In this document: one piece after another, positions 1 through 64,000 of the stretch
Position numbering within the stretch: position 1 is the stretch's first letter
How the letters are laid out: every line of letters starts with the position of its first letter
DNA from: Leptotrichia buccalis C-1013-b
GTDB taxonomy: Bacteria > Fusobacteriota > Fusobacteriia > Fusobacteriales > Leptotrichiaceae
Reading direction: 5' to 3'
NCBI RefSeq assembly: GCF_000023905.1
Contig: NC_013192.1
Location: 2,108,001 to 2,172,000, forward strand
DNA: 64,000 nt
The notes under the pieces: generated by a model
Databases searched by the model: none
What the model was told of the DNA's origin: nothing
What the model saw: only the letters and a program-made list of their open reading frames with translations
Position numbers and translations under genes: made by a program

Positions 1-1
1 A

Positions 2-262
2 GGAGCAGTGCTTGCAGGAGTTATTGAGCCGCCATCAGCAGATCCAGTAGTTATTGAAGATGACGTTGTTGTTGGAGCAAATGCAGTTGTGCTGGAAGGC
101 GTGAGAGTAGGAAAAGGCTCGGTTGTCGCAGCTGGGGCAATTGTTACGGAAAATGTGCCTGAAGGTGTAGTTGTAGCTGGAACGCCTGCAAAAATTATAA
201 AAGGCGTGGATGCAAAAACTGCTTCAAAGACAGAATTAGTTGATGCACTGAGAAATATTTAA
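2..262 (+). CDS. dapH: Tetrahydrodipicolinate N-acetyltransferase, C-terminal part (5' truncated by window)
   Basis: This is the C-terminal end of a left-handed beta-helix acyltransferase of the lysine/diaminopimelate pathway, which acetylates tetrahydrodipicolinate. The visible 87 residues consist of hexapeptide-repeat turns ([18 protein letters not shown], then [16 protein letters not shown]) followed by the closing GTPAKIIKG loop typical of DapH. The frame is open to the left edge, so the codons at 2-10 belong to the gene and the apparent GTG at 8 is not its start. Other hexapeptide acetyltransferases are possible from this fragment, but the [15 protein letters not shown] combination favours DapH. 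Confidence 0.82.
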
Positions 263-407
263 TATTTTTTATAAAAAATCAGATAAAAAAGACATTATTA
301 AAATTTTTTACACAACTTTATAAGTGAAATCAAATTTAGAAATGATAAAATATTTCATAAATAATAAATACCTTGATTTAAAAAGGAAAAAATAATTAGG
401 AGGAAAA

Positions 408-1547
408 ATGAAGAAATTATTACTAATAGGAGCAATCTTAGTAACAGGAGCAATTTCATTCGCTGATTCAAAATCAGATTATGAAAATGCGGTAAAATTA
501 GGGCAACAGAAAAAAATTACAGAAGCTGTAAAAGTTCTAGAAGGATTAGCAAAAGGAACTGATACTTACGCACAAAAAGCAAATCTTGAATTAGGTGCAT
601 ATTATTTACAAAACAATGATGTAAACAAAGCTAAACCTTATTTACAAGCTGCATGGGGAAATGGACAATCTACAACTCCTGAAGCTGTAGAAGCAGCAAG
701 ATTATTATATTTAGTAGGAATTCAACAAAAAAATAAAGCTGAAGCTGAAAAATATATTCTTTGGACAGATGAAAAATCTGGAGGAAAAAGTGCAGATGTT
801 ACATCAAGTTTAATTATTTTCTATTTTGACAATAATGAACAATCAAAAGGAACAGCAAGATATAATAAAGCAGTGCAATCTTCAGATAAAAACTTCGTAG
901 CAGAAGTAAATTATAACATCGGACAATATTACTTGACAAACAATAAGGCAGCACAAGCTAAACCATACTTACAAAAAGCTTACACAGGAGCAACTGACCG
1001 TGTAAATGGAGCAGGAATTTTATTAGCGGAAATCGCTTTATCTGAAAAAAATCCTACACAAGCTGAAAAATACTTATTAGAAATGAATACCGCAGCAAAA
1101 AGTAAAAATGCACAAATTTTAGGAATGTTAGGAACTTTTTATTTACAACAAAATAATCTTACAAAAGCTGAAGAATATTTAACAAAAACAATATCTGTAG
1201 AACCTAAAAATACAAGTGCAAAAGTATTATTACTAGGAATTTACGAAACTCAAAATAACGCTACAAAAGTAAATTCAATTTACAACCAATTAAAATCAGC
1301 TGCACCAAAAGAAGCTAATAGACAAATTGGAACTTATTTTGCAAATATCGGAGCAACAGCTTTATCTGAAAAATATTTACAAAAAGCAATAAATGAAGAT
1401 AAAGACAACAATGCAAAAGTTATTTTAGGACAAGTTTATGCAGGACAAGGTAAAAAAGATGAAGCAGTTAAAATTTTACAAGAAGCTGTAAAAAGTAAAG
1501 TAAATGGAGCATCAGAAATTTTAAAACAAGTTCAAGCAATGAAATAA
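408..1547 (+). CDS. Secreted TPR-repeat protein
   Basis: A 379-residue exported protein. Residues 1-19 form a signal peptide (MKKLLLIGAILVTGAISFA). The rest is built from about nine helical TPR-like pairs with the recurring pattern A..YL..A, for example NKAKPYLQAA, AQAKPYLQKAY, TQAEKYLLEM and TKAEEYLTKTI. It probably acts as a periplasmic protein-protein interaction scaffold; no catalytic motif is visible. An AGGAGG site 6 nt before the ATG at 408 fixes the start, and a terminator follows directly, so the gene looks monocistronic. The specific partner cannot be inferred from the sequence. Confidence 0.8.
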   Translation: MKKLLLIGAILVTGAISFADSKSDYENAVKLGQQKKITEAVKVLEGLAKGTDTYAQKANLELGAYYLQNNDVNKAKPYLQAAWGNGQSTTPEAVEAARLLYLVGIQQKNKAEAEKYILWTDEKSGGKSADVTSSLIIFYFDNNEQSKGTARYNKAVQSSDKNFVAEVNYNIGQYYLTNNKAAQAKPYLQKAYTGATDRVNGAGILLAEIALSEKNPTQAEKYLLEMNTAAKSKNAQILGMLGTFYLQQNNLTKAEEYLTKTISVEPKNTSAKVLLLGIYETQNNATKVNSIYNQLKSAAPKEANRQIGTYFANIGATALSEKYLQKAINEDKDNNAKVILGQVYAGQGKKDEAVKILQEAVKSKVNGASEILKQVQAMK

Positions 1548-1575
1548 TAAATTTTAAGAAATAAAATCATATAAT

Positions 1576-1627
1576 TAGGCAATACTCTCCTACTTTAAAA
1601 TGTTGTGAGATAATTGCCTATTTTTTT
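1576..1627 (+). terminator. Intrinsic terminator after the TPR gene
   Basis: The inverted repeat TAGGCAAT (1576-1583) / ATTGCCTA (1613-1620) is followed by a run of T on the plus strand. It sits about 30 nt after the TPR-protein stop codon. Confidence 0.8.
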
Positions 1628-1651
1628 AAGAAATTTAATTTACATAAGGAA

Positions 1652-2758
1652 GTGAGAACAATAAAAACAAATAAAAAATTACTAATATTAAGCTTAATTC
1701 TAGGCAGCTTCACATTAAATGCCGCTAAAACAACCTCAACATACACTATTAAAAAATCTACTAATACAAATATTAATACAAACATAAAAAATACTGCAAA
1801 TAGCAGTATAAATAAACCAAATAATCAAAACACCAAAGCAAATAATGAAACTATTATTCCCAAAGGATTAAAGCCTGGAGATACCATTGGACTAATTGCA
1901 CCTGCAAATTATGCTAACGAAAACAGTGCCGCAGAAGTTGAATATTTAAAGAACCGTGGTTTCAATGTCGTTTATGGTCAATCATACTATTCTAAATGGC
2001 ATGGATTTGGAGGAACTGACAGCGTAAGGGCAAAAGATATAAATGATATGTTTGCAAATCCAAATATTAATGCGATTTTTGCTGTACGTGGTGGATATGG
2101 TGGAATTAGAATAATAGATAAATTAAATTATGATGTAATTAAAAAAAATCCTAAAATTATTTCAGGATTTAGTGACAATACGACATTATTACTGGCAATT
2201 AACGAAAAAACTGGACTTGTAACATTTCACGGTCCTATGGCAGATAATTTGAAAAATATCCCGTCTATTACTGAAAATTCTTTTAACAAGACATTTATGA
2301 GTAACCAGCCATACAACCTACTGGAATTTGAAAATACATATTCAATTATGAAAAATGGACGTGGGAATGGAAAAATTACTGGCGGAAACTTATCGTTAAT
2401 AGTAGCAACTCTTGGAACAGATCATGAAATTAATACAGATGGAAAAATATTATTTATTGAAGAAGTGAACGAACCAAGCTATCGTGTAGATAGAATGTTA
2501 CAGCAATTAAAATTGGCAGGGAAATTTGATAAGTTGCAAGGAATTATTATAGGAAACTTTAGAAATCCAAAACAGTCTGATCCGACAGATATGACTATTG
2601 ATGAAGTTTTTTATGACGTTTTTGGGAAATTAAACATTCCGATTATAAAAGATTTCAAATCAGGACACGTAAGACCTTTTATTGCAGTGCCAATTGGAGC
2701 AAATGCAACAATGGATACTTATAAAAAGCAGATTATAATTGAAAAATCAACAAAATAA
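1652..2758 (+). CDS. Secreted LD-carboxypeptidase (LdcA/MccF family, peptidase S66)
   Basis: Predicted to trim the terminal D-Ala from tetrapeptide stems during peptidoglycan recycling, or to hydrolyse related amide bonds as MccF does. After an N-terminal hydrophobic segment (LLILSLILGSFTLNA) comes an Asn/Thr-rich linker of about 40 residues, then an S66 domain. The domain shows the nucleophile loop SGFSDNTT, the Glu of FIEEVNEPSYRVDRM and the His of SGHVRPF, so the Ser-Glu-His triad is present. A signal peptide is unusual because the E. coli homologue LdcA is cytoplasmic. Start is uncertain: AAGGA (1646-1650) lies only 1 nt before the GTG at 1652 and 10 nt before an in-frame ATA at 1661. Confidence 0.85.
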   Translation: MRTIKTNKKLLILSLILGSFTLNAAKTTSTYTIKKSTNTNINTNIKNTANSSINKPNNQNTKANNETIIPKGLKPGDTIGLIAPANYANENSAAEVEYLKNRGFNVVYGQSYYSKWHGFGGTDSVRAKDINDMFANPNINAIFAVRGGYGGIRIIDKLNYDVIKKNPKIISGFSDNTTLLLAINEKTGLVTFHGPMADNLKNIPSITENSFNKTFMSNQPYNLLEFENTYSIMKNGRGNGKITGGNLSLIVATLGTDHEINTDGKILFIEEVNEPSYRVDRMLQQLKLAGKFDKLQGIIIGNFRNPKQSDPTDMTIDEVFYDVFGKLNIPIIKDFKSGHVRPFIAVPIGANATMDTYKKQIIIEKSTK

Positions 2759-2932
2759 GAATCTATATAAAATTCAATTTTCATATTTATATATTTTTTC
2801 AAATAATTTTAAAAAAAACTTGTTTTTAAAACGATTTAGGAGTAAAATATAATAGAAGGAAAAGAAGATAATAAAAAACAAAAAAGAAATTCGGATTTCT
2901 TGGGAAATTAAATGATAATGTAAACTTTGGGA

Positions 2933-2961
2933 AGAGATGGTTTTTGGCCATCTCTTTTTTT
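2933..2961 (+). terminator. Intrinsic terminator after the LD-carboxypeptidase gene
   Basis: AGAGATGG (2933-2940) pairs with CCATCTCT (2948-2955) across a 7-nt loop and a T tract follows on the plus strand. The minus-strand reading has no T tract after the hairpin, so it serves the plus-strand gene rather than aroC. Confidence 0.75.
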
Positions 2962-2977
2962 AAATAACTTTTTTTAC

Positions 2978-4075
2978 TTATTTACTGTATTTGTTATTTT
3001 CCAAAACTCTATCCAAAATCACAATCGCCGTAGCCGCCTCCAATACAGGAACTACTCTTGGCACTATTATTGGATCATGTCTTCCTTTCACTTCCAAAAT
3101 ATCATTTTGTTTTGTTTCAAGATTTACAGTTTTTTGTGCTTTTTCTATTGAAGCTGTAGGTTTTATTGCCACTTTAAATGAAATTGGCATTCCAGTCGTT
3201 ATTCCACCTATGATTCCACCGTTATTATTTGTAAATGATTTTATATTACCTTTTTCATCATAAAACATTTCATCATTTGCTTCGTATCCTGTCATTTCTG
3301 TAATTCCGAAGCCTGCTCCGAATTCTATTCCCTTTGTAGCTGGCACCGAGAAAATCATTCTTGAAAGCTCGCTTTCCATTGATTCAAAATACGGATCTCC
3401 TATTCCCGCAGGAAGTCCTGTAACCATAAGTTCCACAATTCCACCAAGTGAATTCTTTTCTTCCCTAGTTTTTTCCACAACCTTTTCAATTTTTTCCACA
3501 ATTTCCTCATTCAAGACAGGTAAAGTCATATTTCTAAGTTTATCAATATTTTCCTGTGTAATATCACTTTCCACAAAGTCCCTGTCTTCAATATCCTTTA
3601 CTGATTTGATATGTGCCGCTATCAAAATCCCCTTTTCCTTTAAAATTTGCTTTGCAATCGCCCCAGCAAATACCAATGAAGCTGTTATTCTCCCAGAAAA
3701 ATGCCCACTTCCACGAATATCGTTAAAACCGTTATATCTGTTAAATCCGCTCCAATCTGCATGTCCTGGTCTTGGCTTTCTTTTCAATTCGCTGTAATCC
3801 TTTGAACGCTGGTTTGAATTTCTAATAATCATTGCAAGTGGTGTTCCAGTTGTTTTTCCATCAAAAAAGCCGCTCAAAATTTCAAATTCATCCTTTTCCA
3901 CTCTAGGCGTTGTCAATTTAGATCTTCCTGGCGCTCTTCTCCTCATTTCCTGCGAGATAAATTCCAAATCCAGTTCAGTTCCTGCTGGAATTCCATCAAT
4001 ATTTATTCCTAATGCACTACCATGCGATTCTCCAAAAATCGAAATTTTATAATTTTTTCCAAAATTTGCTGCCAT
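2978..4075 (-). CDS. aroC: Chorismate synthase
   Basis: Catalyses the last shikimate step, 5-enolpyruvylshikimate-3-phosphate to chorismate, with reduced FMN. The 365-residue length is normal for the family. Signatures visible are the N-terminal ISIFGESHGSALGI, the arginine-rich RRRAPGRSKLTTPR, the FSGRITAS region and the C-terminal GRHDPIIVPR. A good ribosome-binding site (AAGGAGTAAGAAA) precedes the ATG at 4075. It is the last gene of the minus-strand aromatic block, separated from the esterase by about 175 bp, so it may have its own promoter. Confidence 0.97.
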   Translation of the reverse strand: MAANFGKNYKISIFGESHGSALGINIDGIPAGTELDLEFISQEMRRRAPGRSKLTTPRVEKDEFEILSGFFDGKTTGTPLAMIIRNSNQRSKDYSELKRKPRPGHADWSGFNRYNGFNDIRGSGHFSGRITASLVFAGAIAKQILKEKGILIAAHIKSVKDIEDRDFVESDITQENIDKLRNMTLPVLNEEIVEKIEKVVEKTREEKNSLGGIVELMVTGLPAGIGDPYFESMESELSRMIFSVPATKGIEFGAGFGITEMTGYEANDEMFYDEKGNIKSFTNNNGGIIGGITTGMPISFKVAIKPTASIEKAQKTVNLETKQNDILEVKGRHDPIIVPRVVPVLEAATAIVILDRVLENNKYSK

Positions 4076-4249
4076 TTTCTTACTCCTTCTATTTTATGCA
4101 AATCATAATAAAAAATGATTTTTATCTTTTAACAATTTTTCTTTAATATATTTTAAAATATTCCACAATACTTTAAAAATTTAATTTTTAACTTTATATC
4201 CATTTTTAATAATATCAATCTTTATTTGCAACTTTTAAGATTGAAAACT

Positions 4250-6202
4250 CTATTTTTCAGCCTTTACTAAATCTTTATAATTTTTAACTTTTGTTTTTTC
4301 TTCTTTTGAAAGTAAATTATATAATTTACGAACCATTTCCACATATGATTTTTTCGTATATTTTTCGCCAGTTCTCTTATTCAATACTATTTTTTCAGCG
4401 TTCGGAATATCACTTATCAATTTACTCACAATAATATAAGGTTTCCAATCTTCTGTGTAAATATCACTTTTTCCATTAGGCGTATATTGAGCTGTGTTCA
4501 ATTCAGCAGTCCCAGATCCTTTTTTAATATTTCCATTTTTATCACGACCAAGCCATTTATTTTTTAACTGTTCCACTTTTCCACGAGCTTGAGCAGTTTC
4601 CCGTCTTTGCTCAAATAGCCACTCAAAAGGATAATCTATTTGATACCCATATTTCCAAGTTGACATATGCGATCCCTTGCTAAATTCTCCCCAGTTAATT
4701 CCAGTACCTGGTTTTGTATTATCATGGGTTGTCATTTTTTTATCAATTTTATTTTGCTCTTCAACAGAAAGATAAGGATCCCATTCGTCATGAGCAATTT
4801 CAATTCCTACAGCCTTAAAATATTCCTGAATTGCTTTCCATAAACTTGTTGCCATCAAATCATTTGAAGCTGTATGAACCAATATATTATCATCAGAAAT
4901 CATATAATACCAATTTTGATAATTCTTTTTATCAAGTCCAAATCCATTAAAACTAATCGAATCATTTTGTGGTGAACGAGCTGGCGCACCATTATTTTGA
5001 AAATCTTTATTATAATTATTAGACCATTGAGAGCCTAAAATTGCCACTCCCGCAAAAAAATTATCTCTTTGTGCCGCCATATCTAAAAGAAGCATTCCTC
5101 CCATAGATTGACCTGTTCCATAAATACGGCTTTCATTAATATATCCTTTATATTCCTTCAAAACAGAATCCAAAAGTTCCCAAATTGCTGGATTTTCTTC
5201 GCTCGAAGAAACAACATCATTAGTAGAACGACGATTTTCTTCAACTTGTGGAACAATGATTATTGCTGGATTTTTCTCTTGAAGTTCTTTACTTGCCATT
5301 TTTACAGACGCTTTTGAAGAAGTTAGTGAAGCCATTGGATCAGTATCATTTGCTCCTGCGTGTTCCATATGAAGTACAACCGAAATATTTCCTTTATTTT
5401 TTTCTAAAATTTCTTTATTTGGAACATAAATTGCATAAGGCATTTCAAAATCCTCATATTTTCCAGTATATTCACTATATGCCTTAGTAGCTTTAAATCC
5501 TCCATTTCCAATATAATGTATTTTCCATCCACTATTTTTGTCAAATTCCGGCAAGATAATTTTATTTTTATCTGCTGTAATTACTGTTTTTGTAACAGTT
5601 TCTCCTGTTGGTCTTGTCTGTGTTTCTTCTGATAAAGTATAATTTGAAACTTCTTTTGTTCCTGCAGTAATTTTTCCATTTTTCCCAGTAATTTCCCCTA
5701 TCTGTTTTACACCGGCCATCATTGTACTTGTATAGGATAAATTCTGTCCCATAAGCACATATTCTGTATTCACTTCAATAATTACATATTTTCCTTCTTT
5801 AGTACCACCATTTTTAGAAATTTCTGGCTTATCATTGACATAAATTTTCGTAATTTTCCCTTCATTCCCTTTCGTACCATCTCTATCAATTTCTATCGTT
5901 TTCTCAAAACCATCTTTTTTCTCGCTGTAAATCGCATAATTTGTAATCTCATAATCATTTTTATCTACAGAATCTGCCTTAATATCCTGATTATACTCAA
6001 CAATAATTGCTGAAGTTTTCGCACCTTCCAAATCAACAAACCCATAAGATTTTACATCCATAATAGCGCTATCAGCAGAAATTGATTTTACTATTTTACT
6101 TTTACTTGTAGTTTTTGCAACAGAAATCGTACTAAACCCCATTCCTGCTAAGAATAAAGCCATCAGTCCAAAGTAGAATTTCTTTTTATAATTTAATTTC
6201 AT
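4250..6202 (-). CDS. Secreted alpha/beta-hydrolase (esterase/peptidase-like) with N-terminal beta domain
   Basis: A 650-residue exported hydrolase. Residues 1-29 are a signal peptide ending SVA-K. Roughly residues 45-230 look like a beta-rich accessory domain, followed by an alpha/beta-hydrolase domain with the nucleophile elbow GQSMGG (Ser366), an upstream AIIIVPQVEENRR strand and a late GSHMSTW that probably supplies the catalytic His. Closest in style to PHB-depolymerase/CE1-like or prolyl-oligopeptidase-like secreted esterases; the substrate is not evident. It lies between aroA and aroC, 30 bp after aroA, yet has no obvious role in aromatic synthesis. AGGAAAATTC precedes the ATG. Confidence 0.75.
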   Translation of the reverse strand: MKLNYKKKFYFGLMALFLAGMGFSTISVAKTTSKSKIVKSISADSAIMDVKSYGFVDLEGAKTSAIIVEYNQDIKADSVDKNDYEITNYAIYSEKKDGFEKTIEIDRDGTKGNEGKITKIYVNDKPEISKNGGTKEGKYVIIEVNTEYVLMGQNLSYTSTMMAGVKQIGEITGKNGKITAGTKEVSNYTLSEETQTRPTGETVTKTVITADKNKIILPEFDKNSGWKIHYIGNGGFKATKAYSEYTGKYEDFEMPYAIYVPNKEILEKNKGNISVVLHMEHAGANDTDPMASLTSSKASVKMASKELQEKNPAIIIVPQVEENRRSTNDVVSSSEENPAIWELLDSVLKEYKGYINESRIYGTGQSMGGMLLLDMAAQRDNFFAGVAILGSQWSNNYNKDFQNNGAPARSPQNDSISFNGFGLDKKNYQNWYYMISDDNILVHTASNDLMATSLWKAIQEYFKAVGIEIAHDEWDPYLSVEEQNKIDKKMTTHDNTKPGTGINWGEFSKGSHMSTWKYGYQIDYPFEWLFEQRRETAQARGKVEQLKNKWLGRDKNGNIKKGSGTAELNTAQYTPNGKSDIYTEDWKPYIIVSKLISDIPNAEKIVLNKRTGEKYTKKSYVEMVRKLYNLLSKEEKTKVKNYKDLVKAEK

Positions 6203-6232
6203 GAATTTTCCTCCATTTTTTATTTCTAAATT

Positions 6233-7528
6233 CTACTTCTCAATAACTTCAATCTCTCCACCCATTTTCACAAAATCATCCCAGAAATGCGGATAAGATT
6301 TTCTGACACTTTCAGCCTCTTCCAGAATTATTTCCTTTTCACATCTTGTCGAAGCAATCGCAAGCGACATTGCAATTCTGTGGTCATTCCATGCATTCAC
6401 TGTAACTCCGCCTGTAAATCCCTCTACACCTTGAATAATTAAACTGTCCCCTTCCTCAACCACATTCGCTCCAAGTTTATTCAGTTCAGTCTTTATTGAA
6501 GTTATTCTATCCGACTCCTTTATTCTAAGTCTTTCTCCATTAATAATCCTAGTTTCCCCTTCACTCAAGGCTCCTAATACTGTCAAAATTGGCCCAATAT
6601 CAGGACATTGCGAAATATCAATTATTGTTCCTTTAGTTTTAGAAGGTTTCACAAGTACATAATCATCGAAAATCTTAAGATTTGCTCCCATTCTAGTCAC
6701 AATCTCAATAATTTCCCTGTCACCTTGCAACGAATTTTTATTCACATGTAGACATTTTATTTCGTTATCCTTATTAGCCGAAATTATTCCAGCTACAATC
6801 CAAAACGCCACTTGTGAATAATCCCCCTCAACAGTATAATCAAACGGCTTATAAATCTGATTTCCCTTTATATCAAAACTCTTATAGTTATTGTTCACAA
6901 TCTGAATTCCTGCCAGTTTCAATATTTCCAATGTCAAATCAATATATCCCTTAGACTCCAAATTCTTATTAATAGTCAGCTTTGAATCTCCGTCCAAGAG
7001 TGGCAAGGCATACAAAAGTCCAGTAATAAACTGTGAACTTATATTCCCATCAATTTCATAATTTCCTGCCTTCAATTTTCCATTCACTGTAAGCGGCAAT
7101 TTTCCATTCTCATTTTTATACAAAATTCCCTGTTTATCAAAAATCCTATAATACGAGTCAAGCGGTCTGTCCACCAGCTTCCCCTTTCCATCGAAAATCA
7201 GCTCATTTTCATCTGTAATCCCAATCGGTATCAAAAACCTGATTGTAGATCCCGACTCATTACATTGCACATACTTATCCTTCGGAACAACTTTCCCATC
7301 ATTCCCGATAATCTCAAGAGCACTCTCAAATCTCTTAATTTTCGCTCCCCAATTTTCCATAATATCCGTTGTTGTCGTAATATCCACAGAAAACTTTAAA
7401 TTATCAATCGTTGACTTTTTCCCGCTTTCAGCTAATGCCGCTGCAATCACCGCCCTGTGTGAATAACTTTTAGATGGTGGTATTTCTATTGTTCCGTTTA
7501 ATATGCTTGGTTTTATTTTTATTTTCAT
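6233..7528 (-). CDS. aroA: 3-phosphoshikimate 1-carboxyvinyltransferase (EPSP synthase)
   Basis: Transfers enolpyruvate from PEP to shikimate-3-phosphate. The 431-residue protein shows the substrate-binding PPSKSYSHRA near residue 18, NESGSTIRFLIP near 90, GDYSQVAFW, RIKESDRI and the C-terminal NDHRIAMSLAI. The ATG at 7528 has AGAAGGAAAT upstream. The methyltransferase gene ends only 21 bp before it, so aroA is now probably read from whatever transcribes the inserted DUF262/methyltransferase pair, while aroB, its expected operon neighbour, lies beyond an IS element. Confidence 0.96.
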   Translation of the reverse strand: MKIKIKPSILNGTIEIPPSKSYSHRAVIAAALAESGKKSTIDNLKFSVDITTTTDIMENWGAKIKRFESALEIIGNDGKVVPKDKYVQCNESGSTIRFLIPIGITDENELIFDGKGKLVDRPLDSYYRIFDKQGILYKNENGKLPLTVNGKLKAGNYEIDGNISSQFITGLLYALPLLDGDSKLTINKNLESKGYIDLTLEILKLAGIQIVNNNYKSFDIKGNQIYKPFDYTVEGDYSQVAFWIVAGIISANKDNEIKCLHVNKNSLQGDREIIEIVTRMGANLKIFDDYVLVKPSKTKGTIIDISQCPDIGPILTVLGALSEGETRIINGERLRIKESDRITSIKTELNKLGANVVEEGDSLIIQGVEGFTGGVTVNAWNDHRIAMSLAIASTRCEKEIILEEAESVRKSYPHFWDDFVKMGGEIEVIEK

Positions 7529-7549
7529 GTTGTATTTCCTTCTATTTTT

Positions 7550-9625
7550 TTATTTATTTTTTATATATTTTTCAAAAATTTCTGAACACATTTCAATACT
7601 ATTTTCTTTTTTTGTATTTAAATATTCTAATCCTATTTTTTCTAAAATTTCTTTTTTTGGAAATAATAAATTTTGAAATTCATAAGAATTTAAAGTATGA
7701 CTTCCATTTATCATTCTATAATAATTATCAAACTGCTTTGAATTTAAGACACAAAATACTCCATAAAATATAAAATCACTGACATTATTATCAAAAAATT
7801 CGATATATGCTAAATTATTATCTAATGCTATATACTCTATATCAAAAATTCCATCATATAATACAGGCTTTATTAATTTTTTTTCTTCTTTTCCAGAATT
7901 TTTATTTAAAATTATATATCTTTTATTTTTTAAAAATAAATTTTGTGTTTCTTCATTATAGAAGATGCTTATACTCTTATTTTTCTTTTTATCTAAATCC
8001 TCATATTCAATCCTCTCATTTTTTAAATGCTTAGGTACAAGTAAAGGAACTTGTTTTTTTTCTTTATTAAATTTTTCTGAACTTAAATTTTTTTTATCTA
8101 CTCTAAATTGTACTACTTTTCCTGGATGAAAAGAAAAAACATTATTTTTTACAAAAATTTCATTGATACTCTTTATAAAATTACTTTCTTCTCTATTTCT
8201 CGGTGATAATAAAATATTATTTTTTCTTTTTAGAAATAATATTTCTCTATCTAATTCGAAGGGCTTACTACCATTATAAGAAATTTTTATATTTTTATGT
8301 TTTCTTTTTTCAATTTGAGTTATACAAATTTCTTGAATAATATTTTTAAAAATTTTCTTTCTTTCATCAAATAAATGAAGTCTAGTTAAACTATAATTAT
8401 TAAACAAAAATTTTCTTAAATTTTCTGTATACTTTCCTGATAAAAAATTTTTGGGAGAGATCGTAAATAAAATACCTTTTTCATCTAATAATTTTAAACT
8501 TTTTATAATAAATAAGTGATATAAATTTGCCTGTCCATTAATATATTTTGTTATTTCTCCATCATATTTTACTTTTTCTTCTTTTTTTATTTTTTTAAAT
8601 GGAGGATTCTGTACAATAAAATCATATTTTCTTTTAATTTCATAATTTAAATAATTCCCAATAATATAATTTACTTCAACTAAATCATTTAAATTATTTT
8701 TTTCTAAAAATTCTTTCATTATGATTTTACAATTTTCTATACATTTTTCATCTATATCTATCATATCCACTTCTATTTTATTTATTCTCTTATTAGAATC
8801 ACTACTTATCTCAACTATTTTTTCTAACAAATTTATTGTAAGTATTCCAAATCCACAACTTGGATCCAATATTTTTATATTTTCTTTTTCAAACTTTTTA
8901 TTCAAATGCTTTAAGTCATCAACTAGTTTCTGAGATATTGCTATTGGAGTAAAAAATTGTGATTTTTCTTTTATAATTTCATTATCTATATTTTCAAAAA
9001 AATTATTGTATAATTCTTCATATTTTTTATAATTTTTTGTTAATTCTTCCTTTTCTATTAAATAATAAGGTATTTTTGAAATAAAAGCATTTTTTAATAC
9101 TAATAAAATTGCACTTTCTTTATCTAAAGTATCTAAAACATATTTTTCAAATTTTTCTTTATCTATATTTTCATTAATTTCAAAAGCTCCATGAACATAT
9201 TTATTTCTTTTTTGATAAATTTTATTCATATGAACTATTAAATCTCCGTATGTTAAAAGATTAGAATCTTTTTTAAGTATATCATTTTTTTCAAAATCAT
9301 TATTTAACTTTAATAACCTATACATTTCATCTACTTCTAATTTTAGTTCTTTTATCATCTTTGATAAATTTCCAATTGATTTATTATTTTGAATAATTCC
9401 ATCTTTTTCCTTTTCAGTTTTCATGAAAATATCACAATATATTGTTATCAATTTTGTTGTAAATTTTTCATATATCGAACTTATTATTGCAAGTCCAGAT
9501 ATTAACTTCAATAACTTTTCTTCGTTTAAACTAGTCTCTAAAAAAAATTCTTCTCTTTTAATAAAATTAAATATTTTTTCTTGATAATCCAATATTTCCT
9601 GCAAAATAACAATTTTCTTATTCAT
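7550..9625 (-). CDS. HEPN-like domain fused to N6-adenine DNA methyltransferase
   Basis: A 691-residue two-part protein. Residues about 1-190 are all-helical and carry RNKYVH (Arg140 to His145), which fits the Rx4-6H active-site motif with a polar residue after Arg that marks HEPN nucleases. From about 215 comes an N6-adenine methyltransferase of the HsdM/type IIG kind: QFFTP (223-227), DPSCGFG as the AdoMet motif I (254-260) and NPPF as catalytic motif IV (340-343). The C-terminal third (about 450-691) resembles a target-recognition region ending in a beta-rich part (NNVFSFHPGKVVQFRV). No PD-(D/E)XK motif stands out. The ATG overlaps the DUF262 stop by 8 nt with GGAGGAAA upstream, implying translational coupling. 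Very A+T-rich, even against neighbours, which suggests transfer. Restriction or abortive defence is inferred. Confidence 0.8.
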   Translation of the reverse strand: MNKKIVILQEILDYQEKIFNFIKREEFFLETSLNEEKLLKLISGLAIISSIYEKFTTKLITIYCDIFMKTEKEKDGIIQNNKSIGNLSKMIKELKLEVDEMYRLLKLNNDFEKNDILKKDSNLLTYGDLIVHMNKIYQKRNKYVHGAFEINENIDKEKFEKYVLDTLDKESAILLVLKNAFISKIPYYLIEKEELTKNYKKYEELYNNFFENIDNEIIKEKSQFFTPIAISQKLVDDLKHLNKKFEKENIKILDPSCGFGILTINLLEKIVEISSDSNKRINKIEVDMIDIDEKCIENCKIIMKEFLEKNNLNDLVEVNYIIGNYLNYEIKRKYDFIVQNPPFKKIKKEEKVKYDGEITKYINGQANLYHLFIIKSLKLLDEKGILFTISPKNFLSGKYTENLRKFLFNNYSLTRLHLFDERKKIFKNIIQEICITQIEKRKHKNIKISYNGSKPFELDREILFLKRKNNILLSPRNREESNFIKSINEIFVKNNVFSFHPGKVVQFRVDKKNLSSEKFNKEKKQVPLLVPKHLKNERIEYEDLDKKKNKSISIFYNEETQNLFLKNKRYIILNKNSGKEEKKLIKPVLYDGIFDIEYIALDNNLAYIEFFDNNVSDFIFYGVFCVLNSKQFDNYYRMINGSHTLNSYEFQNLLFPKKEILEKIGLEYLNTKKENSIEMCSEIFEKYIKNK

Positions 9626-10712
9626 TTAAAATTTCCTCCACATATTTGTGAGCTTCTTCTAATCTTCTTAGAGCAGGTGGATTATTTAATCCCCTTGAAC
9701 GGTAAAATTGCTCATAAGTTTTATCAAACATCTTTTTAAAATTTTCTTCAGTTAAATAATCCTTATTTTTAAAATAAATAAACGATGCAATTTCAAAATA
9801 TTGATTTATAAATATTCCAATGTTTTTTTGTTTTTCTTTATTATATTTTTTAAATTTAAATTTTTCACATAACTTCAAAAATTCTTTATAACTTTCTAAT
9901 ATATTAATTAATTTTTTTATATCTACATATTCTGTATAATCATCTAATAATAATTCAAATGTTTTTCTATTATTTGTATTTTCTTGTTTTTCATTAAATA
10001 TTTTTATAAATTTTTTGTATTCACTAATCAAAGAAAATTCTAAAAATAATTCCATATCTTTTCTACTTTTTATATCTTTTTCAGTTAAAAAATTAAGTTC
10101 TATTTCCTCATATTTTTTAATTAATTCTTTATATTTTTTATCTCCTCTTAGTGATAGTATATTACTTCTTATTTCTTGAGATTCTAAGGGGATTCCACCA
10201 GTATTTAATCTTTTAAATGTTTCATATTTTATGTGTGATTTTAATGTTTTTAAATTCATAAATAACAATGTTGAACTTTCAAATATAAACCCCATATTTG
10301 TTTTTTCTATATCATCCCAACTTAATCCATTTAATTCAAATAATATATCAGCTCCCTCTATTCTTTTTAATTTTTCAGAATTTTTATTATCCTTTAATTT
10401 CCCTACAAATTCTAAAATAGTAGAAATTCTTTGTAATCCGTCTATTATTTCATACTTCAAATTATAATCTTCATCTTCTTCTTTTATAGCAAATATTGCT
10501 GGAACTGGCATTCCAAGTATTAAAGATTCTATAAATCTAGATTTTTTTTCATTATTCCATTTATAGGTTCTCTGATATTCAGGAGTTATATTTATTCTTC
10601 CTTGTTCATAATTTCTTATTATTTCTCCTACACTTAAAATTACCGTTTCTACTGTAGCATCTTGTTTTTTTACTTTCCAACTTTCATATAATTTTTTTAT
10701 ATTACTCTTCAT
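9618..10712 (-). CDS. DUF262 (GmrS-like, ParB/sulfiredoxin-type) protein
   Basis: A stand-alone DUF262 protein, the family of the GmrS half of the type IV restriction enzyme GmrSD. Visible are ITPEYQRTYKW and the motif DGLQR (DGQQR in the classical form), in the order expected for this NTP-binding or nuclease fold. There is no C-terminal DUF1524/HNH domain; the end (GLNNPPALRRLEEA) is a helical tail. I prefer the ATG at 10712 because GGAG lies 9 nt upstream; in-frame ATG 10721 and TTG 10727 are poorly spaced. Numbering from the TTG, YQR is 51-53 and DGLQR 96-100. It overlaps the methyltransferase start by 8 nt and the small upstream ORF by 11 nt, so the three look like one operon. Confidence 0.85.
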   Translation of the reverse strand: MKSNIKKLYESWKVKKQDATVETVILSVGEIIRNYEQGRINITPEYQRTYKWNNEKKSRFIESLILGMPVPAIFAIKEEDEDYNLKYEIIDGLQRISTILEFVGKLKDNKNSEKLKRIEGADILFELNGLSWDDIEKTNMGFIFESSTLLFMNLKTLKSHIKYETFKRLNTGGIPLESQEIRSNILSLRGDKKYKELIKKYEEIELNFLTEKDIKSRKDMELFLEFSLISEYKKFIKIFNEKQENTNNRKTFELLLDDYTEYVDIKKLINILESYKEFLKLCEKFKFKKYNKEKQKNIGIFINQYFEIASFIYFKNKDYLTEENFKKMFDKTYEQFYRSRGLNNPPALRRLEEAHKYVEEILNE

Positions 10713-10835
10713 CTTTTTCATCTCCAATCTCAGTTATATTCATAATATTCAAATTATGGCTTTTTATGTTTAACTCACATTTTTCAAGCAACATTCTAGA
10801 ATCTTTTTTGATTATATATTTTAAAATTTTTATTA

Positions 10836-10879
10836 GGGCGTGTCTGAAAACTCAAAATCAATAATATTTTTAATGATTA
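10836..10879. repeat. Left terminal inverted repeat of the IS5 element
   Basis: 44-bp arm, 43 of 44 bases complementary to 11737-11780. The same outer sequence recurs at 18793, 18942 and, partially, at 54926. Confidence 0.93.
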
Positions 10880-10962
10880 TCAAATAATATACCCATAATC
10901 AATGAGTTGAAACATTGCTCTCAGTCTGATACAATAAAAGAAAAGCACAGGAGGCTTCTATC

Positions 10963-11307
10963 ATGCAAAGAAGATATGAAATATCAGATGAACAGTGGAA
11001 TAAAATAAAGCATATGTTTCCCAAAGCTAAGACAGGACGTCCAGGCAAGGATTTACGCCTGATGTTTAATGCTGTGCTATGGATTGCCTGCAGCGGTGCA
11101 CCTTGGAGAGACCTTCCTAAACGTTTCGGTTCATGGAAGACGGTCTATTCTCGTTTCTGCAAATGGCGTGACGAGGGGACTCTGCTTAAAATATTTGAGC
11201 ATTTAAGGGAAGATGCCGACTATGAGAACTTGAGCATTGACTCTACAGTAGTTAAAGCCCACCAGAACAGTGCAGGAGCTAAAAAAGGGCAAAAGATTCA
11301 GAAGTGA
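10963..11307 (+). CDS. IS5-family transposase, ORF A (N-terminal part)
   Basis: 114 residues starting MQRRYEISDEQWNKI with the DUF4096-like N-terminal domain (GRPGKDLRLMFNAVLW, GAPWRDLP) and the first catalytic Asp in LSIDSTVVKAHQ. GGAGG lies upstream of the ATG at 10963. The reading frame stops at 11305-11307, but the -1 frame is open from 11283. An A6G run at 11281-11287 lies at the start of that overlap and is the likely programmed frameshift site, giving a continuous ...GAKKRAKDSEVNQHIGRS junction in the fused product. Confidence 0.92.
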   Translation: MQRRYEISDEQWNKIKHMFPKAKTGRPGKDLRLMFNAVLWIACSGAPWRDLPKRFGSWKTVYSRFCKWRDEGTLLKIFEHLREDADYENLSIDSTVVKAHQNSAGAKKGQKIQK

Positions 11308-11729
11308 ATCAGCACATCGGGAGAAGCTCAGGTGGAAGGACAACTAAGATCCATGCAGTTGTTGATGGACTTGGAAATCCGCTGTATATAAAACTTAGTG
11401 CAGGACAGATTCACGATAGTACGCAAGCAATTAAAATATTGTCGCAGCTAAGCATAAAAGACAGCAACATACTGGCAGACAAGGCATACGGAACAAAGGA
11501 AGTTCGGGAGTACATAAGAAAACACGGGGAAGAATGTGTAATACCTCCGAAGTCCAATGCAGTAGATAAATGGGAATGCGATTACCATATCTACAAGGAA
11601 AGACATCTTGTGGAATGTTTTTTCAATAAGCTTAAACAGTTCCGCAGAATAGGGACACGCTATGATAAGCTGGCAAGCACATTTATAAATTTTATTTATA
11701 TAGGATGCATAATAATTTTAATAAAATAA
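11304..11729 (+). CDS. IS5-family transposase, ORF B (C-terminal catalytic part)
   Basis: Carries the rest of the DDE transposase: GRTTKIHAVVDGLGNPL, the second Asp in NILADKAYGTKEVR, and the YKERHLVECFFNKLKQFRRI helix with the catalytic Glu. The frame is open from 11283, so it is probably translated as a -1 fusion with ORF A rather than from the GTG at 11304, which lacks a ribosome-binding site. Both parts look intact, so the element may still be active. Confidence 0.92.
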   Translation: MNQHIGRSSGGRTTKIHAVVDGLGNPLYIKLSAGQIHDSTQAIKILSQLSIKDSNILADKAYGTKEVREYIRKHGEECVIPPKSNAVDKWECDYHIYKERHLVECFFNKLKQFRRIGTRYDKLASTFINFIYIGCIIILIK

Positions 11730-11736
11730 ATTTAAG

Positions 11737-11780
11737 TAATCATTAAAAATATCATTGATTTTGAGTTTTCAGACACGCCC
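11737..11780. repeat. Right terminal inverted repeat of the IS5 element
   Basis: 44-bp arm complementary to 10836-10879 with one mismatch, followed by TA. Confidence 0.93.
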
Positions 11781-11887
11781 TAAATAAAAATGCTCCATTC
11801 TTCATAATATTTTACAAAAAAAATATATTATCTATAACTATTTAAAATCATTTTTTCATTATATCCTAAACTTCTAATACTTACTAC

Positions 11888-12979
11888 TTACTCAAAAATC
11901 TCCTTTTCCCCTATCTTTCTAATTTCAACTTCCCCAATTTCCTTCAGAATTACAAAATTAATTCCATCACTTGTACTTTTCTTATCCCTTTTCATAATTT
12001 CAGAAATTTTGTCTTTCGGATATTCAATCTCAGTCGGTAAATTCAATGCCTTCAACAATTTCTCAATTTTTAAAAATTCATCCTTTTTAGTAAGCCCTTT
12101 TTTCTCTCCAATTTTTGTAATGTCTACCATTCCAGCAGAAATTGCTTCTCCATGCGAATATTTCTCATAATTTGTAAACTGCTCTATCGCATGTCCGATA
12201 GTATGTCCAAAATTCAATATCATTCTCAAGTTACTTTCCTTCTCATCTTTTTCCACAACTTCCTTCTTTATCTCACAAGAACGATAAACAAGCTCATTCA
12301 CATATTTCATCAAATGTTCACGTAATTTTTTTATATAATTTTCATCATCTTGCGAAACCCCAATTTTTTCCACAATTTCCACAAGTCTGTCAAAAAACTT
12401 CTTATCATAAATACATCCATATTTCACAATTTCCGCAAATCCATCATAAAAATAGCGATTTGTTAATGTGTTCAAAAAATAATTATCAATTAAAACTAAT
12501 TTTGGCTGGTGAAATGCCCCAATCAAATTTTTCCCCTCTGGCAAGTCAACTCCAACTTTTCCCCCAACGCTGCTGTCAACTTGGGAAACTATTGTCGTAG
12601 GAATTTGAATAAAACTAATCCCTCTCAAAAATGAGGCCGCTGCAAACCCAGCAATATCCCCAACAACTCCACCTCCAAAAGCCACGACTAAATCTTTTCT
12701 TTTTACACCAGCTTCTACCATCGCCGAATAAATTTCCGGCATAATTCTAATATGTTTGTTTTTTTCTCCAGCTTTTAGTACATAAACCGTGTAATCAAAT
12801 CCACCAAACATTTTTTCATAAATATTTTTGTAAATTTCGTTCACATTCGAGTCAGTTATGACAAATAATTTTTTCCCGCTATAAATTTCTTTTATATATT
12901 TTGGAAAATCTTTCGCATAATTTTCCCCGATTATAATATCATAAGAATTTTTTTCCAAACCAACATTCAATATTTCCAT
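11888..12979 (-). CDS. aroB: 3-dehydroquinate synthase
   Basis: Converts DAHP to 3-dehydroquinate using NAD+ and a divalent metal, the second shikimate step. Signatures are FGGGVVGDIAGFAAA, IPTTIVSQVDSSVGGKVGV, GAFHQPKLVL and the metal-binding LNFGHTIGHAIE. The ATG at 12979 is chosen because GGAG lies 6 nt upstream and gives MEILNVGLEKNSYDII; upstream in-frame ATGs at 12991 and 13021 are worse placed. It is the last of the aromatic genes before the inserted defence module and IS5. Confidence 0.96.
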   Translation of the reverse strand: MEILNVGLEKNSYDIIIGENYAKDFPKYIKEIYSGKKLFVITDSNVNEIYKNIYEKMFGGFDYTVYVLKAGEKNKHIRIMPEIYSAMVEAGVKRKDLVVAFGGGVVGDIAGFAAASFLRGISFIQIPTTIVSQVDSSVGGKVGVDLPEGKNLIGAFHQPKLVLIDNYFLNTLTNRYFYDGFAEIVKYGCIYDKKFFDRLVEIVEKIGVSQDDENYIKKLREHLMKYVNELVYRSCEIKKEVVEKDEKESNLRMILNFGHTIGHAIEQFTNYEKYSHGEAISAGMVDITKIGEKKGLTKKDEFLKIEKLLKALNLPTEIEYPKDKISEIMKRDKKSTSDGINFVILKEIGEVEIRKIGEKEIFE

Positions 12980-13118
12980 AATTTTCTCCATCCTCTCTTT
13001 TGATAAATAATTATTAATCAAAATATGTAAATAAATTCTTAAAACGAATTATTTGTATATTAAAATATAGCAAAACCACTAAATTCAAACATTTAAAATG
13101 ATTTTACTATATAAATTT

Positions 13119-13721
13119 TTATTTTAAATTATATCTTTTTTCAAGTTCCCTTTTTATATAAACTGACTGAAACTCTTCTTTTAACATATCCATTATAATT
13201 ACATCATAAGTTTTTCCCAGAATTTCAACTGCTTTACGCAATCTCCCAGCTTCCTTAAAGCCTATTTTTTTATATAAATTATAAGCAACCTCATTATATT
13301 CAAATACATTTAACGATATATTTCTCAGATTTAAAAATGAAAAGCCGTAATCAAGTAGCAAGTTTATAGCTTCTATTCCATAACCTTTTCGCTGATATTT
13401 TGGATTTCCAAGCATAATTCCCATTTCAGCTGTTCTATGTATCTCTCCTACTGATTTAAAACCTACATTTCCCAAAAGTTCATCATTTTCCAATAATCTG
13501 ACAGCAAATCTTTTCTCTTTTTTGATTGAATTTAATAATTCTTTTTCACTTTCAAAATCTATAATATTTGTATAGGAAAGATAACCCAAACCAACCGAAA
13601 CTTTTATATCATTAACCATTTCAGCATATTCCTCAACATCATCAACAGAAATTGGCGAAAGATAAACATTATCACCAACCAATGTTTTTAAATATTTTTT
13701 CTTTTCAGAGCTATTTTCCAT
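13119..13721 (-). CDS. GNAT acetyltransferase (RimJ/RimL-like)
   Basis: A 200-residue acetyltransferase of the RimJ/RimL type: LVGDNVYLSPISVDD at the N-terminus, the acetyl-CoA loop PKYQRKGYGIEAINL and the LNVFEYNEVAYNLYKKIGF motif. The acceptor may be a protein N-terminus, an amine or an antibiotic-like molecule and cannot be told from sequence. GGGAGG 6 nt upstream fixes the ATG at 13721; the longer frame to 13754 would overlap tyrA. It sits between tyrA and aroB. Confidence 0.85.
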   Translation of the reverse strand: MENSSEKKKYLKTLVGDNVYLSPISVDDVEEYAEMVNDIKVSVGLGYLSYTNIIDFESEKELLNSIKKEKRFAVRLLENDELLGNVGFKSVGEIHRTAEMGIMLGNPKYQRKGYGIEAINLLLDYGFSFLNLRNISLNVFEYNEVAYNLYKKIGFKEAGRLRKAVEILGKTYDVIIMDMLKEEFQSVYIKRELEKRYNLK

Positions 13722-13746
13722 TTTATTCCTCCCAAATGAATTTCTC

Positions 13747-14610
13747 TTAATCAATTTTCTCTCTACGTTTTGTTGAAATTATAAATTTTTCCTTTAAAGT
13801 TCCTAAATCATTACTGTTCAGGGCATCTTTTATTATATCAAGTTCTCTTTCAAATTGCTGTATCATTTTCAAAAGATTTTTTTTATTTCCCATAAACAGT
13901 TCTGCCCACAAATCTTCATTTATCTTTGCAATTCTTGTCAAATCCCGATAAGAATCCCCAATAAATCGGTTTGTATCGTACTTTTCACTATCGCTATTCA
14001 CGAGAGAAACTGCAATCGCATGCGTAAGCTGGCTAGTAAAAGCAATAATTTCATCATGTTCCTGTGCCTTAAGAAAACTGACTTTCTTAAAACCCATCAG
14101 CTTAACAATTTCTGAGAGCAATTCTAGATTTTCTTTTTTATTTTTTTCATCCTTAATAATTATATAATTTGCATCTTTAAATACTCTGTTGTCTGCAAAA
14201 TCAATCCCACGTTTCTCACGTCCTGCCATAGGATGTCCAAAAATAAAGTCAATATTTCTTCCACTCTTCTCAATAATCGGATCAATATCCTTGATAATTT
14301 TCTCTTTAATTCCAACAACATCAGTAATTATCGCATTTTCCTTAAAATAATTAATATTATTCACAAAAAACGACTTCATCAAATTCGGATAAAGAGTAAT
14401 TACCACAAAATCTGACTTTTCCAAAGGCTCCTTAGTTTCGAGAAAACCTTTATTTATCATATTTTTCTCTTCTGCCTTTTTTATCGTTTCCTCATCAATA
14501 TCAATTCCATAAACAGTCTTAATGCCGATTTCCTTAAAGCTTTGTGCAAAAGCTGCTCCAATTACTCCAAGTCCTACTATTGTTACCGTTAAATTTTCTA
14601 TTTTTTTCAA
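13747..14610 (-). CDS. tyrA: Prephenate dehydrogenase
   Basis: Oxidatively decarboxylates prephenate to 4-hydroxyphenylpyruvate for tyrosine synthesis. The NAD-binding fingerprint VTIVGLGVIGAAFAQSF is at the N-terminus, followed by VVGIKEKI, GHPMAGREKRGIDFAD and TSQLTHAIAVSLVNSD with the catalytic His. No ACT domain or fused chorismate mutase is present, so tyrosine feedback through ACT is not expected. A strong site GGGGGTG lies 8 nt before the TTG at 14610, which I prefer over the GTG at 14622 that is part of that site. Confidence 0.92.
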   Translation of the reverse strand: MKKIENLTVTIVGLGVIGAAFAQSFKEIGIKTVYGIDIDEETIKKAEEKNMINKGFLETKEPLEKSDFVVITLYPNLMKSFFVNNINYFKENAIITDVVGIKEKIIKDIDPIIEKSGRNIDFIFGHPMAGREKRGIDFADNRVFKDANYIIIKDEKNKKENLELLSEIVKLMGFKKVSFLKAQEHDEIIAFTSQLTHAIAVSLVNSDSEKYDTNRFIGDSYRDLTRIAKINEDLWAELFMGNKKNLLKMIQQFERELDIIKDALNSNDLGTLKEKFIISTKRREKID

Positions 14611-14645
14611 AATAATAGACACCCCCTTTTTATTAATTAAAAAGT

Positions 14646-15845
14646 TTATATAATTTCACGTAATTCATTTTTTATTTTTTCTATTACATCATCCCATTGA
14701 TAATCTTCATCTTGTCTGAATAATCTAACACTGTCATACCAGGGACTGTCTTCCCTGTCCAGTAGCCACCTGAAATCAGGATGATAAGAAAGCATAATCC
14801 AGGTAGGTTTTCCTAAAGCACCAGCAAGATGGGCAACTGAAGTATCTATTGTAATAACTAAATCCATTTGACTTATTAATGCTGCCGTATCGGAAAAATC
14901 TTCTAATTCTGTATCCCAAAAGTATAGATTTTTAACTTTTTCTCCAGCTTGTCTATCTTCTTCTGATACATTTTTTTGCAAGCAATGGAATTTTGCATCA
15001 AGTGAAAATAATTTTCTTATTTTTTCAAATGAAACATTTCTAAATCTGCTCTTTTTATGTTCAGAATCACTTGTCCAAAATACCCCTATTTTCTTTTTCT
15101 TAGTGGCTCTTAATTTCTTTTTCCATTTTTCTTCAAATTGAGGTGGAACATCTATGTACTTTGATTTATACGGTATCTTATCAATATTATCTATTTGCAA
15201 GCAATGCGGTAAACTCATTAAAAAGGCATAATATTTAAACTCTGGAGTCAATTTTGCACCGTTTTCAAAAATTTCAATATCATTCTTTTCCAAGTTATAT
15301 CTTAACAAACTATCTAATTCAACTTTATTTAAGACTGAAATATGTATTCCCCTATCTTTTAATTCCAAAATAAATCTAAAAAATTGAATATTATCACCTA
15401 GTCCTTGCTCTGCATAAATAAATAACTTGCTATTTTCTGTATTCTTTTCACCATTCCAATATGGTAAAGCAATTTCTCTATGATTTTTAGGAAAGTCATT
15501 ATTATCAATTACCATTCCTCGACGCCACTCATAATACTGCCATCCTTCTCCTAATCTTCCCAATCTTAACATTATTAAAGCTTTATTTAACCAGCCTCTA
15601 TGCAAATTTGGAGACATATGAGTAACTACATTCAAATCATTAAGTGCCAGTTGATACAATCCTAGCGCCTCCAATACTACCGAACGATTTCCATAACCAC
15701 TTAATTCCTCTGGATATTCCAATATATAATCATCAAATTCTTTCAGTAATTCCAGCATTTCCTGTCTTGTTGCCATTTCTTCCGTCTTTAACTTTAATTC
15801 CTTACCAATTTTTATTTTTAATGCTTCTCTTTCATTCAGTTCCAA
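14646..15845 (-). CDS. TPR domain plus GT9-like glycosyltransferase
   Basis: A 399-residue protein with an N-terminal TPR region (roughly 30-110, containing YGNRSVVLEALGLYQLALNDL) and a C-terminal GT-B domain of the ADP-heptose:LPS heptosyltransferase superfamily, marked by EQGLGDNIQFFRF and TIDTSVAHLAGALGKPTW. Such TPR-glycosyltransferases usually decorate surface proteins or glycans. It sits between aroF and tyrA with small gaps (36-40 bp), an unexpected passenger in an amino-acid operon. Confidence 0.82.
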   Translation of the reverse strand: MELNEREALKIKIGKELKLKTEEMATRQEMLELLKEFDDYILEYPEELSGYGNRSVVLEALGLYQLALNDLNVVTHMSPNLHRGWLNKALIMLRLGRLGEGWQYYEWRRGMVIDNNDFPKNHREIALPYWNGEKNTENSKLFIYAEQGLGDNIQFFRFILELKDRGIHISVLNKVELDSLLRYNLEKNDIEIFENGAKLTPEFKYYAFLMSLPHCLQIDNIDKIPYKSKYIDVPPQFEEKWKKKLRATKKKKIGVFWTSDSEHKKSRFRNVSFEKIRKLFSLDAKFHCLQKNVSEEDRQAGEKVKNLYFWDTELEDFSDTAALISQMDLVITIDTSVAHLAGALGKPTWIMLSYHPDFRWLLDREDSPWYDSVRLFRQDEDYQWDDVIEKIKNELREII

Positions 15846-15884
15846 AACTACAAATTATCCTTTCTTTATTGTTATTTATAAAAA

Positions 15885-16907
15885 TTATTTAAAACTCTTC
15901 CCTAACACATTTGCAATCTTCTCCACATCCTGCATCAAATCATCAAACACCTCAAATTTCAATGATTGAGGCCCATCTGACAATGCCTTGTCTGGTTCAG
16001 GGTGTACTTCTACCATAAGCCCATCTGCTCCAGCAGCAATTCCTGCCATTGCAAGTGGTTTTACCATCCAGTATTTTCCAGTTGCATGAGCTGAATCTAC
16101 AATTATTGGCAAATGTGTCAATCTTTTGATCATAGGCACTGCATTTAAGTCCAATACGTTTCTGTAGGCCGTTTCATAAGTTCTAATCCCTCTTTCACAA
16201 AGAACTACATTTTCATTTCCACCAGCTAAAATATATTCTGCCGACATTAACCATTCTTCGATTGTTGCACTCAATCCTCTTTTCAGTAGGACTGGAATAT
16301 TTGTTTTCCCAACTTCTTTCAGCAAATCAAAATTTTGCATATTTCTCGCACCTAACTGAATCATATCAAGATGTGGTCCAAATTCGTGCAATTGAGCGAT
16401 TGACATAACTTCACATATTATTGGAAGCCCTGTTTCTTCTTTTGCTTTTTTCATTAATTCAATACCTTCCATTCCTAATCCTTGAAAGGCATAAGGCGAT
16501 GTTCTCGGTTTTACAACTCCACCTCTTAAAATATTTGCTCCAGCCGCTTTTACAGCTTTTGCTGTATCAATTATCTGCTTCTCATTTTCCACAGAACAAG
16601 GTCCTGCCATCATCACAAGACTATTTCCTCCGATTTCGACATTTCCCACTTTTACAATAGTATCTTCTGGCTTAAATTTTCGGCTTGCTCTCTTATAAGG
16701 CTCTTGCACCCTTTGTACATCCAGCACGTAATCTAGAGCTTGAATATGTTTTATATCAATTGTACTAATATCTCCAACCAATCCTAAAATTAAATATTCT
16801 TTGCCAGCAATTAATTTAACGCTTACATTATTTTCTGTTTCCAATCTATTTATCAATTTTTCCAAGATTTTTTCACTTATTCCGCCATCTACTTTAATAA
16901 TCATCAT
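15885..16907 (-). CDS. aroF: 3-deoxy-7-phosphoheptulonate (DAHP) synthase, AroF type I-beta
   Basis: First committed shikimate step, condensing PEP and erythrose-4-phosphate. About 70 N-terminal residues form the ferredoxin-like regulatory domain known from Thermotoga-type enzymes; the KDO8P/DAHP synthase barrel follows with MAGPCSVENEKQI, GGVVKPRTSPYAFQGLG, IQLGARNMQNFDLLKE, RGLSATIEEWLMSAEYI and VDSAHATGKYWMVKPLAMA. The ATG at 16907 has AGGAG 5 nt upstream and gives 340 residues, the usual length; the frame further upstream to 16955 is not conserved in character. The N-terminal domain suggests aromatic end-product feedback. Confidence 0.95.
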   Translation of the reverse strand: MMIIKVDGGISEKILEKLINRLETENNVSVKLIAGKEYLILGLVGDISTIDIKHIQALDYVLDVQRVQEPYKRASRKFKPEDTIVKVGNVEIGGNSLVMMAGPCSVENEKQIIDTAKAVKAAGANILRGGVVKPRTSPYAFQGLGMEGIELMKKAKEETGLPIICEVMSIAQLHEFGPHLDMIQLGARNMQNFDLLKEVGKTNIPVLLKRGLSATIEEWLMSAEYILAGGNENVVLCERGIRTYETAYRNVLDLNAVPMIKRLTHLPIIVDSAHATGKYWMVKPLAMAGIAAGADGLMVEVHPEPDKALSDGPQSLKFEVFDDLMQDVEKIANVLGKSFK

Positions 16908-16969
16908 TTTTTCTCCTATTCCATTTTCATTACGTAAATTATAAAACGATTTCACTGTACAATATTAAA

Positions 16970-17290
16970 TTAACCTACAACTACAGCTGTTCCGCTGCAA
17001 GTTACCATAAGCATTCCATTATCTGCTCCCAGCACTTCATAGTCCATTTTTACGCCAATAATAGCATTTGCTCCAAGACCTGCTGCTCTAGTTTTCATTT
17101 CTTCAAGAGCATTAGTTCTAGCTGCCAAGAGTTCATCTTCATATCCTTTTGATCTTCCTCCAAAAATATTTCTTAGATTTGCTCCTAAATCCTTAAACAT
17201 ATTAATTCCTGAAATAACCTCTCCAAATACAATCCCTTTGTATTCCACAACTTTCTTATCCTGAATTTCATTTGTAGTTGTAATAACCAT
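16970..17290 (-). CDS. YbjQ/UPF0145 family protein
   Basis: 106 residues matching the YbjQ (DUF74) family, small pentamer-forming proteins of unknown biochemical role sometimes called heavy-metal-binding. Seen are [15 protein letters not shown] near the start and the diagnostic [17 protein letters not shown]. It is the first gene of the aromatic run, 60 bp before aroF, and is preceded by an intrinsic terminator hairpin. Confidence 0.87.
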
Positions 17291-17325
17291 TTTTCCTACC
17301 TCTTTTCCTTTTCCTGAATTTATGT

Positions 17326-17359
17326 AAAAAAAAGCTCTCTTAAAATAATTTTAGGAGAG
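17326..17359 (-). terminator. Intrinsic terminator or attenuator in front of the ybjQ-aroF operon
   Basis: An 11-bp stem (17335-17345 with 17349-17359, one G-T pair, 3-nt loop) is followed on the minus strand by GC and eight T (17326-17333). It lies about 36 nt before the ybjQ start codon, not after a minus-strand gene: the nearest minus-strand gene upstream is smpB, beyond 19 kb. Either transcripts of the 17.4-18.3 kb gap end here, or this is an attenuator for the aromatic operon. Confidence 0.7.
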
Positions 17360-17361
17360 GA

Positions 17362-18293
17362 TAAAATCTAAATATTTATACATAACATTTATTTCTATAT
17401 TTTACGATACTTTAATAGTCTATTTACTACAGTCAAAATTTATAAAAATTACTCCAATAAAGCCAAAATTATAAAATTTTGTTATTATTCTAAGGTAATC
17501 ATTATATTCCAAACCTCTATATCCAGTAATTATAATTAATTAACTTTAAAATCATCTAATTTTCTTCAAAATATTTTCAAAATCAGTTAGATATAAGTTT
17601 CTATTCTTTTGTAAATTCTTTAAATTTTCAACATTACTAATTTTTCTAAACTACTAAACTACCTTTTGTATCTTTTTTCAATAAAATTAATTCCTTCTAT
17701 CCTACTATCCTACTAATTATTTCATATATAATAACAAATATTAAATATATTGTCAACTATTAAAATTTATTAAGACAAAGTAAAATACAAGTAAAATATG
17801 TAAATATGAAAAAAAAACTATTACTATTAAATTTATTTAAATATTGCTAGTTTAATTTTATACAAATTTAGAAACTTGAATATATCTTATTTTTCAATGC
17901 TATCACTTTTAGTTTAATTACAATTTTATTTTTATTATTAAATTAAATTTTTTAATGTTTCTTTTAACATATGATTTTTAGGACTTTATACAATATTATA
18001 ATTTGTTTCTTAATTTTATTTTAACATTAAAAACAAAAATAATTCTTTTAATATTCATATTTCATAAAGATTAACAAAAAATAAAATATACTCTAAAAAA
18101 TCCCAAAATAATATGCTACAATTACTTCACTAAATTTATTTTTTTAATAAAATTTAAAATTAATTTATTTTAAATTATTGTATAGGAGAGTGATAAATCT
18201 ATGTCATAGTGATGCTTTATATATTTTTTAAAATCAAAATTGATAATATTATTAAATAATAAAAAACAAGAAATAAAAGGAGGAACAATATTT
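17362..18293. other. Gene-free A+T-rich gap with a long imperfect hairpin
   Basis: No credible ORF with a ribosome-binding site is seen in this stretch of more than 900 bp. It is extremely A+T-rich. A nested hairpin spans 17448-17499: CAAAATT/AATTTTG with a 4-nt loop (17464-17481), flanked by AATAA/TTATT and ATTAC/GTAAT. Near 17695-17716 the pentamer-like unit CCTACTAT repeats. The region probably holds the promoters of the aromatic operon (minus) and the 18294 gene (plus), and perhaps a leader RNA. No T-box core sequence was found on either strand. Confidence 0.5.
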
Positions 18294-18671
18294 ATGAAAG
18301 AAAATAATGAAAGTTTTATTCGTTTTACAAATACAGACAATATAGAAGGAATAAATCAGGAAATGCAGAGAATTTTTCAGTTAAAAGACGGGGAAACTGA
18401 AGAAAAGAATATTGAAAAAATACAATTTGATAATCTAAAATTTGGAATTTATTTTTCAAAATGTAAAAAAAATAGCGAGAAAGTATTGGTTGTAAAAAAT
18501 AAAAAGAAAGTAAGATGTGGAAATTATTTTATAAATGGGAGAAAAAAGGAATTTTATAGTGATTTGTACTTTTTAGTATTTCATCAAGAAGAAAAAGATA
18601 GAAATATAATTTTTGAAAATTTAATTGAGAAAATTTTAGGAATAATTAGAATTAAAGATACAATTCTATGA
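18294..18671 (+). CDS. Uncharacterised small protein, paralogue of the gene at 50167-50541
   Basis: A 125-residue protein of a family I do not recognise. The start at 18294 is chosen from AAAGGAGG at 18276-18283; an in-frame TTG at 18240 has no such site. It is clearly homologous over its whole length to the 124-residue product at 50167-50541: both contain KxQFDNLKFGIYFSK, CGNYFING, DLYFLV and a C-terminal FExLIEKILxII helix. No signal peptide or membrane segment. The alternating beta/Lys-rich character suggests a small single-domain intracellular protein. It stands alone between long non-coding gaps. Confidence 0.75.
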   Translation: MKENNESFIRFTNTDNIEGINQEMQRIFQLKDGETEEKNIEKIQFDNLKFGIYFSKCKKNSEKVLVVKNKKKVRCGNYFINGRKKEFYSDLYFLVFHQEEKDRNIIFENLIEKILGIIRIKDTIL

Positions 18672-18754
18672 TTTGACTTCTCGAATTTATAGGACTGGAT
18701 AATATTAGGATTTTAGTCATATCTGTATTTTTGAAGTTAGATAATTAACAAAAA

Positions 18755-18778
18755 ACTCCCGCTTATAGAAGTGGGAGT
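18755..18778 (-). terminator. Intrinsic terminator for the yqeK-rnr-smpB direction
   Basis: A 10-bp stem, ACTCCCGCTT (18755-18764) with AAGTGGGAGT (18769-18778), four-base loop ATAG. On the minus strand it is followed by six T; on the plus strand the following sequence is only moderately T-rich. It can end minus-strand transcripts from smpB and may also weakly end the 18294 gene. Confidence 0.8.
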
Positions 18779-18792
18779 AGTTTATTTATCTA

Positions 18793-18942
18793 GGGCATGT
18801 CTGAAAACTCTTCAAATGATGAATTTTTAACAAATTTTTCCAAAATCAAAAATAATAAACACTGCTTTTATCGTGATTTGTATAATTTATAAAATCAAAA
18901 AAACATTAAATATAACATAGATTTTGAGTTTTCAGACACGGC
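18793..18942. mobile_element. MITE-like non-coding derivative of the IS5 element
   Basis: A 150-bp element with ends GGGCATGTCTGAAAACTC (left) and the complement of GGCCGTGTCTGAAAACTC (right), nearly matching the termini of the complete IS at 10836-11780. It is flanked on both sides by TA. The right arm resembles the IS terminus for about 40 bp. The interior has no ORF, so it could move only with transposase supplied by the full element. Confidence 0.8.
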
Positions 18943-19056
18943 CTAAACAAAATACGTATAATTTTGGTTTTGGCATAGTAAAAATTTATTTTCAAAATTT
19001 TAGAATCGGTTAGTTTTCATTCATTCTGTTAAAAAAAATTTAAATATGCTCTAGAA

Positions 19057-19515
19057 TTATCGAGAAAATTTACCAAAATTTTTCTGAACTTTTTTCATAT
19101 CTCTTTCAATATCTTTCCTTTTCAACGACTCTCTCTTATCGTGCATCTTTTTACCTTTTGCAAGCCCTATTTCCATTTTTACAAGCCTTTGCTTTGTATA
19201 AACTGAAATCGGAACAATAGTATATCCCTGTTCCTTAATTTTTTCGCTCCATTTTTTTATTTCACGTCTATTCAAAAGTAATTTTCTCACACGAGATTCT
19301 GCTACATTGTTGATATTTCCAAATTCATAAGGTGTAATATGCATATTCATTACAAAAACTTCATCCCGTATAATTCTTATAAAACTTTCTTTTATGCTGA
19401 CTTTTCCAGCTTTTACCGATTTTACTTCCGTTCCCACAAGCTCAATACCCGCTTCCAGCTTATCTTCTATGAAGTAATCATGAAAAGCCTTTTTATTTCT
19501 GGCTAATACTGGCAT
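19057..19515 (-). CDS. smpB: SsrA-binding protein SmpB
   Basis: 152-residue partner of tmRNA in ribosome rescue. Signatures: N-terminal NKKAFHDYFIEDKLEAGIEL.. type start, GTEVKSVKAGKVSIKESF, and the basic C-terminal tail with GLAKGKKMHDKRE followed by the RDMKK helix. It follows rnr by 26 bp, and RNase R degrades tmRNA-tagged messages, so the pairing is functional. The ssrA RNA gene itself is not in the window. Confidence 0.96.
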   Translation of the reverse strand: MPVLARNKKAFHDYFIEDKLEAGIELVGTEVKSVKAGKVSIKESFIRIIRDEVFVMNMHITPYEFGNINNVAESRVRKLLLNRREIKKWSEKIKEQGYTIVPISVYTKQRLVKMEIGLAKGKKMHDKRESLKRKDIERDMKKVQKNFGKFSR

Positions 19516-19541
19516 TTTCCCTCCTTTTGCTATTTTATTTT

Positions 19542-21827
19542 TTATTCTTCTTCAATTTCGTCAATTTTTACTTTTTCTTCTACATAAGGTATAACCTCAA
19601 TTTCCATTTTTGCATAACTTGCACTTACAATGCTTACTTTCATTGTGCTTCCCATAGTGTAGGACTCATTATTTCTTTTATCCACAATTTTAAAGTTTTC
19701 CTCATCATAAATAAAGTTATCACGTGCTGTTGTAACATTGTAAACCACTTCTATGTGATTTTCCAGCTCCATAAATATTTTATTTTTATTCATTCCGCTA
19801 AGTCTAGCAATATAAACTTGTCCAATTTTATCCTGCATATATTCAATTAACTTGATTTTTACACTGTCTTCTTCCAGTTTATCCGCTACTCTTTCAGTTC
19901 TCGAAATACTTGAGGCAATCGCTTCAAAATTAGCTCCATATTTAGCCTTTTCCTTTTCATTCATAAATTTTTCAATCGAACGTCCAAGCATTCTGTGAAC
20001 AATTAAGTCAGAATAACGACGTATCGGTGATGTAAAGTGCAAATAATATTTAGAAGCAAGACCAAAATGTCCCAGATTTTTGTTGGCATATCTTGCACGC
20101 TGCATTGCCCGTAAAATTAATTTGTGAATCAGGTAGCCTTCTGGCAGTCCTGTCGTTCTTTCTATAATATTCTGAAATTTACCAGGATGTATTTCTTCCA
20201 ATCCTTTTAGAGAATATCCAAATTTTATCAAAGTTTCATTCAATGCCTGAACTTTCGCCTTGTCAGGATCTTCGTGGACTCTGTAAATTGCTGGAATTTC
20301 TTCCCAGAAAAGTTTTTCGGCCACAGTTTCATTTGCAATAACCATAAAATCTTCAATAATTCTTTCTGCTTCCCCTCTAGAACGCAATACGATGTCCTTT
20401 ACGGCTTTATTCTCATCTAAGACTACCTTTATCTCAGGTAATTCAAAATCAATGCTCCCACGTCTCTTTTTGTTGTTTCTGATGATTTTAGATAGCTCCA
20501 GCATATTTTTTAGCATTTCATCAATTTTTCTATATTTGTCATAAAGAACTTTGTATTCTTCAGATTCTTCATTTTTTTCCAAAATTGTATTTACATTTTC
20601 GTAAGTCATTCGGTATTTGGATTTTATAACCGACTTATAAAAATCATTTTTCACAACCTTACCTCTTTTGTCCAAATCCATTTCTACGGTAAAAGTTAGC
20701 TTATCCTCATTCGGATTAAGTGAACAAAGATTATTTGACAATTTTCGTGGCAACATTGGAATTACCCTGTCTACAAGATAAATCGAGTTCCCACGTTTTA
20801 ACGCATCCATATCAAGTTCTGTATTTTCTCTTACATAATAAGAAACATCGGCAATACTTACAAAAAGTTTATACCCATCTTCTGTTTTTTCCACATAAAC
20901 CGCATCATCCAAATCTTTCGCATCAGAGCCGTCAATTGTAATAATATCAAGATGTCGCAAATCTTTCCGATTTTTTAGCTCATCTGAAATATCTTCATCA
21001 ATTTTGTCCAGTTCCTGTAACACTTCATTTGGAAATTTCTCCTCAATTCCTTCATTCAGAAGTAATGATGAAATAAGAGCTTCTGTGTCTTTAGGGCTGC
21101 CCAGAATACTCACAATTGCACCTTCAGGCTTTCTTTCCTCATCTCCCCAAAAATCCACTTTTACAGCGACTAAATCTCCAGTTTTTGCTCCTCTTATTAA
21201 TTTTTTAGGAATATAAATATCCTTTGGGGAATTTCTTGGACGCACAAAGCCAAAACTCAAATTATTCTCAAAAACTCCAACGATAACATTGCGGTTTCTT
21301 TTTATAACTTTATAGACTTCACCTTCACGTTTTTTAGTTCCATCTGAACTTTGCTTCAAAATACGTACCAGAACCGTATCCCCGTTCATAGCTGTATTTA
21401 AATAGGCTCCTGGAATAAAGACGCTAGCTTCTCCATTAATATCAAGAAATCCAAAATTTCCGCTAGAAATAGAAATTTCACCCTTCACAAACCCTTCCTT
21501 CTCAGGCAAGGTATATCTTCCATTTCTTTTCAAATAAATGTCGCCACTTTCTTCCCACGCATTCAAAAGCTGCTTATACATTTTCCGTTTTTTCTGGCTC
21601 CATTCAAGAAGCTGCAATATTTCCTGAAAAGTAAACTCGTACTCGGCTAGAACTTGTCGTAAATATTTTAATTCCTGCTCTTCTTTAAGTTCCATCTTTT
21701 GAGTTTTCTGATTTTCCTTTTTAGCATTATAATTTTTTCCGCTAAATTTTTTTTCTTTATGAAAATTTTTATAATTATTTTCACTGTTTTTATCTTTATG
21801 TTTTTCTTTCTTTTTTTTATTTCCCAT
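19542..21827 (-). CDS. rnr: Ribonuclease R
   Basis: 761-residue 3'-5' exoribonuclease of the RNB family. Order: a lysine-rich N-terminal tail (about 50 residues), winged-helix/cold-shock OB domains (VFIPGAYLNTAMNGDTVLVR), the catalytic RNB domain with ITIDGSDAKDLDDAVY, and a C-terminal S1 domain. The lysine-rich tail is at the N-terminus, whereas in E. coli RNase R the long basic tail is C-terminal. The start ATG at 21827 follows GAGGTGG. It forms an operon with yqeK upstream and smpB downstream. Confidence 0.95.
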   Translation of the reverse strand: MGNKKKKEKHKDKNSENNYKNFHKEKKFSGKNYNAKKENQKTQKMELKEEQELKYLRQVLAEYEFTFQEILQLLEWSQKKRKMYKQLLNAWEESGDIYLKRNGRYTLPEKEGFVKGEISISSGNFGFLDINGEASVFIPGAYLNTAMNGDTVLVRILKQSSDGTKKREGEVYKVIKRNRNVIVGVFENNLSFGFVRPRNSPKDIYIPKKLIRGAKTGDLVAVKVDFWGDEERKPEGAIVSILGSPKDTEALISSLLLNEGIEEKFPNEVLQELDKIDEDISDELKNRKDLRHLDIITIDGSDAKDLDDAVYVEKTEDGYKLFVSIADVSYYVRENTELDMDALKRGNSIYLVDRVIPMLPRKLSNNLCSLNPNEDKLTFTVEMDLDKRGKVVKNDFYKSVIKSKYRMTYENVNTILEKNEESEEYKVLYDKYRKIDEMLKNMLELSKIIRNNKKRRGSIDFELPEIKVVLDENKAVKDIVLRSRGEAERIIEDFMVIANETVAEKLFWEEIPAIYRVHEDPDKAKVQALNETLIKFGYSLKGLEEIHPGKFQNIIERTTGLPEGYLIHKLILRAMQRARYANKNLGHFGLASKYYLHFTSPIRRYSDLIVHRMLGRSIEKFMNEKEKAKYGANFEAIASSISRTERVADKLEEDSVKIKLIEYMQDKIGQVYIARLSGMNKNKIFMELENHIEVVYNVTTARDNFIYDEENFKIVDKRNNESYTMGSTMKVSIVSASYAKMEIEVIPYVEEKVKIDEIEEE

Positions 21828-21918
21828 ATTCCACCTCTTGTTTTTTCCGAACTATAAAATTATCAAATAAATTTTTAGATTGAGTTCTATTTTTCTTTTT
21901 TATTTTCTTTCTAAAAAT

Positions 21919-22497
21919 TTAAATTTGATTAGCTATCAATGAATTTCGAAATTTTATAACATTTGGATGAATAATCGAATCTTTTGAAAGTAAATATTTC
22001 AATTTTTCTTCAATTTCAAATTTTATCGCCTTGTCCAAATCTATTTTAGCCAAATCTCTAGCAGTTTCCACACCTTCCCAGCTTCTCGCCTCTTCAATTG
22101 CATCAGCAAGATAGACTATTTTTGCAAGAGTGCTCATATTTTCACTTCCGATTGTATGATATTTCACACCATCTAGAATTTCCTCATCATCAATTCCAAA
22201 TAATTCATAATTTTGACGTACAAATTCCGCTCCTGCAAATCCATGCAAAACTGCTGTAGATTTTGACATTTTATCTTCCACTTCAGGATATTTTCCCTTC
22301 GTCAAGTCAATCATAACTGACAAATCAAAAAATTTTGCCACATCATGAAGCCAAGCCGAAGCTTCCACTTTTTCCACAGGTGCGTTATATATTTGTGCCA
22401 ATTCTACAGCACATTTTACAACTCTTTCCACATGATTGTATCTTTTTTCATCCAAATAACTTCTTACATTTTTCTTTATTTTCTTTATATCTATCAT
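21919..22497 (-). CDS. yqeK: HD-domain Ap4A hydrolase, YqeK family
   Basis: 192-residue HD phosphohydrolase of the YqeK type, which splits symmetrical diadenosine tetraphosphate. Metal ligands are visible in RYNHVERVV, the WLHDVAKFF pair, and VLHGFAGAEF / KYHTIGSENM. First gene of the minus-strand yqeK-rnr-smpB run, divergent from infA. Confidence 0.9.
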   Translation of the reverse strand: MIDIKKIKKNVRSYLDEKRYNHVERVVKCAVELAQIYNAPVEKVEASAWLHDVAKFFDLSVMIDLTKGKYPEVEDKMSKSTAVLHGFAGAEFVRQNYELFGIDDEEILDGVKYHTIGSENMSTLAKIVYLADAIEEARSWEGVETARDLAKIDLDKAIKFEIEEKLKYLLSKDSIIHPNVIKFRNSLIANQI

Positions 22498-22607
22498 AGT
22501 TTTCCCCTTACTTAAAAATAAATATCTGTATCAGTGCTATTATTATACTACACCGTAGAAAAAAAGACAAGAAAGGTATTTGGGGGAAACAGATAAAAAT
22601 AAAACAA

Positions 22608-22636
22608 TTGACAAAATAGGATAAATACTGTATTAT
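22608..22636 (+). promoter_or_regulatory. Sigma-70-type promoter P1 for the infA/alpha operon
   Basis: TTGACA at 22608-22613, a 17-bp spacer and TATTAT at 22631-22636, about 120 bp before infA. A second candidate follows at 22703-22731. Confidence 0.7.
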
Positions 22637-22702
22637 GATAGGGTAAATAAAGAAATGTAGTTATTTTTTAGTAATTTGATGAAAATTAAATATTGAAAAA
22701 AC

Positions 22703-22731
22703 TGGACATTTATTTACTTTTTTGTTATAAT
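22703..22731 (+). promoter_or_regulatory. Sigma-70-type promoter P2 for infA
   Basis: TGGACA at 22703-22708, a 17-bp spacer and a perfect TATAAT at 22726-22731, leaving a leader of only about 18 nt before the infA ATG. Confidence 0.6.
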
Positions 22732-22755
22732 AGAAAGGATCCGAGGTGATTATTT

Positions 22756-22974
22756 ATGGCAAAACAGGATGTTCTTGAGCTGGAAGGTGAAATCATTGAA
22801 GCATTACCAAATGCGATGTTTCAAGTAAGGCTTGAAAATGGACACGAAGTTTTAGGACATATCTCAGGAAAAATGAGAATGAACTATATAAAAATTTTAC
22901 CAGGGGATAAAGTTACAGTGGAGGTCTCTCCATATGACTTATCAAGAGGTAGAATTGTATATAGAAAAAAATAA
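22756..22974 (+). CDS. infA: Translation initiation factor IF-1
   Basis: 72 residues, the family's usual length, with an S1-like OB fold: [38 protein letters not shown] and [27 protein letters not shown] precedes the ATG. It leads the alpha operon here; the secY-adk-map genes that often precede infA are not adjacent. Confidence 0.98.
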
Positions 22975-22995
22975 CAGTTGGAAGGAGGGTTTTTA

Positions 22996-23109
22996 GTGAA
23001 AGTAAAAGCTTCAGTAAAACCTATTTGTGACAAATGTAAAATCGTTAAACGTCACGGAAAAGTAAGAGTAATATGCGAAAACCCTAAACACAAACAAATA
23101 CAAGGATAA
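22996..23109 (+). CDS. rpmJ: 50S ribosomal protein L36
   Basis: A 37-residue gene with a GTG start at 22996 and GGAGG upstream. The product begins [17 protein letters not shown] and contains CxxC, a later Cys and a His in the CENPKHKQ end, so it is the zinc-binding form of L36. It lies 21 bp after infA, its usual place. Confidence 0.97.
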
Positions 23110-23314
23110 TTTTAAAATATTTTTTATTTTAAAAAACAGATTAATAAACCTAAAAACATTTTTATTAAAATATGTTATAGATAAAAAACAAAATACTATG
23201 GATATTGAAATAAAGATTGTAAAGGTATGTTTAGCTGTAGGGCTTATTCCTTATATTGTTTATGTGAGGGCATATTGAAGAAGATTAAAAATATCAAAAC
23301 GAGGAGGAAAAAAT
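23110..23314 (+). promoter_or_regulatory. Leader region between rpmJ and rpsM
   Basis: About 205 bp without an ORF, unusually long for a gap inside this otherwise tight operon (later gaps are 28-60 bp). It includes a less A+T-rich part near 23230-23275. In many bacteria ribosomal protein S4 represses this operon through a leader pseudoknot upstream of rpsM; this gap is the natural place for such a site, but I could not trace a specific fold. An internal promoter is the alternative. Confidence 0.35.
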
Positions 23315-23680
23315 TTGGCTAGAATAGCAGGAGTAGATATTCCAAGAAATAAAAGAGTAGAAGTTTCTTTGACTTACATTTTTGGAATTGGTAGAAGCAC
23401 TTCAAACAAAATTTTAGGAGCAACTGGTATCGACAGAGATACAAGAGTAAAAGATTTGACAGAAGAACAAGTAGCAAAATTAAGAGCTGCCGTGGAAGAG
23501 TACAAAATTGAAGGTGAGTTAAGAAAAGAAATTAGACTTAACATCAAACGTCTACTTGACATTAAGAGTTACAGAGGATTAAGACATAGAAATGGATTAC
23601 CTGTAAGAGGACAAAAAACTAAAACAAATGCAAGAACTAGAAAAGGGCCAGTTAGAATGGCAATTGCTAAGAAAAAATAA
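23315..23680 (+). CDS. rpsM: 30S ribosomal protein S13
   Basis: 121 residues starting from TTG at 23315 with GAGGAGG upstream. Typical sequence: [45 protein letters not shown] and a basic C-terminal tail. Confidence 0.98.
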
Positions 23681-23711
23681 TAGACTATTAAGTTAAAGGA
23701 GGAAACCGTAA

Positions 23712-24101
23712 GTGGCAAAAAGACCAGCAACTTCAAAAAAGAAAAAATTAAAAAATATTCCTAATGGAATCGCATATATACATTCTACTTTTAATAATAC
23801 TGTTGTTACTATAACAGATTCAGAAGGTAAAGTAGTAATCTGGAAATCAGGAGGGACTTCAGGGTTCAAAGGAACTAAAAAAGGAACTCCATTCGCAGCT
23901 CAAATAGCGGCTGAACAAGCAGCTCAAGTTGCAATTGAAAACGGAATGAAACAAATCGAAATCAAAATAAAAGGACCTGGATCTGGAAGAGAAGCTTCTA
24001 TAAGATCAATACAGGCTACTGGATTAGAAGTAACAAGAATAGTTGATATAACTCCAGTACCTCATAATGGTGCAAGACCACCTAAAAAGAGAAGACCGTA
24101 A
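23712..24101 (+). CDS. rpsK: 30S ribosomal protein S11
   Basis: 129 residues from a GTG start with AGGAGG upstream. Seen are [46 protein letters not shown] and the C-terminal [17 protein letters not shown]. Confidence 0.98.
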
Positions 24102-24129
24102 TTTTATAAACTAAGGAGGAAAAAGATAA

Positions 24130-24717
24130 ATGGCAAGAGATAGACAGCCTGTGTTAAAAAGATGTAGAAATCTTGGTTTAGATCCTATTGTTTTAGGGGT
24201 AAACAAAAAATCAAATAGAAATATTAGACCAAATGCAAATAGAAAATTAACTGAATACGGAACACAACAAAGAGAAAAACAAAAAGTAAAATTCGTTTAT
24301 GGAGTAATGGAAAAACAATTCTATAAATTATACGAAGAAGCAACAAGAAAAGAAGGAGTAACAGGGGAACTTTTACTTCAATATCTTGAAAGAAGATTAG
24401 ATAACGTAATTTACAGATTAGGATTTGGTGCTACAAGAAGACAAGCAAGACAAATCGTAAGTCATGGACATATTTTAATTAATGGAAAAAGAGTAAACAT
24501 TGCATCATACAGAGTAAAGCAAGGTGATGTAATTACAGTTAAGGAAGATTCTAAAGAATTAGCTTTAATTAAAGAATCTGTTGGACAAAAAACAGTTCCA
24601 GGATGGTTATCACTTGAAGAAGGAGCTTTGACAGCTAAAGTGTTAGAAAATCCAGGAAGAGATGCAGTTGACTTTGAAGTTGACGAAGCGATGATTATCG
24701 AGTTCTACTCTAGATAA
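24130..24717 (+). CDS. rpsD: 30S ribosomal protein S4
   Basis: 195 residues with RRLDNVIYRLGFGATRRQA (S4 RNA-binding domain) and GHILINGKRVNIAS. The N-terminal part lacks the four-cysteine zinc cluster, so this is the C-minus type. S4 is the usual autoregulator of the alpha operon. AAGGAGG precedes the ATG. Confidence 0.98.
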   Translation: MARDRQPVLKRCRNLGLDPIVLGVNKKSNRNIRPNANRKLTEYGTQQREKQKVKFVYGVMEKQFYKLYEEATRKEGVTGELLLQYLERRLDNVIYRLGFGATRRQARQIVSHGHILINGKRVNIASYRVKQGDVITVKEDSKELALIKESVGQKTVPGWLSLEEGALTAKVLENPGRDAVDFEVDEAMIIEFYSR

Positions 24718-24747
24718 TAATATTTTAATCGGAGGAGATGAATTAGC

Positions 24748-25722
24748 TTGTTAAATATTGAAAAAATAGCTAAAAATGTAAGATTAACTGAAGAAAAAGA
24801 AGATAATTATACAGCAAAGTACACACTAGAGCCTCTGTATAGAGGATATGGAAATACTATTGGAAATGCACTTAGAAGAATATTGTTATCATCAATTCCA
24901 GGAACTGCAATAAAAGGAATTAAAATTGAAGGTGTATTAAATGAATTTTCTACAATAGAAGGTGTAAAAGAAGCAGTTACAGATATTATTTTAAATGTGA
25001 AGGAAATAGTAGTTGAATCTGACGAGCCTGGTGAAAAGAAAATGACGCTTTCAGTAAAAGGACCAGCTGTAATTACAGCAGCAGATATTCATGTAGAACC
25101 TGGATTAAAAATTATAAATCCTGAACAAGTTATTATGACTGTTACAACTGATAAACAAATTGACATAGAATTTCTTGTTGATTCTGGAGAAGGATTTGTA
25201 GTTTCTGATGAAATTAATACTGATGGATGGCCAATAGGATATTTAGCAGTTGATGCGATTTATACACCTATCAAAAGAGTAAACTATAGTGTTGAAGATA
25301 CAATGGTTGGACGTGTTACAAATTATGACAAGTTAATTTTAGAAATTGCAACAGATGGAAGTATCGAAATAAAAGATGCTTTATCTTATGCAGTAGAATT
25401 ATTGACTTGGCATTTAGAGCCATTTACAAATATTGGAAACAGTATGAGTAAATACCGAGATAGTGAAGATGAATTAACAGTAACAGCTGAAGAAAATGAA
25501 AATAATATTGAAGATATGAAAATAGAAGAATTAGACTTTACAGTACGTTCTTATAACTGCTTGAAAAAAGCGGGAGTAAATACAATTTCAGATTTAACTT
25601 CAATGACTTATAATGAATTATTGAAAATTAAGAATTTAGGGAAAAAATCACTAAATGAAATTATCGATAAAATGAAAGAACTTGGTTATGATTTAGGCGA
25701 TACTTCGAGTAACGATGAATAA
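24748..25722 (+). CDS. rpoA: RNA polymerase alpha subunit
   Basis: 324 residues from a TTG start with GGAGGAG upstream. The N-terminal assembly domain (GYGNTIGNALRRILLSSIPG, then a VRLTEEKEDN-type start) is followed by an acidic linker near 245-265 and the C-terminal DNA/activator-binding domain (ELDFTVRSYNCLKKAGV, LGKKSLNEI). The complete alphaCTD means UP-element and activator contacts are available. Confidence 0.98.
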   Translation: MLNIEKIAKNVRLTEEKEDNYTAKYTLEPLYRGYGNTIGNALRRILLSSIPGTAIKGIKIEGVLNEFSTIEGVKEAVTDIILNVKEIVVESDEPGEKKMTLSVKGPAVITAADIHVEPGLKIINPEQVIMTVTTDKQIDIEFLVDSGEGFVVSDEINTDGWPIGYLAVDAIYTPIKRVNYSVEDTMVGRVTNYDKLILEIATDGSIEIKDALSYAVELLTWHLEPFTNIGNSMSKYRDSEDELTVTAEENENNIEDMKIEELDFTVRSYNCLKKAGVNTISDLTSMTYNELLKIKNLGKKSLNEIIDKMKELGYDLGDTSSNDE

Positions 25723-25781
25723 TCAAGATAAATAAAATATTTAAACTAGACTTAAAATAAAATTCTAAATGAGGAGGGAAA

Positions 25782-26156
25782 ATGAATCATAATAAATCAT
25801 ACAGAAAATTAGGTAGAAGAACTGATCACAGATTAGCTATGCTTAAAAATATGACAATTTCTTTAGTGGAACATGAGCAAATTGAAACAACTGTAACACG
25901 TGCTAAAGAATTAAGAAAATTCGCTGAAAAAGCAATTACTTTAGGGAAAAAATATAATAATTCAACTGATGCGGCAAGAAGAGTGCATTTGAGAAGACAG
26001 GCTTTCGCATTTTTAAGAAACGAAGGAGCAGTTGCAAAAATCTTTAATGAAATTGCACCTAAATACGCTGAAAGAAATGGTGGTTACACAAGAATCATCA
26101 AAACTGATGTTAGACGTGGAGATTCAGCTGAATTGGCAATTATTGAATTAGTATAA
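25782..26156 (+). CDS. rplQ: 50S ribosomal protein L17
   Basis: 124 residues: [33 protein letters not shown] and [20 protein letters not shown]. Last gene of the alpha operon, 60 bp after rpoA and followed by a terminator. Confidence 0.98.
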
Positions 26157-26173
26157 TATTTTATAAATATCTG

Positions 26174-26208
26174 AAAGGCATAGGTTTTATTACTTATGTC
26201 CTTTTTTA
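26174..26208 (+). terminator. Intrinsic terminator of the alpha ribosomal operon
   Basis: AAAGGCATAGGT at 26174 pairs with ACTTATGTCCTTT (one bulge, one G-T pair), followed by a T run from 26203. Located about 20 nt after rplQ. Confidence 0.75.
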
Positions 26209-26643
26209 TATATTTATACTATTCCCCGTTTAAATAGCGAAGGTTTAATAAATTTTGAATTACATACTATTTTAGTAAGGAATTAAAACTTTTGGTCCTT
26301 AACATAGTTTCTATTTTATAATGGGATTTAGTATTAGATTATTTTATTTAATACCGATTTTTACTATTTTTATTAGTTTTTTTTTTTCGCAGGATTGCTC
26401 ATTGCCGTAAATCCTGCACCTATGGCTAGACTACGACTTTTATTTGCCCAACTCCGAAACTCCTCCTTATAGTCGTCAAACAGTCGTAGTTGAACAAATA
26501 AAAGCTCCGTCGGTTTATTAAAACAAAAAATTATATTTTAATTATTTTGAAATACTAGGTTCTTATCCTTTGTTGGAAAAGTTTGTAATAAATTCATTAT
26601 TTAAATGGAGGTTAGTACTAAATTATGTGAAAAGGAGTTATAT
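26209..26643. other. Gene-free gap with a dense set of inverted repeats (26389-26504)
   Basis: Within an A+T-rich gap lies a patch clearly richer in G+C. It contains GCAGGATT/AATCCTGC (26389-26396, 26410-26417), ACTACGACT/AGTCGTAGT (26430-26438, 26482-26490) and a 17-nt pair with two mismatches (26437-26453, 26488-26504); the last two compete for the same bases. The minus strand is also open as about 65 codons, 26344-26538, with protein-like stretches such as RLFDDYKEEFRSW and LAIGAGFTAMSNPAK but no start codon with a binding site. It may be a dispersed repeat, a gene remnant or a structured RNA. The rest of the gap holds only the tannase promoter region. Confidence 0.5.
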
Positions 26644-28257
26644 ATGAATAATAAAATAAAATTAATGATAATTAGTTTAATGGTTTCATCAATGGTAATA
26701 GGAGCAAATAGTGATAAAAAAGTTAATACAAACGTTTCTGCAAGTCAAAAGGATATTCAAAATAATGGAAAAGATTCAGAAAAAAAACCGCAGCAAATGG
26801 AAGGACCTATGAAAAAAACTGTGATAACTGAAGATATGATAGTTAATAAAACTGCTAATGGATATAACTTGAATTTTGATGTAAATAAAAACTATACAAC
26901 TAAGACAGCTACTGTTAATGGGAAAACAGTTACTTATCGTGCTTATGAAAATATAGTTTATGTGGCAAAGCCTGCTGATATTGCTTATCAAACTATAAAT
27001 ATTTATATTCCTGAAGAATATTTTAAAAATAAGACTGTTGGAAAATATAATGCGAGAACTGCACCAATATTTTTCCCCAATACAGTTGGAGGATATATGC
27101 CTGGAGCAGCTGGAATACCCGGAAATGGAAGAGATGGACAGCCTGATGCTTCACTAATCGCATTATCAAATGGATATGTTGTGGCAAGTCCTGGAGCTAG
27201 AGGTAGAACTTTGGAAAAAGATGGGAAATACACAGGAAAGGCACCTGCTGTGATTCTAGATTTAAAGGCGGCTGTGAGATATTTACGATATAATGATAAT
27301 AAAATGCCAGGAAGAGCAGATAGAATTATTTCCAATGGGACAAGTGCTGGAGGAGGTGTTTCAGCTTTACTTGGTGCAACTGGAAATAATACAGATTATG
27401 AGCCATATCTAAAGGAAATTGGAGCATTGAACGCAAGAGACGATATTTATGCTGTGTCAGCTTATTGCCCAATAACTAACTTGGATAATGCAAATACAGC
27501 TTACGAGTGGATGTTTAACAATATAAAAACGTATAAAAAGATAGAGATTTCAATGTTAGATTACAATGTGGAAAGAAAATATACCGAAGGTACATTGACT
27601 GATGATGAAATTTCACGTTCAAATGACTTGAAGAAAATGTTTCCTGCCTATTTAAATAGTTTAAAATTAAAAGGTAAAAATGGGAAACTTTTGACATTAG
27701 ATAAAAATGGGAATGGAAGTTTTAAGGAACAAATAAAGCAATATTATATTGATTCAGCAAATGTAGCTTTGAAAAAAGGAACTGATTTGTCAGAGTTTGA
27801 ATTTTTAACAATAAAAAATGGTAAAGTTGTAGATTTGGATTATGATAAATATATAGTTTATATGGGAAGACAAAAAACACCTGGAGCCTTTGACAATGTG
27901 GATTTATCAACTGGAGAAAACAATGAGTTTGGAGATGAAACTACAAATAATAAACATTTTACAGAATATATGTTGAAACATTCAACAGTAAATGGAACAA
28001 TGGCTGATAAAAAAATAATAAAAATGATGAATCCGATGAATTATTTGTCAAATACAAAAGTAAAATACTGGAGAATAAGACATGGTGCGGTTGATAAGGA
28101 TACTTCACTTGCAATACCTGCAATACTTGCCATAAAGTTGCAAAATCTTGGTAAAAACGTTGATTTCGCATCGCCTTGGGCAACTCCGCATTCTGGAGAT
28201 TATGATTTGGATGAATTGTTTAGATGGATGGATAAAGTTGTAGCAGAAGGAAGATAG
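26644..28257 (+). CDS. Secreted tannase-like alpha/beta-hydrolase
   Basis: A 537-residue exported esterase. The start at 26644 has AAAAGGAG upstream and gives a signal peptide (KLMIISLMVSSMVIGANS); the in-frame ATG at 26605 would bury it. A low-complexity charged linker follows. The catalytic domain has the nucleophile elbow GTSAGGG (Ser234) and a C-terminal PHSGDYDLDELF with His516, both characteristic of subtype-B tannases (gallate/protocatechuate ester hydrolases). Related feruloyl-type esterases are the alternative. It stops one base before the histidine kinase start, so the two are almost certainly co-transcribed. Confidence 0.8.
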   Translation: MNNKIKLMIISLMVSSMVIGANSDKKVNTNVSASQKDIQNNGKDSEKKPQQMEGPMKKTVITEDMIVNKTANGYNLNFDVNKNYTTKTATVNGKTVTYRAYENIVYVAKPADIAYQTINIYIPEEYFKNKTVGKYNARTAPIFFPNTVGGYMPGAAGIPGNGRDGQPDASLIALSNGYVVASPGARGRTLEKDGKYTGKAPAVILDLKAAVRYLRYNDNKMPGRADRIISNGTSAGGGVSALLGATGNNTDYEPYLKEIGALNARDDIYAVSAYCPITNLDNANTAYEWMFNNIKTYKKIEISMLDYNVERKYTEGTLTDDEISRSNDLKKMFPAYLNSLKLKGKNGKLLTLDKNGNGSFKEQIKQYYIDSANVALKKGTDLSEFEFLTIKNGKVVDLDYDKYIVYMGRQKTPGAFDNVDLSTGENNEFGDETTNNKHFTEYMLKHSTVNGTMADKKIIKMMNPMNYLSNTKVKYWRIRHGAVDKDTSLAIPAILAIKLQNLGKNVDFASPWATPHSGDYDLDELFRWMDKVVAEGR

Positions 28258-28258
28258 T

Positions 28259-29959
28259 GTGAAAATAGGAAATAAAAAATTTAAAGGGATAAAATTTAAA
28301 AACAAAATATTTATAAAGCTGCTTTCATATTTTGGGTTGTCGCTTTTGCTATTTTCGATTGTAATTGGGAGTATTTTTGGATATATTTATATTCAGAATA
28401 CTGTGAGCCTGCATAAGAAAAACTTGGAGGAAAGGGCTTACAAGATTGCAACGACTCTTTCAAAAATATGGTTTGAAGTCGAAAATGGCAATCCTGAGAA
28501 TAAAGATAGGGAACAAAATACGCCGCCACCTCCTGAAAAGTCATTTAGGCGAGAAAAACCTAAAATTGTGGGAAATATAAATGGAAAAGTATTTGAAAAC
28601 AATGTTATCGAAAATATACGAGAAGAGAATAAAAATAATGATAATGAAAAAAATAATTTTCATAAACACAGGCTCGTTGATGAAAAAGATAATAATGTAA
28701 AAATTTTTAAAAGTATGAGAATGATAGAAAACATCGCGATGGCAGAAGTGTGGATTGTAGATGCAAAAACAGGAAATATTGTGCAGGGAAGAAATGAAAA
28801 AGGACAGCCGTTCTCATATTTAAAATTACCACCAAATGCAGAAGAAACGATAAAAAAGGCAATCGCTGGCGAAACGACTACAACAGAAAATTTTAACGAG
28901 CTTTTGAATGAAAATTCAATTACTATAGCAGTTCCAATAAAAAATGCTGAAACAATTGAAGGAGTAGTGCTGCTTCATTCTCCAGTAAAATATATGTCTT
29001 CAGCTCTTAAAAGCGGAATTTACACTTTAATTTTTAGTATTCTTGCAGCTCTTATTCTTGCGAGTATCAGTGCTGTGTGGCTTTCTATAAGTTTTACAAA
29101 GCCTCTTAACAAAATTCGCGATGCTACGATTAAATTGGCACAGGGAAATTATGAAGTGGTAACAGATGTGAATCAGAGCGATGAAATTGGGGAACTTGCA
29201 AAAAGTATTGATAAATTGGCACTTCAGCTGGATAAAAGTTCCAAGGAAAGTGAACGTTTTGAAAAAATGCGGCAGAACTTTATTGCAAATATTTCTCACG
29301 AGTTACGAACGCCAATAACAGTAATTCGTGGTTCAATGGAAGCAATTTGTGATGGAATTATAAGTGAGCCTGAGCAGTTAAAAGAGTACAATGAACAAAT
29401 TTTGTCCGACAGTATTCATTTGCAAAGGCTGGTTAATGATTTGATAGATTTGACAAAACTTCAAAATACAGATTTTTCCATTGACAAAAGTACAATAAAT
29501 TTATTTGAAATTGTAAATGATGCGGTTAGAAGCATGAAACAGATTTCGACTAAAAAAAATATAAAAATTAATTTTATAGTTGAAAATAATAATGAAATAG
29601 AAAGTTATCTTTTTACTGGGGATTATCAGAGAATTCGGCAAATGATAATAATTGTTCTGGATAATGCGATAAAATTTTCCAAGGAAAATCAAAAAATTAA
29701 TATTTGTTTACGAAAAAAAGACAGCACATACGAACTTAAAATTGAAGATAATGGAAAAGGAATAAATCCTGAAAATATTGGAGAAATATTTAAACGTTAT
29801 CATAAATCAAACACAGAAGAAAATAAGAATGGAATGGGACTCGGACTTGCAATTGCAAAAGAAATTGCATTACGGCATAATATTGAAATTTCTGTAGAAA
29901 GCGAGCCGAATGTTAAAACAGTTTTTACATTTTTAATCCCTGTTTCTAATGTTTTATAA
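28259..29959 (+). CDS. Membrane sensor histidine kinase without adjacent response regulator
   Basis: A 566-residue HisKA-type kinase. Two transmembrane segments (about 22-45 and 255-278) bracket a charged extracytoplasmic sensor region of about 200 residues containing a proline-rich patch. Then HAMP (FTKPLNKIRDATIKLAQGNY), dimerisation/phosphoacceptor ANISHELRTPIT with His347, and the ATPase boxes N (IIVLDNAIKFS), G1 (IEDNGKGI), F and G2 (NGMGLGLAIAKEI). Starts at GTG 28259 with AAGGAAG upstream. No response regulator lies on either side, so its partner must be encoded elsewhere. Coupling to the tannase-like gene suggests sensing of an extracytoplasmic compound. Confidence 0.93.
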   Translation: MKIGNKKFKGIKFKNKIFIKLLSYFGLSLLLFSIVIGSIFGYIYIQNTVSLHKKNLEERAYKIATTLSKIWFEVENGNPENKDREQNTPPPPEKSFRREKPKIVGNINGKVFENNVIENIREENKNNDNEKNNFHKHRLVDEKDNNVKIFKSMRMIENIAMAEVWIVDAKTGNIVQGRNEKGQPFSYLKLPPNAEETIKKAIAGETTTTENFNELLNENSITIAVPIKNAETIEGVVLLHSPVKYMSSALKSGIYTLIFSILAALILASISAVWLSISFTKPLNKIRDATIKLAQGNYEVVTDVNQSDEIGELAKSIDKLALQLDKSSKESERFEKMRQNFIANISHELRTPITVIRGSMEAICDGIISEPEQLKEYNEQILSDSIHLQRLVNDLIDLTKLQNTDFSIDKSTINLFEIVNDAVRSMKQISTKKNIKINFIVENNNEIESYLFTGDYQRIRQMIIIVLDNAIKFSKENQKINICLRKKDSTYELKIEDNGKGINPENIGEIFKRYHKSNTEENKNGMGLGLAIAKEIALRHNIEISVESEPNVKTVFTFLIPVSNVL

Positions 29960-30095
29960 AAATATTGAATAAAAAATTTTATTTAACAGAAAAGTTCAGT
30001 TTTTTAAAATTGCACTATATTATGATTTGTGATAAAATTATTTCAAATACAAACTTAAAAAATATAAATTTTGATACTAAAAATAAATAAATATG

Positions 30096-30124
30096 TTGAC
30101 AAAACTTAGAAAAAGGTATAAAAT
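30096..30124 (+). promoter_or_regulatory. Sigma-70-type promoter for perR
   Basis: TTGACA at 30096-30101, 17-bp spacer, TAAAAT at 30119-30124. It leaves a leader of roughly 135 nt before the perR ATG, containing the inverted repeat described at 30182-30234. Confidence 0.65.
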
Positions 30125-30181
30125 TGAAATGGGTACAAAGGTAAGTAGCGATAGTAAAAATTTTAAAATTTATACTATAAT

Positions 30182-30234
30182 TACTCAAACAATATATTTA
30201 GTTTAAATATTTTATTTATCACAGAGTTTGAGTA
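30182..30234 (+). promoter_or_regulatory. Inverted repeat in the perR leader
   Basis: TACTCAAAC (30182-30190) and GTTTGAGTA (30226-30234) are perfect 9-bp complements separated by 35 nt. The right arm with its flank, AGAGTTTGAGTATA followed by AATTAAAAT, is almost identical to the one upstream of the DUF262-DUF1524 gene at 52079. No other gene lies in the 29960-30266 gap. Confidence 0.55.
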
Positions 30235-30266
30235 TAAATTAAAATCAAACAGAATAAGGAGGAAAA

Positions 30267-30683
30267 ATGCATATAGAGAATGTTGGTGAATACTTAAAGA
30301 AAAATGGAATAAAACCCTCAGTACAGAGAATGAAAATATTTCAATATCTACTAGATCATCATACACATCCTACAGTTGACGATATTTTTCAAAATTTATC
30401 CCCTGAAATGCCAACTCTGTCTAAAACTACAGTGTATAACACGCTGAATATATTTGTAAGCAGTAATATTATTCAAGAAATCATTATCGAAGAAAATGAA
30501 GTAAGATATGATATAGTGACGGCAGATCATGGACATTTTAAATGCAAAACGTGTGGAGAAATAACTGATTTTGATATAGATTTATCAAAATTAGATTTGT
30601 CAAAATTAGGCGATGTGGAAATTGATGAAACACATTTTTATTTAAAAGGTACTTGTGAAAAATGTTTAGAAAAACAAAATTAA
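30267..30683 (+). CDS. perR: Fur-family regulator, PerR-like
   Basis: 138 residues with a winged helix (NGIKPSVQRMKIFQYLLD, LSKTTVYNTLNIF recognition helix) and a dimerisation domain with structural zinc cysteines in CKTCGE and CEKC. The DHGHFKC segment and upstream His/Asp residues fit the PerR metal site, so peroxide sensing by metal-catalysed oxidation is likely; Fur or Zur activity cannot be excluded. AAGGAGG precedes the ATG. The ferritin gene follows by 30 bp, a typical PerR target. Confidence 0.88.
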   Translation: MHIENVGEYLKKNGIKPSVQRMKIFQYLLDHHTHPTVDDIFQNLSPEMPTLSKTTVYNTLNIFVSSNIIQEIIIEENEVRYDIVTADHGHFKCKTCGEITDFDIDLSKLDLSKLGDVEIDETHFYLKGTCEKCLEKQN

Positions 30684-30712
30684 AAATTTAAAATAAAAAA
30701 TTGGAGAAAAAT

Positions 30713-31210
30713 ATGAAACTGAATAAAGAATTAGAAGTATTATTAAACAATCAAATAAATATGGAATTGGCAGCATCTTATCAATATCAGGCTATGGCAG
30801 CATATTTTGATGAAAGAGCTTTGGACGGGTTTGCAAAATGGATGGATAACCAAGCAAAAGAAGAAGTTGAACATTCAAGAAAATTCTATAACTATGTATT
30901 AAAAAGAAATGGAAAAATTGAATTTTTTGCATTGGATAAGCCTAAAATGGATTTTACATCTGTTAAAGAAGTATTTGAAGCTGCACTTGCACATGAAGAA
31001 GCTGTAACAGCGTCTATTGAAAATATTCACAAACTTGCAAGAGAATTGGGAGATTATGGGGCTGAAGTATTCTTAAATGAATTTGCTGAAGAACAGGAAG
31101 AAGAAGAAGAACAAGCTCAAAAATTAATTGATAAAATTGTTTCTTTAGATGTTGATAACAATAGTGCTACACTATATTTATTGGATAAAGAAATGGGAAC
31201 AAGAGAATAA
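30713..31210 (+). CDS. ftn: Non-haem ferritin
   Basis: 165-residue iron-storage subunit. The ferroxidase centre is visible as NQINMELAASYQYQAMAAYFD, EEVEHSRKFYNYV and the later FLNEFAEEQEEEE. GGAG lies 7 nt before the ATG at 30713, which I prefer to the TTG at 30701. Co-transcribed with perR, so iron storage is probably tied to peroxide stress. Confidence 0.95.
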   Translation: MKLNKELEVLLNNQINMELAASYQYQAMAAYFDERALDGFAKWMDNQAKEEVEHSRKFYNYVLKRNGKIEFFALDKPKMDFTSVKEVFEAALAHEEAVTASIENIHKLARELGDYGAEVFLNEFAEEQEEEEEQAQKLIDKIVSLDVDNNSATLYLLDKEMGTRE

Positions 31211-31341
31211 GTAAAAAAATATAAAGTGGTTTTTCAAAAATGGCTAAGTATGCACGCTAGGAGGGCACGATAAAAGTATTTAGCTATTTTTTATTTCTTT
31301 TTGATCCCCATATATATTACAAAGCCAAAAAGCAAAAAAAT

Positions 31342-31390
31342 GACCTATCAACTAAAAATTATCTTTAGACTTAGTAATAGGTCTTTTTTT
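31342..31390. terminator. Bidirectional intrinsic terminator between ferritin and the pilus-type ATPase gene
   Basis: GACCTAT (31342-31348) and ATAGGTC (31377-31383) flank a loop with its own minor pairing. T runs follow on both strands, suiting the convergent genes at either side. A weaker hairpin (GGCTAAGTAT/GTATTTAGCT, about 31240-31286) lies nearer to the ferritin stop. Confidence 0.8.
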
Positions 31391-31404
31391 ATTCCAAAAA
31401 TTTC

Positions 31405-32604
31405 TTAAAAAATAATATTTACTTTTTCTTTTTCAAATATCAATCCTTTTTCAATTTTTTCATCAGCATCTTCCATAAAATCAATAAAGCATTTCTGATT
31501 CTCATTTTTTTGATTTAGCAATTTTAGTTTTTCTTTACTTTCTGAACCGAGATGATTATCCATTTTTAATACATTTCTTACATCCTGATTTAACACAAGT
31601 ACTTCATTTATCGAAATTCTGCCGCTGTAACCGTTTGAACAATTTTCACATCCGTTTCCTAAACATTTTTGACATATCTTTCCAACCAATCTTTGTCCAA
31701 TTACTCCAATTAATGAATCTAAAATTAAATATTTGGGGATTCCCATATCCACTAGTCTGATTAATGTGGAAACTGCATCATTTGTATGAATTGTAGAAAT
31801 TACTAAATGTCCTGTTAAAGCGGCTCTTACTGCAATTTCAGCTGTTATTTCATCACGGATTTCTGAAATTACAATAATGTCAGGATCGTTTCTTAGTGTA
31901 GCTTTCAGAACTTCTGGAAAAGTAACTCCAATTCCTTGATTTACCTGTATCTGAATAATTCCGTCTATTTTACTCTCGACAGGATCTTCAACTGTGATAA
32001 TTTTTTTCCTTCCGTCATTTACCAGTTCTATTAAAGATTTTAACGTTGTAGATTTTCCTGAACCTGTAGGACCGCTGACTAAAACTAAGCCATATTTTCT
32101 AGCCATAATTTCATTGAGCATTTGAACACTTTGAGAAGAAAATCCTAAAGTTTCAAGATTTATATTTTCAAGATAGTTTTCCAGAATACGTAAAACTATG
32201 CTTTCTCCGCCAATTGTAGGCATATAGGCGGCTCTTATGTCGTAACGTTTATTGGAACTCAATAAAAAAGAAAAGCTACCATCTTGCGGCTTTCTTTTCT
32301 CTGCAACATTCATTTCTGATAAAATTTTTATTCTTGCAATAATTTCTGTAATATTTTTTTCCAATAATTTTTTATTTACAGCTTCGTATAATTTTTGACT
32401 TTCTGCAAGATAACCGTCAATTCGGTATTTTATTTCCATGCCTTCCAGCAGGTCAAATTTTATGTGAATGTCGCTGGCATGTTCTGCAAGACCAGCTTTT
32501 ATTATTTCGTTCACATAAGCAATAACATTATTGGATAATGTATTATTTTTTCTATTATCTGTAAATTCTTTAATGTTCACTTTTTCATTTATTTTATTAT
32601 TCAT
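31405..32604 (-). CDS. GspE/PilB-type secretion or pilus ATPase, short form
   Basis: A 399-residue type II secretion/type IV pilus assembly ATPase. Walker A GPTGSGKST (near 178), Asp box ITVEDPVES, Walker B-like DIIVISEIRDEITAEIAVRAA, His box TGHLVISTIHTND and the zinc motif CxxC-x4-CxxC (CQKCLGNGCENC). The N-terminal MshEN domain of PilB is missing. I take the ATG at 32604 rather than the TTG at 32613 used by the longest frame. No pilin, PilC or PilD gene is nearby; its neighbour is an unknown small gene. Confidence 0.9.
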   Translation of the reverse strand: MNNKINEKVNIKEFTDNRKNNTLSNNVIAYVNEIIKAGLAEHASDIHIKFDLLEGMEIKYRIDGYLAESQKLYEAVNKKLLEKNITEIIARIKILSEMNVAEKRKPQDGSFSFLLSSNKRYDIRAAYMPTIGGESIVLRILENYLENINLETLGFSSQSVQMLNEIMARKYGLVLVSGPTGSGKSTTLKSLIELVNDGRKKIITVEDPVESKIDGIIQIQVNQGIGVTFPEVLKATLRNDPDIIVISEIRDEITAEIAVRAALTGHLVISTIHTNDAVSTLIRLVDMGIPKYLILDSLIGVIGQRLVGKICQKCLGNGCENCSNGYSGRISINEVLVLNQDVRNVLKMDNHLGSESKEKLKLLNQKNENQKCFIDFMEDADEKIEKGLIFEKEKVNIIF

Positions 32605-32648
32605 TGTCCTCAATTTCCCTTCCCATTTTTTCCATTTAATTTCTTAAT

Positions 32649-33122
32649 TTATTTCTTTTTAACGCTTCCATTGTTAAATTCTTCCAAAACTACTTCTGTC
32701 TGTTTTTTCAACGTTTTAAACAATGCTTTTTTTATTAAGTTATACCATTTTAAAGCAGCTCTTTGAGCGTCAATTCCTTTTAATGTTTCTTTTAATTGCA
32801 ATTTAAAAAAGTCAACTTCTTCATAAGAAAGTTTTACTGTTTTATTTTTTTCCTTTTTATTTTCCTTTGTAATTTTGACTTCATTTTCAAAATACTTGAA
32901 GAAGCTAAATACATTTGGTAACTGTTTTTCATATTGGCTCATCATTTTTCTCATTTCTTCAATTAATCTTACCAAATAGCTTCTTGACATTTTTGAAAAT
33001 GTAACATTGACTTTTCTTTTTCCTTTTCCAATTTTTTGTACGATTTGCTGCATTTTAGCTTGTGCCTTTGCATTTATTAAATCCATATTGCTAACTGAAT
33101 TAGGATTTATTACTTTTGCCAT
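32649..33122 (-). CDS. Uncharacterised basic helical protein
   Basis: 157 residues, unrecognised. GGAAGGAG places the start at 33122 (MAKVINPNSVSNMDL). The protein is rich in Lys and predicted mostly alpha-helical (SYLVRLIEEMRKMMSQYEKQ, a long amphipathic helix), without signal peptide or membrane segment. It lies 44 bp before the ATPase gene and may form a transcription unit with it. Confidence 0.65.
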   Translation of the reverse strand: MAKVINPNSVSNMDLINAKAQAKMQQIVQKIGKGKRKVNVTFSKMSRSYLVRLIEEMRKMMSQYEKQLPNVFSFFKYFENEVKITKENKKEKNKTVKLSYEEVDFFKLQLKETLKGIDAQRAALKWYNLIKKALFKTLKKQTEVVLEEFNNGSVKKK

Positions 33123-33188
33123 AAAAACTCCTTCCAATTTTTATTTTTATTATTAATTTAATAGTTATATCAGTTTGATTTTTCAACT

Positions 33189-33848
33189 TTAAATCTGAAA
33201 TTCCTTTAAAATTTCTTCAAACGAAATATTTCCTTCTCTCAGTAATATTAATTTTCCATTTTCATATTTAATAATTGTAGAAGGCTTTCCCGTTAATTTA
33301 TTGTTTATTTTTTCAAAATTTTCAATACTTTCATCTGAAATAGCAACATCTACATTTTTTAACAAATTTTCATTTAAATTTTCAAATTTAGTGACAGAAT
33401 TTTCTCCTGAAATATTTGCACTTGTCGTCAAGACAACACCACCAGAATTTTCTATTATTTCTAAAGCAATTTCATTTTTTGGAATGCGGATTCCTATTGT
33501 ATGCATATCTTTGTCAAATTTTTTTGTAAAATTCTGATTAGCTCGAAAAATTACTGTTAATTCGCCTGGCCAGTATTTGTTTAGGATATTTGAAATTTTA
33601 TCCATATTTTCTGATGTTTCATTTATTAAACTGGATAAAATTTTTTGATTACTGATTAATGCAATTATTTTTTTTGAAAAATCACGTTTTTTTATTTTAT
33701 AAATTTTTTCTACAAATTCTTTTTTTGGAAGAGTACCGATTCCATAGACAGTATCTGTGGGAAATACGGCAACTCCTCCATTTTTTAAAGCAATTACTGC
33801 ATTTTGAATTTCACTTTTCAGTTTAGAATTTTCTAAATTTTTTTTCAC
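33189..33848 (-). CDS. tsaC: L-threonylcarbamoyladenylate synthase (Sua5/YciO/YrdC)
   Basis: 219 residues; makes the TC-AMP intermediate for t6A37 modification of ANN-decoding tRNAs. Motifs: GGVAVFPTDTVYGIGT, KKRDFSKKIIALI, WPGELTVIF and TSANISGENSVT. The length fits the YrdC-domain form without the extra Sua5 domain. It is 29 bp after prs, in an apparent glmU-prs-tsaC run. Confidence 0.92.
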   Translation of the reverse strand: MKKNLENSKLKSEIQNAVIALKNGGVAVFPTDTVYGIGTLPKKEFVEKIYKIKKRDFSKKIIALISNQKILSSLINETSENMDKISNILNKYWPGELTVIFRANQNFTKKFDKDMHTIGIRIPKNEIALEIIENSGGVVLTTSANISGENSVTKFENLNENLLKNVDVAISDESIENFEKINNKLTGKPSTIIKYENGKLILLREGNISFEEILKEFQI

Positions 33849-33877
33849 TTTTTCACATCTTTCAAAAGTTTTTGTAT

Positions 33878-34870
33878 TTATTTATCTTCGTCATCATCAA
33901 CAGGCATTTCAAATAAATCACTTATAGGTTTACTTGTTGCTATTCTCTTTATTATTTCAGCAAACATCTTACTTGTCGATAAAACTTTTAATTTGTCAAA
34001 CATCTGATCTTCAGATAATTCAATTGTATCAGTTACAACAACTTCCGTAAAAGCCGATTCTTTTAATCTTTCAATTGCAGGATATGAAAAAACACCATGT
34101 GTTGCACACGCATAAACTTCCGTTGCTCCTTTATCAATTAAGGCTTGTGCAGCATTACAAATTGTTCCCGCTGTATCAATCATATCGTCAATTAAAATGG
34201 CCTTTTTCCCTTTTATATCTCCAATAATGTTCATAACTTCAGAAACATTGGCTTTTGCACGTCTCTTATCAATTATTGCAAGCGGTGTATGCAGCCAGTT
34301 TGCAAGTCCTCTCGCTCTTTTAACTCCACCAACGTCTGGTGAAACTACAACTGTATCTTCTGGGCTAAACCCGTATTTGATAAAATGTTTTGCCAAAATA
34401 GGCAATGCTTCCATATGGTCTACTGGAATATCAAAGAAACCTTGAATTTGTCTTGCGTGTAAATCCATTGTAATTACTCTTGTTGCCCCTGCTACAGTCA
34501 GTAAATTTGCAACAAGTTTTGATGTAATTGGTTCACGTGGGCTTGCTTTTCTATCCTGTCTTGCATATCCGTAATAAGGGATTACTGCAATAATTTCTCT
34601 AGCTGATGATCTCTTAATCGCATCAATAAAGACTAAAAGTTCCATAATACTTTCATTTACAGGTTTTGAAGTAGACTGAACAATAAATACTTTGCATCCA
34701 CGTACACTTTCATTTGATTTTGCAAAAGTTTCCCCATCCGCAAATCTTACAATATCGGCGGATGACAAATCCATATCTAGATATTTTACAATTTTTTGTG
34801 CCAATCGTTCACTTGATGATCCTGCAAAAATTCTTATTTTGCTTTTATCTTCCTCTGTTAATGTTATCAT
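33878..34870 (-). CDS. prs: Ribose-phosphate pyrophosphokinase
   Basis: 330 residues; makes PRPP for nucleotides, NAD, histidine and tryptophan. Seen are SSERLAQKIVKYL, the flexible loop YYGYARQDRKASPREPI, DLHARQIQGFFDIPVDH and the PRPP loop ILIDDMIDTAGTI. The glmU-prs order is widely conserved. Confidence 0.97.
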   Translation of the reverse strand: MITLTEEDKSKIRIFAGSSSERLAQKIVKYLDMDLSSADIVRFADGETFAKSNESVRGCKVFIVQSTSKPVNESIMELLVFIDAIKRSSAREIIAVIPYYGYARQDRKASPREPITSKLVANLLTVAGATRVITMDLHARQIQGFFDIPVDHMEALPILAKHFIKYGFSPEDTVVVSPDVGGVKRARGLANWLHTPLAIIDKRRAKANVSEVMNIIGDIKGKKAILIDDMIDTAGTICNAAQALIDKGATEVYACATHGVFSYPAIERLKESAFTEVVVTDTIELSEDQMFDKLKVLSTSKMFAEIIKRIATSKPISDLFEMPVDDDEDK

Positions 34871-34901
34871 TTTATTTCCCTTTCTCTCTTTCTGAAATTT
34901 T

Positions 34902-36236
34902 TTATTTTTTTTCCTTATTTACTTGTTTTGCCCGTCCAAATGCCAATGCTTCATCTGGAATATTTTTTGTAATCACAGATCCTGCCGCTGTAAGCACATC
35001 ATTTCCAATTTCCACTGGAGCAACAATTATTGAATTGCTTCCAATAAAGGCATTTTTACCAATTTTCGTCTTATGTTTATTTTTTCCATCATAGTTACAA
35101 GTAATCGTTCCTGCACCAACATTTGTATTTTCACCAATTTCAGCATCTCCAATATAAGTTAAATGTCCTGTTTTCACACCTTTTTCAAGCGTAGCATTCT
35201 TTATTTCTACAAAGTTTCCTACATGTACAGTTTCTTTCAAATATGCTTTTGGACGTAAATGTGCAAATGGTCCGACAGTTACACCTTCTTCAAGAGTAGA
35301 CTGTTCCACAACAGAAGCCTCTATTTTTACATTATCAGCAATTACGGAATTTTCAATTCTAGTATTTCCTAAAATTTCACAATTTTTTCCAATTTTTGTA
35401 TTTCCTTGAATTGTTACATTTGGATAAATAACTGTATCCTGCCCAATTTCAACATTATCTTCAATATAAACTGTATCAGGGTCAATTAGAATAACTCCGC
35501 TATCCATAAGCTCAATATTTTTTCTGTTTCGTAAAATTTTATCCGCCTGTGCTAATTGAACTTTTGAATTTACTCCCAAAATTTCATCTTCATCTTCAAT
35601 TTGAAAACTATCCACATTATAATTTTCATTTGTCAAGATTTTTATGGCATCTGTTAAATAATATTCACCTTTTGAATTGTTATTATCAATTTTTTCTATT
35701 GCGTAAAGCAAACTTTCATTTTTGAAAATATACACACCTGTATTAATTTCATCTATTTTTTTCTCTTTTTCATTTGCTTCTTTTTCTTCCACAATATTTG
35801 AAATTTTACCATTTTCCTTAATAATTCTTCCATATCCAAACGGATTTTTAACTTTGCACGAAAGCACAATACAGTCAAGATTTTTTTCATCAAATGTATT
35901 TTTCATTTTTTTCAAAGTATCTTCACGTAATAACGGAGTATCTCCGCAAGTGATAAGCACATCTTCGCCATATTCCTTAATTTTATCCTTTGCAATTAAA
36001 ACTGCATGCCCTGTACCAAGCTGTTCTTTCTGTGTAACATAGTCAATATTTCCCATTTCTGCTAGAACATCTTCCTTTTTATGTCCAAGAATAAAAATAT
36101 TCTTGTCATTTCCGATATTTTCCAGTACATTAACAACTCTTTTAATCATTGGAACACCGTTTACTTTGTGTAGAACTTTAGATTGCTCAGATTTCATTCG
36201 AGTTCCTTTTCCAGCTGCCAAAATTAACGAAATCAT
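34902..36236 (-). CDS. glmU: Bifunctional GlmU (GlcN-1-P acetyltransferase / UDP-GlcNAc pyrophosphorylase)
   Basis: 444 residues; makes UDP-GlcNAc for peptidoglycan and LPS. The N-terminal nucleotidyltransferase shows [29 protein letters not shown] and the CGDTPLL strand; the C-terminal left-handed beta-helix acetyltransferase shows [19 protein letters not shown] and [16 protein letters not shown] before the ATG at 36236 fixes the start; the longer frame adds ten unconserved residues. Confidence 0.96.
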
Positions 36237-36419
36237 TATTCCTCCTTCAAAATAATAAATTAACAATAAATATTTTTTATCTTTAATAATTCAATAAATT
36301 ATGAACAAATCTGTCCAAATTTTTAAGATTAAACTTAGAATTACTTTACACCATAATTATATCAATTTTTTGTAATTTATTCAAATGATATGAAAATTTT
36401 TTATTTTAGAATATTTAAC

Positions 36420-37385
36420 TTAAAAAGTTTGGTTCAACTTTTTATAGCAGTAATTTGTTATATACAAAATATGAATATCTGAATAATTTATATTCAAAAT
36501 TTCAACAAACTGTAAATTTTTATCTAATGTTTTTAATTGTAATCTTTCATTTTCTAAACCTGTTACTATTCCGACTTTACTTTCTTCAAAATTTTCATTA
36601 TCAATAAAAACAAATAAATTATTTTCCTGACAAATTTTTAAAATTGAAAGATAATCTAGTTCATTAATATTTTTAAAATATTTATTTAAGTTTATTTTTT
36701 CAATATATTTAACTTCAGTAAATGGTTTAGATATTTCTTCAATAAATTTTTTTTGGATAACTGTTACAAATTTTTCATTTTCAAAATCAGGAATTTCTTT
36801 TAAAACTAAAAAATTTCCATTTTCCATAACAATATTTCCGATATAAGTTTTTCCAACAAATAATTTAACTTTGTGAACCTCAAAATCTTTATTTATTTTT
36901 TTCCTGTCAAAAAATTTTATCAAACGGATATAATCTTTAGAAATAATTTCTGTAGAAGTTACATTTAGATTATAATCCAGTATTTCCAAAAGATAGTTTT
37001 CTCCAATTTTTTTAGCAATATAGCAAATTTCTGTTGTTTCATCCTTTAAATGCAAAAAAACTAAAGTTCTGCCTTTTATAATATTTTCTAAAATAGCGTC
37101 AATGGAATTTAAGTTTTTTGTGTACAGCCATTCATAACTGCTTTCTGTTTTATCTAATAAGTTAGTTCCTAAATTTTTTATATAATCTGAATCCAAAATA
37201 ATTCTTTGAATTTTATCAATTTGATAAATTTTTATTCCATCTTCATCATTTTGAGTATCATAAGACTTTAAAAGCAAATAATTGTCCCAGATTTTTATTA
37301 TATTTCCAACAGAAAATCCATCAGTATCAAATCTGTAAATTCCAATTTTATCTTTATTTTCTAAATTTAACAAAAATTCTTTCAT
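36420..37385 (-). CDS. Uncharacterised protein with four SH3/LSM-like beta repeats
   Basis: 321 residues, family not recognised. It appears to contain four related units of about 75 residues, each built as G.I....N.Y.L.......I....I..I: SVGNIIKIWDNYLLLKS, YIAKKIGENYLLEILDY, YIGNIVMENGNFLVLKE and VGIVTGLENERLQLKTL. Such units resemble small SH3- or LSM-like barrels. No signal peptide or membrane segment, so it is probably cytoplasmic. It lies 180 bp upstream of glmU on the same strand, perhaps separately transcribed. Confidence 0.6.
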   Translation of the reverse strand: MKEFLLNLENKDKIGIYRFDTDGFSVGNIIKIWDNYLLLKSYDTQNDEDGIKIYQIDKIQRIILDSDYIKNLGTNLLDKTESSYEWLYTKNLNSIDAILENIIKGRTLVFLHLKDETTEICYIAKKIGENYLLEILDYNLNVTSTEIISKDYIRLIKFFDRKKINKDFEVHKVKLFVGKTYIGNIVMENGNFLVLKEIPDFENEKFVTVIQKKFIEEISKPFTEVKYIEKINLNKYFKNINELDYLSILKICQENNLFVFIDNENFEESKVGIVTGLENERLQLKTLDKNLQFVEILNINYSDIHILYITNYCYKKLNQTF

Positions 37386-37586
37386 TTTTTCTCCAGCAAA
37401 GTATGTATTATTTATATGTTCAATAATTCGAGTTTTTTATTTATTTTATTGCAATTCTAAATATACCCAAATCTATTTTAAATTAAACTGCTAAAATTAT
37501 ATAAATTTAGGATTTGAGTAAAATAGTCATAGTTTTTGAGTTCGGTTTTAAAGCAGTTTTACTATACATATAGTTTTCAAACAAGT

Positions 37587-37985
37587 TTATTCTTCATTTT
37601 TTTCATTTTCACTATTATAATTCAAATGAATCCTTAAAGCTTCCAGCGAAATTTGAATTTCCAGCAATGAAAACAATAGTGAAATAATTAAAGAAACTAA
37701 ACTAATCGCAAAACTGATTTTCCCAACAAAATCTATCTGAAAAAATAGAAATAACATCGAAATGGCACACATTAATAAACTTGAAACTCCGAAATACTGC
37801 ATTTTTTTTATATAATTCAGCCTTTTTCTCAAATTTTTCACCTGATAAAATTCGTGTTTATTTTCTCCGCTTGAATCCATCTGTCTGACAATAGCTGTAA
37901 GTGCTAAAAATCTGTTGGTATAAGCTAGCAACAACAATGATACGGTAGGAAACAGTACAGCGGGAGTCGTTATTTCTAAAGTCAT
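37587..37985 (-). CDS. DUF2721 membrane protein
   Basis: About 132 residues with an N-terminal segment ITTPAVLFPTVSLLLLAYTNRFLAL and two further hydrophobic helices, the pattern of the DUF2721 family of unknown function. The charged cytoplasmic loop (YQVKNLRKRLNYIKKM) separates the segments. Start ambiguous between ATG 37985 and GTG 37994; AAGGA is 11 and 2 nt from them respectively, so I take the ATG. First of the genes downstream of the glycan cluster. Confidence 0.75.
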   Translation of the reverse strand: MTLEITTPAVLFPTVSLLLLAYTNRFLALTAIVRQMDSSGENKHEFYQVKNLRKRLNYIKKMQYFGVSSLLMCAISMLFLFFQIDFVGKISFAISLVSLIISLLFSLLEIQISLEALRIHLNYNSENEKNEE

Positions 37986-38003
37986 TTTTCTCACGTTCCT
38001 TTT

Positions 38004-39185
38004 TTATAGTCTTCTTAATATTTCGTCATAAACTCTTTCACAATTTTTTTTATCTACATACTTCAAAAATTTATTTTTCAATTTATCTGATTTCTGTTTC
38101 ATAAATTTATCGTAGTGAAAATTATTTTCCGAAATTTTAATAATTTCATTTACGCAGTTTTCGACAGTTTTAGCCTGTTTACCAAATAAATCCTTATCTA
38201 AATCCACATACGAGCCAACTTTTTCTTCATATTCACTTTTATCGAACTGGAAGAAGACAATTGGTTTGTCTAGATAATAAAAATCATAGGCTACACTGGA
38301 ATAATCTGTTATTAAAATTTTTGATTTTTGAAGTTCTTCGGTAATATTCACTTCTTTTGGCAATATTTTTATATTTTTTCCAAGTTTTATATTTCCAAAA
38401 TTTTTTAAGTAATCCTGCATTAACTGATGAATATAAATATTTAGTTTGATATTGTTTTTTTCAAGATAATCATTTAATTTTTTATTTGTAATAAAATTTG
38501 CAATGTTTTGAAAATATTTTGTATCTTCTATTTTTGTATTTTCTGTTTTTATCCAATTTCTCCAAGTTGGCATAAAAAATATCTGTTTTTCCATAATTTG
38601 TAAGTTATAAAGTTTGTCGTATCGTGGATAGCCTGTTATTACAGCACTTTTTTTTGGTACTTCCCACCAGATTTCCGTTTTTACCTTTTTTTCAAATTCT
38701 GAATCGCAAATATTCAAATCATAGGATTTTACAAGTGCTTCTGCAACTTTTGCCGTTTTTTTGTTCATTGCCTGACGCACTTTAAAGCCAACTGTTCCGT
38801 GATTTAGGAATACTTTGAACACTTTTTTGTGAAATTTATTTATTAACGGGACTACAAACAAGTATGGAACAATGTCCGCAGAAATTGAGTGAGAAAATAA
38901 TGCTACTTTTGCGTTCATAAAATAAAGATAACTTTTAACACTTCCCTTTATAAGTTTTTTTCCTGGAATTTTTTTTGCAATTTTTGCATTTTTATTTACT
39001 ACCCAGTATACTTCTTCTTGCTGTTTTGCCCTTAAATACTCATACATCGCACGTCCGTTATCCACAAAAAGCTCTCCAGCATTTCCGCCTACAAGCCAAA
39101 TATTCCTATTTTTAAATCTGCCTTTGTTAAACGGGTAAATTATACAGGCAATTATCATATTTATCAAATATTTTATCTTATCCAT
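38004..39185 (-). CDS. CDP-glycerol glycerophosphotransferase-like protein (TagB/TagF family)
   Basis: 393 residues. N-terminal membrane-associating segment (YLINMIIACIIYPF), then the glyphos_transf domain with NIWLVGGNAGELFVDN, FLNHGTVGFKVR, FMPTWRNW and the conserved ILITDYSSVAYDFYYLDKPI. Predicted to transfer glycerol-phosphate or another polyol-phosphate to a surface glycan at the inner membrane face. In a Gram-negative context this points to phosphoglycerol decoration of LPS or capsule rather than wall teichoic acid. Confidence 0.9.
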   Translation of the reverse strand: MDKIKYLINMIIACIIYPFNKGRFKNRNIWLVGGNAGELFVDNGRAMYEYLRAKQQEEVYWVVNKNAKIAKKIPGKKLIKGSVKSYLYFMNAKVALFSHSISADIVPYLFVVPLINKFHKKVFKVFLNHGTVGFKVRQAMNKKTAKVAEALVKSYDLNICDSEFEKKVKTEIWWEVPKKSAVITGYPRYDKLYNLQIMEKQIFFMPTWRNWIKTENTKIEDTKYFQNIANFITNKKLNDYLEKNNIKLNIYIHQLMQDYLKNFGNIKLGKNIKILPKEVNITEELQKSKILITDYSSVAYDFYYLDKPIVFFQFDKSEYEEKVGSYVDLDKDLFGKQAKTVENCVNEIIKISENNFHYDKFMKQKSDKLKNKFLKYVDKKNCERVYDEILRRL

Positions 39186-39200
39186 ATTTTCTCCTAATTT

Positions 39201-40034
39201 TTAAACTTCATAATGTTTATATCCGTTTTTTCTACCCTTCATCACAACTTTGTGATATGCTTTATTTTTAGTGACAATCCGTCCTATAAAACTTCTGAAC
39301 TGCCGTTTCCAGTATTTCAAAATATAAAATCTATTTTTTCTGCCTTTTACTTCTTTTTTTACCAAAGCTCCAAATCCTAAAGCATAGTTGTAAGCACGCT
39401 GCAAGTCTTTGTAATTTCCTTTTTTGGCTGGATGAAAAATTACATCCTTTGCAAAATATCTGCCTTTATAGCCTTTATGGAGCAATGTCAGCACATAGTC
39501 CGTTTCCTCGCCACTCCCAAAAGTTGCACCCACTCCCAAATTTTCATCAAACAAAATAATATCGTCTTTTCCATAATTTACAAAAAAAGTTATAGATTTT
39601 ACTGTTGTGTCAACACAATCCTTTTTTATATCCATATCTCTTTTTTCCATAACGCCTGTTCCGTAAGTCTTTCCACGTTCAAGCGTGCGGCAGGAATAAA
39701 TTTGATAATTTTTTTTTCTCTTAAAAAATGAGATAACTTTTTCAAGAGTGTCTGGCTGATATTCACAATCATCATCAGGAAATCCCGCAATTTCACCTTC
39801 CATAAGCACAAGTCCTCTATTTCTATTTAAACTCAGTCCTTTTTCATCACTTCTGACATATTTTATTTTAAAATCTTCCTCATAATTTTTCACGATTTCA
39901 AAAACATCATATCCTTCATTCTGATCTACGACAATCAGTTCAAAATTTTTATAAGTCTGTGCTTTTAAACTTTTTAGAAATAAATCAAGTTCGGTTGTAA
40001 CATTAATTGTTGGCATTATAAGCGAAACTTTCAT
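39201..40034 (-). CDS. GT2 family glycosyltransferase
   Basis: 277 residues with the GT-A fold: VSLIMPTINVTTELDLFLKSL, NFELIVVDQNEG, the nucleotide-sugar metal site FPDDDCEY and FGSGEETDYVL. No C-terminal transmembrane helix stands out. The acceptor is unknown. It lies 15 bp upstream of the glycerophosphotransferase gene, so both probably build the same surface glycan. Confidence 0.88.
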   Translation of the reverse strand: MKVSLIMPTINVTTELDLFLKSLKAQTYKNFELIVVDQNEGYDVFEIVKNYEEDFKIKYVRSDEKGLSLNRNRGLVLMEGEIAGFPDDDCEYQPDTLEKVISFFKRKKNYQIYSCRTLERGKTYGTGVMEKRDMDIKKDCVDTTVKSITFFVNYGKDDIILFDENLGVGATFGSGEETDYVLTLLHKGYKGRYFAKDVIFHPAKKGNYKDLQRAYNYALGFGALVKKEVKGRKNRFYILKYWKRQFRSFIGRIVTKNKAYHKVVMKGRKNGYKHYEV

Positions 40035-40055
40035 ATTTTCATCTCCTTCTTTGAA

Positions 40056-40829
40056 TTATTTTATATCCAGAATTGTCATATATGGAAGATGATCAGACAG
40101 TTTTGTCCAGTCTTGTGTTGCATCATTGATAAAATAGCTGTTTTTTACTTTCCATTTTTTTGACTGACTTCCAAAAATGTAGTCTATTCGCGGGTCTGAG
40201 AGAGTCCTTTTCCCATCTGGATTATATTCGATATAAGTATCTCTCCAATTTTTTGTTATTTCATTATAATATGTTGTAGTTGGTAAAAAATTTAAATCTC
40301 CACTCAAAAATTTTAAATCATCTTTTTTAAAAAATTTTGTTATCATTTCTAGTGATTTCATTTCTTCAGGCTTTATATCAGGTTTAAAATCCAAGTGAGT
40401 ATTCATTATCAGCACTTTTTTTCCAAAACTTTTTTTTGCCAGTTCAGCAATTAGAATTTGCCTTTTTTCAACTCCCAAGGAAGGCAGCTCATAAGTATAT
40501 ATTTTTTCCAATGGATATCTTGAAATAAATGAAATTCCGTATTCTCCGCCATCATAATCTCTTGATTTTTGGAAATAATAATAATCATATCCCAGCTCTT
40601 TTGCAATATCAGAAGTTATATCTTTAAAATTACTTCTTTTAGTAAATTTATCCACTTCCTGAAGTGATACAAAATCTGGTGCATATGGTTTAATGCTTTC
40701 TCCTAATTTCTGTCCATTTGTCAATCTTGCTCCATAGATATTATACGTCATTATCTTAAATTCCTTCGCCCAGCTGACAGTCGTTCCCATAATTATTAAC
40801 GACAATAATATTTTTTTTAAATTACTCAT
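40056..40829 (-). CDS. Secreted endonuclease/exonuclease/phosphatase-family protein
   Basis: 257 residues with a signal peptide (KKILLSLIIMGTTVSWA). The EEP fold is clear: MTYNIYGARL (Asn metal site), SLQEVDKFTKR (Glu), NTHLDFKP (Asp/His), GDLNFLPTT, DPRIDYIFGS and the final SDHLPYMTI with the catalytic His. Could be a secreted nuclease, phosphodiesterase or sphingomyelinase-like enzyme; the sequence alone does not decide. Confidence 0.85.
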   Translation of the reverse strand: MSNLKKILLSLIIMGTTVSWAKEFKIMTYNIYGARLTNGQKLGESIKPYAPDFVSLQEVDKFTKRSNFKDITSDIAKELGYDYYYFQKSRDYDGGEYGISFISRYPLEKIYTYELPSLGVEKRQILIAELAKKSFGKKVLIMNTHLDFKPDIKPEEMKSLEMITKFFKKDDLKFLSGDLNFLPTTTYYNEITKNWRDTYIEYNPDGKRTLSDPRIDYIFGSQSKKWKVKNSYFINDATQDWTKLSDHLPYMTILDIK

Positions 40830-40927
40830 ATTTCTTTTGTTTCTCCTAATCCTTTGTTTATTGTATCAAATTTTCATTCCATTATATCACTTTTTCTTAT
40901 ATCTACCAACTTTTTTATATTAATTTG

Positions 40928-41701
40928 TTATTTCCTTTTTTCCTTCAAATAAAACCTCGCAATTATCCTTGCCTTTTTAATCAATTTTTTTATCTCACTC
41001 AAATGCTTCGTTTCCAAAAACAGCCTTGCCTTTAAGCTGCTCCAGCTGTCATTCCACCAATGAATTCCGTATGTTTCAGGTTTTATGCAATCATCAGAAT
41101 AAACTTCCTTAAATCCATAAGGATAAAAATATTCTTTCGGAAAAATAACTATTTCCCCGTTTTTTAAAGCATTTTCCCTTTTTTCGCTCAAATTATATTT
41201 TTTCTCAAAAGTATACGTAAAAATCTTAGGAATTGTCCAAATCGGCTTTTTCCAAATGTCATTCTCGTAAAAATCTTTAATGTCCTTCAGCACTTCATTA
41301 TGCTTCGTTGTCCCAAAAATCCCAACACTTATGTGTTTTTCATCCTCATACCCAATAAAAAAATTCATCTTCCTATTTTTAGAAAATTCATCTTTTCCTT
41401 CTAAAATCGGTGTCAAATCTTTAATTATTTCCATATCCGTATCCACATAAATTCCAGAATTTTCATACATAAAATGCACTCTCATATAATCCGAAACATA
41501 CGCCCAAAGCCTTCTTTCGTAACATTCACGAAAAAATCTATTTTTCGCAAGATGCGTTTTCATATCAAAATTTTTCTCATTTATCTCTATTATTTCAAAA
41601 TCAAGCAAATTTTTCTTCCATGATTCCAAACATTTATAGAAAATATCAGGTTTTTTGGCATTCCCAATCCAAACATAATATATTTTTTTTTCTATCATCA
41701 T
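40928..41701 (-). CDS. GT32-like glycosyltransferase (capsular polysaccharide/OCH1-type)
   Basis: 257 residues. IYYVWIGNAKKPDIFYKCL at the start, the DXD metal site GIYVDTDMEI and the later YGIHWWNDSW match the Gly_transf_sug (GT32) group that adds sugars to surface glycans. Overlaps nothing and lies 6 bp after the GNAT gene, so translation is probably coupled. Confidence 0.85.
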   Translation of the reverse strand: MMIEKKIYYVWIGNAKKPDIFYKCLESWKKNLLDFEIIEINEKNFDMKTHLAKNRFFRECYERRLWAYVSDYMRVHFMYENSGIYVDTDMEIIKDLTPILEGKDEFSKNRKMNFFIGYEDEKHISVGIFGTTKHNEVLKDIKDFYENDIWKKPIWTIPKIFTYTFEKKYNLSEKRENALKNGEIVIFPKEYFYPYGFKEVYSDDCIKPETYGIHWWNDSWSSLKARLFLETKHLSEIKKLIKKARIIARFYLKEKRK

Positions 41702-41707
41702 TTTCTC

Positions 41708-42175
41708 CTATTTTTCACCTTTTTTCATAATCATCATATACTTTTTCATTGGATTTTCAGTAACATTCACAACTTTAAATCCAACTTTCTCATACAACTT
41801 CTTTGCCCCCACATTATAATCAAACACATTTAACGTAATAGAATTTACATCCTTTTCTCGAAAAATCAAATTTATAAATTCCAATAAAGCCCTTTTTCCA
41901 AGCCCTTTCCCAGTAAGTTCAGGATTAATCAAAAACCGCCCAATATGGATATTATCCAGCTCTTTACGTATTTTCTGAATAATTCCAACAAACTCATTTT
42001 CATAAAAAATCGAATAAACATTGCTCATATTGTCAATTTGGCTGACCGTAAGCGGAAAATCAGCATTTTCTCCAGCCCATTGCTCAAGAAAATCCTTTCC
42101 TTTTTCGTTAGTCCATTTGACTATATCATTTTTATTTTTAGCACTTATTCCTGCCTTTATTTCTATGATTTTCAT
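41708..42175 (-). CDS. GNAT acetyltransferase
   Basis: 155 residues with the acetyl-CoA-binding LTGKGLGKRALLEFI and the C-terminal LNVFDYNVGAKKLYEKVGF typical of GNAT enzymes. Within the glycan cluster it may acetylate an amino sugar, but protein N-acetylation is equally possible. Confidence 0.83.
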   Translation of the reverse strand: MKIIEIKAGISAKNKNDIVKWTNEKGKDFLEQWAGENADFPLTVSQIDNMSNVYSIFYENEFVGIIQKIRKELDNIHIGRFLINPELTGKGLGKRALLEFINLIFREKDVNSITLNVFDYNVGAKKLYEKVGFKVVNVTENPMKKYMMIMKKGEK

Positions 42176-42192
42176 AAAATACCTCTATTTCT

Positions 42193-43149
42193 CTATTTCA
42201 ACTCATATTCTACATTATTTACAATACAAAATTTTATTATCCCTTCATAAAAAGTTTCATAATTTTCATTTGTCCTAAAATTTTTAAATTCTAAATCTGA
42301 TGAAAATACCAAAGTATAAATTTTTCTTCCATCATTTCCTAAAATCTTTAATGTCCTATACCCAAACAACTTTAATTTTTCAGATTGCATCCTCAAACTT
42401 GTAACTGTTAGTTTTTGAATATCGTACTTACTATATTCTACATCATCAATCCTTATAGTATCAGTAGATATTCTTATAATTTCAGGGGTATGAAATTTCA
42501 TTCTGATAAAGAAAATAATCTTTAAAATTAAAAGCAGTAAATAAAGAATTATAAAAAAAATTATCGTATAAGTAGAGTTTAAAAACAGTATTATTGCTAC
42601 TGTTAATGGAACTAGGTTAAAAATACAGCTTGCAACAATATCTTTGCGTTTTATTACAATTAATTCTTTTTTTGGAATTTTAAATATCGTATCTCTGATT
42701 TCTGCCTTTTTGTACCAAATCTCATAGATAGCCTTTTCAAAGTTTATCATTTCTTTAGTTCCAATCAAATAAATTGGTATCTCATAGTCGTTTATTGATA
42801 AATATTTTACTCTGTATCTCTGTTTAGCAGTACCTTTTTCTTTATCGTGTATTTTAATGTTATGCCTTCCTATCTCTGCACGATAACACTCTTTTCGATT
42901 TTTGTAATAAATCAAAGTGTTTCCAGATATTACAATTTTTTTATTATACATAAAAATTAACTGAAATAATAAAAATACTGTAATTGGAAACATTACTATC
43001 AAAGAAACTACTAAAAACACTTGATAATTTGTAAGCATAGGAATATAGAAAAGCATCATCATTACATATATAATCAGAACAATCCCTAACAGTTTTAATT
43101 TCTCTATCCACGACATTTTAAATACTTGTTCTTTTTCGCCCAACTTCAT
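42193..43149 (-). CDS. Membrane protein with PH-like domains, paralogue of the next gene upstream
   Basis: 318 residues, about half identical by eye to the product of 43176-44132. Two pairs of transmembrane helices (roughly 15-70 and 180-225) each precede a beta-rich soluble part: KKIVISGNTLIYYKNRKE and IRISTDTIRIDDVEYSKYDIQKL. This layout resembles bacterial PH-domain membrane proteins. Function unknown. Both copies end in the same FCIVNxxEYEL tail. Confidence 0.7.
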   Translation of the reverse strand: MKLGEKEQVFKMSWIEKLKLLGIVLIIYVMMMLFYIPMLTNYQVFLVVSLIVMFPITVFLLFQLIFMYNKKIVISGNTLIYYKNRKECYRAEIGRHNIKIHDKEKGTAKQRYRVKYLSINDYEIPIYLIGTKEMINFEKAIYEIWYKKAEIRDTIFKIPKKELIVIKRKDIVASCIFNLVPLTVAIILFLNSTYTIIFFIILYLLLLILKIIFFIRMKFHTPEIIRISTDTIRIDDVEYSKYDIQKLTVTSLRMQSEKLKLFGYRTLKILGNDGRKIYTLVFSSDLEFKNFRTNENYETFYEGIIKFCIVNNVEYELK

Positions 43150-43175
43150 TCAGCTCCTAAAAAATTTATTCCTTT

Positions 43176-44132
43176 TTACACCAACTCATACTCAATTTCA
43201 TTAACAATACAAAATTTCAATATTTCTTCATAAAAAGTTTCGTAATCCTCATCCTTTCCAGAATTTTTAAACTCTGAATTTTTAGAAGTAATTAGTGTAT
43301 AAACCTTTTTTTCCTTATTTCCAAAAATTTTTAATATTCTGTATCCAAAATCTATCGTTCCACTTTTTGTATTCGGACTTGTAATCATTAACTTTTTTAT
43401 ATCATACTTACTGTATTTTTCATCATCAATACTTATAAAATTACTAAATATTTTTATAATTTTCGGTGTATAAATTTTCATCCTAATTAAAGAAATAATT
43501 TCTAAAATAATAGCTCCAAAAGTAATAATTATCAAAAAATATTTCAAAAAAATAGCATCAGAAGAGATTATTTTAACTATTATCAAAGTAAAAATTACTC
43601 CAATAACATTATTTTTAAAAATATCTTTAAATTTTTCTACAAGTAATTCCTTTTTTGGAATTTCAAATACTGTATTTTCAATTTCCTTTTTTTCAAGTTG
43701 AAATTCATAAATAATTTTTTCAAGTTCTGAACAATTCTTCTTCCCAAATAAAGAAATTGGAATATTACAATAATCTATCCATAAATATTTAATATTTTCA
43801 TAAAACCAGCTACTGCCATTAAATACTCTAATCTTATCTTTTTCTATCTTTCTGCTCCAAACTTCCTTTCTTCTATAATATGTCAAAATACCATTAGATA
43901 TTACAATTTTTTTATTAAAAATATAAATAGATAAAATTATAAATGCTATAATTGAAAGCAAAGTAATTAAAAAATATCCTAAAAATACTTCTTTTTTTGA
44001 AGTTAAAAACTGAGAAGATATTATTATTCCTTGATAAATAATTATCGCTGGAACACAAACTATTCTACACAATATTTTCAATTTTTCTACCCAATGCACT
44101 TTAAATACTAGTTCTTGCTCATTCAATCTCAC
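43176..44132 (-). CDS. Membrane protein with PH-like domains, tandem paralogue
   Basis: 318 residues with the same layout as its neighbour: transmembrane pairs near 15-70 and 180-225, beta-rich parts KKIVISNGILTYYRRKE and FISIDDEKYSKYDIKKL, and the VFxIPKKEL joint. It lies directly between the polymerase gene and its paralogue, each separated by 15-26 bp, so all three are probably one transcript. No recognised family name. Confidence 0.7.
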   Translation of the reverse strand: MRLNEQELVFKVHWVEKLKILCRIVCVPAIIIYQGIIISSQFLTSKKEVFLGYFLITLLSIIAFIILSIYIFNKKIVISNGILTYYRRKEVWSRKIEKDKIRVFNGSSWFYENIKYLWIDYCNIPISLFGKKNCSELEKIIYEFQLEKKEIENTVFEIPKKELLVEKFKDIFKNNVIGVIFTLIIVKIISSDAIFLKYFLIIITFGAIILEIISLIRMKIYTPKIIKIFSNFISIDDEKYSKYDIKKLMITSPNTKSGTIDFGYRILKIFGNKEKKVYTLITSKNSEFKNSGKDEDYETFYEEILKFCIVNEIEYELV

Positions 44133-44147
44133 TCAACTCCTAAAAAA

Positions 44148-45545
44148 TTAAATCAATTCCTTCTTCTCCTCTATCTTCCTGTACATATAGTCAAAACTGA
44201 AAATCAGCACATAAACTGCAATTAGCATTGCCATATTTTTTACAAGCCCTTCCCCAAAGAATGAGCCTCTTGGGATATAAAAAAGATTTGGTATGAAATA
44301 ATAGCTTGTTAATAATAAAAATCTATTTTTTACAACATATTTTTCATATTTTATAATAAAAATCCCAAGCAGAATTGAAATTACAATTAGCCAGAAGTAG
44401 CCTAAATCATACATTTCCGCAATATAATTTGAGCCAATCCCTTCTCCTTTCAGATAAGCTCCTGAATTTAGATAATAAGTCAATTTATCCGCAATGGAGT
44501 TGGTTGTGGCAAGTGTTTCAAGCGACTGTGGCTTAAAGCCGAATATTCCCTGCAAAATGTATGGATAGGTTCCGTTTCCAACAATGCTATGCTTAAAATT
44601 GATTGTGTAACCAAGTACAAGGTAACTTACTCCTTGAGAAAATAGAAAATTAAAAATTGTGTTTATCAAATCCAGACTGAATATTTTTTTACTTCGTACA
44701 GACACTAGAATTTGTGAGAAAATCACGGTAAATCCTACCAGTTTTACCATTGTCTTGGCTTTTATCCTGATTCCATAAACTTTTGCGTAATACCACATTA
44801 TAAAAAGCAGCTGTGTCAAAAATATTGCTCTTGCCCCCTTGAACGAATCCAGCAGTTTTACCATAAGATAAAGTGAAGAAATTGTCAAAAATTTTCTTTT
44901 GGATGGAATTGAAATTAAAAATATCAAAAATCCGATTGTCATTACTGTACCAGAGCCTTTTGTAAATGCGGGATAGTCAACTCCCTTTAAAATTCCAGTA
45001 TAATAAGCCTCGTATCCAGCCCGCAAAATAACCCTTAGCTGAATAAACATCTTGTAAGCCAAAGCAGGCAGCGAAATTATAAACAGAGCCATCCCGACAT
45101 TCGTAAACAGTTTTCTGCTTTCAAGCGTAATACTACTTCTAATCTCACTAATCTTCTCGTTTGAAATCGCAATGAAAAATCCTAGATGTGTAAACAGCAA
45201 TACTAGCAGAAAAACATTTATTATCTCATTTCTCACATCATAAAAAAAATAAAAGTTAGCAAACTTCGTAGCCCATCCAAACTCCTTATAATTCACAATA
45301 TCCAGAAATATCCTTGTAAAATTAAACAAAAACAGCGTATACAAAAAAATCATATACGAATTTAGCCACTCCAAATAAATTTTCGCTGTAAAAAAGGTAT
45401 AAATATAAACACCCATAAGCAGACATTCCAAAAATTTCATCTCCAACGACTCATTCTGAAAAGTAACGACACTTTTCAAAAATAGTACAAACGCAATAAC
45501 AAACATATGAAATATCAAAAATCCAATTTTATCTCTTTTCATCAA
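44148..45545 (-). CDS. O-antigen/oligosaccharide repeat-unit polymerase-like membrane protein
   Basis: 465 residues with about twelve hydrophobic helices and a larger polar loop around 320-370 (TNSIADKLTYYLNSGAYLKGEGIGSNYIAEM), the arrangement of Wzy-type polymerases and O-antigen ligases. It would polymerise or ligate the glycan built by the downstream transferases. Wzy is preferred because of the central PLxxR-like extracytoplasmic loop position, but WaaL-type ligase activity cannot be ruled out. Confidence 0.75.
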   Translation of the reverse strand: MMKRDKIGFLIFHMFVIAFVLFLKSVVTFQNESLEMKFLECLLMGVYIYTFFTAKIYLEWLNSYMIFLYTLFLFNFTRIFLDIVNYKEFGWATKFANFYFFYDVRNEIINVFLLVLLFTHLGFFIAISNEKISEIRSSITLESRKLFTNVGMALFIISLPALAYKMFIQLRVILRAGYEAYYTGILKGVDYPAFTKGSGTVMTIGFLIFLISIPSKRKFLTISSLYLMVKLLDSFKGARAIFLTQLLFIMWYYAKVYGIRIKAKTMVKLVGFTVIFSQILVSVRSKKIFSLDLINTIFNFLFSQGVSYLVLGYTINFKHSIVGNGTYPYILQGIFGFKPQSLETLATTNSIADKLTYYLNSGAYLKGEGIGSNYIAEMYDLGYFWLIVISILLGIFIIKYEKYVVKNRFLLLTSYYFIPNLFYIPRGSFFGEGLVKNMAMLIAVYVLIFSFDYMYRKIEEKKELI

Positions 45546-45677
45546 TTTACCTCTATTTTTTAAATTTTTTCTTCTATAATTTCACTTAAAATTTTATCAT
45601 ATCGCTATTAAAACTTCAATCAGAAATGTTGTGTCATTATTTAATTTTTTACTTAAAAAATTGATTTATCTTCTTGA

Positions 45678-45986
45678 GATAATTCAAATAAAACAGAAAA
45701 ACTCAAACAAGTTGTTGGAGTGTACCGTGAATTTTGTGCTGCAAAAAGAATAACGATTTCTTATAGCAGAAAAGGCAACCCTTATGACAATGCCTGTATT
45801 GAATCATTTCATGCAACATTGAAAAAAGAATATGTTCATAATAAAAAGTTCGAAAGTCTGGAAACATTAAAAGCAGGAATATATGATTACATAGAAATGT
45901 GGTATAATAAAAAAGGATGCATAGTAAGCTAGGTTTTATGAGTCCAAATGAATATGAAAAACATTTAAAAAAAATCAAATTTTGAT
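45678..45986 (+). pseudogene. IS3-family transposase fragment (C-terminal end, frameshifted)
   Basis: The frame from 45678 gives KQVVGVYREFCAAKRITISY, GNPYDNACIESFHATLKKEY and LKAGIYDYIEMWYN, the end of an IS3-family OrfB integrase core including the catalytic Glu. A frameshift near 45910 in an A-run ends this frame at 45932; the proper tail (LGFMSPNEYEKHLKKIKF) continues in another frame to a TGA at 45984-45986. The N-terminal two thirds, OrfA and both inverted repeats are missing, so it is inactive debris. Confidence 0.88.
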
Positions 45987-46442
45987 ACCACATACCTTAA
46001 AGGAGAAATTAATATTCCAGTAAGCAAATTAACTATTACACCAAGTATAATATATGTAACATCAGACGGAACTGGAGTGCCTGAAACTTATAGACCAAGA
46101 TTAGGAGGGTTTTCTAATTCAGATTATTCATTGGAATTTGGAGGAATAAAACCTGATAAAATGTCAGCAAATAGTATATTTGTCGGAAAATTAAACTTGC
46201 AATATCCAGTTATGGAAATGTTAAGAAGCCATTTGTATATCAATGCTAATATGTCATTTGCAAGAGTTTCTAATAAATCATACCATTATGGAAAAGAACA
46301 AATAAAAAGTTACGGAGTAGGAATAGGAACAAATATTCCATTCATAGGACCAATAAATCTTGGATTTGCAAAATCTCCGAAAGAAAGTGTGAGATACGTA
46401 TTAAATATAGGATATAGTCCAAAAGCGTTTAATGGAAATTAA
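45987..46442 (+). pseudogene. C-terminal fragment of an outer-membrane beta-barrel protein (patatin-type Vd / Omp85-like)
   Basis: The frame is open from the IS3 fragment and codes about 151 residues with alternating amphipathic strands: YLKGEINIPVSKLTITPSII, FVGKLNLQYPVMEML, SYGVGIGTNIPFIGPINLGF and YVLNIGYSP near the end. This matches the last strands of 16-strand Omp85-superfamily barrels, including those of type Vd patatin-like phospholipase autotransporters. There is no start codon, signal or passenger domain; those were evidently lost when the IS3 copy inserted or recombined. Confidence 0.65.
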
Positions 46443-46461
46443 TATTTGATATTAAAAATAA

Positions 46462-46965
46462 TCAAAAATTAAAATAGAAGCAGGAAATAATGATACAGGA
46501 GTAGCCTCTTTAATAAAGTTTTATGAGACAAAATATAATGGAAAGTATTCTTTAGTGGAAAGAGTTTTTAGTAATAGTATTTGGAAGGCAAATCTTCTCG
46601 GCGACGAGATGTTTGATAAAAGGGAATTAGAAGAAATTCTTCTTAAAAAAATGGAATCAGAAGAGTTTAAAAATGATACAGAATATCAGAAAATAAAAAA
46701 AATAATTGAGAAAATGAATATCGAATTTAAGACTGATACTGGATTTTACTTTCTTGGAATAATTCGTCCAGAAAAAATAAATGCATTATTTTTAGAAAAT
46801 ATAAAATCTGCAGAATTTCTAACTTCTTTTTATGAAAAAGTAGAAGATTTACCAAAAGCAAAAAAATGGGCAAGAACAACAAAAGAATTAATAGAAAAGT
46901 CTAAAAATAAAAAAGATTATTCTGAAGCTTTGGATTATGTCAATGAAATTTTAGAACAACGTTGA
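46462..46965 (+). pseudogene. Fragment of an unknown protein, no start
   Basis: An open frame of 167 codons preceded by a stop at 46459, without an ATG/GTG with binding site near its beginning; it starts in mid-domain (GNNDTGVASLIKFYETKYN). The C-terminal part is charged and helical (ELEEILLKKMESEEF, LIEKSKNKKDYSEALDY). The GTG at 46555 has no Shine-Dalgarno. It is probably the 3' remnant of a larger gene in the same debris zone. I do not recognise the family. Confidence 0.5.
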
Positions 46966-47129
46966 ATAAATTATAAATAAAACAGGCAATTGTATTTCGA
47001 TGGCAATATTTATCTTGTTACATAAGAAGGGCTTCTAAAATATCAGAATAAATTAACAAAAGTAATAGATACATAAATAGATTAAAATTAAGAAAAGTAA
47101 ATTATTAAGTAGAAAATTAATAATAATAA

Positions 47130-47167
47130 AAAATGGAGCAAAACTGTGATGTTGAACTCCATTTTAT
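47130..47167 (-). terminator. Intrinsic terminator after glgA
   Basis: AAATGGAG (from 47131) pairs with CTCCATTT (47157-47164). On the minus strand the hairpin is followed by a T-rich tract, just past the glgA stop at 47196. The plus strand is also T-rich after it. Confidence 0.75.
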
Positions 47168-47195
47168 TTTACAAAAATTTATTTTTAAAAAACAA

Positions 47196-48584
47196 TTAAT
47201 AAGATTTAGCTAATTCATAAAGTTTTTCGTATTCTCTTGCTGATCTATCCCAAGAAAAATCAAGATCCATATTTCTTTTTACCAATTTTTCCCAAATATC
47301 AGGTCTGTCATAATAAATTCCTTCTGCTACTTTTATTGTAAATAACATATCGTCTGCATTAAAGTTTGTAAATGAGAACCCATTTCCTTCATCTGTAAAG
47401 ATATTGTAAGGCTGTACAGAATCCTTTAATCCTCCAGTTTCCCTTACAATTGGAATAGTTCCAAATCTCATTGCTATCATTTGGCTAAGTCCACAAGGCT
47501 CATATCTTGACGGCATTAAGAACATATCACTTCCTGCGTAGATTTCATTTGCAAGCTGTCCATTGTATCCAAGATAAACTTTGAATTTATCAGGATATTT
47601 CCAAGCTAAATGGTTATAATAGTCTTCATAGAATTTATCTCCACTTCCTAAAATCACTATTTGAACAGCGTCATATTGCAATAAGTTTTCAAGTGCTGCT
47701 GATACCAAGTCCAACCCTTTTCCTTCTACAAGTCTTGAAATTATTGAAATTAAGGCAACGTCTGATTTTGGTAATCCTAATTTTTCTTGCAGTAAATATT
47801 TATTTTCTTTCTTTTTATCTAAAGAATCTTTATTGAAAGGAATTATTCCCTTTGTTGTTTCTGGATTGAATTCTTCCACGTCTATTCCATTTAAAATACC
47901 GTGAATATATTTTCTATTTGTAATCCATTCCAGCCCTTCACCAAAATATGCGTATTTTATTTCTTCAGCATAAGTTGGACTAACTGTATTTACAACATCT
48001 CCATATCCAATTCCAATTTCCATAAAGTTCAAGTCATGTCTATCGTCCATATAATATCCCATTCTTTCAAATGAGTATTTAGAGAATTTACCTTGATACA
48101 TCAGGTTATGTATTGAGTAAACTGTTCTCATATCCCAGTAAAATGGATCATAATTATATCTTACGTTTAAAAAATATGGAACTGGTCCAGTTTGCCAGTC
48201 GTTACAGTGTAAAATATCTGCCTGCAAATTAATTTCCTTTAAAAATCTAAGTGCCAATTCTGAAAACATAGCATACTGAACATCTTGATCAAAATCTCCG
48301 TAAACATGTCCTCTTTCATATAATGCTTTGTTTTCAATAAAGTAATAATTTATCTTATCATCAGGATACCTTACCAGATTAAACACATCTCCATGGCTTT
48401 CAAGTCTTGCCACCCATTCTAATTTTTCAAGATATTTTAATGGTATTATGTCGTATTTAGGCATTATTATAGAAACTTCGTGTCCTAACTCTTGCATTTT
48501 TTTAGGTAATGCTCCCAAAACATCAGCTAGTCCACCAGATTTATAAAACGGAGCCACTTCAGATGCCAAATATACTATTTTCAA
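47196..48584 (-). CDS. glgA: Glycogen synthase (ADP-glucose type, GT5)
   Basis: 462 residues; extends alpha-1,4-glucan from ADP-glucose. Motifs: the N-terminal MKIVYLASEVAPFYKSGGLA with the Lys of KxGG, LHCNDWQTGPVP, SIHNLMYQGKF, SRLVEGKGLDLV and the C-terminal MPSRYEPCGLSQMIAM. I place the start at the TTG 48584, which has AGGAG 8 nt upstream and matches family N-termini; the GTG at 48593 overlaps that site. It lies about 210 bp downstream of glgC. Confidence 0.95.
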   Translation of the reverse strand: MKIVYLASEVAPFYKSGGLADVLGALPKKMQELGHEVSIIMPKYDIIPLKYLEKLEWVARLESHGDVFNLVRYPDDKINYYFIENKALYERGHVYGDFDQDVQYAMFSELALRFLKEINLQADILHCNDWQTGPVPYFLNVRYNYDPFYWDMRTVYSIHNLMYQGKFSKYSFERMGYYMDDRHDLNFMEIGIGYGDVVNTVSPTYAEEIKYAYFGEGLEWITNRKYIHGILNGIDVEEFNPETTKGIIPFNKDSLDKKKENKYLLQEKLGLPKSDVALISIISRLVEGKGLDLVSAALENLLQYDAVQIVILGSGDKFYEDYYNHLAWKYPDKFKVYLGYNGQLANEIYAGSDMFLMPSRYEPCGLSQMIAMRFGTIPIVRETGGLKDSVQPYNIFTDEGNGFSFTNFNADDMLFTIKVAEGIYYDRPDIWEKLVKRNMDLDFSWDRSAREYEKLYELAKSY

Positions 48585-48793
48585 ACTAATCACTCCTATT
48601 CTTAAAATATTTTATTTATTTTAAAATATTCAAGTTACTAAGATACATTTATAAAAATTATGTATTGACCTTAATAACTTGAATTTTTTTTGAATTTCAG
48701 ATAACTTTAGAATTTACTAATTGTAAATTAATATCTGAGAAGTATAATTTTTAAATTTTTGTTTCAAATTTTAGTAATAAGTAATTAAGACTA

Positions 48794-50044
48794 TTATTTT
48801 ACAGTTTCCCCAGTTCCAATTATTCTATTATTTTCATTGATTTTTACTCCAGCAAAAATTCTTACGTTTTTACCAACAATTGAACCATCAGGGATAACTA
48901 CGCTCTTACCGATAACTGTTATTCCTGAAGACAATAAATCTGGACGTTCTTTGTTTGGAACATTTGCATTTCCATTTCCTATGAATGAATTTTTACCTAT
49001 ATATGTTTTTTTATCAATAATAATTGTATCTAAGTGAGAATTTGCATCTACATAAGTTCCTGAGAAAATAATACAGTTTCTGACAGTTGCCCCTTTTCTA
49101 ACTGTAACTCCAGGCCCTAATACTGAATTTTCCACACTTCCCTCAATTTTACATCCGTTACAGATTAATGAATTTTGAACGCTTCCAGTAACTCCAATTC
49201 TTACCGGCGCCAAGTCTTCACTTCTTGTGTAAATTTTCCATCCTGGATCATACAAGTTAATTCCAACTTCTTCAGATTTTTTGATTAAGTCCAAATTTGC
49301 TTCCATGTATGAATCATAAGTTCCTACATCTTTCCAGTAGCTGTCATAAGTATGAACATAAACTTTTCTATCTTCTTGAATCATTGCAGGAATTACATGG
49401 TTTCCAAAGTCTAAATCGTGGTTTTCCAATTTTTCAAGATATTCTAATAAAGAATCTGTATTGAAAATATAGATTCCCATTGAAGCTAGATTACTTTTTG
49501 GTTCAGCAGGTTTTTCTTCAAAGTTTAATATTTTTTTGTTTTGGTCAACTTCAAAAATACCAAATCTGCTTGCTTCTTCAATAGGAACAGGCTGTACAGC
49601 TATTGTTAATTCTGCTTTATTTTCTTCGTGTTCTTTTAGCATCCATCTATAATCCATTTTGTAAATATGGTCTCCAGATAAAATTAACACATATTTAGGA
49701 TTTTTGTTTTTAATAAACTCAATATTCTGTCTAATTGCGTCGGCAGTTCCTTGATACCAAGAATTTCCACCAAGTTTTTCATGTGGCTGCAACATTGTAA
49801 TTGCAGTGTCTCTTCTGTCAAAATCCCATGGTTTTCCAGAACCGATGTGTTCATTTAATGATAACGGCAAATATTGAGTCAATAATGCAACATCATAAAT
49901 ACCTGAATTTGAACAGTTACTAAGTGCAAAATCGATTATTCTGAATTTTCCAGCAAAAGGAACACTTGGTTTAACTCTTTTTTCTGATAGAATGTCAAGT
50001 CTTGAACCTCTTCCACCAGCTAAAATCATAGCTAAAACTTTCAT
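48794..50044 (-). CDS. glgC: Glucose-1-phosphate adenylyltransferase
   Basis: 416 residues; makes ADP-glucose for GlgA. Seen are MILAGGRGSRLDILSEKRVKP, GTADAIRQNIEFI, LSGDHIYKMDY, IPFEEKP-like NFEEKPAEPKS and a C-terminal beta-helix (GCKIEGSVENSVLGPGV). No GlgD partner, branching enzyme or phosphorylase is in the window, so the rest of the glycogen pathway lies elsewhere. Confidence 0.95.
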   Translation of the reverse strand: MKVLAMILAGGRGSRLDILSEKRVKPSVPFAGKFRIIDFALSNCSNSGIYDVALLTQYLPLSLNEHIGSGKPWDFDRRDTAITMLQPHEKLGGNSWYQGTADAIRQNIEFIKNKNPKYVLILSGDHIYKMDYRWMLKEHEENKAELTIAVQPVPIEEASRFGIFEVDQNKKILNFEEKPAEPKSNLASMGIYIFNTDSLLEYLEKLENHDLDFGNHVIPAMIQEDRKVYVHTYDSYWKDVGTYDSYMEANLDLIKKSEEVGINLYDPGWKIYTRSEDLAPVRIGVTGSVQNSLICNGCKIEGSVENSVLGPGVTVRKGATVRNCIIFSGTYVDANSHLDTIIIDKKTYIGKNSFIGNGNANVPNKERPDLLSSGITVIGKSVVIPDGSIVGKNVRIFAGVKINENNRIIGTGETVK

Positions 50045-50166
50045 ATAAATACCTCCATTTTTGTTCTCTATATACAGTATACCCCCTTTTTTTAAAAAAT
50101 CAAATTATTTTTCAAAAAATTTTTCTTTTTTCTTGAAATTTCTAACATTTCTAAAAAAATCTTGTT

Positions 50167-50541
50167 TTAGTTTATCTTTTTAATTTTTATTATTCTTAAA
50201 ATTTTTTCTATTAATTCTTCAAAAATTTTATTCCTGTCTTTTCCATCTTGATAAAGCACTAAAAAATATAAATCTGTATAAAACCCTTTTTCTGCTCCAT
50301 TTATAAAATAATTTCCACATTTTATCTTTCTTTTATTTTTAAAAATTAAAATTTTTTCTCCATTTTCTGTATTTTTAGAAAAATAAATACCAAACTTCAA
50401 ATTATCAAACTGGACTTTTTCAATATTTCGGTCTTCAATTTCATTTTTTTCTAAAGAAAACTTTTCTTGTATATTGTGATTTAAATTTTCAATATTCTCC
50501 ATATTTGTAAAATAAATAAAATCCTTCAAAATTTGTTTCAT
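50167..50541 (-). CDS. Uncharacterised small protein, paralogue of the gene at 18294-18671
   Basis: 124 residues, homologous end to end to the 18294 gene product: NIEKVQFDNLKFGIYFSK, KCGNYFING, DLYFLVLYQDGKDRN and IFEELIEKILRIIK. It has a good GGGGAGGAAAAATT site before the ATG. It is on the opposite strand from the other copy, about 32 kb away, and again borders a long non-coding, structured gap. Function unknown. Confidence 0.75.
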   Translation of the reverse strand: MKQILKDFIYFTNMENIENLNHNIQEKFSLEKNEIEDRNIEKVQFDNLKFGIYFSKNTENGEKILIFKNKRKIKCGNYFINGAEKGFYTDLYFLVLYQDGKDRNKIFEELIEKILRIIKIKKIN

Positions 50542-51164
50542 AATTTTTCCTCCCCTTTAATGTATTTTAAATGTATTTATTATTTTAAAATCTGCTATTG
50601 AAATTAGTTTACCATATTATTTTTATATTTTTTAGGATAAATTTTAATTTTTTATTAATCATTTTAAGTGTTATTATTAAAAGAGTCTTTTATTTTATAA
50701 GTATTAAAATAAAATTAAAAAAATATTCATAGTTGTAATTTGATATGGAAAAAATAAGATGATTTAAAATGTTTTTTATGAAAAATTTTGACATAAAAAA
50801 ATCCGATCTACCGTTCTAACTTAATTTTTGATTGCCTGTAAAACGTTACAGGTGGTAGTCATATTTATAGACTGTACAGAATCCGTACAAAACATTATGC
50901 AGTCGTGATTTTCCTGAGACAATTTATAAAGGGATAACCCCATTAAAAAAGAGTAAAGCTCAAAAATTCTTTGTTAGTAGCGCATAGACCAGAAATTTTT
51001 ATTTATTATTTAACTATTTTATTTAGTCCTTAACTTCTTAAATATTATAACTGTTATGCGAAAAAATGTCAAATATTCTTTTTGAAAAATTTAAAAAATT
51101 TGCAAGATATATTTGAACTTTTTAAAGTCCAGCGAGAGAAATTCAATAGTTTTTGAACTTGATT
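50542..51164. other. Gene-free gap with a hairpin-rich patch (50795-51000)
   Basis: No credible gene in 620 bp. The patch at 50795-51000 is less A+T-rich than its surroundings and contains CCTGTAA-AACG-TTACAGG (7-bp stem), TGTAC/GTACA around a 7-nt loop nested within GACTG/CAGTC-type pairing, and AAGGGGTTATCC-like G/C runs. Neither strand has an ORF with start and binding site. It may be a structured RNA, a leader of the minus-strand 50167 gene, or a mobile-element remnant. The flanks are plain A+T-rich sequence. Confidence 0.4.
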
Positions 51165-51794
51165 TTAAACTATTTTTATACATCTGAAAATTCTATACCC
51201 AGCATTAATTTCCAAAGTTTCACAATTTCTAAAAATCTCTTCTAATTTTTTCTGTGTGCTTTTTGCTCCATGTTTTGTCTGGATTACACAGTAAAATTCT
51301 CCGTTTGAATTTAAATGCTCAGAACTTTTTTCATAAATTTGAAAAATCGTCTGTTTTCCAGCACGAATTGGTGGATTTGATAAAATTACATCAAATTTTT
51401 CAGAAATATTGTCAAATGCAAATGATTTTCTTATTTCAAACTCTTCGTTTTCATTTTTTATAGCATTATTTTTCAAAAGATTTTCTTTTGTAAGCTCTAA
51501 AGCTCGTTCATTCACATCTGAAGAAATAATTTTTGTATTTTCAAAAAAAGATTTTATAATAACTGATACAACGCCATATCCACATCCAATATCCAGTACA
51601 TCAAATTTTTGATTTTTTTTATTTTGATTTTCTCGCAAAAACACTTTTAACATAACATCCGTTCCAAAATCTACTTTTGTTTTTGAAAATACCCCATTAT
51701 CTGTTATAAATTCAAAATTTTTATTTTCTATTGTGTATTTTATTATTTTTTTATCTGATTTTACTTCCTGCTTTTCTGAAAAGTAATGACTCAT
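51165..51794 (-). CDS. RsmC-like rRNA (guanine-N2) methyltransferase, single-domain
   Basis: 209-residue class I AdoMet methyltransferase of the short RsmC/YbxB type. Motif I is LDIGCGYGVVS, followed by SDVNERALELTKEN and the catalytic motif IV ILSNPPIRAGK, which suits exocyclic amino-group methylation of guanine in rRNA. The N-terminal YFSEKQEVKSD and FITDNGVFSKTKVDFGT are typical. Stand-alone gene. Confidence 0.88.
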   Translation of the reverse strand: MSHYFSEKQEVKSDKKIIKYTIENKNFEFITDNGVFSKTKVDFGTDVMLKVFLRENQNKKNQKFDVLDIGCGYGVVSVIIKSFFENTKIISSDVNERALELTKENLLKNNAIKNENEEFEIRKSFAFDNISEKFDVILSNPPIRAGKQTIFQIYEKSSEHLNSNGEFYCVIQTKHGAKSTQKKLEEIFRNCETLEINAGYRIFRCIKIV

Positions 51795-51926
51795 TGTTTC
51801 ACCTCTGATTTTTTAATTTTGATATATTATATCATATTCGAAATAAATTCCAAATTGTGTTTAGAAAACGAGTTTAATTATAACTAAATATTGCATATTT
51901 ATCTTTTTATAAGAAATTTTTTTCAG

Positions 51927-51956
51927 TTGAAAATTATATAAAAAATATTGTATAAT
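51927..51956 (+). promoter_or_regulatory. Candidate promoter of the DUF262-DUF1524 gene
   Basis: TTGAAA at 51927-51932, 18-bp spacer, TATAAT at 51951-51956, leaving a leader of about 200 nt. The region is so A+T-rich that other -10-like sites exist (51985-51990). Confidence 0.45.
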
Positions 51957-52032
51957 TTATAATAAGAAATTTTTATAATTATGATATAATAGTATTACTT
52001 TAAAAACAAGATTTTAAAAATTAGAGCTGTTC

Positions 52033-52090
52033 TACTTAAACTCTAATATTATTTAATATTTTACAGTTAAATATTAAAAGAGTTTGAGTA
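52033..52090 (+). promoter_or_regulatory. 12-bp inverted repeat in the leader of the DUF262-DUF1524 gene
   Basis: TACTTAAACTCT (52033-52044) pairs with AGAGTTTGAGTA (52079-52090) with one G-T pair. The right arm and its flank closely match the perR leader at 30223-30246. It has no T tract directly after it, so it is not a plain terminator. The remainder of the 51795-52165 gap holds only A+T-rich sequence. Confidence 0.5.
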
Positions 52091-52165
52091 TATAATTAAA
52101 ATTTATTGTAAAAAATCAAAACAATATTTTTTAAATAAAATTATTCAAAATGATTAGGAGGCGTT

Positions 52166-53878
52166 ATGGTTGCAACAATACAAGTTAATAAACAGAGCAT
52201 AAAGCAGCTGTTGGAAAGCGGAAAAGACCAGACTTTTTTAATACCGGAATATCAAAGACCTTATTCCTGGACTGAAACTGAAACCAAAACACTATTTTAT
52301 GATTTGCTGGAATTTACAGAAAATGAGGCAAAAAGAAATAGTGAAGTGGAAGGGACATATTTTTTAGGAAGTATTGTTTCATATGAAAATGATGAAGGCG
52401 AGCAGGAAATCATTGATGGGCAGCAAAGAATTACTTCGTTGTTTCTGCTTCTTCGTGCAATTTATACAAAACTGCTTTCTTATGAAGAAAAAACTGTTGA
52501 GCAGGAAAATTTCATAAGGCAGATTCAGCCTGCTCTTTGGAAACAGGCAAAACTTACTGGAGAAGTTGATTATACAAGCGTTTTGATTACTTCAAAAGTT
52601 ATTGACAATGAAGGGAATAAAATTTTGCAGGATATTCTGGAAACTGGGATTGCTGACCATAAAGCCAATGATAATTATTCCAAAAATTATATTTTGTTCC
52701 AGAGGCTTTTTGATAAACTTTCTGAATTAAGTCCTACTTTGATGCTGGAATTTATTTATTATACTTTAAATCGTGCTGTAGTTTTTCCGATAAAAACAGA
52801 TTCGCAGGATGATGCGTTAAGTGTATTTTCAACTTTGAATGACAGAGGGCTTCCACTTTCTGAAGCGGATATTTTCAAGGCAAAAATGTATAACCGTATA
52901 AAAAAGGAATACAAGAAATTATTTATAAAACAGTGGAAAAATCTAAGCGAAAGGGCAATATACGCTAAAGAAAATGTTCAGCAACTATTTTATTATTATA
53001 TGTTTTATTTAAGAGCATTGGAAAAAGATACAGCAACTACTACGCTTGGACTTAGACGTTTTTATTCAAAAGGTGGATTTAACAGATTATATAAGTCTAA
53101 TCTTTTAAAACATCTGGATAAAATTTTAGATTTATGGGTTGTTATGAATAGACGTGAAACGATTGATAATAAACCTTGGACAGAAAATATTGATATTATT
53201 AAAATTTTAGATACATTGTCTTCTTATCCGAATGAATCATGGAAATATCCAGTTGTCGTTTTTTATCTTTCTCATGGTGAAAATGAAGAATTTGAATCGT
53301 ATTTTTTAAAATTTTTAAGAAAGCTATTTTTGGAACTGACGGCAAATTATCTTGTAAATCCAACTGTTTCGGCAGTAAAAGCGGACATTTTGAAATTAAA
53401 TGTTGAAATAATTGATACTATGTCACCAAAAGTGGCATTCAAAAATATTCCAATTACTGTGTTGCAGGAAAGAGTAAAAACGCCTAATAAAAATCTTGTC
53501 CGTATGATTTTAAAAATGGTAATTTACGATAATCAGGACGAACTGTTGCCTGAAAAATGGGAAGTTGAATACATTCTTCCGCAAAAATGGAGCAACCGTT
53601 TTACAGAAAGTGTAGAAAATAAGCAGGCTAAAACTTATATAAATTACATAGGAAACAAGATCCCATTTGAAAAGAGATTGTCTATTAAAGCTACAGAAAA
53701 CTTTTTTGAAAAGAAAAAGAAAAGCTATAAAAAATCTAAAATTAAATATGTTAGGGAACTTATTCCAGAAGAACAAACTGAATGGACTTTTGAAAATATA
53801 GATGCCAGAAATAAAAAAGTGGCTGAAGAGCTAGTAAAGCTATTTATTACATGGAATGGGGAATATAAATTTAAATAA
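52166..53878 (+). CDS. DUF262-DUF1524 protein (GmrSD-like type IV restriction family) with altered HNH motif
   Basis: 570 residues. The N-terminal DUF262 domain shows FLIPEYQRPYSW and the canonical DGQQR (84-88); FSTLNDRGLPLSEADIFK is the conserved second block. The C-terminal part matches DUF1524, the HNH-like half of GmrSD, which cleaves glucosylated hydroxymethylcytosine phage DNA. The usual EHILPQ block reads EYILPQ here: the position of the expected catalytic His is Tyr469 (codon TAC). Downstream YIGN and ENFFEKKKKSYKKS blocks are preserved. Single gene with AGGAGG upstream; no methyltransferase nearby, as expected for a type IV system. Confidence 0.88.
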   Translation: MVATIQVNKQSIKQLLESGKDQTFLIPEYQRPYSWTETETKTLFYDLLEFTENEAKRNSEVEGTYFLGSIVSYENDEGEQEIIDGQQRITSLFLLLRAIYTKLLSYEEKTVEQENFIRQIQPALWKQAKLTGEVDYTSVLITSKVIDNEGNKILQDILETGIADHKANDNYSKNYILFQRLFDKLSELSPTLMLEFIYYTLNRAVVFPIKTDSQDDALSVFSTLNDRGLPLSEADIFKAKMYNRIKKEYKKLFIKQWKNLSERAIYAKENVQQLFYYYMFYLRALEKDTATTTLGLRRFYSKGGFNRLYKSNLLKHLDKILDLWVVMNRRETIDNKPWTENIDIIKILDTLSSYPNESWKYPVVVFYLSHGENEEFESYFLKFLRKLFLELTANYLVNPTVSAVKADILKLNVEIIDTMSPKVAFKNIPITVLQERVKTPNKNLVRMILKMVIYDNQDELLPEKWEVEYILPQKWSNRFTESVENKQAKTYINYIGNKIPFEKRLSIKATENFFEKKKKSYKKSKIKYVRELIPEEQTEWTFENIDARNKKVAEELVKLFITWNGEYKFK

Positions 53879-53889
53879 GAATATTGTAG

Positions 53890-53914
53890 AGGGGATATTT
53901 TTATCCCCTTATTT
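53890..53914 (+). terminator. Intrinsic terminator after the DUF262-DUF1524 gene
   Basis: AGGGGATA (53890-53897) pairs with TATCCCCT (53902-53909) and a short TTATTT follows. It is 11 nt after the stop codon. Confidence 0.65.
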
Positions 53915-54069
53915 GAAATAACATAGAAAAATAAAATAAATAAAAATGGTAAAGAAGAGAAAATATTAATTTAGCATCTTGTATAAATATAAAAAAATTG
54001 CTTTTTAAGGTTGCAATTTAAAAAGAAAAGGAATATAATTAAGTTAGAAAAATATTTAAGGAGTTTTAT

Positions 54070-54555
54070 ATGTTACAGGATTTTTACGGTATTATTCAGG
54101 TAAAACATTACCAAAGTGGACGGTTAAGGCTTCAGACGGATGCATTGATAGAAAATGTGGAGCTGGAGCTGGAATTTTTGGCTAATTTGCGACAATTATC
54201 GGGAATAAGAGCAGTAAAAGTTAATTCTGTCATTGGCAGTATTTTGATACATTTTGATGAAAAAGTTATTGAAAGTTCGTTTTTGTATCTGATTGTATTA
54301 AAATTACTTCATTTAGAAGAAGAAGCCCTAAAAAATAAACCAGGAAAACTGAAAAAAATGATAAGACAGGCATTTGAAGCATTGGATATGGCTGTTTATA
54401 ACAAAAGTAAAGGTTATTTGGACTTAAAGACTTTAACTGCTGGAGCTTTTATCTTTTATGGAATTAAAAAATTAAAAATGACTCCCAAATTGCCTGCAGG
54501 TGCCACTTTATTATGGTGGGCTTTTATTTTTTTATCGGAAGGAAAAACAAAATAA
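54070..54555 (+). CDS. HMA-like membrane-associated protein, first gene of the P1B-ATPase cassette
   Basis: 161 residues. The N-terminal 80 residues have the ferredoxin-like pattern of heavy-metal-associated domains (VKHYQSGRLRLQTD, IRAVKVNSVIGSILIHFD) but lack the CxxC metal site. A central basic helix is followed by two hydrophobic segments near 115-155 (LTAGAFIFYGIKKL, AGATLLWWAFIFL). Stop and next start share one base (TAATG), so translation is coupled. Role inferred from context: partner or assembly factor of the ATPase. Confidence 0.72.
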   Translation: MLQDFYGIIQVKHYQSGRLRLQTDALIENVELELEFLANLRQLSGIRAVKVNSVIGSILIHFDEKVIESSFLYLIVLKLLHLEEEALKNKPGKLKKMIRQAFEALDMAVYNKSKGYLDLKTLTAGAFIFYGIKKLKMTPKLPAGATLLWWAFIFLSEGKTK

Positions 54556-54926
54556 TGTTGGAAAATTTATTTAAAGCGACATATCTGATGTTTAATCAGA
54601 TAAAGGTTATACACAGTATTCCAGGAAGGCTAAGACTTTCTGTTCCAAATTTATCAGAGATTCCAAAGGAACTGAAAAAGTATGATTATCGGGTTACAGA
54701 ACTTATTTTATCCAAAAAAGGCATAAAAAGCATTGAATATTCCTATATAACGAACAAAATTCTGCTTTATTATGATGTAAAATTAACTTCGGAAAAGGAA
54801 ATATTGGATTGGCTAAATAAAGTATGGAAAACGGTAGTCAACCATTCTGAATTATATGAAAATAAATCCTTGAAGGAAATTGAAAATAATCTTGACACCT
54901 TTTATAATATAATTGAACGGCTTTAG
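54555..54926 (+). CDS. Soluble HMA-like protein of the P1B-ATPase cassette
   Basis: 123 residues with the same GRLRL signature (VIHSIPGRLRLSVPNL) and the second HMA-like strand (IKSIEYSYITNKILLYYD). No cysteine pair and no membrane segment. The ATG at 54555 overlaps the preceding stop. The gene ends with TAG at 54924-54926, where a sequence resembling the outer end of the window's IS5 element begins. Confidence 0.7.
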   Translation: MLENLFKATYLMFNQIKVIHSIPGRLRLSVPNLSEIPKELKKYDYRVTELILSKKGIKSIEYSYITNKILLYYDVKLTSEKEILDWLNKVWKTVVNHSELYENKSLKEIENNLDTFYNIIERL

Positions 54927-54954
54927 GGCGTGCCTGGAAAAGAAAGGAATTTTT

Positions 54955-57138
54955 ATGTATGGTAAAAATTATTTGCTAGATTGTGAGATTCTGCACGAAA
55001 TTCGTGGAAGAATCAGAATAAAATCAAGAGCATTGAAGTATCTTGGGATTCATAAGGAAGAAATAACGAGTCAGCTGATGCAGGTTCATTATATTGAAAA
55101 TGTCAGTATTTCCAATATTACAGGAACTGTTCTTATTTACTTTGATGCTTCTTCCCTGACTGGCGAAAATATTGTTTCCTTGCTTCAAAATACGTTAAAT
55201 ACGTATCTAGTGGATATTTACAAGAATGAGAAAAAAGACACATCAAACAAATATCTCATTGAAAGAAAGTTGCAGGAAGAATCGCCACAGGAAATCATAA
55301 AAAGTATAGGAGCTGCAGTAATATTATTGCTATTACCAAACCCAAAGAGAAAATTGACTGGAATTAGACGACTATTTAACTATAAGACTTTGTCAACTAT
55401 TTCTTTAGCTCTGCCTGTCCTGAAAAATGGAATTTATTCGTTAATTCGCAATAAACGTCCAAATACAGATACTTTAAGCTCTACAGCCATTGTCAGCAGC
55501 ATAATGCTTGGTAGTGAAAGAACAGCATTGACAATTATGGTTCTAGAAAGATTTGCGGAGCTTTTGACAGTTTACACTATGAAAAGAACACGTGGCGTAA
55601 TTAAGGATATGTTAAGTGTTGGAGAAAATTATGTCTGGAAACAGTCTGAAAATGATACGGAAATTGCTAGAAAAGTTCCCATCGAGGAAATAGATAAAGG
55701 GGACTTAATACTTGTTCAGACTGGTGAAAAAATAAGTGTGGACGGAATAATAGAAAAAGGCGAAGCTATAATTGACCAGTCGGCAATTACAGGAGAATAT
55801 ATGCCTGTAACTAAAAGAACTGGAGAAGAAGTTTTTGCAGGTACACTTATAAAAAACGGGAATATTACTGTAAAAGCTGAAAAAGTGGGAGATGACAGGA
55901 CAGCTTCAAGAATTATAAGGCTGGTGGAAGATGCCGCATTTAACAAGGCGGATATTCAGTCCTATGCAGATACATTTTCTGCCCAGCTAATTCCACTAAA
56001 TTTTCTTCTTGCTGGAATTGTCTACGTTTCAACAAGAAATTTACAGAAAGCTCTGAGCATGCTTGTAATTGATTATTCTTGCGGAATAAGATTATCAACT
56101 GCAACAGCTTTCTCAGCTTCAATAAATACAGCGGCTAAAAATGGAATTTTAATTAAAGGAAGCAACTATCTGGAAGAATTATCAAAATCAGACACAGTAA
56201 TATTTGACAAGACAGGTACAATTACTGAAGGAAGACCTAAAATACAGACACTTAAGTCTTTTGGAAAAAATATGAGAAATGAAAGAATGCTGGCATTAGC
56301 AGCAGCAGCTGAAGAAACTTCCTCACATCCTTTGGCAACTGCAATTTTAAATGAAATAAAAAACAGGGGAATAGCTATTCCAAAACATCAAGAATGTATT
56401 ATAAAAGTAGCTAGAGGAATAGAAACTGTTGTAAATAAAAGTATTATTCGTGTAGGAAGTCAAAAGTATATGGAAGAAAATAATATTGATTCTGAAAAGG
56501 CTTCTGACATAGTGAAAGGAATGCAGAATCGTGGGGAAATCGTTATTTATGTAGCCAAAAATGCTGAATTAATCGGTGTGATTGGAGTTTCAGATCCGCC
56601 TAGGGAAAATATTAAGAAAGCTATAAATCGTCTGAGAAATCATGGAATTGATGATATTGTGCTTTTGACGGGAGATTTGAGACAGCAGGCTGAAACTATT
56701 GCTTCAAGAATGTCGATGGACAGGTATGAATCTGAACTTCTTCCTGAAGACAAGGCAAAAGATATTCTAAAATTCCGTTCAATCGGATCAAAAGTCATTA
56801 TGATAGGAGATGGAATAAACGATGCTCCCGCTCTTTCATATGCAAACGTAGGAATAGCTCTAGGAAGCACCAGAACAGACGTTGCAATGGAAGCTGCTGA
56901 TATTACGATAACTTCAGACGACCCGTTATTAATACCAGGAGTAGTAGGTTTGGCAAAGAATACTGTCAAAATAATAAAACAAAATTTCGCAATGGCAATA
57001 GGAATAAATAGTTTTGCACTTGTACTGGGAGCGACAGGACTTCTTCCTGCAATTTACAGCTCAATTTTACACAATTCGATAACGATTTTGGTAGTTGGAA
57101 ATTCATTGAGGCTGTTAAAATATGATATTAATAGATAA
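54955..57138 (+). CDS. P1B-type heavy-metal-translocating ATPase with non-canonical SCG motif
   Basis: 727 residues. A cysteine-free HMA-like N-terminus (LHEIRGRIRIKSRAL) precedes the membrane domain. P-type core: actuator ITGEYMPVTK, phosphorylation site DKTGT (Asp418), hinge GDGINDAPA (618-626) and SHPLATAIL for the nucleotide-binding His. In the metal-gating helix the usual CPC/SPC is replaced by YSCGIRLSTAT (Ser375-Cys376-Gly377), so the metal cannot be read from known subgroups. AAAGGAATTTTT precedes the ATG at 54955. Flanked by HMA-like genes on both sides. Confidence 0.9.
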   Translation: MYGKNYLLDCEILHEIRGRIRIKSRALKYLGIHKEEITSQLMQVHYIENVSISNITGTVLIYFDASSLTGENIVSLLQNTLNTYLVDIYKNEKKDTSNKYLIERKLQEESPQEIIKSIGAAVILLLLPNPKRKLTGIRRLFNYKTLSTISLALPVLKNGIYSLIRNKRPNTDTLSSTAIVSSIMLGSERTALTIMVLERFAELLTVYTMKRTRGVIKDMLSVGENYVWKQSENDTEIARKVPIEEIDKGDLILVQTGEKISVDGIIEKGEAIIDQSAITGEYMPVTKRTGEEVFAGTLIKNGNITVKAEKVGDDRTASRIIRLVEDAAFNKADIQSYADTFSAQLIPLNFLLAGIVYVSTRNLQKALSMLVIDYSCGIRLSTATAFSASINTAAKNGILIKGSNYLEELSKSDTVIFDKTGTITEGRPKIQTLKSFGKNMRNERMLALAAAAEETSSHPLATAILNEIKNRGIAIPKHQECIIKVARGIETVVNKSIIRVGSQKYMEENNIDSEKASDIVKGMQNRGEIVIYVAKNAELIGVIGVSDPPRENIKKAINRLRNHGIDDIVLLTGDLRQQAETIASRMSMDRYESELLPEDKAKDILKFRSIGSKVIMIGDGINDAPALSYANVGIALGSTRTDVAMEAADITITSDDPLLIPGVVGLAKNTVKIIKQNFAMAIGINSFALVLGATGLLPAIYSSILHNSITILVVGNSLRLLKYDINR

Positions 57139-57209
57139 TTTTTAAAGGTTATACGTTATCCTTGAAGTATAATAAACGTAAATAATCATAAAGGGTGATG
57201 ATTTGTAAT

Positions 57210-57956
57210 ATGAAAAAATTAACCTTGACAATACTGCATAAATTGCCGAATCGTGTCAGATTTAGACTTTCACACAGCATTAACGATACAAAAAAATTTT
57301 TTGAAACAATAAAAGTTGAAACAAAATATACATTTTTACGTTATAATCGTACTATAAATACTATACTTGTAAAATTTGACCCTGAGGAAATTTCAATAGA
57401 TGAAGTAATTTACCGTACTGCCACAGCTTTATCGGTTGAACATGGTATGACTTCGGTAAGATTGGTTGAAGATTTTGAAGAAAAATCTATAGATTCTTTT
57501 TCTATTTATTCTGGGGCAGCAATATTACTGTCTTTCCTGTATAGTTTGGGAAAAAGTAAAGTTGAAAAGCTGCAGATTGATATAAACAATTTTGCGGCTG
57601 GGCTTACAACTGTAGCGATTATGGAACACGCATATAAGGAAACTCAGCGTAAAGGATTTTTTGACATTGAAATTCTTCCTGCATTATACTTGTTAAAATC
57701 TTATTTGGCAAATAGATCAGTTACCGCAGTAGCTCTTATGTGGCTCACAACTTTTGGACGGCATCTTGTGCTGAATAATTTTTCAAACAAGGAAGTAAGA
57801 ATTTACAGATTAAAAGCTGACAATGGAAAATTCCATTATGTTGTCGATGTAAAAGATGACAATTCGATTGAAAATCTGAGCGATTTGATAGACCACATAT
57901 TTTTTAATAATAAGGCTGGTAACGAATCGGATGATAAATACATTGCGTTGCAATAG
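57210..57956 (+). CDS. HMA-like protein with hydrophobic segments, P1B-ATPase cassette
   Basis: 248 residues. N-terminal HMA-like domain (ILHKLPNRVRFRLSHS, TINTILVKFDPEEI), again without a CxxC. A hydrophobic stretch follows (IYSGAAILLSFLYSL, then GLTTVAIMEHAYKE and a third near SVTAVALMWLTTF), and a C-terminal beta part. The ATG at 57210 is preferred because AAGGGTGAT sits about 10 nt upstream; earlier in-frame starts lie inside that site. About 70 bp after the ATPase gene. Confidence 0.7.
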   Translation: MKKLTLTILHKLPNRVRFRLSHSINDTKKFFETIKVETKYTFLRYNRTINTILVKFDPEEISIDEVIYRTATALSVEHGMTSVRLVEDFEEKSIDSFSIYSGAAILLSFLYSLGKSKVEKLQIDINNFAAGLTTVAIMEHAYKETQRKGFFDIEILPALYLLKSYLANRSVTAVALMWLTTFGRHLVLNNFSNKEVRIYRLKADNGKFHYVVDVKDDNSIENLSDLIDHIFFNNKAGNESDDKYIALQ

Positions 57957-57996
57957 AAAAAAATTAAAATATTAAATAAAAAATGGAGGTATAAAA

Positions 57997-58284
57997 ATGA
58001 TAAAATTTGGAAGCATTAAAAAAGAACATTTGGTAGGAGCGGCAATTGGAGTCGGAACTGTGGCTGCTGGTTATTATTTGTACAAAAAGAACCAGAATAA
58101 AGTGGACAGTTTTTTGAGAAAACAGGGAATAAATATAAAAACTTCTTCAGAAGCGGCTTATGAAAATATGAATCTGGAAGAACTGATGACAACAAAGGAA
58201 CACCTTGAAGACTTAATTGCTGAAAAGGAACTTTCAACAAATTCAGCTGCTCCAGAATTGATTACTGAAAGTGAAACAAAATAA
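57997..58284 (+). CDS. Small single-pass membrane protein of the P1B-ATPase cassette
   Basis: 95 residues with one N-terminal transmembrane helix (LVGAAIGVGTVAAGYYLYKK), a lysine-rich turn and an acidic helical tail (LEELMTTKEHLEDLIAEKE). Looks like a small accessory subunit. ATGGAGG precedes the ATG. Last gene of the cassette, 41 bp after the preceding one. Confidence 0.7.
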   Translation: MIKFGSIKKEHLVGAAIGVGTVAAGYYLYKKNQNKVDSFLRKQGINIKTSSEAAYENMNLEELMTTKEHLEDLIAEKELSTNSAAPELITESETK

Positions 58285-58340
58285 TAAAATATAAGTGGAT
58301 AAAGTAAAATAAATTTTGCTCTATCAGTTAGGAGAAAAAA

Positions 58341-59027
58341 ATGAAATTAGTTTTAATTAGACATGGTGAAAGTCAATGGAATTTGGAAAACAAGTTTACT
58401 GGATGGAAGGATGTGGATTTGAGTCCGAAAGGAATTGAAGAAGCAAAATCTGGTGGAAAAAAATTAAAGGAAATGGGATTTGTTTTTGATGTGGCTTATA
58501 CATCTTATTTGAAAAGAGCAATAAAAACTTTGGATTATGTTCTGGAAGAACTGGATGAGTTGTATATTCCAGTTTACAAGTCATGGAGATTGAATGAACG
58601 TCATTACGGTGCATTGCAAGGTTTAAATAAAGCTGAAACAGCTAAGAAGTATGGAGATGAGCAAGTGCTTATCTGGAGAAGAAGCTTTGATGTGGCACCA
58701 CCTGCAATAGATAAATCAAGTGAATATTATCCAAAATCAGACAGAAGATATGCTGAATTATCTGATTCAGAAGCACCGTTAGGAGAAAGTCTGAAAGACA
58801 CTATTGCAAGAGTTTTACCTTACTGGCACTCACACATTTCAAAAAGCCTGCGGGAAGGAAAAAATGTTATTGTGGCAGCTCATGGAAACAGTTTAAGAGC
58901 TTTAATCAAATATTTATTAAATATTTCAGATGATGATATTTTAAAATTAAACTTAACTACTGGAAAACCTTTGGTATTTGAAATGGATAAGGATTTAAAT
59001 GTATTGTCATCGCCAGATTCATTCTAG
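58341..59027 (+). CDS. gpmA: 2,3-bisphosphoglycerate-dependent phosphoglycerate mutase
   Basis: 228 residues; interconverts 3- and 2-phosphoglycerate in glycolysis. The phospho-His motif [32 protein letters not shown] and [14 protein letters not shown] (second His) are all present. Followed by a terminator. TTAGGAGAAAAAA precedes the ATG. Confidence 0.97.
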
Positions 59028-59049
59028 TTTACATATTACTTTACTTTGA

Positions 59050-59086
59050 GCAAGGACTGAAGTTTAGTCCTTGCATTTCTATTATT
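59050..59086 (+). terminator. Intrinsic terminator after gpmA
   Basis: GCAAGGACT (59050-59058) pairs perfectly with AGTCCTTGC (59066-59074), 7-nt loop, then a T-rich stretch. Confidence 0.8.
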
Positions 59087-59239
59087 GACCATTCTGCTAA
59101 AAATTCTTATTTATTTCTATTTTTAATTAAAAAATGATAATTTTTCAAAAATTGAAAAAGAAGCCAAATTATGATATACTTTAAAATTATGAAAAAAATT
59201 AACTATAAAAAATAAAAAAAGGACAGAGGTAAGGAAAAA

Positions 59240-61918
59240 ATGGCAGATACACCACTGATGAAACAATATAGGGAAATAAAGTCAAATTTTGAGGATTCCA
59301 TATTGTTTTTTAGATTAGGTGATTTTTATGAAATGTTTTTTGAAGATGCAGTAAAAGCTTCAAAAGAGCTGGGGCTTACATTGACTTCAAGAAATAAAGA
59401 AAAAAATGCAGATGTACCGCTTGCAGGAGTTCCATTTCATTCGGCAGATTCTTATATTACAAAACTTGTTTCAAAAGGGTATAAGGTTGCGATTTGTGAG
59501 CAGACAGAAGATCCGAAGATGGCAAAAGGGATTGTAAAACGGGAAGTTGTGAAAATTATAACGCCGGGGACAGTTGTGGATGTGGAGGCACTTGATGCGA
59601 AGAGTAACAATTATTTAATGAGTATTTTGAAAATTGAGAATAAAATTGGGATTGCATATATTGATATAACAACTGGGGAGTTTAAGGTAACAGAAGTCGA
59701 AAAAGATGCTGACTTTGTAAAATTATTTAACGAGATTAATAAGATTGAGCCTAAGGAAGTGCTTGTTACAGAGGATTTTTATCGAGAAATAAAGGAAAAG
59801 TTAGATGATTTTTTACAAAAAAATGATTCAGTTGTAACTTTTGTGAGTAAAATTCGGGATAGTGCGAAGTATCTTATGGATTATTTTGAGATTGTGTCGC
59901 TGGAAAGTTATGGAATTAAGGATAAAAAGGGGATAATCGGAGCTGCGGCGATGGCACTTGATTATGCGGCTGCTATGCAGGTTGAGCATGAATTGACTGT
60001 GGAAAAGATTGAGTTTGTGAACATTTCCAATTATGCTGAAATAAATGCGATTACAAGCAGAAATTTGGAACTTTTGAAAAATCAGAGGGAAAAAACTGTC
60101 TACGGCTCGCTTTTGTGGGTGCTGGACGAGTGTAAAACTTCGATGGGAACACGGCTTTTAAAAAGATTTATAAATAATCCGCTTTTAAATATTGAAAAAA
60201 TACGGAAAAGACAGGAAGATGTGCAGTATTTTATTGATAATATCTTGATTCGTGAAGATTTGAGGGAAAAACTTGAGGATATTTATGATTTAGAGCGGCT
60301 TTTGGGAAAAATAATCTTTGGGAGTGAAAATGGGAAAGATTTGACGGCATTGAAAAAGACGATAAAATCAGCTGTTGAAATAATGAAAATTTTGGAAAAT
60401 ACCGATTTTTTTAAGAATATTGATGCAAATATTTTGTTTGAGTGTTATAAGATAATTGACGACAGTATAAATGAAGATGCACCATTTTCAGTGCGTGAAG
60501 GTGGTATTATAAAATCTGGATACAATGAGGAACTGGATGAAATAAGGAATATTATGAATTCTGGGAAGGACTTTTTACTGGATATTGAGCAGCGGGAAAG
60601 GGAAACTACTGGAATTAAAAATATGAAAATAAAATTTAATAAAGTTTTTGGATATTTTATAGAAATTACAAAATCAAATCTAAGTATGGTTCCAGAGCAT
60701 TACATAAGAAAACAGACACTTTCAAATTCGGAGCGGTATATTACGCCTGAGCTGAAAAAATATGAGGACACAATAATAAATTCTAAAGCAAAAATTGAAG
60801 ATTTGGAGTACCATTTATTTAAGGAAATTAATGGAAAAATAAAGGAACATCGGAAAATTTTGTCAGAACTTGCGGAAAGGCTGGCATACATTGATGTAAT
60901 GGTATCTTTTGCTGTAAGTGCCATTGAAAATGATTACGCAAAACCTGAAATGAATGAGGAATATTCCTTTGAAATTGAAGATGGAAGGCATCCAGTTGTG
61001 GAAAAGCTGATTGGAAGGACAGATTATGTTTCAAATGATACAGTTTTCACTGAAAAAGAAAGTTTTGTTGTGCTAACAGGGCCTAATATGTCGGGAAAAT
61101 CAACGTATATGAAGCAAATCGCATTAATTTCAATAATGGCTCAGATTGGCTCTTTTGTCCCTGCTAAAAAAGCAAATTTATCAGTTATAGATAAATATTT
61201 GACACGGATAGGGGCATCTGATGATATTTTGACTGGGCAAAGCACATTTATGGTGGAAATGAGCGAGGTTTCCAACATTTTGAACAATGCGACTGAAAAA
61301 AGTCTGATAATACTGGATGAAGTTGGACGTGGAACTTCCACAACCGACGGAGTTTCCATTGCGACTGCCATTTTAATGTATATTCACGATAAAATCGGTG
61401 CCAAGACAGTTTTTGCAACACATTATCACGAACTTACTGATTTAGAAAATAAATTTGCACACATTGTAAATTATCGGATAGAAGTGGATGAAAAACAGGG
61501 AAAAGTAATGTTTTTACGAAATATTGTGAAAGGCGGAGCAGATAAGTCCTATGGTATTGAAGTGGCAAAATTAGCGGGACTTCCAAAGGAAATATTGGTT
61601 GAAAGCAAGAAAATATTGAAACGGCTGGAGCAGAAAAAGGAATTGATCGAGAGAACTGTAGATGTTCATCAGCTTTCACTTTTTGGAGAAAATTTGGAAT
61701 TTGAAAGTGATTTTGAAGAATTTGAAAATGCAAATGATTTAGAAAATAGTGAAAATAATCAGTTTTATGAGAAAAAATTGGCACAAATTGAAGAAGAAAA
61801 GGAAAGTTTAATAGAAATTGTGAATAAAATAGAGAATTACGATATAAATAATATGACACCAATGGATGCGATGAAATTTTTGTTTGAATTAAAGAAGGAA
61901 ATGGAAAAAGGAAATTAA
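59240..61918 (+). CDS. mutS: DNA mismatch repair protein MutS
   Basis: 892 residues; recognises base mismatches and small loops. The mismatch-wedge FYEMFFEDA is near residue 32, the ATPase Walker A GPNMSGKSTYMKQ near 615, then DDILTGQSTFMVEM, LDEVGRGTSTTDG and FATHYHELTDLE. The C-terminal acidic tail (FESDFEEFENANDLENSENN) precedes a helical end. AGAGGTAAGG precedes the ATG. mutL is not in the window; the LptC/LptA-like gene follows by 22 bp. Confidence 0.97.
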   Translation: MADTPLMKQYREIKSNFEDSILFFRLGDFYEMFFEDAVKASKELGLTLTSRNKEKNADVPLAGVPFHSADSYITKLVSKGYKVAICEQTEDPKMAKGIVKREVVKIITPGTVVDVEALDAKSNNYLMSILKIENKIGIAYIDITTGEFKVTEVEKDADFVKLFNEINKIEPKEVLVTEDFYREIKEKLDDFLQKNDSVVTFVSKIRDSAKYLMDYFEIVSLESYGIKDKKGIIGAAAMALDYAAAMQVEHELTVEKIEFVNISNYAEINAITSRNLELLKNQREKTVYGSLLWVLDECKTSMGTRLLKRFINNPLLNIEKIRKRQEDVQYFIDNILIREDLREKLEDIYDLERLLGKIIFGSENGKDLTALKKTIKSAVEIMKILENTDFFKNIDANILFECYKIIDDSINEDAPFSVREGGIIKSGYNEELDEIRNIMNSGKDFLLDIEQRERETTGIKNMKIKFNKVFGYFIEITKSNLSMVPEHYIRKQTLSNSERYITPELKKYEDTIINSKAKIEDLEYHLFKEINGKIKEHRKILSELAERLAYIDVMVSFAVSAIENDYAKPEMNEEYSFEIEDGRHPVVEKLIGRTDYVSNDTVFTEKESFVVLTGPNMSGKSTYMKQIALISIMAQIGSFVPAKKANLSVIDKYLTRIGASDDILTGQSTFMVEMSEVSNILNNATEKSLIILDEVGRGTSTTDGVSIATAILMYIHDKIGAKTVFATHYHELTDLENKFAHIVNYRIEVDEKQGKVMFLRNIVKGGADKSYGIEVAKLAGLPKEILVESKKILKRLEQKKELIERTVDVHQLSLFGENLEFESDFEEFENANDLENSENNQFYEKKLAQIEEEKESLIEIVNKIENYDINNMTPMDAMKFLFELKKEMEKGN

Positions 61919-61940
61919 ATGGTAAAATAGGAGAAAAATA

Positions 61941-64000
61941 ATGTGGAAGAAAATAGCTTATGGTGGGCTGATATTAATACTAATATATTTTATATATGCG
62001 GTATTCTTTAAAAAAATTCCTGCACCACTTGAACAAATGCAAAAGGATATGAAAGCCAAAAAAGTTGTGTACAGATTAAAAGATGACGCAATTATTTATG
62101 CAGATGAGCAAATTGGCTCTGAAGGTGATGAGATTATAAGGTTTAAAAATGTAATTGTAGATTTATTAAAAAAGAAAATGCTAATTTCTGGAAAACAGGC
62201 TGAGGTTAATACAAAAACATCTGATATAACGTTACACGGAAAAGTAGTAGGAGCAACGAAAGATAAAAAATGGGAAATGTATACGGAACGTGTCGAATAT
62301 AAGAAGCAGGGGGACTTACTAATTTCTCCAGTAAAAACAAAGTTAATAAATAAAATTGATAAAACAGAATCAGAATCAGACAGGGTGGAAACAACTACAA
62401 AATTTGAAATAATTACAGCGATAGGTCATGCAAAGCACATTGATCATAAAGAACAAAGAACAATGACAGCAGATAAAATTATTTATAACACTACTACGAA
62501 AATAACAAATGCAGAAGGGCATGTAATTTATATAGACAAAAAGAAAAAAAGGGAACTACGTGGAGATAAAATGTCTTATGATGAAGTGCATAAGTTCGGA
62601 ACTGCAGAGGGACACGTAATTTATCTGGATCATGCAAATAATAGGGAATTAACAGCAGATAAAATGACTTATGATGATATAAATAAAATAGTTACTGCGG
62701 AAGGACATGCATTTTACAAGGATAAAGAGAAAAATCGACAACTGCGTGCGGATAAAATGCGTTTTGACGATAAAAATCAAGTAGGTAACGCGGAAGGACA
62801 TGTAATTTATACTGACCCTGAAAATAGACTGACTGGAGATAAAGTTGACTATTACAGAAAAGAAGAGCGGATAGAAGGTCAAGGACACATTGTTTATACG
62901 GGTAGAAATTCAGTAATTTCAGGAGACAAGGCAACGTATTTCATTAAGAAAAAACAGATTGATGGAAGAGGAAATGTGAAGTATACGGGGCAAACAATGA
63001 TAATTACAGGAGATCACGTATTTTATGATGAAGTTTCCAAAATATTAAACGGAGATGGAAATGGTACTTATAACTATCTGCCAAGAAAAATAACAGGTAC
63101 GTATAAAACAGGAGTTTATAACCTTAAGACACATGTACTTACAACAAATGACCAGTATACTGCAAATTATGATGACTATAAAATGGATGGAACTGGACTT
63201 GTTTACGCATTCCAAACTGGAGCAGCTTCAATGAAAGGTCCATTTAATGTAAGAAAGCAAAACTTTAATGTACATGGTGCAAATGGAACAATGAACACAA
63301 TTTCAAAGGACATTTTTGCAAATAAAATGGTAATGACAAGTACTCAAGGCGATAGAATTACAGCGAATACTGGACAAGGAAGTTTTGAAAAGAAAGAATT
63401 CAGGTTTGACGGTCAAGTAAAAGGTAAAATTCGTGGAAATGTAAAAGACTTGATAAATGACCCAACACCGCTTGTAGAGTCAGAAGCTGTAAATTTTGTA
63501 GGAAATACAGCAAAAATTTATTTTATTTCACATAAAAACGGTAAAAATATGAGTATTACCCGAAGTGAAATTAAAGGAAATGTCCGTATGACTTATAAAG
63601 AAGTTACATTGGATTCACAGTATAATGAAATTGATACAGGAAGAAATCTTATTCTTGCAAGAGATAAAGTTATGGTAGATTTTAGAAATAATACAAAAAT
63701 GACTTCTAATTACTTGTATATGGATATGAATAAGCAGGAAGGGTATGCGAGAAATAACGTAAAAATTATAAGCCGATTACCGCAATTTAAAACAATCAAT
63801 ACTAGTGCGGATAGAGCTATAATTTATTTGAAGGACAAAAAAATAAAGCTGAATGGGAAAGTAGTTACTTATCAAGGAAAAAATATGATATCTTCTCAAA
63901 GTGCAGTTTATGATATGGATAAAAAAATTCTTGAAAACCGAGGAAAGATTCAAATGCAATATGAAATTCAAAATCAAGGTCAAAGTGATGAAGAACAAGT
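61941..64000 (+). CDS. LptC/LptA-like (OstA) lipopolysaccharide-transport protein, very long, truncated by window end
   Basis: Open from ATG 61941 (AGGAGAAAAATA upstream) to the window edge, at least 686 residues with no stop. An N-terminal membrane anchor (GGLILILIYFIYAVFF) as in LptC is followed by many OstA/LptA-type beta turns. Four consecutive units AEGHV(I)Y at residues 191, 222, 253 and 284 recur exactly every 31 residues, each with a DKM.YD block; divergent units continue (GQGHIVY at 313). Such beta-jelly-roll stacks form the periplasmic bridge for LPS. Much longer than LptC or LptA, about 190 residues each, so it may fuse both functions. Read-through length beyond 64000 is unknown. 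Confidence 0.8.
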   Translation, partial: MWKKIAYGGLILILIYFIYAVFFKKIPAPLEQMQKDMKAKKVVYRLKDDAIIYADEQIGSEGDEIIRFKNVIVDLLKKKMLISGKQAEVNTKTSDITLHGKVVGATKDKKWEMYTERVEYKKQGDLLISPVKTKLINKIDKTESESDRVETTTKFEIITAIGHAKHIDHKEQRTMTADKIIYNTTTKITNAEGHVIYIDKKKKRELRGDKMSYDEVHKFGTAEGHVIYLDHANNRELTADKMTYDDINKIVTAEGHAFYKDKEKNRQLRADKMRFDDKNQVGNAEGHVIYTDPENRLTGDKVDYYRKEERIEGQGHIVYTGRNSVISGDKATYFIKKKQIDGRGNVKYTGQTMIITGDHVFYDEVSKILNGDGNGTYNYLPRKITGTYKTGVYNLKTHVLTTNDQYTANYDDYKMDGTGLVYAFQTGAASMKGPFNVRKQNFNVHGANGTMNTISKDIFANKMVMTSTQGDRITANTGQGSFEKKEFRFDGQVKGKIRGNVKDLINDPTPLVESEAVNFVGNTAKIYFISHKNGKNMSITRSEIKGNVRMTYKEVTLDSQYNEIDTGRNLILARDKVMVDFRNNTKMTSNYLYMDMNKQEGYARNNVKIISRLPQFKTINTSADRAIIYLKDKKIKLNGKVVTYQGKNMISSQSAVYDMDKKILENRGKIQMQYEIQNQGQSDEEQ

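Follow-up and report, generated by a model that had tools for sequence, protein, structure and literature searches.

A conserved five-gene cluster of Leptotrichia buccalis encoding a putative Fez-like P-type pump and cysteine-free HMA-like proteins

Gene content of the locus

The window considered here is a stretch of 64,000 nucleotides of Leptotrichia buccalis C-1013-b (contig NC_013192.1), in which positions 54070-58284 carry five co-oriented open reading frames on the + strand with tight spacing, termed P1-P5. A five-gene ATPase cassette at this position, including a fifth small membrane protein, had been proposed in the original prediction from the sequence, and both features were found. 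P1 (54070..54555; 161 aa) is an HMA_2 protein comprising an R-motif (R-x-R) domain and a C-terminal hydrophobic stretch (Pfam HMA_2, E 1.1e-51), while P2 (54555..54926; 123 aa), whose ATG overlaps the stop codon of P1, is a small R-motif HMA_2 protein (Pfam HMA_2, E 1.1e-6; 29.2 bits, just under the cut-off of 30). P3 (54955..57138; 727 aa from the ATG, with a TTG at 54913 as a possible alternative start) is a P1B-type ATPase with an N-terminal R-motif HMA_2 domain, as indicated by matches to TIGR01525 (E 6.7e-169) and HMA_2 (E 5.5e-11) and by phylogenetic trees. P4 (57210..57956; 248 aa from the ATG) combines an R-motif HMA-like domain with four transmembrane (TM) helices which resemble the MA-MB-M1-M2 helices of P1B pumps in the AF2 model, structure alignment and hhalign comparison. 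Finally, P5 (57997..58284; 95 aa) is a one-TM protein with a glycine-rich TM helix and an acidic C-terminal helix.

A promoter-like site (TTGCAA-N17-TATAAT; 54011..54039, + strand) can be read in the sequence upstream of P1, and the block TTGTAATTTAAAATAAAAAGGTATATAAT upstream of this gene is conserved across Leptotrichia genomes. Footprinting of this region among the Leptotrichia genomes yielded a sigma-70-like promoter as the sole conserved element, and no Fur-box-like repeat was seen there. Similarly, no Rfam match to a metal riboswitch was obtained upstream of the cluster over ten relatives, nor near the cluster in the window. Directly upstream lies a gene for a GmrSD/DUF262-type restriction-like protein (52166-53878, + strand), which adjoins the cluster in only part of the Leptotrichia genomes. 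An Rfam match to the algC RNA (53510-53563, + strand; 37.2 bits against a cut-off of 33.8) falls inside the coding region of this gene, and is probably due to chance or an overlapping element.

Conservation of the cluster

The order P1-P5 is retained in the Leptotrichiaceae, Fusobacteriaceae, Clostridia and Bacteroidales, and the grouping of the five genes is thus not a product of chance; the HMA-like genes are conserved next to the ATPase gene across the Fusobacteriota, Clostridia and Bacteroidales, as would be expected if, as originally supposed, they belong with it. The five families also recur together in Desulfosporosinus. HMA_2 matches of this kind were observed in 31/98 Fusobacteriota genomes, and the Fusobacteriota loci that were fetched share the P1-P5 order and a common strand for the five genes while their flanking genes differ, so that the five genes behave as a unit. 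A contig scan of 20 loci from Leptotrichia, Fusobacterium, Desulfosporosinus, Acidaminobacter and the Bacteroidales identified P1, the ATPase and P4 in 20/20, P5 in 18/20 and a clear P2 in 15/20 loci, with some of the contigs ending within or near the cluster. Among the Peptostreptococcales fourteen loci were fetched, and the same P1-P5 block is present in those listed gene by gene. This conservation as a block, together with HMA folds that lack cysteine-based metal handling, supports a multi-gene P1B-type pump unit of the sort envisaged in the original prediction.

Several loci deviate in detail. The Acidaminobacter cluster encodes a sixth R-motif protein directly after P5 (L098:5087-5566). 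Two otherwise intact clusters (L033 and L066) have an ATPase frame that breaks in two directly behind the N-terminal domain, close to short poly-A runs, which may reflect sequencing error, decay or phase variation. In two clostridial loci (L156 and L157), genes for several R-motif P-type ATPases follow one another, interspersed with genes for small proteins. Among these ATPases are a pump of the CPK type and a Ca-ATPase-like protein that likewise starts with an R-motif domain (NIPGRMRIK).

Motifs and phylogenetic placement of the pump

The TM4 segment of P3 is IDYSCGIRLSTA, and its D-Y-S-C-G residues (373-377; 56071..56085, + strand) form the candidate ion site, with D373, S375 and C376 invariant in alignment A2. 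The presence of SCG in place of CPC/SPC in the gating helix, as first noted in the original prediction, is seen here in TM4, whereas CPC is found in TM4 of ZntA, CopA and the CtpC-like pumps. TM6 of P3 incorporates an HN motif (H706-N707; 57070..57075, + strand), which is a feature of the P1B6 ATPases; these are encoded with a DUF6110-type small protein, and CtpC, with HN and CPC, is P1B6-like (PMC9374683). All SCG pumps combine D-Y/F-S-C-G in TM4 with HN in TM6. The latter motif is present in all 17 SCG/ICG pumps as well as in the FezB-group and CtpC-like pumps and absent from ZntA and CopA, while D-[Y/F]-S-C in TM4 is common to the SCG pumps and most FezB-type pumps. The solved-structure matches of P3 are restricted to other pumps, with Cu, Cd and Zn pumps the best among these.

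Clostridioides genomes were picked out by means of a species-specific tpi primer. In one of these genomes, a gene for a one-TM DUF6110 protein of 131 aa is followed, at about 0.71 Mb, by one for a pump of 699 aa, and this pump recurs in the other Clostridioides genomes searched, except one. It is most readily taken as FezB, in agreement with the assignment of fezAB to CD630_05910-05920 (PMC11651100). The presumed C. difficile-type FezB carries an R motif of this kind (IKHEIRGRIRFDLQ), with SCA in TM4, and the plasmid pumps of Azospirillum, Vibrio, Arcobacter, Cereibacter and Deinococcus group with it.

In the fuller tree the SCG pumps are the sister of the FezB group (SH-aLRT 95). In a stricter tree, built without the N-terminal domain, the TM4 columns and the long branches, all R-motif ATPases (SCG, FezB and CtpC-like) form one clade (100/100), within which the SCG pumps constitute a clade of their own (100/100) beside the FezB clade (100/99), with the branching order of SCG, FezB and CtpC-like pumps, the sister position of SCG included, not settled in this tree. 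P3 is thus a neighbour of FezB outside the clade of C. difficile FezB and the fez-like plasmid pumps, and the cluster is a variant within the P1B6/Fez/PacL superfamily. Phylogeny among the P1B subgroups therefore goes half of the way towards a characterised subgroup, as the ATPase stands next to FezB and CtpC while forming a clade of its own. The SCG clade may already be counted in the published ferrosome work (Grant 2022; Pi 2023).

Genomic neighbours and the transported ion

The gene neighbourhoods of relatives give pointers to the ion. The gene order is flavodoxin-Fur-feoA-feoB-P1..P5 in one locus (L142) and feoA-feoA-feoB-P1..P5 in another (L141), each on one strand, while genes for ZIP, FeoA and FeoB adjoin the cluster in L147, and feoB is located 3.5 kb away in L087. 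Furthermore, DtxR-family (iron-dependent) repressors and ABC or ZIP metal importers are encoded beside the cluster in L032, L041 and L097. Within the window itself, no iron gene adjoins P1-P5. Because of the feoAB and Fur neighbours in relatives iron is favoured, and is the best single guess for the ion, with Mn and Zn as alternatives. The original picture of a stand-alone system with a wholly unknown ion is not upheld, considering these neighbours, the HN motif of the P1B6 ATPases, and the proximity of the pump to FezB and CtpC-like pumps with the same cysteine-free R-motif domain.

Among 297 Peptostreptococcales genomes, SCG pumps occur in 21 and FezB in 49, with a co-occurrence of 0 against an expected 3.5 (hypergeometric P about 0.02, which ignores kinship, with three candidates scored per genome); this non-overlap speaks for a Fez-like reading in a suggestive way only. 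A role of the cluster as a simple ferritin substitute was rejected, as ferritin genes coexist with the cluster, in this genome included. Ferritin-family matches are present in 86/98 Fusobacteriota genomes, cluster-bearing Leptotrichia genomes among them. The window encodes a ferritin-family protein (30713-31211, + strand; Pfam Ferritin, E 6.7e-41), and the genome therefore also has a protein-cage iron store.

The same neighbourhoods leave some room for a second reading, in which P3 is a CtpC-like Zn(II)/Mn(II) efflux pump of the same superfamily, with the same P5/PacL-type clustering, that exports excess Zn or Mn and forms no storage compartment. CtpC-like pumps also have the R and HN motifs and pair with DUF1490/PacL proteins, and some SCG clusters adjoin ABC-3 or ZIP metal importers and DtxR-family repressors. 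However, the DYSCG of P3 differs from the CPC of CtpC-like pumps in TM4, the feoAB and Fur neighbours point to iron and the FezB group is the preferred sister of the SCG pumps in the fuller tree, so that efflux of this kind is conceivable but rather unlikely.

Cysteine-free HMA-like domains

No cysteine occurs anywhere in P1, P2, P4 and P5, and the only cysteines of P3 are C10, C376 (of SCG) and C481, which do not form a CxxC. The CxxC metal site is thus missing from the HMA-like domains of P1-P4, in which the HMA-like ferredoxin fold is present. While the Pfam HMA_2 match of P4 (E 0.01) is below the cut-off, profile-profile comparison identified one homologous domain in P1, P2, P3 and P4 (5e-13 for P1-P3, 3e-13 for P2-P3 and 1e-14 for P1-P2; P4-P3, 1.6e-10 over the whole match and 8e-17 domain against domain). 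The AF2 model of P2 (pLDDT 79) has a ferredoxin-like fold, with Z of about 5-7 against MerP, CopZ and the ATP7B metal-binding domains, as does that of P4, with Z of about 4-5 against the same structures; these values are middling for a common fold. No relatives of P1 were found among solved structures. The hydrophobic tail of P1 was considered as a pump fragment, for which no support was obtained (hhalign P 0.3).

The four domains carry the G(R/N)xRxR signature given in the original prediction, with all four quoted motifs present on the + strand: GRLRLQ in P1 (SGRLRLQ; 54118..54135; R18 at least 90 % conserved and R20 invariant in alignment A6), GRLRLS in P2 (PGRLRLS; 54624..54641; read in the sequence and the family alignment), GRIRIK in P3 (RGRIRIK; 55006..55023; R19 and R21 invariant in 17 ATPases of the SCG and SCA types) and NRVRFR in P4 (PNRVRFR; 57249..57266; R15 and R17 invariant in alignment A4). 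In each of the four families, both R-x-R arginines rank with the best-conserved residues. Such cysteine-free R-motif domains also occur in ferrosome-type clusters and are thus not peculiar to the window.

It could be argued that these domains still deliver metal by way of non-cysteine ligands, with the extra proteins acting as chaperones rather than scaffolds, given that the HMA-like fold is retained and encoded in a metal-pump operon. A small opening for this is left by the histidine preceding the R motif, which is conserved in two families (H10 of P4 and H20 of P2). However, at the place of the CxxC loop there is no conserved cysteine, and the invariant features are two arginines and structural positions, which would make a poor cation site; metal delivery is thus improbable. 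By analogy, the HMA-like domains probably dock subunits instead of handing over metal, and the structural role tentatively raised in the original prediction is the most economical reading. Docking would provide a concrete reason for the existence of cysteine-free HMA-like domains.

The membrane module of P4

Residues 91-187 of P4 find their closest structural match in the MA-MB-M1-M2 helices of P1B pumps (VIA-align; best match Cd-ATPase 7qbz, Z 8.4; ATP7B, 7.1-7.2), with a Z that can also arise for unrelated helical bundles. Compared on its own, the TM part of P4 resembles the equivalent region of P3 more closely than any other (hhalign P 0.0025). A half-pump origin of P4 is likely, and the protein may represent the duplicated front half of a pump. 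In alignment A4, H140 and H185 of the TM region are invariant, as is R184. Their invariance, and the cytochrome nature of ferrosome FezC (PMC10979944), would be in keeping with P4 as a FezC-like b-type cytochrome in which H140 and H185 bind haem and set the iron redox state, but with no DUF4405 match in P4, a TM part whose best alignment is to the front portion of P1B pumps and H185 at a helix end in the AF2 model, this is highly improbable.

The one-TM protein P5

When aligned with FezA, YtxH-like and DUF1490 (PacL) proteins, P5 shares with them an acidic motif (KEHLEDLIAEK, residues 67-77; 58195..58227, + strand), in which D72 is invariant and E68, E71, A75 and E76 are at least 90 % conserved. 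Comparison by means of hhalign matched residues 7-79 of P5 to the YtxH-like protein of fez-like operons with a probability of 84.5, against 3-7 for the controls (glycine-zipper and P2). The probability against the C. difficile-type FezA is 2.4, and the case for P5 as a direct FezA homologue is weak. The layout of P5 resembles that of the DUF6110-type small protein, but without a DUF6110 match. In the mycobacterial system, PacL2 attaches to the N-terminal domain of CtpG by way of Glu residues that are required for this contact and stabilise the pump, while a TM GXXG motif clusters the pump (PMC13043812).

Proposed assembly

On balance, the cluster is somewhat more probably than otherwise a Fez-like multi-subunit P-type pump assembly for Fe(II), and possibly Mn(II) or Zn(II), in which the HMA_2 domains serve as docking modules. 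P3 would be the pump, with an ion path that most likely includes Asp373, Ser375 and Cys376 of TM4 and His706-Asn707 of TM6, while the HMA-like domains of P1, P2, P3 and P4 would carry no metal. Instead, P5 would dock onto their conserved R-x-R edge by its acidic C-terminal helix, and its glycine-rich TM helix may cluster the subunits in the membrane as the PacL proteins do for CtpC and CtpG. P4, in which the HMA-like domain is joined to four helices resembling the front half of a P1B pump, would accompany the pump as a subunit without catalytic activity. If it works like FezA-FezB, the assembly may fill a membrane-bound store with iron, the alternative being export from the cell.

A bolder and doubtful extension is that the cluster represents a second lineage of ferrosome-like iron-storage machinery in oral and gut anaerobes, composed of one catalytic pump together with its non-catalytic paralogues (a half-pump and free HMA-like modules). 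The ancestral metal-chaperone domain would here have become an Arg-based module onto which an acidic scaffold helix docks. A review that covers both Fusobacterium and ferrosomes treats the two separately, and the cluster makes the extension of organelle-type iron storage to the Fusobacteriota a testable question.

Comparison with known systems

A strongly conserved, uncharacterised operon of the Fusobacteriota, and of some Clostridia and Bacteroidales, can now be tied to the ferrosome/PacL superfamily. As described in papers that cite the primary ferrosome work (Grant 2022; Pi 2023), the Fez systems comprise FezA-FezB of Clostridioides difficile and the six-gene operons of Rhodopseudomonas and Shewanella. 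Rhodopseudomonas has six fez genes (PMC12016538), FezC is a cytochrome and FezB a putative ferrous-iron transporter (PMC10979944). As far as these descriptions extend, likeness to the cluster lies in the P1B6-type pump, its cysteine-free R-motif HMA_2 N-domain, HN in TM6 and D-[Y/F]-S-C in TM4, as well as the one-TM acidic partner, the iron neighbours and the extra R-motif HMA_2 proteins of fez-like operons. In contrast, the cluster has SCG in TM4 (SCA in Fez), a separate clade, other genes and another order. It also has no FezC/DUF4405 protein (no Pfam match to the DUF4405 of FezC from the six-gene type in P1-P5), but has P4 with its half-pump-like membrane module, and any organelle formed by it would be putative. 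Iron- and Fur-dependent expression and membrane-bound iron granules are further marks of ferrosome clusters; as to the former, fur-feoAB lies beside relatives, and no Fur box was seen upstream in Leptotrichia.

The fez-like operons compared are those on named plasmids, with the fez operons of Rhodopseudomonas, Shewanella and Desulfovibrio left out, and share with the cluster a make-up of pump, R-motif HMA_2 proteins and one-TM protein. For example, the Azospirillum brasilense p3 operon encodes two HMA_2 proteins with the R motif, the first of which has a weak C-terminal DUF4405 match (FezC-like, E 0.046), two small proteins, a YtxH-like one-TM protein and the pump, and adjoins an iron ABC transporter, while the Cereibacter version is located next to feoA, between siderophore receptors.

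An uncharacterised Priestia plasmid cluster (L197; HMA2-HMA2-ATPase-HMA2-small protein) resembles P1-P5 in gene order, R motifs and HN motif, and its pump groups with the SCG pumps in the fuller tree (SH-aLRT 99), but has ICG in TM4 and about 38 % identity. The mycobacterial PacL-CtpC and PacL2-CtpG platforms (PMC9374683; PMC13043812) differ from the cluster in their CPC in TM4, Zn/Cd efflux, the C-terminal metal-binding motif on PacL1 and no extra HMA_2 proteins, and resemble it in the R motif of the CtpC-like pumps, the HN motif and a one-TM partner with a glycine-motif TM helix and acidic repeats.
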